Assembly (NCBI GenBank): GCA_948874605.1
Contig: CAQRXS010000044.1
Coordinates: 1 to 9,659 of the forward strand
Source of the DNA: an uncultured Bacilli bacterium
Lineage (GTDB): Bacteria > Bacillota_I > Bacilli_A > RF39 > UBA660
Reading direction: 5' to 3'
Length of the DNA stretch: 9,659 bases
A model generated the notes under the pieces. The model had not been told where the DNA came from. It saw only the letters and a list, made by a program, of their open reading frames with translations, and searched no databases. The first letter of the stretch is position 1; each line of letters begins with the position of its first letter. The translations under genes and the position numbers were made by a program. Shown piece after piece: positions 1-9,659 of this stretch.

Positions 1-75
1 TACCGCTTGAGCAAGTAAATGCGCGCAACTATGGTTAAGTCTTTTTAAATCTTCATTTTCTTTTATATTTATCAT
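1..75 (-). CDS. thrS: Threonyl-tRNA synthetase, N-terminal fragment (runs off the window)
   Basis: Only the first 25 codons are present; the gene continues past position 1. The visible peptide contains NHSCAHLLAQAV, which matches the HxxxH (HSxAH) start of the ThrRS N2 editing domain. In full-length ThrRS this motif lies after an N-terminal TGS domain of about 60 residues. Here it begins at residue 15, so the protein seems to lack the TGS domain, as some Mollicutes ThrRS do. The ATG follows an AAGGAA ribosome binding site by 8-9 nt, which supports this start. It lies 26 bp after the rnr stop codon with no terminator between, so it is probably co-transcribed with rnr behind the T-box leader. 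If correct, it would charge tRNA-Thr in the cytoplasm. The call rests on a short motif; AlaRS or AlaX editing domains also carry HxxxH, but the flanking residues fit ThrRS better. Confidence 0.7.
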   Translation of the reverse strand, partial: MINIKENEDLKRLNHSCAHLLAQAV

Positions 76-101
76 AATATATTTCCTTCTTTCTGTATTT
101 T

Positions 102-2399
102 TTATTTTTTTAATTTAAGAGTAGCATTTGTTGTGTTATTGTTTCTAAAATAAAGAACGTTATTTTGAACTTCAAAATTATTTTCAATCACAATTTTATC
201 ACCTAAACGATATACTTGCCCAAATGAATCAATTAAAACGTTTACAACACTATCCCATTTAAAACTCTTGTTCAAAGGAATAACTCCTAATATCCCTTCT
301 TTTGTTTTAACATAAATTTTTTCTTTCATAAAACAAACAATTTCAACACTTATTTCGGATTCCTGTTGTGTTAGAAAGAAATTATTTAATACTATTCGAT
401 TTGCCTTTTGTTCAAGTTGATCAGCAAGTTGTTGACGTTCTGTAAAATGACTACACAATTGAGGCAATATTTCTCTTATTTCTTCTATCTCATAGGCATT
501 TTTATTCCCATTAAGTAGTGAGCCTATCACATAATGATTTATGAGATCACTCGCTTTTCGAATTGGTGATGACATAGTACCATAGCAATCTAAAGCAAGA
601 GCATAATGTCCTTCGTTTTTAGCACCATAATAAGCTCTAGGAAAAGCTTTCAGAAAAAATTCAGCGAAACATTTTGCTTCTTCCTCTGTTTTAGAACTAC
701 ATAAATTCCTTATATATTTTTGCAAATAAGCAGGATTTTCTATATTTCGAATCTTTTGTTTAATTTTAGCATCTTGCTTTAAAAACTGATTCAATTTTAT
801 TGCATCTAATGGTGAAGGATTAGGATGATTCCGAAAAATAAAAGGCAAATCTAACCAATAAGCGTATTGCGATGCAGTCTCATTTGCCTTTAACATGAAA
901 TTCTCTATCATGATTTCAGCAAAGCCTCGTTGTTTTTCTATAATGTTTACTGGTTCTCCAGATAAATTATATTCGCATTTTAGTTCGTTAGAATCAATAA
1001 TGATACTTCCACGTTCTATACGCTTTTTCGTTAAAATTCCAGATAATTCTTTCATTTTATACAATGTTTGTTTATAGCTTTCATATTCATAGATTTCCAT
1101 ACCATTTAAAACTTTATTTACAGAATCGTAATCCATTTTCATAGAACTTCTTATAATACTATGGAAAATATCAAAATTAACCACTTGGCCTTCCTCATTA
1201 AAATCCATCATTATTGTTTTTGTCATCTTATCTCCGTTAGAATTTAACGAACATAGCTCATCAGATAATTTTGATGGAAATTGTGGAATCACTATATTGC
1301 CTGGATAAGCACTACAACCACGTTTTATTGCTTCTTGAAATAATTCTGTATGAAAATTCACGTAATAATCAACATCTGCAATATGGACATAGAGTCTATA
1401 TAGAGAACCGATTATTTCTAATGATACCGCGTCATCCAAATCTTTAGCTGTTTTAGGATCAATAGTAAAGGTAAGTAAGTTTCTCAAATCTCGTCGATTT
1501 TGTGTTAAAAGAATATTTGGGAGAATTTTTGATGCCTCTTCTAATGCTTTTTTTGGAAATTCTATTGAAAATCCATTTTCTATCGCTAATGCTTTTAAAT
1601 CATCATTCATAGTTGTACTTGGAATCACTTGTATTAAATCTAACTCATAGATGCCATTTGGATTTTTCTCACCAATTTTGGCCACTATTTTAGTTCCTTC
1701 TGCCCAAAAAGAGGATTCGTTCAACTCTACAGGAAATGGTTCAGTTTCAATAGGAACCCATCTACCATGTTGGTACACAAACACATGATTTTCTTGATTT
1801 CGCTTTATTATATCTATAACTTGAGCTCTATACTCATCTTTTGACTTTAAAATTTTAAGCGTTACCTCATCTTTAGGAAAAGCTCCATTTAAATCGTTAG
1901 CAAGAACAACAATTTGTCTATTTTCTAATTCTACGTAGTACCTATTACTTTTTGAATACTTCTTTAACACACCTTTACAGAAAAAGTCTTGTGATTGCTT
2001 CGGTTTTCGTAAAGTAACTACATGAACAACTCGTCCTTTCACAAGTTTCTTATGTTTCAAAGACTGTGTTATTTTCTTTTCTACATAAACAGTATCTCCT
2101 ACTTTAGCGTCCATTAAATCTTTATAATCAATAGATATTCTGTTGCCTTTTCCTACATTAATATAGTATTGATTTTGATTAGATAACTTTAAAACTCCAC
2201 ATTGATAACAAAAATCAGAAGGAACTTTACTCAATAAATCCAGTTCATCTGTAAATATCTTACCTGATTTTTCAAGTTCAAATAAAATATCATAAAACTC
2301 GAATCTATTTTCTTCAGAAATTGAAAAGAATCTTTCTAGCTCCTCTATCTGATATTTTTTATTATCTTTCATCCCTTTTAAAATACTATTTAACTCCAT
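102..2399 (-). CDS. rnr: Ribonuclease R (RNB-family 3'-5' exoribonuclease)
   Basis: A 765-residue protein, the usual RNase R length. RNase R is a processive, hydrolytic 3'-5' exonuclease that degrades structured RNA, rRNA fragments and tmRNA-tagged messages. Order of parts: a winged-helix-like N-terminus (about 1-55), cold-shock/OB domains (about 65-260), the RNB catalytic domain (about 300-640) and a C-terminal S1 domain (about 682-740). The four metal-binding aspartates are present in TIDPKTAKDLDDAV (D314, D320, D322, D323). EIMIENFMLKANE (495-507) and FRNHPNPSPL (522-531) are family motifs. The usual SPIRRYxDLxxH motif appears as SPIRKASDLINH (611-622), so this copy is diverged near the catalytic arginine. 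The ribosome binding site is weak (AAAGAAG, 5-6 nt before ATG). It is the first gene after a T-box leader and is followed by the putative thrS, suggesting that uncharged tRNA induces it. RNase II is the alternative, but the length and N-terminal helix-turn-helix favour RNase R. Confidence 0.92.
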   Translation of the reverse strand: MELNSILKGMKDNKKYQIEELERFFSISEENRFEFYDILFELEKSGKIFTDELDLLSKVPSDFCYQCGVLKLSNQNQYYINVGKGNRISIDYKDLMDAKVGDTVYVEKKITQSLKHKKLVKGRVVHVVTLRKPKQSQDFFCKGVLKKYSKSNRYYVELENRQIVVLANDLNGAFPKDEVTLKILKSKDEYRAQVIDIIKRNQENHVFVYQHGRWVPIETEPFPVELNESSFWAEGTKIVAKIGEKNPNGIYELDLIQVIPSTTMNDDLKALAIENGFSIEFPKKALEEASKILPNILLTQNRRDLRNLLTFTIDPKTAKDLDDAVSLEIIGSLYRLYVHIADVDYYVNFHTELFQEAIKRGCSAYPGNIVIPQFPSKLSDELCSLNSNGDKMTKTIMMDFNEEGQVVNFDIFHSIIRSSMKMDYDSVNKVLNGMEIYEYESYKQTLYKMKELSGILTKKRIERGSIIIDSNELKCEYNLSGEPVNIIEKQRGFAEIMIENFMLKANETASQYAYWLDLPFIFRNHPNPSPLDAIKLNQFLKQDAKIKQKIRNIENPAYLQKYIRNLCSSKTEEEAKCFAEFFLKAFPRAYYGAKNEGHYALALDCYGTMSSPIRKASDLINHYVIGSLLNGNKNAYEIEEIREILPQLCSHFTERQQLADQLEQKANRIVLNNFFLTQQESEISVEIVCFMKEKIYVKTKEGILGVIPLNKSFKWDSVVNVLIDSFGQVYRLGDKIVIENNFEVQNNVLYFRNNNTTNATLKLKK

Positions 2400-2470
2400 A
2401 ATTTCTTCTTTCTAGCGCTTTTATTCTATTTACTACACTTTTTTGTAAATCTTATACCCTCTTATAAAGC

Positions 2471-2514
2471 AAAAAAGGATAATACCATAGGAGTCAATCA
2501 TGACGGTACCATCC
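2471..2514 (-). terminator. T-box attenuator terminator
   Basis: GGATGGTACC (2514-2505) pairs over 10 bp, with two G-U wobbles, with GGTATTATCC (2486-2477), followed by six T (2476-2471). The 5' arm includes the T-box bulge, so this hairpin and the antiterminator are mutually exclusive. It would stop transcription before rnr when the cognate tRNA is charged. Confidence 0.85.
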
Positions 2515-2656
2515 TTTTATTTTCTTAATTCTTGTTAACGAGCTTCCCCGGACCTTATTAGGCCTCTCTCAAAAGGAGTAATAAAAGAACTTATTGTTTA
2601 GTCGCACCCTACCTAAACTCTCTTTGAAATAAAATTTCTTTTACCATATCTTTTGA
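2471..2656 (-). promoter_or_regulatory. T-box riboswitch leader upstream of rnr-thrS
   Basis: Read on the minus strand, the leader has the full T-box layout. Stem I: TCAAAAG (2656-2650) pairs with CTTTTGA (2575-2569), AAAAGAA (2642-2636) with TTCTTTT (2589-2583), and GTTTAG with CTAAAC around a loop containing GGTGCGA; an AGAGAG element precedes that hairpin. The specifier-type internal loop between the lower stems is ATTACTC (2582-2576). A small hairpin GGCCT/AGGTC follows. The antiterminator is exact: AGGA, bulge TGGTACC, GTCA, loop, TGAC, TCCT (2515-2489). TGGT in the bulge would pair with an uncharged tRNA ending ACCA. The loop contains ACT (Thr, 2579-2577), which agrees with the putative thrS downstream, but ATT (Ile) and TTA (Leu) are also readable, so tRNA identity is inferred. 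Uncharged tRNA would stabilise the antiterminator and allow transcription into rnr. Confidence 0.88.
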
Positions 2657-2676
2657 TTTGCGATTTACAAATTAAT

Positions 2677-2703
2677 ATTATCATGTCTTTTTCACTTATT
2701 CAA
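2677..2703 (-). promoter_or_regulatory. Candidate sigma-A promoter for the T-box/rnr unit
   Basis: TTGAAT (2703-2698) as -35 lies 15 nt before GATAAT (2682-2677) and 17 nt before the overlapping TAATAT (2680-2675). Either -10 would start the transcript a few bases to about 20 bases before T-box stem I at 2656, which is where a leader promoter is expected. The hexamers are imperfect, so the call is tentative. Confidence 0.4.
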
Positions 2704-2754
2704 GAAAATTATTAAATAAATTCACAATTTTCGTTTATTTCTCACAAGTTTAAA

Positions 2755-2783
2755 TTGACTTATAGATGTTATTTTGTTAAAAT
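2755..2783 (+). promoter_or_regulatory. Sigma-A promoter for rpmB
   Basis: TTGACT (2755-2760) and TAAAAT (2778-2783) are separated by exactly 17 nt, each matching the consensus at five of six bases. The predicted transcript start near 2790 is about 25 nt before the rpmB ATG. The promoter is divergent from the rnr leader promoter about 50 bp away, so the 2657-2815 stretch is a shared divergent control region. Confidence 0.65.
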
Positions 2784-2815
2784 TTTTAAAGAAAAGGAAA
2801 CGTGGAGGTGAAATT

Positions 2816-2974
2816 ATGGCAAAAAAAGTATCAAATAAAAAACCTTTAGTAGTGAATGACAGAAGTCATGCTTTAAACGCAACAAAAAGACGTCAAAAAC
2901 CAAATTTTCAAAAGAAAACAATTAATGGCGAAAAAGTGATAATCACTGCTCGTGAAGCAAAAAAAGTTGCATAA
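2816..2974 (+). CDS. rpmB: Large-subunit ribosomal protein bL28
   Basis: A 52-residue basic protein. The stretch NDRSHALNATKRRQKPNFQKK (residues 14-34) matches the bL28 signature (GNNxSHAxNxTKRxxxxNLQ), and the C-terminal VIITAREAKKVA fits the final strand and helix of L28. It binds 23S rRNA near the E site and helps final assembly of the 50S subunit. The protein is shorter than the common 61-64 residues and has no cysteines, so it is the zinc-free form. The chosen ATG has a strong site, GGAGGTG, 5 nt upstream. A longer in-frame reading from TTG at 2774 is rejected because that codon lies inside the promoter and before the predicted transcript start. In B. subtilis rpmB also lies near the rpe end of the prpC-prkC-rsgA-rpe block and in the opposite orientation, so synteny supports the call. 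Confidence 0.88.
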   Translation: MAKKVSNKKPLVVNDRSHALNATKRRQKPNFQKKTINGEKVIITAREAKKVA

Positions 2975-2977
2975 ATT

Positions 2978-2998
2978 CTTCCTATTTGGAAGTTTTTT
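2978..2998 (+). terminator. Intrinsic terminator of rpmB
   Basis: CTTCC (2978-2982), loop TATTT, GGAAG (2988-2992), then six T. The stem is only 5 bp, but it starts 4 nt after the rpmB stop. Read from the other strand, the rpe transcript meets eight T directly after its stop (3012-3005) but no good hairpin of its own before this one, so termination of the rpe operon here is unclear. Confidence 0.6.
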
Positions 2999-3022
2999 AT
3001 TGCCAAAAAAAAGAAGAATTCT

Positions 3023-3655
3023 TTATCCTCTTAATACTTTTAAATTTTTTTCTATCTCGCTACTCAAACAAATATAGGAACCACTCACCGCGATATCAAC
3101 CAAATCGCGAACCATAGAAATAGTTTCATCATTAATACCACCATCTACAGAAATTAAAAAATTAGAATTATTTTCTTTTTTAAGTTTTATAAGCTTTTCA
3201 AGTTTATTTTTAGTACTTTCCAAAAACTTTTGACCACCATAACCAGGTGTAACACTCATGAGAAGCACTAGATCTACACAATCAAAATAATCATCTAAAG
3301 CAGCTAAAGGTGTATCTGGGTTTATTGCTAAACCGCATTTAATTCCTAACCCATGAATTTTTTCAATATACTTTTTGACATTTTCAATTTCAATAGGAAT
3401 CGTAATAAAAGCAGGATTTAAAATTGCGAAAGCTTCAATTTCTTTTTCAGGACTTTGAACCATCAAATGCATATCCAAAGACTTCCTTGCCATTTGAAAC
3501 AAAGAAAGCACTTCGTCTATTTCATAATTTCTTTCTCCCGCAAAAACACCATCTGTTAAATCAACATGAATAAAATCACAACTCGATTTTTCTAACTCTT
3601 CAATAGCTTCTTTTTTTCCATTTTTATTTTTTAAATAGGACACAGATACTTTCAT
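3023..3655 (-). CDS. rpe: Ribulose-phosphate 3-epimerase
   Basis: A 210-residue TIM-barrel enzyme that interconverts D-ribulose 5-phosphate and D-xylulose 5-phosphate in the non-oxidative pentose phosphate pathway. Metal and catalytic residues are visible in order: FIHVDLTDG (H30, D32; usual HxDxMDG), DMHLMV (H63; usual DVHLM), MSVTPGYGGQKF (133-144; usual MSVNPGFGGQ) and ISVDGGIN (D171). Phosphate-binding glycines occur in VSGSYI (190-195). The usual PSxLxAD start is altered to VSVSYLKN. Two positions differ from common forms (T34 for M, T136 for N), but the active-site set is complete. The ATG overlaps the rsgA stop by 4 nt (ATGA), with GAGGAG 8 nt upstream, so translational coupling is likely. 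It is the last gene of the operon. The adjacent thiN found in B. subtilis is absent. Confidence 0.9.
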   Translation of the reverse strand: MKVSVSYLKNKNGKKEAIEELEKSSCDFIHVDLTDGVFAGERNYEIDEVLSLFQMARKSLDMHLMVQSPEKEIEAFAILNPAFITIPIEIENVKKYIEKIHGLGIKCGLAINPDTPLAALDDYFDCVDLVLLMSVTPGYGGQKFLESTKNKLEKLIKLKKENNSNFLISVDGGINDETISMVRDLVDIAVSGSYICLSSEIEKNLKVLRG

Positions 3656-4479
3656 TTTTTCAACTCCTCAATTATTTTCTTATAAGATTCATAACGACTT
3701 TCCATAATCTCATCACTTTGAACCTTTTCCTTCACAACACAGCCAATTTCTTTTAAATGCAAACAATCTTGAAAACGACAAGTATAATGGGAAAATTCTA
3801 CAAAACAGTCTCTTATTTCCTCTTTTGAATAATTAAGTTCTAAACTTGAAAAACCCGGTGTATCACAAAAATAAACATCATGAATACAAAAGAATTCGCT
3901 ATGTCTAGTCGTGTGCTTACCACGATTTAAAGACGCAGAAATTTCATCCGTTTTCAAATTCAAATTTGGGGATAAATAGTTTAAGAAAGTACTTTTCCCT
4001 GCTCCTGTTTGTCCTGTCAAAACAACAAACTTTCCTTTTAAAAATTCTAGAATTTCTTTCGTATCTGTATTTTCAAAACAAGAGATACCGATTTTCTCAT
4101 AATAGTTTTTTATACTTCGGTATTCCTCTTTTTCTTCTAATAAATCTATTTTTGTAAAAACAATAACAGGTTCTATCTTATTTTTTATTACAGATACAAG
4201 CTCTTTATCTAATAAAAGTGCATTGAAATCTGGCTTTTTCATCGATGTAATAATCAAAGCACCATCAATATTTGCTACCGATGGTCTTTGAAGATTATTT
4301 TTTCTTGGAAGAATTTTTAAAATATACAAATTTTCTTCATCAAATTCACAAATATCTCCTACAAGAGGAACTTGCTTCTCATGACGAAACTTTCCTCTTG
4401 GAGTACAAATATATTCTTTTTTATTACTTAAAATAGTATAAGAATTACTAATATTTTTTACAATGCGCCCAGTTAACAT
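3652..4479 (-). CDS. rsgA: Ribosome small-subunit assembly GTPase RsgA (YloQ/YjeQ)
   Basis: 275 residues, slightly shorter than Bacillus YloQ. RsgA checks late 30S maturation and is stimulated by the subunit. The N-terminal OB-fold (about 1-65) is followed by a circularly permuted GTPase domain, with motifs in the diagnostic order G4 (TKID, 109-112), G1 (GQTGAGKST, 156-164), G2 (RGKHTTRH, 186-193) and G3 (DTPG, 206-209). The C-terminal zinc motif is CRFQDCLHLKEIGC, with C234, C239, H241 and C247. The start ATG lies inside the end of prkC (7-nt overlap), with AGGGA close by, so it should be translated by coupling. In Bacillus and Staphylococcus the PASTA-kinase pair and this GTPase are functionally linked through phosphorylation; the shared operon fits that, but it is inference for this organism. 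Confidence 0.93.
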   Translation of the reverse strand: MLTGRIVKNISNSYTILSNKKEYICTPRGKFRHEKQVPLVGDICEFDEENLYILKILPRKNNLQRPSVANIDGALIITSMKKPDFNALLLDKELVSVIKNKIEPVIVFTKIDLLEEKEEYRSIKNYYEKIGISCFENTDTKEILEFLKGKFVVLTGQTGAGKSTFLNYLSPNLNLKTDEISASLNRGKHTTRHSEFFCIHDVYFCDTPGFSSLELNYSKEEIRDCFVEFSHYTCRFQDCLHLKEIGCVVKEKVQSDEIMESRYESYKKIIEELKK

Positions 4480-6251
4480 AATCCCTGCTCTTTACATCCA
4501 GTTGGATCATTATTTGTTGCCGAATTCTTCTTCTCTTTAGCCACTGTTATTTTAATCGTTGTATTTTCTGCAATTCTCGTACCAGCTTTACGACTTTGTT
4601 CAATAACAGTACCAGCAGCTTTTGTACTTTCTCTTTCTTCTTTTTCCACTGTAACATTATAATCTTTTAAATAATCTACAACTCTTTCATAAGTGTATCC
4701 TTCTTTCACAAAATCAGGATATTTGTTTGTTGGTATATAAAGCGTTACTGTATCATCTTTTCCAAGTTTTTCGCCTTCTTTAGGAGATTGATCCACGATA
4801 ATTTCCTTTTTAGCATCTTCTTTTGTATCTTTATAATCAAACTGAACTTTTAACCCAAGAGCCTCTAATTTACCTTTTACCTCATGATAGTTTGAGCCAG
4901 CGTAGTTTTCTAATGTAATTTTAGTATCTCCTTCACTCACCCATAGAGTTACCTCAGTCCCTTTCGTTCTTTTGGTATTTGCAAGAGGAGATGTTTTCAC
5001 AACTTTACCTAGACTTATACTTTCGGAAGCAATTCTTTGTTGTTCTGTGGCAACTGTAAAACCAGCATCTTGAAGCGTTTTTAGGGCATCTTCTACCGTA
5101 TAATCTGTTACATCAGGTATATTTAATTCCTTACTAGAAGTTAGCCACGGAATTAATACTACTACCGTTGTAATTGCAACAACCAAAAAGGTAAAAATTG
5201 AGGCCAAAATAATCAATAATTTATTTTCCTTTTTCAAATCATTTTTGGTAATTTTCTTTGCCAATACTTCTTCCTCTCTTTCCTCTACTTTTTTTGATTT
5301 TTTTTCAGGTTCTGATTTTTTCTTGTTATTTCCCTTTTCTTCCGTTTGAACACTTTTCTTAGAAACTTTAAGTTTTGTATCTTCAGACTCGGAATAAGGA
5401 AGAATAATCTTCTTTTCATTTTGACGTTCTTCATCCATACACGTTAACAAATCATTATGCATTTCTCTTGCATCCGCATATCGATTTTTAGGATTTTTGG
5501 CAGTAGATTTAAGAATAATATTTTCAATACTTTGTGGTAAGTTAGGGAGTTTCTCACGAATACTTGGAATTGACTCTTTTAAATGTTTCAAGGCAATTTC
5601 AACCGCGTTATCTCCCTTATACGGAAGAGAGCCTGTCAATAATTCATACATAACAATTCCCATAGAATAAATATCACTTTGAAGAGTGGAACCTTTACCA
5701 TTTGCTTGCTCTGGCGGAAGATAATGAACACTTCCCATCACAGAATTTGTTTGCGTAAGTTGGGTCGAATTCATAGCCATAGCAATACCAAAATCCATTA
5801 TTTTTACCAAACCGTTTTCAAGAATCATGATATTTTGAGGTTTAATATCACGGTGAATAATATAAGAATCATGCGCTACACTTAATCCATCTGTTATTTG
5901 AAGCATAATATCAATTACTTCACTCGTAGTGAGCTTACCACGCTTTTTTATGAGTTCCTTTAAATGACGTCCCTCGACATATTCCATGACAATGTAATAT
6001 TGCCCATTATCCTCACCAACATCGTAAACTTCTACAATATTAGGATGAGCAAGGGAACTCGCAGAAAGAGCTTCTCTTTGAAAACGGCGTACAAATTTTT
6101 CGTCTCCAGCTAAGTCTCCTCTTAAAACTTTCACTGCAACATTACGATCTAAAATAGTATCATAAGCAAGATAAACATTGGCCATACCACCTTCACCAAT
6201 CGCTTTTATTATTTGATAACGATCACTAATTTTTTGACCCTTCATTATCAT
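4473..6251 (-). CDS. prkC: Membrane Ser/Thr protein kinase with PASTA repeats (PrkC/StkP type)
   Basis: 592 residues. The cytoplasmic kinase domain (about 10-270) has GEGGMANV (19-26), VAVKVL (catalytic K41), E60, the loop HRDIKPQN (133-140), DFG (153-155) and a Thr/Ser-rich activation segment ending PPEQ (179-182). A Lys/Glu-rich linker (about 275-345) leads to one membrane helix (about 345-369). Three PASTA repeats follow outside the cell (about 375-440, 442-508, 511-572), which in this family bind muropeptides or lipid II. The role is control of growth, cell-wall synthesis and dormancy exit, opposed by the neighbouring phosphatase PrpC. The start ATG overlaps the prpC stop (ATGA); a second ATG two codons later is possible. 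The last 20 or so residues form a short hydrophilic tail with two cysteines (586, 592). The gene is syntenic with Bacillus prkC. Confidence 0.95.
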   Translation of the reverse strand: MIMKGQKISDRYQIIKAIGEGGMANVYLAYDTILDRNVAVKVLRGDLAGDEKFVRRFQREALSASSLAHPNIVEVYDVGEDNGQYYIVMEYVEGRHLKELIKKRGKLTTSEVIDIMLQITDGLSVAHDSYIIHRDIKPQNIMILENGLVKIMDFGIAMAMNSTQLTQTNSVMGSVHYLPPEQANGKGSTLQSDIYSMGIVMYELLTGSLPYKGDNAVEIALKHLKESIPSIREKLPNLPQSIENIILKSTAKNPKNRYADAREMHNDLLTCMDEERQNEKKIILPYSESEDTKLKVSKKSVQTEEKGNNKKKSEPEKKSKKVEEREEEVLAKKITKNDLKKENKLLIILASIFTFLVVAITTVVVLIPWLTSSKELNIPDVTDYTVEDALKTLQDAGFTVATEQQRIASESISLGKVVKTSPLANTKRTKGTEVTLWVSEGDTKITLENYAGSNYHEVKGKLEALGLKVQFDYKDTKEDAKKEIIVDQSPKEGEKLGKDDTVTLYIPTNKYPDFVKEGYTYERVVDYLKDYNVTVEKEERESTKAAGTVIEQSRKAGTRIAENTTIKITVAKEKKNSATNNDPTGCKEQGLC

Positions 6252-6991
6252 TTTTCACACCCACTTTTCATATCTAAAAATGCGACTGAAATATTATCAT
6301 TTCCACCGCGCGCGTTACATTTGCGTATCAGCTTCTTTACTTTGTCCTCTATAGAAACTTCTTCTTCTAATACTTTTTCTATCTGCTCTACACTAAGCAT
6401 ATTTGTAAGACCATCACTACAAAGAAATATACCATCAACATCTCTTTCCACATCAAAAATATCAATATCAACTTTTTCAGAAGCTCCTAGTGCCTTCATT
6501 AAAACATTTTTTTTTGGATGAACTTTTGCTTCCTCTTCCGTTAAATCACCAGCAGCCACAAGTAAACTAACTAAAGTGTGATCTTTTGTTACTTTATGAA
6601 GCCTGCCATTTTTTAAAACAAAACCAGAAGAATCCCCAATATTTCCAAACAACAAATAATTATCTGTTAAAAGAGCCAATACCAAAGTAGTTCCAAGACC
6701 GCTAGAATCAAAATGATTTTCTGCATATTCTAAGATTGCTTCATTAATTTCACTTACATTATCGGTTATCCAATTATATGCATCTTTCAAAGAGCCTATA
6801 CTGCTGATGCTCGAAAAACGTTTTCCAAAGTGTGTTACAGCAAGGCTAGATGCAACTTCTCCTGCACGATGACCACCCATACCATCTGCCACTAAAAGCA
6901 AATTCTCTCCACTTGCATTTTTTACAATTGTTACGGAGTCTTCGTTATGGCTACGCACTTTTCCAGCATCTGTTAAATAATATGATTTCAT
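6248..6991 (-). CDS. prpC: PP2C-family Ser/Thr protein phosphatase PrpC/Stp
   Basis: 247 residues, close to the family length of about 250, soluble, with no signal or membrane segment. PP2C motifs in order: RSHNEDS (13-19), VADGMGGH (34-41), GLGTTLVLAL (98-107), GNIGDSSGFVL (116-126), CSDGLTNML (191-199) and GGNDNISVAFLD (229-240). The metal-binding aspartates D18, D36, D193 and D232 are all present, so it should be an active Mn/Mg-dependent phosphatase. The GDSRxYx motif common in the family is GDSSGFV here. It would dephosphorylate PrkC and its substrates. It is the first gene of the prpC-prkC-rsgA-rpe operon. The ATG has a strong site, GGAGG, 7 nt upstream. In B. subtilis rlmN precedes prpC; here the neighbour is an accessory surface-protein gene instead. 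Confidence 0.95.
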   Translation of the reverse strand: MKSYYLTDAGKVRSHNEDSVTIVKNASGENLLLVADGMGGHRAGEVASSLAVTHFGKRFSSISSIGSLKDAYNWITDNVSEINEAILEYAENHFDSSGLGTTLVLALLTDNYLLFGNIGDSSGFVLKNGRLHKVTKDHTLVSLLVAAGDLTEEEAKVHPKKNVLMKALGASEKVDIDIFDVERDVDGIFLCSDGLTNMLSVEQIEKVLEEEVSIEDKVKKLIRKCNARGGNDNISVAFLDMKSGCEK

Positions 6992-7030
6992 GTTTATACC
7001 TCCGAAAGAAAAATACTATTATTTTTCATT

Positions 7031-7036
7031 ATTATA
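7031..7036 (-). promoter_or_regulatory. Candidate -10 element of the prpC operon
   Basis: A perfect TATAAT lies 39 nt before the prpC ATG on the minus strand, with TG three bases upstream of it. No good -35 sits 17 nt further upstream (AATTTT there). The site falls between the terminator of the upstream gene and the prpC ribosome binding site, where an operon promoter is needed. Confidence 0.45.
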
Positions 7037-7087
7037 AGCATATCAAATTTTTTAAAATTCGTCTATTTCTTATGCATCCTTCCCATT

Positions 7088-7121
7088 AAAAATTAAAATT
7101 CCTGCCCTTTCTGGACAGAAA
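7088..7121 (-). terminator. Intrinsic terminator of the complete surface-protein gene
   Basis: On the minus strand TTTCTGTCC (7121-7113) pairs over 9 bp (two G-U) with GGGCAGGAA (7107-7099) around loop AGAAA, followed by TTTTAATTTTT. It starts 22 nt after the stop codon and insulates the surface-protein unit from prpC. Confidence 0.75.
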
Positions 7122-7143
7122 CTTTACATAAATTGACTAAAAG

Positions 7144-8850
7144 TTAATTTAAAGGTGCTAAAATGACACGAAACCCAGAGTTTGCGTAGGCTAATCCGTA
7201 TTCACGACCAAACGCAAATACTCCGTTCTCCGAACCATGTTGGTACGCATTGCCACGAACAAACCAAGGACTTCCTGGTTCCACAAAGAACGCTTGATCA
7301 GCATACCAGGAACTTATTTGTCTACCTGTTCGATTTCCATAAGAAGCACTTTGAAATGGACCTATCTCTCCTGTGGCATCTCCCAAGATTCTTCTTGTAT
7401 ATTCTGAATAACTTGTTCCATAGTTATATTTATCGTAATATTTTTCTTCGGGCCAGCTATAGCCAGAAGTCAAAGTACCGCTTTCTCCATAATTTCCAAT
7501 AAATCCTGAATTGTAAGTTGCATTTCTTCCGCTTAATGGTTCGCCATTTTGATCTACCATCACACCCATGACATATTCAGAAGCGCAACCGCTCATATCA
7601 TAAATTCCAGTGATATTGCCTGTAGTACTTGCTAGTACTCCAGTTTCAGTATTATAAGGTTTCGTTATATCTTTTGTTGTTCCATATTTGTTACAATCAC
7701 GATTATCATTTGTTAAGCCGCATGTTGGTTCATTCACACTTGCATAGCCCGTTAATAGTTCAGAATTATTGTTGAATCTCACACTTACTTGTGAACCATA
7801 TTTAGAATGTTGAAGATATGCTACAGACCCCCACTCCGTATTCTTCATCATGTGACTATCTAAGTTTCTTTTATATTCATAACTTGTATAAAATGCATTA
7901 CTAACATTTATATTTCTCCAACTACTTACATTTGGTTTGATTTGTACTCCTGTCGGGTTTATTGAGTTGTCCGAATTATCATTTCCTTTACTTGTTTCAA
8001 ATTTTCCTACCCAAAAACCTGTGCTTGGAATACTTAAGAAAGCAGGATGAGTCATATAGTCTCCTTCTTTACAATTACCAATGTTGCCTGAAGTCATTGG
8101 GGTTGTACATTCTCCACTTACAGAATCAGTTGTATTATAATCACCGAATATCACTGGTATTTCATGTACTTTACTCTCATCAATTTCTCTTAGTTCAGTA
8201 TAATTCTCTAAGTTCCATAACTGATAACGATACTTTGGTATCCATACAAAATAGGATTCAATATACTTTTCTTCTATCACTTCTTCATTTTGATATTCTT
8301 TTGCATCACTCGTTAATATTACTGCATTTGCCCATTCCTTATCCTCATACTTATACCACTCTGTTTTTGTATCAGCTTTATGTACAGTTCCTTTAGCATC
8401 TATGATAACTGGGATAAGCTCATCCTTTATTACTGGATCCATTCCATTTAATATAGGTTCACTATACTCTTCTTTTTCTTTAAAATAGAAATTACATCTC
8501 GTTTTACTTTTTCCTTCTATTTTATAATTACTATAATCTATCACTGCAGTCCAGTTCTCATAGTCCCATGAGATTTTTACTCCATTATTACAATTTGATC
8601 TTTCATCTAAAGTATACCCACTACCTTTCTTTGGCATTTCTAGTGATATTTCGTTATCAATATAATATGCAAAATATAAGTCTCCTGGATTTTCAACACT
8701 TCCACTTACCACATTAAAGTTATCTTTGGCTTCAAACAAAGCATAGGATTGATACAATAATACTCCTCCTATTAATAGGATACAAACAATTGTAAAAATT
8801 ATAATTTGATTCTTTCTCTTATTTTTTTCTTGAAACTTTTTTAGACACAT
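7144..8850 (-). CDS. Membrane-anchored surface protein with FGE-sulfatase/C-type-lectin-like C-terminal domain
   Basis: 568 residues from ATG 8850, which follows GGTGA by 7 nt. A basic N-terminus (KKFQEKNKRKN) precedes one hydrophobic helix (about 14-37) ending LLYQSYALFEAKDNFNVVSG, reminiscent of TasA/SipW-dependent secreted proteins; the rest is probably outside the cell. A first domain (about 38-126) has two cysteines (87, 119) that could pair. WYKYEDKEWANAV (165-177) and YFVWIPKYRYQLW (200-212) introduce a SUMF1/FGE-like domain running to the end, with GIYDMSGCASEYVMG (415-429), RRILGDATGE (486-495), SPWFVRG and a terminal SGFRVIL. FGE catalytic cysteines are absent near the end, so a binding role is more likely than an enzymatic one; this is inference. 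It is about three-quarters identical to the next gene except in the last 50 or so residues. A TTG start at 8910 would translate the promoter's poly-G tract and has no ribosome binding site. Confidence 0.8.
   Translation of the reverse strand: MCLKKFQEKNKRKNQIIIFTIVCILLIGGVLLYQSYALFEAKDNFNVVSGSVENPGDLYFAYYIDNEISLEMPKKGSGYTLDERSNCNNGVKISWDYENWTAVIDYSNYKIEGKSKTRCNFYFKEKEEYSEPILNGMDPVIKDELIPVIIDAKGTVHKADTKTEWYKYEDKEWANAVILTSDAKEYQNEEVIEEKYIESYFVWIPKYRYQLWNLENYTELREIDESKVHEIPVIFGDYNTTDSVSGECTTPMTSGNIGNCKEGDYMTHPAFLSIPSTGFWVGKFETSKGNDNSDNSINPTGVQIKPNVSSWRNINVSNAFYTSYEYKRNLDSHMMKNTEWGSVAYLQHSKYGSQVSVRFNNNSELLTGYASVNEPTCGLTNDNRDCNKYGTTKDITKPYNTETGVLASTTGNITGIYDMSGCASEYVMGVMVDQNGEPLSGRNATYNSGFIGNYGESGTLTSGYSWPEEKYYDKYNYGTSYSEYTRRILGDATGEIGPFQSASYGNRTGRQISSWYADQAFFVEPGSPWFVRGNAYQHGSENGVFAFGREYGLAYANSGFRVILAPLN
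7147..7308 (-). other. Hypervariable, GC-rich C-terminal coding segment of the complete surface protein
   Basis: Codes the last 54 residues, from WYADQAFF to the end. By hand count it is about 45-50% GC over most of its length, against roughly 27-35% in much of the gene before it, and uses GCG, TCG and GGG codons rare elsewhere. The frame SPWFVRG, GVFAFG and GFRVIL is kept in the paralogue, while the residues between change. This pattern resembles the variable region of C-type-lectin targets of diversity-generating retroelements. Confidence 0.5.
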
Positions 8851-8853
8851 GCA

Positions 8854-8883
8854 AAAATCACCATAGCTTCCTATGATGATTTT
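8854..8883 (-). promoter_or_regulatory. 5'-UTR hairpin covering the ribosome binding site of the surface-protein gene
   Basis: On the minus strand AAAATCATCATAG (8883-8871), loop GAAG, then CTATGGTGATTTT (8866-8854): a 13-bp stem with one G-U wobble. The 3' arm contains GGTGA, the ribosome binding site 7 nt before ATG 8850. It could mask translation in transcripts that read through from the upstream gene. Because five U follow the stem's core, it could also be a weak terminator for that upstream gene. Confidence 0.55.
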
Positions 8884-8910
8884 ATCATATACCCCCCCCC
8901 CTAAAGTCAA
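8884..8910 (-). promoter_or_regulatory. Candidate phase-variable promoter with a poly-G spacer
   Basis: TTGACT (8910-8905) and TATGAT (8889-8884), each five of six against consensus, are separated by 15 nt: TTA, ten G, TA. The -35 begins 6 nt after the upstream gene's stop codon. The spacer is 2 nt shorter than the 17-nt optimum, so this copy should be weak; gain of one or two G would bring it to 16 or 17. GATAAA (8886-8881), 18 nt from the -35, is a poorer alternative. The predicted start is near 8877. Confidence 0.65.
8892..8901 (-). repeat. Homopolymer (G)10 tract
   Basis: Ten consecutive C on the plus strand (G on the coding strand of the flanking genes), intergenic, inside a promoter spacer. 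No other G/C run near this length is seen in this AT-rich window. Runs of this kind change length by slipped-strand mispairing. Confidence 0.95.
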
Positions 8911-8916
8911 GGATTT

Positions 8917-9659
8917 TTATGGCATAAGAACAATGCGGAAAGTTACATCTGGCCCTAAGGAACCAGCAGCATAGCCAAACGCAAACACTCCCGCCTCTGA
9001 ACCAGCGAAAAACGCTTCTCCACGAATAAACCAAGAACGCGTAGGATGCACAAAGTACGAATTGTTGGCATACCAAGAATTTATTTGTCTTCCTGTTTGA
9101 CTTCCATAAGTTATGCTTTGAAAAGGTCCCATTTCTCCTGTAGCATCTCCAAGTATTCTCCTTGTATATTCTGAAGAGTCAGCTCCATATTGATATTTAT
9201 CATAGTATTTCTCTTCAGGCCAACTATATCCTGAATCTAATGATCCACCTTCTCCAAAGTTTCCTACAAATCCTGAATTATAAGTTGCATTTCTTCCACT
9301 TAATGGGTTACCATTTTGATCTGTCATAATTCCCATAACATACTCCCATGAGCCACCACTCATATCATAAATTCCTGTTATATTTCCAGTTGTACTAGCA
9401 AGTACTCCAGTCTCTGTATTATAAGGCTCTGTTATATCACTAGAGGTTCCATATTTATTACAAACTTCATTGGTTGCTGTATAGCCACATGTAGGTTCAT
9501 TTACACTAGCATATCCTGTTATAAAGTCAGAGTTGTTGTTGATTCTTACACTTGTTTCGGAACCATATTTACTATGTTGTAGATATGCTACTGCTCCCCA
9601 TTCGGTATTCTTCATCATATGACTATCCAAATTACGATTATAGTAATAACTTGTATAGA
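8917..9659 (-). CDS. Paralogous surface protein with FGE-sulfatase/C-type-lectin-like domain, C-terminal part (start outside the window)
   Basis: The reading frame is open to the window edge (246 codons visible plus stop); residues before the internal LDSHMMK continue in frame (YTSYYYNRN), so a start at TTG 9630 is not credible. The visible part matches the C-terminal half of the neighbouring downstream gene at about three residues in four by hand count, including NTEWGAVAYLQHSKYGS, GIYDMSGGSWEYVMG, NATYNSGF, YSWPEEKYYDKY and YTRRILGDATGEMGPFQS. GGSWEYVMG is closer to the FGE-domain GNVWEW-type motif than the neighbour's GCASEYVMG. The last 52 residues diverge to about one in two. The stop is 6 nt from the -35 of the next gene's promoter. 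Likely a secreted or membrane-anchored binding protein; the N-terminus is not visible, so the anchor is inferred from the paralogue. Confidence 0.78.
   Translation of the reverse strand, partial: YTSYYYNRNLDSHMMKNTEWGAVAYLQHSKYGSETSVRINNNSDFITGYASVNEPTCGYTATNEVCNKYGTSSDITEPYNTETGVLASTTGNITGIYDMSGGSWEYVMGIMTDQNGNPLSGRNATYNSGFVGNFGEGGSLDSGYSWPEEKYYDKYQYGADSSEYTRRILGDATGEMGPFQSITYGSQTGRQINSWYANNSYFVHPTRSWFIRGEAFFAGSEAGVFAFGYAAGSLGPDVTFRIVLMP
8920..9075 (-). other. Hypervariable, GC-rich C-terminal coding segment of the second surface protein
   Basis: Codes the last 52 residues, from WYANNSYF to the end. By hand count 8941-9060 is about 50% GC, while 9061-9300 is about 32-40%. The constant frame (SWFIRG, SEAGVFAFG, TFRIVL) is shared with the neighbouring gene, but most intervening residues differ. 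Codons of the constant frame also differ at silent sites, so the two segments are not recent copies of one template. Confidence 0.5.

Follow-up and report, generated by a model that had tools for sequence, protein, structure and literature searches.

A poly-G promoter spacer as a putative slippage switch ahead of a predicted surface-lectin gene in an uncultured Bacilli bacterium and its relatives

Slippage in a promoter spacer is known from a few pathogen genes; the spacers of the neisserial porA-type promoters are about 16–18 nt long, and vlp of Mycoplasma hyorhinis has a poly-A promoter tract. In the porA, opc and fetA genes of Neisseria meningitidis, an unstable homopolymer located between the -35 and -10 elements is thought to alter the binding of the sigma factor (PMC2791445), and GAA repeats have been described for vlhA of M. 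gallisepticum (PMC6258824). Surface-protein phase variation has been tracked by metagenome reads in an uncultured mycoplasma, Candidatus Mycoplasma girerdii (PMC5476646), and G10–G11 tracts have been reported to slip in gut Bifidobacterium, in vivo too (PMC9187656). Exact-word searches of one open-access library, none of which paired terms for diversity-generating retroelements (DGRs) with phase variation, listed no recognised description of poly-G promoters in the clade considered here.

Promoter element in the window

The element is located on the minus strand of the window (the whole analysed stretch of DNA, 9,659 nt), between two paralogous surface-protein genes, and consists of the following parts.

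8917..9657, minus strand: upstream paralogous surface-protein gene, an ORF with a DGR-like 3' end, its 5' end lying beyond the window
8905..8910, minus strand: -35 element TTGACT, from direct reading; TTGAC stands at the matching module position in relatives
8892..8901, minus strand: (G)10 tract within the promoter spacer, from direct reading and shuffling; 8–13 G in the 174 listed sites of the nearest genus
8884..8889, minus strand: TATGAT, the -10 of an earlier, sequence-only reading (spacer 15 nt), present in the window, its register not conserved
8879..8887, minus strand: extended -10 TGATAAAAT (TG-A-TAAAAT); TGnTAnnnT in 28 of 34 sites that were collected without a -10 criterion
8870..8873, minus strand: predicted transcription start region, placed from the -10 (four starts, 8873–8870, were folded)
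7144..8850, minus strand: controlled gene of a 568-aa protein, with a predicted N-terminal helix and a predicted C-terminal C-type-lectin fold

Direct reading of the minus strand confirmed that TTGACT, a spacer bearing (G)10 and TATGAT precede the gene of a presumably membrane-anchored surface protein, as the sequence-only reading had described. The order is TTGACT (8910–8905), TTA, G10 (8901–8892), TA, TATGATAAAAT, a hairpin and, at 8850, the start codon (ATG) of the 568-aa ORF, 41 nt past the G tract; in the register of that reading, the spacer is 8904–8890 (TTA + G10 + TA), followed by TATGAT at 8889–8884. A homopolymer of at least 8 nt between a recognisable -35 and -10, one of the marks of porA/opc-type promoters, is present in the window. 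G10 is the sole run of at least 8 G or C in its 9,659 bases, and 200 dinucleotide shuffles gave 0.01 matches on average, none of them reaching the observed number. The promoter is absent from the list of a consensus scan that permits only spacers of 16–18 nt. The gap between the stop codon of the paralogue and the -35 is 6 nt.

Recurrence in relatives and the choice of the -10

The search with the controlled protein yielded 560 loci, the best 80 of which were kept; they are mostly titled uncultured Bacilli, Tenericutes or Erysipelotrichaceae, with some Candidatus Ventrenecus. Together with the window (81 sequences, 764,263 bases) they contain 22 runs of at least 7 G, and TTGAC was found by manual reading no more than 8 bases upstream of 14 of these. 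Among the 43 listed runs of at least 9 G in three genomes (G008, G009, G010), TTGAC upstream and TGnTAnnnT downstream were present at 14; TTGCT replaces TTGAC at L169 and L180, with the -10 unchanged and the hairpin present, and about 23 of the remaining 27 runs lie, also by manual reading, near the starts of surface-type frames. The module TTGAC-polyG-TGnTAnnnT occurs in 28 of the 36 nearest-genus genomes, with up to 45 copies in one genome. At wider ranks, it was found in 33 of 288 genomes for the order, 6 of 395 for the class and 3 of 392 for the phylum; the positives of the last two samples had already turned up in that of the order. None of the four samples contained the reversed pattern, and a poly-C control (C8 for G8) gave 0 in the 36 nearest-genus genomes. 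Homopolymers are error-prone and the length of 10 is as assembled, but the 33 positive genomes of the order and the empty reversed control make a sequencing or assembly artefact scarcely credible.

An N-terminal hydrophobic or membrane segment is encoded downstream of 78 of 88 promoters, against 166 of 429 control ORFs, and of 66 of 75 when the loci picked by surface-protein homology are left aside. Since the relatives place the poly-G promoter ahead of many surface-protein genes, it looks like an inbuilt stutter switch by which the set of surface proteins produced is varied. The phosphatase gene adjoining the window surface gene has 80–86% identity in four genus members tried, which places the window in or near the nearest genus; it was not found in G001, the fifth member tried.

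A scan of viral contigs returned six stretches matching the module pattern, which sit among 114 sites and were excluded from the counts of -10 elements, hairpins, downstream genes, open frames and gene-start tracts. The genus member G008, without a match to the promoter pattern, has nine poly-G tracts (L181–L189), mostly near the starts of surface-protein-like frames. At L159:2014–2082 (G009:C33), two tandem TTGACAAT-polyG copies (G17 and G10) stand ahead of a cytosine-methyltransferase-like gene, possibly a phase-variable methylation system. In G068, the genes behind two poly-G promoters (L214, L215) are presumably a sigma-factor-like gene and an AMP-binding-enzyme-like gene.

The module searches required TGnTAnnnT downstream of the tract and were, therefore, unable to test which -10 is right. 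The two readings were compared at 34 TTGAC-G8 sites (the window being one) in loci that had been picked without regard to a -10, and TGnTAnnnT was within reach in 28 of them, against 818 of 20,000 random positions. The six other sites comprise two that look like coding tracts (L087, L178), two with a -10-like hexamer without TG (L089, L167), and the two repeats ahead of the methyltransferase-like gene of L159. In the 28 sites, the TATGAT register is mostly occupied by TGTGAT or CATGAT, with A2 and T6 kept in 6, and the exact TATGAT is found in the window alone. TGATAAAAT at 8887–8879 (spacer 20), which overlaps TATGAT, is the better conserved of the two -10 readings; an extended -10 can weaken the dependence on the -35. 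The sequence-only reading had combined TATGAT as the -10 with a 15-nt spacer and (G)11–12 as the "on" state. Since relatives conserve TGATAAAAT, 5 nt downstream of TATGAT, the spacer with (G)10 measures 20 nt instead of 15 nt; at this length, loss rather than gain of G should bring the spacing nearer to the 17-nt peak of ordinary promoters and should raise the promoter activity, so that the proposed direction is reversed. That exact model, although TTGACT and TATGAT each match the consensus at 5 of 6 positions and stand 15 nt apart, is improbable.

The spacer is 20 nt in 112 and 19–21 nt in 158 of the 174 genus sites listed of 274 counted, with tracts of 8–13 G, whereas ordinary TTGACW promoters (86 loci, 783 kb) have a spacer peak at 17 nt (36 of 83). 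One of the latter lies in the window, ahead of a short ORF that presumably resembles ribosomal protein L28:

2755..2783, plus strand: comparator ordinary promoter, TTGACT-17 nt-TAAAAT with TGn

In the listed genus sites, the spacer stays at 20 nt also in promoters whose tract is shifted, by up to 5 nt, against the -35; the commonest total of the flanks before and after the tract occurs as 0+10, 1+9, 2+8, 3+7, 4+6 and 5+5. The two flank lengths compensate each other (r -0.59 over 54 genome-architectures; p 0.016 by within-genome permutation, through which alone kinship is handled). Between the G length and the length of the remaining spacer, the relation is weakly negative in the genus rows (Spearman -0.20, p 0.03, 120 flank types; within-genome permutation p 0.016), and there is no correlation over 162 rows of mixed origin (r -0.05), the latter counting against compensation across clades. 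Outside the genus, the spacers of G024 and G068 centre on 15–17 nt, and those of G232 and G012 are 19–21 nt, with two exceptions in G232.

In the E. coli libraries, expression is described as high at spacers of 15–19 nt and lower beyond (PMC8695583). The torsion model (PMC9303308), as computed here, gives a penalty of 5.0 kT at 20, 2.4 at 19, 0.6 at 18 and 0 at 17 nt, the value at 20 nt being an extrapolation past the 15–19 nt of its use; on this view, 20 nt would be a length at which one G matters. The clustering at 20 nt would also suit a fixed geometry with no slippage switch, in which the over-long promoter is aligned by a DNA-untwisting MerR-like activator or by an unusual poly-G helix, the spacer of the MerR-controlled mer promoter being 19 nt (PMC9303308). 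Interrupted tracts, presumably non-slipping, have spacers of 19–21 nt in 12 of 14 among the matches listed, and the positional orthologue of the window gene (L267:3901–3961, G051:C11), which has the same kind of hairpin, combines a AAAAGGGGG tract, five G in a row, with a 19-nt spacer, so that 20 nt could be the active length itself. However, a tract that slides by up to 5 nt against the -35 does not fit well with a protein that occupies one fixed position, tract length differs between copies with identical flanks, no pure long G run is needed for such a geometry, and poly-G is also present in gene starts of the related genomes; the fixed geometry is, on balance, unlikely.

Of 19 same-genome promoter sets with identical flanks, 11 show more than one tract length. 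This is a variation between paralogous copies, and some copies located at contig ends may represent a single locus that was assembled in duplicate. Apart from promoters, 19 poly-G tracts lie ahead of long frames; 11 are resolvable, 2 in frame and 9 out of frame, and one of the 11 belongs to a MutS-like gene, not a surface gene. Such gene-start tracts agree with a translational switch, in which slippage would shift the frame of an extended protein, and the window frame is indeed open from TTG 8910 through the tract, as it is in 11 of 56 comparable promoters. However, the frame is closed between the tract and the start in 45 of the 56, and the conserved parts are the promoter hexamers and the hairpin, which leaves the translational switch a very slight chance. 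The proposal of the sequence-only reading, a slippage-driven promoter of one of two variable surface proteins, loses TATGAT as its -10 and keeps its tract-length-sensitive design, strongly supported by comparison through the recurrence ahead of membrane-segment genes, the 11 of 19 sets and the 9 of 11 gene-start tracts out of frame; the slippage itself is putative.

The hairpin and the controlled gene

The -10 overlaps the beginning of a stable stem.

8854..8883, minus strand: 13-bp hairpin with a GAAG loop, starting at the second base of the -10, with a U run at 8857–8853
8857..8862, minus strand: Shine-Dalgarno-like GGTGAT within the 3' arm of the stem, from the sequence

The window hairpin has a folding energy of -20.3 kcal/mol (z -5.84). 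A similar one, defined by an energy below -8, at least 8 pairs and a stem reaching the -10 or the next base, was found in 43 of 92 distinct promoters, 49 being without it. The alignment of 15 segments picked for equal length (the window and 14 from relatives, several from one genome) pairs in 97.9% of the cells, and pairing falls to 34–65% with partners slid by one to three columns. Two-sided changes affect 6 of the 13 pairs, a number reached by 4 of 500 shuffles, and 18 cells, against 5.4 in the shuffles, 0 of 500 reaching 18. In RNA read through from upstream, the predicted unpaired probability is 0.00 for the ribosome site and 0.01 for the ATG; in RNA from the predicted start, it is 0.53 and 0.83, respectively. 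The gene start lies at least 100 nt past the tract in 12 of 42 hairpin sites, and hiding of the ribosome site, therefore, cannot be general, while termination by the hairpin could be.

The distance to the upstream stop has a median of 41 nt at hairpin sites (29 sites) and 116 nt at sites without a hairpin (31 sites; p 3e-4), and a T run meets the stem end in most of the 43 hairpin promoters, as would be expected of a plain terminator of the upstream gene with no insulating role. Of the features of an intrinsic terminator, the window has the stem, with its z of -5.84, and a U run, but this stem is rich in A+U, it takes in the U run, and the consensus scan did not report it. In the window, the hairpin includes part of the -10, and the ribosome site and start codon are paired in it, a placement unneeded for plain termination; a role as terminator only is less likely than not. 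The terminator and insulator roles are not mutually exclusive.

The controlled gene ends in a segment resembling those of DGR targets:

7147..7290, minus strand: hypervariable 3' end like a DGR variable region, limits approximate, from the pattern of fixed and variable residues in 57 segments found by one motif

The predicted fold of the controlled protein matches the DGR variable proteins, the C-type-lectin fold included, in a list of matches where absence of a family does not exclude that family. A first structure model (18 sequences) was poor, with pLDDT 48, and was set aside. No Pfam or NCBIfam families were matched by either surface protein of the window. The predicted helix and lectin fold, along with the 78 of 88 membrane segments, suggest that the controlled protein may be located at the surface and antigenic.

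DGR genes are present in relatives. Avd-like ORFs adjoin members of the family in two loci, L002 and L004, the former of which also has the reverse-transcriptase motif. In one relative of the family, 8 of 10 template/variable differences are at A, and 24 other printed pairs are without such a bias. Three other loci of the genus (L275, L276 and L277, in G002:C86, G005:C47 and G678:C4) encode a reverse transcriptase with IGNxxSQ and YMDD, and their template and variable repeats differ at A in 20 of 20, 18 of 18 and 16 of 17 cases, respectively. No repeat pair was found in three more loci of the genus. The first four reverse-transcriptase loci gave two YSDD frames and one YADD frame, all without the DGR motif, which at the fourth (L269) lies in a separate, broken frame.

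In L274:286–4160 (G005:C89), a poly-G promoter, a surface gene and DGR genes stand in one row on the contig. At L004:7885, a G8 tract lies within a small MutS-like ORF, between the surface gene and the Avd-like and RT-like genes, and the DGR activity itself may be phase-variable there.

Proposed mechanism and comparison with known systems

The architecture, the recurrence, the clustering at 20 nt against 17 nt, the hairpin covariation and the fold energies are best explained, with good probability, by a slippage-tuned sigmaA-type promoter with a 20-nt spacer and a hairpin that would block read-through. Points against this explanation are the 19–21-nt spacers of interrupted tracts and the 19-nt spacer of the G051 orthologue, the possibly weaker dependence on the -35 with an extended -10, the 49 of 92 promoters without the hairpin, the spacers of G024 and G068, centred on 15–17 nt, and the confinement of the length variation to paralogous copies. 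The G tract between TTGACT and TGATAAAAT would set the spacer, now at 20 nt, and gain or loss of G at replication would shift it along a steeply sloping part of the curve that relates activity to spacing (towards 17–19 nt and a stronger promoter with fewer G, towards a weaker one with more G), so that cells of one population would make differing amounts of the surface lectin. The complete hairpin would be confined to read-through transcripts of the upstream gene, in which it would terminate transcription and hide the ribosome site, while RNA begun at the poly-G promoter would escape, since it is without the 5' arm.

The DGR-like fold and the DGR genes of relatives suggest that one and the same repertoire may be subject both to the switching of expression and to targeted hypermutation. 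Such a two-layer device in uncultured gut Bacilli is tentative, its chances being somewhat below even. In it, the choice of the lectins to be displayed would lie with dozens of poly-G promoters that are proof against read-through, each kept at a 20-nt spacer at which a single G means a large change of activity, and DGRs would diversify the binding faces of proteins of that class by mutation. If both act on the same lectins, the bacteria would have exceptionally ample means of varying their contacts with hosts, neighbours or phages. The design of spacer slippage appears here genome-wide, in uncultured small-genome bacteria; its 20-nt set-point is unexpected, and through the hairpin, expression would depend on the switch and on nothing else.

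In comparison with the known systems, the predicted C-type-lectin fold and the hypervariable C-terminus of the controlled protein resemble those of the DGR variable proteins TaqVP, TvpA and Mtd; unlike in the DGR systems, the 9.7-kb window is without a DGR reverse-transcriptase motif, and template repeats were found in relatives only. The Mycoplasma vlp and vlhA genes similarly have repeat-length control of a surface-protein family, but their repeats are A tracts or GAA units, whereas here G lies within the spacer. In Candidatus Mycoplasma girerdii, the repeats are mostly dinucleotides read as frame changes, with no promoter named in the available portion of the account (PMC5476646). The sortase-pilus tracts of Bifidobacterium breve share the slipping G10–G11 in a gut commensal but are intragenic and translational, at two loci (PMC9187656), and their closer parallel is the poly-G in gene starts of the present genomes. 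The porA, opc and fetA promoters have in common with the present one the homopolymer between the -35 and -10, and differ from it in that here there are up to 45 promoters per genome, with a spacer centred on 20 nt, an extended -10 and, in 43 of 92, a hairpin from the -10. By analogy, the poly-G promoter may work like the neisserial poly-G/poly-C promoters.
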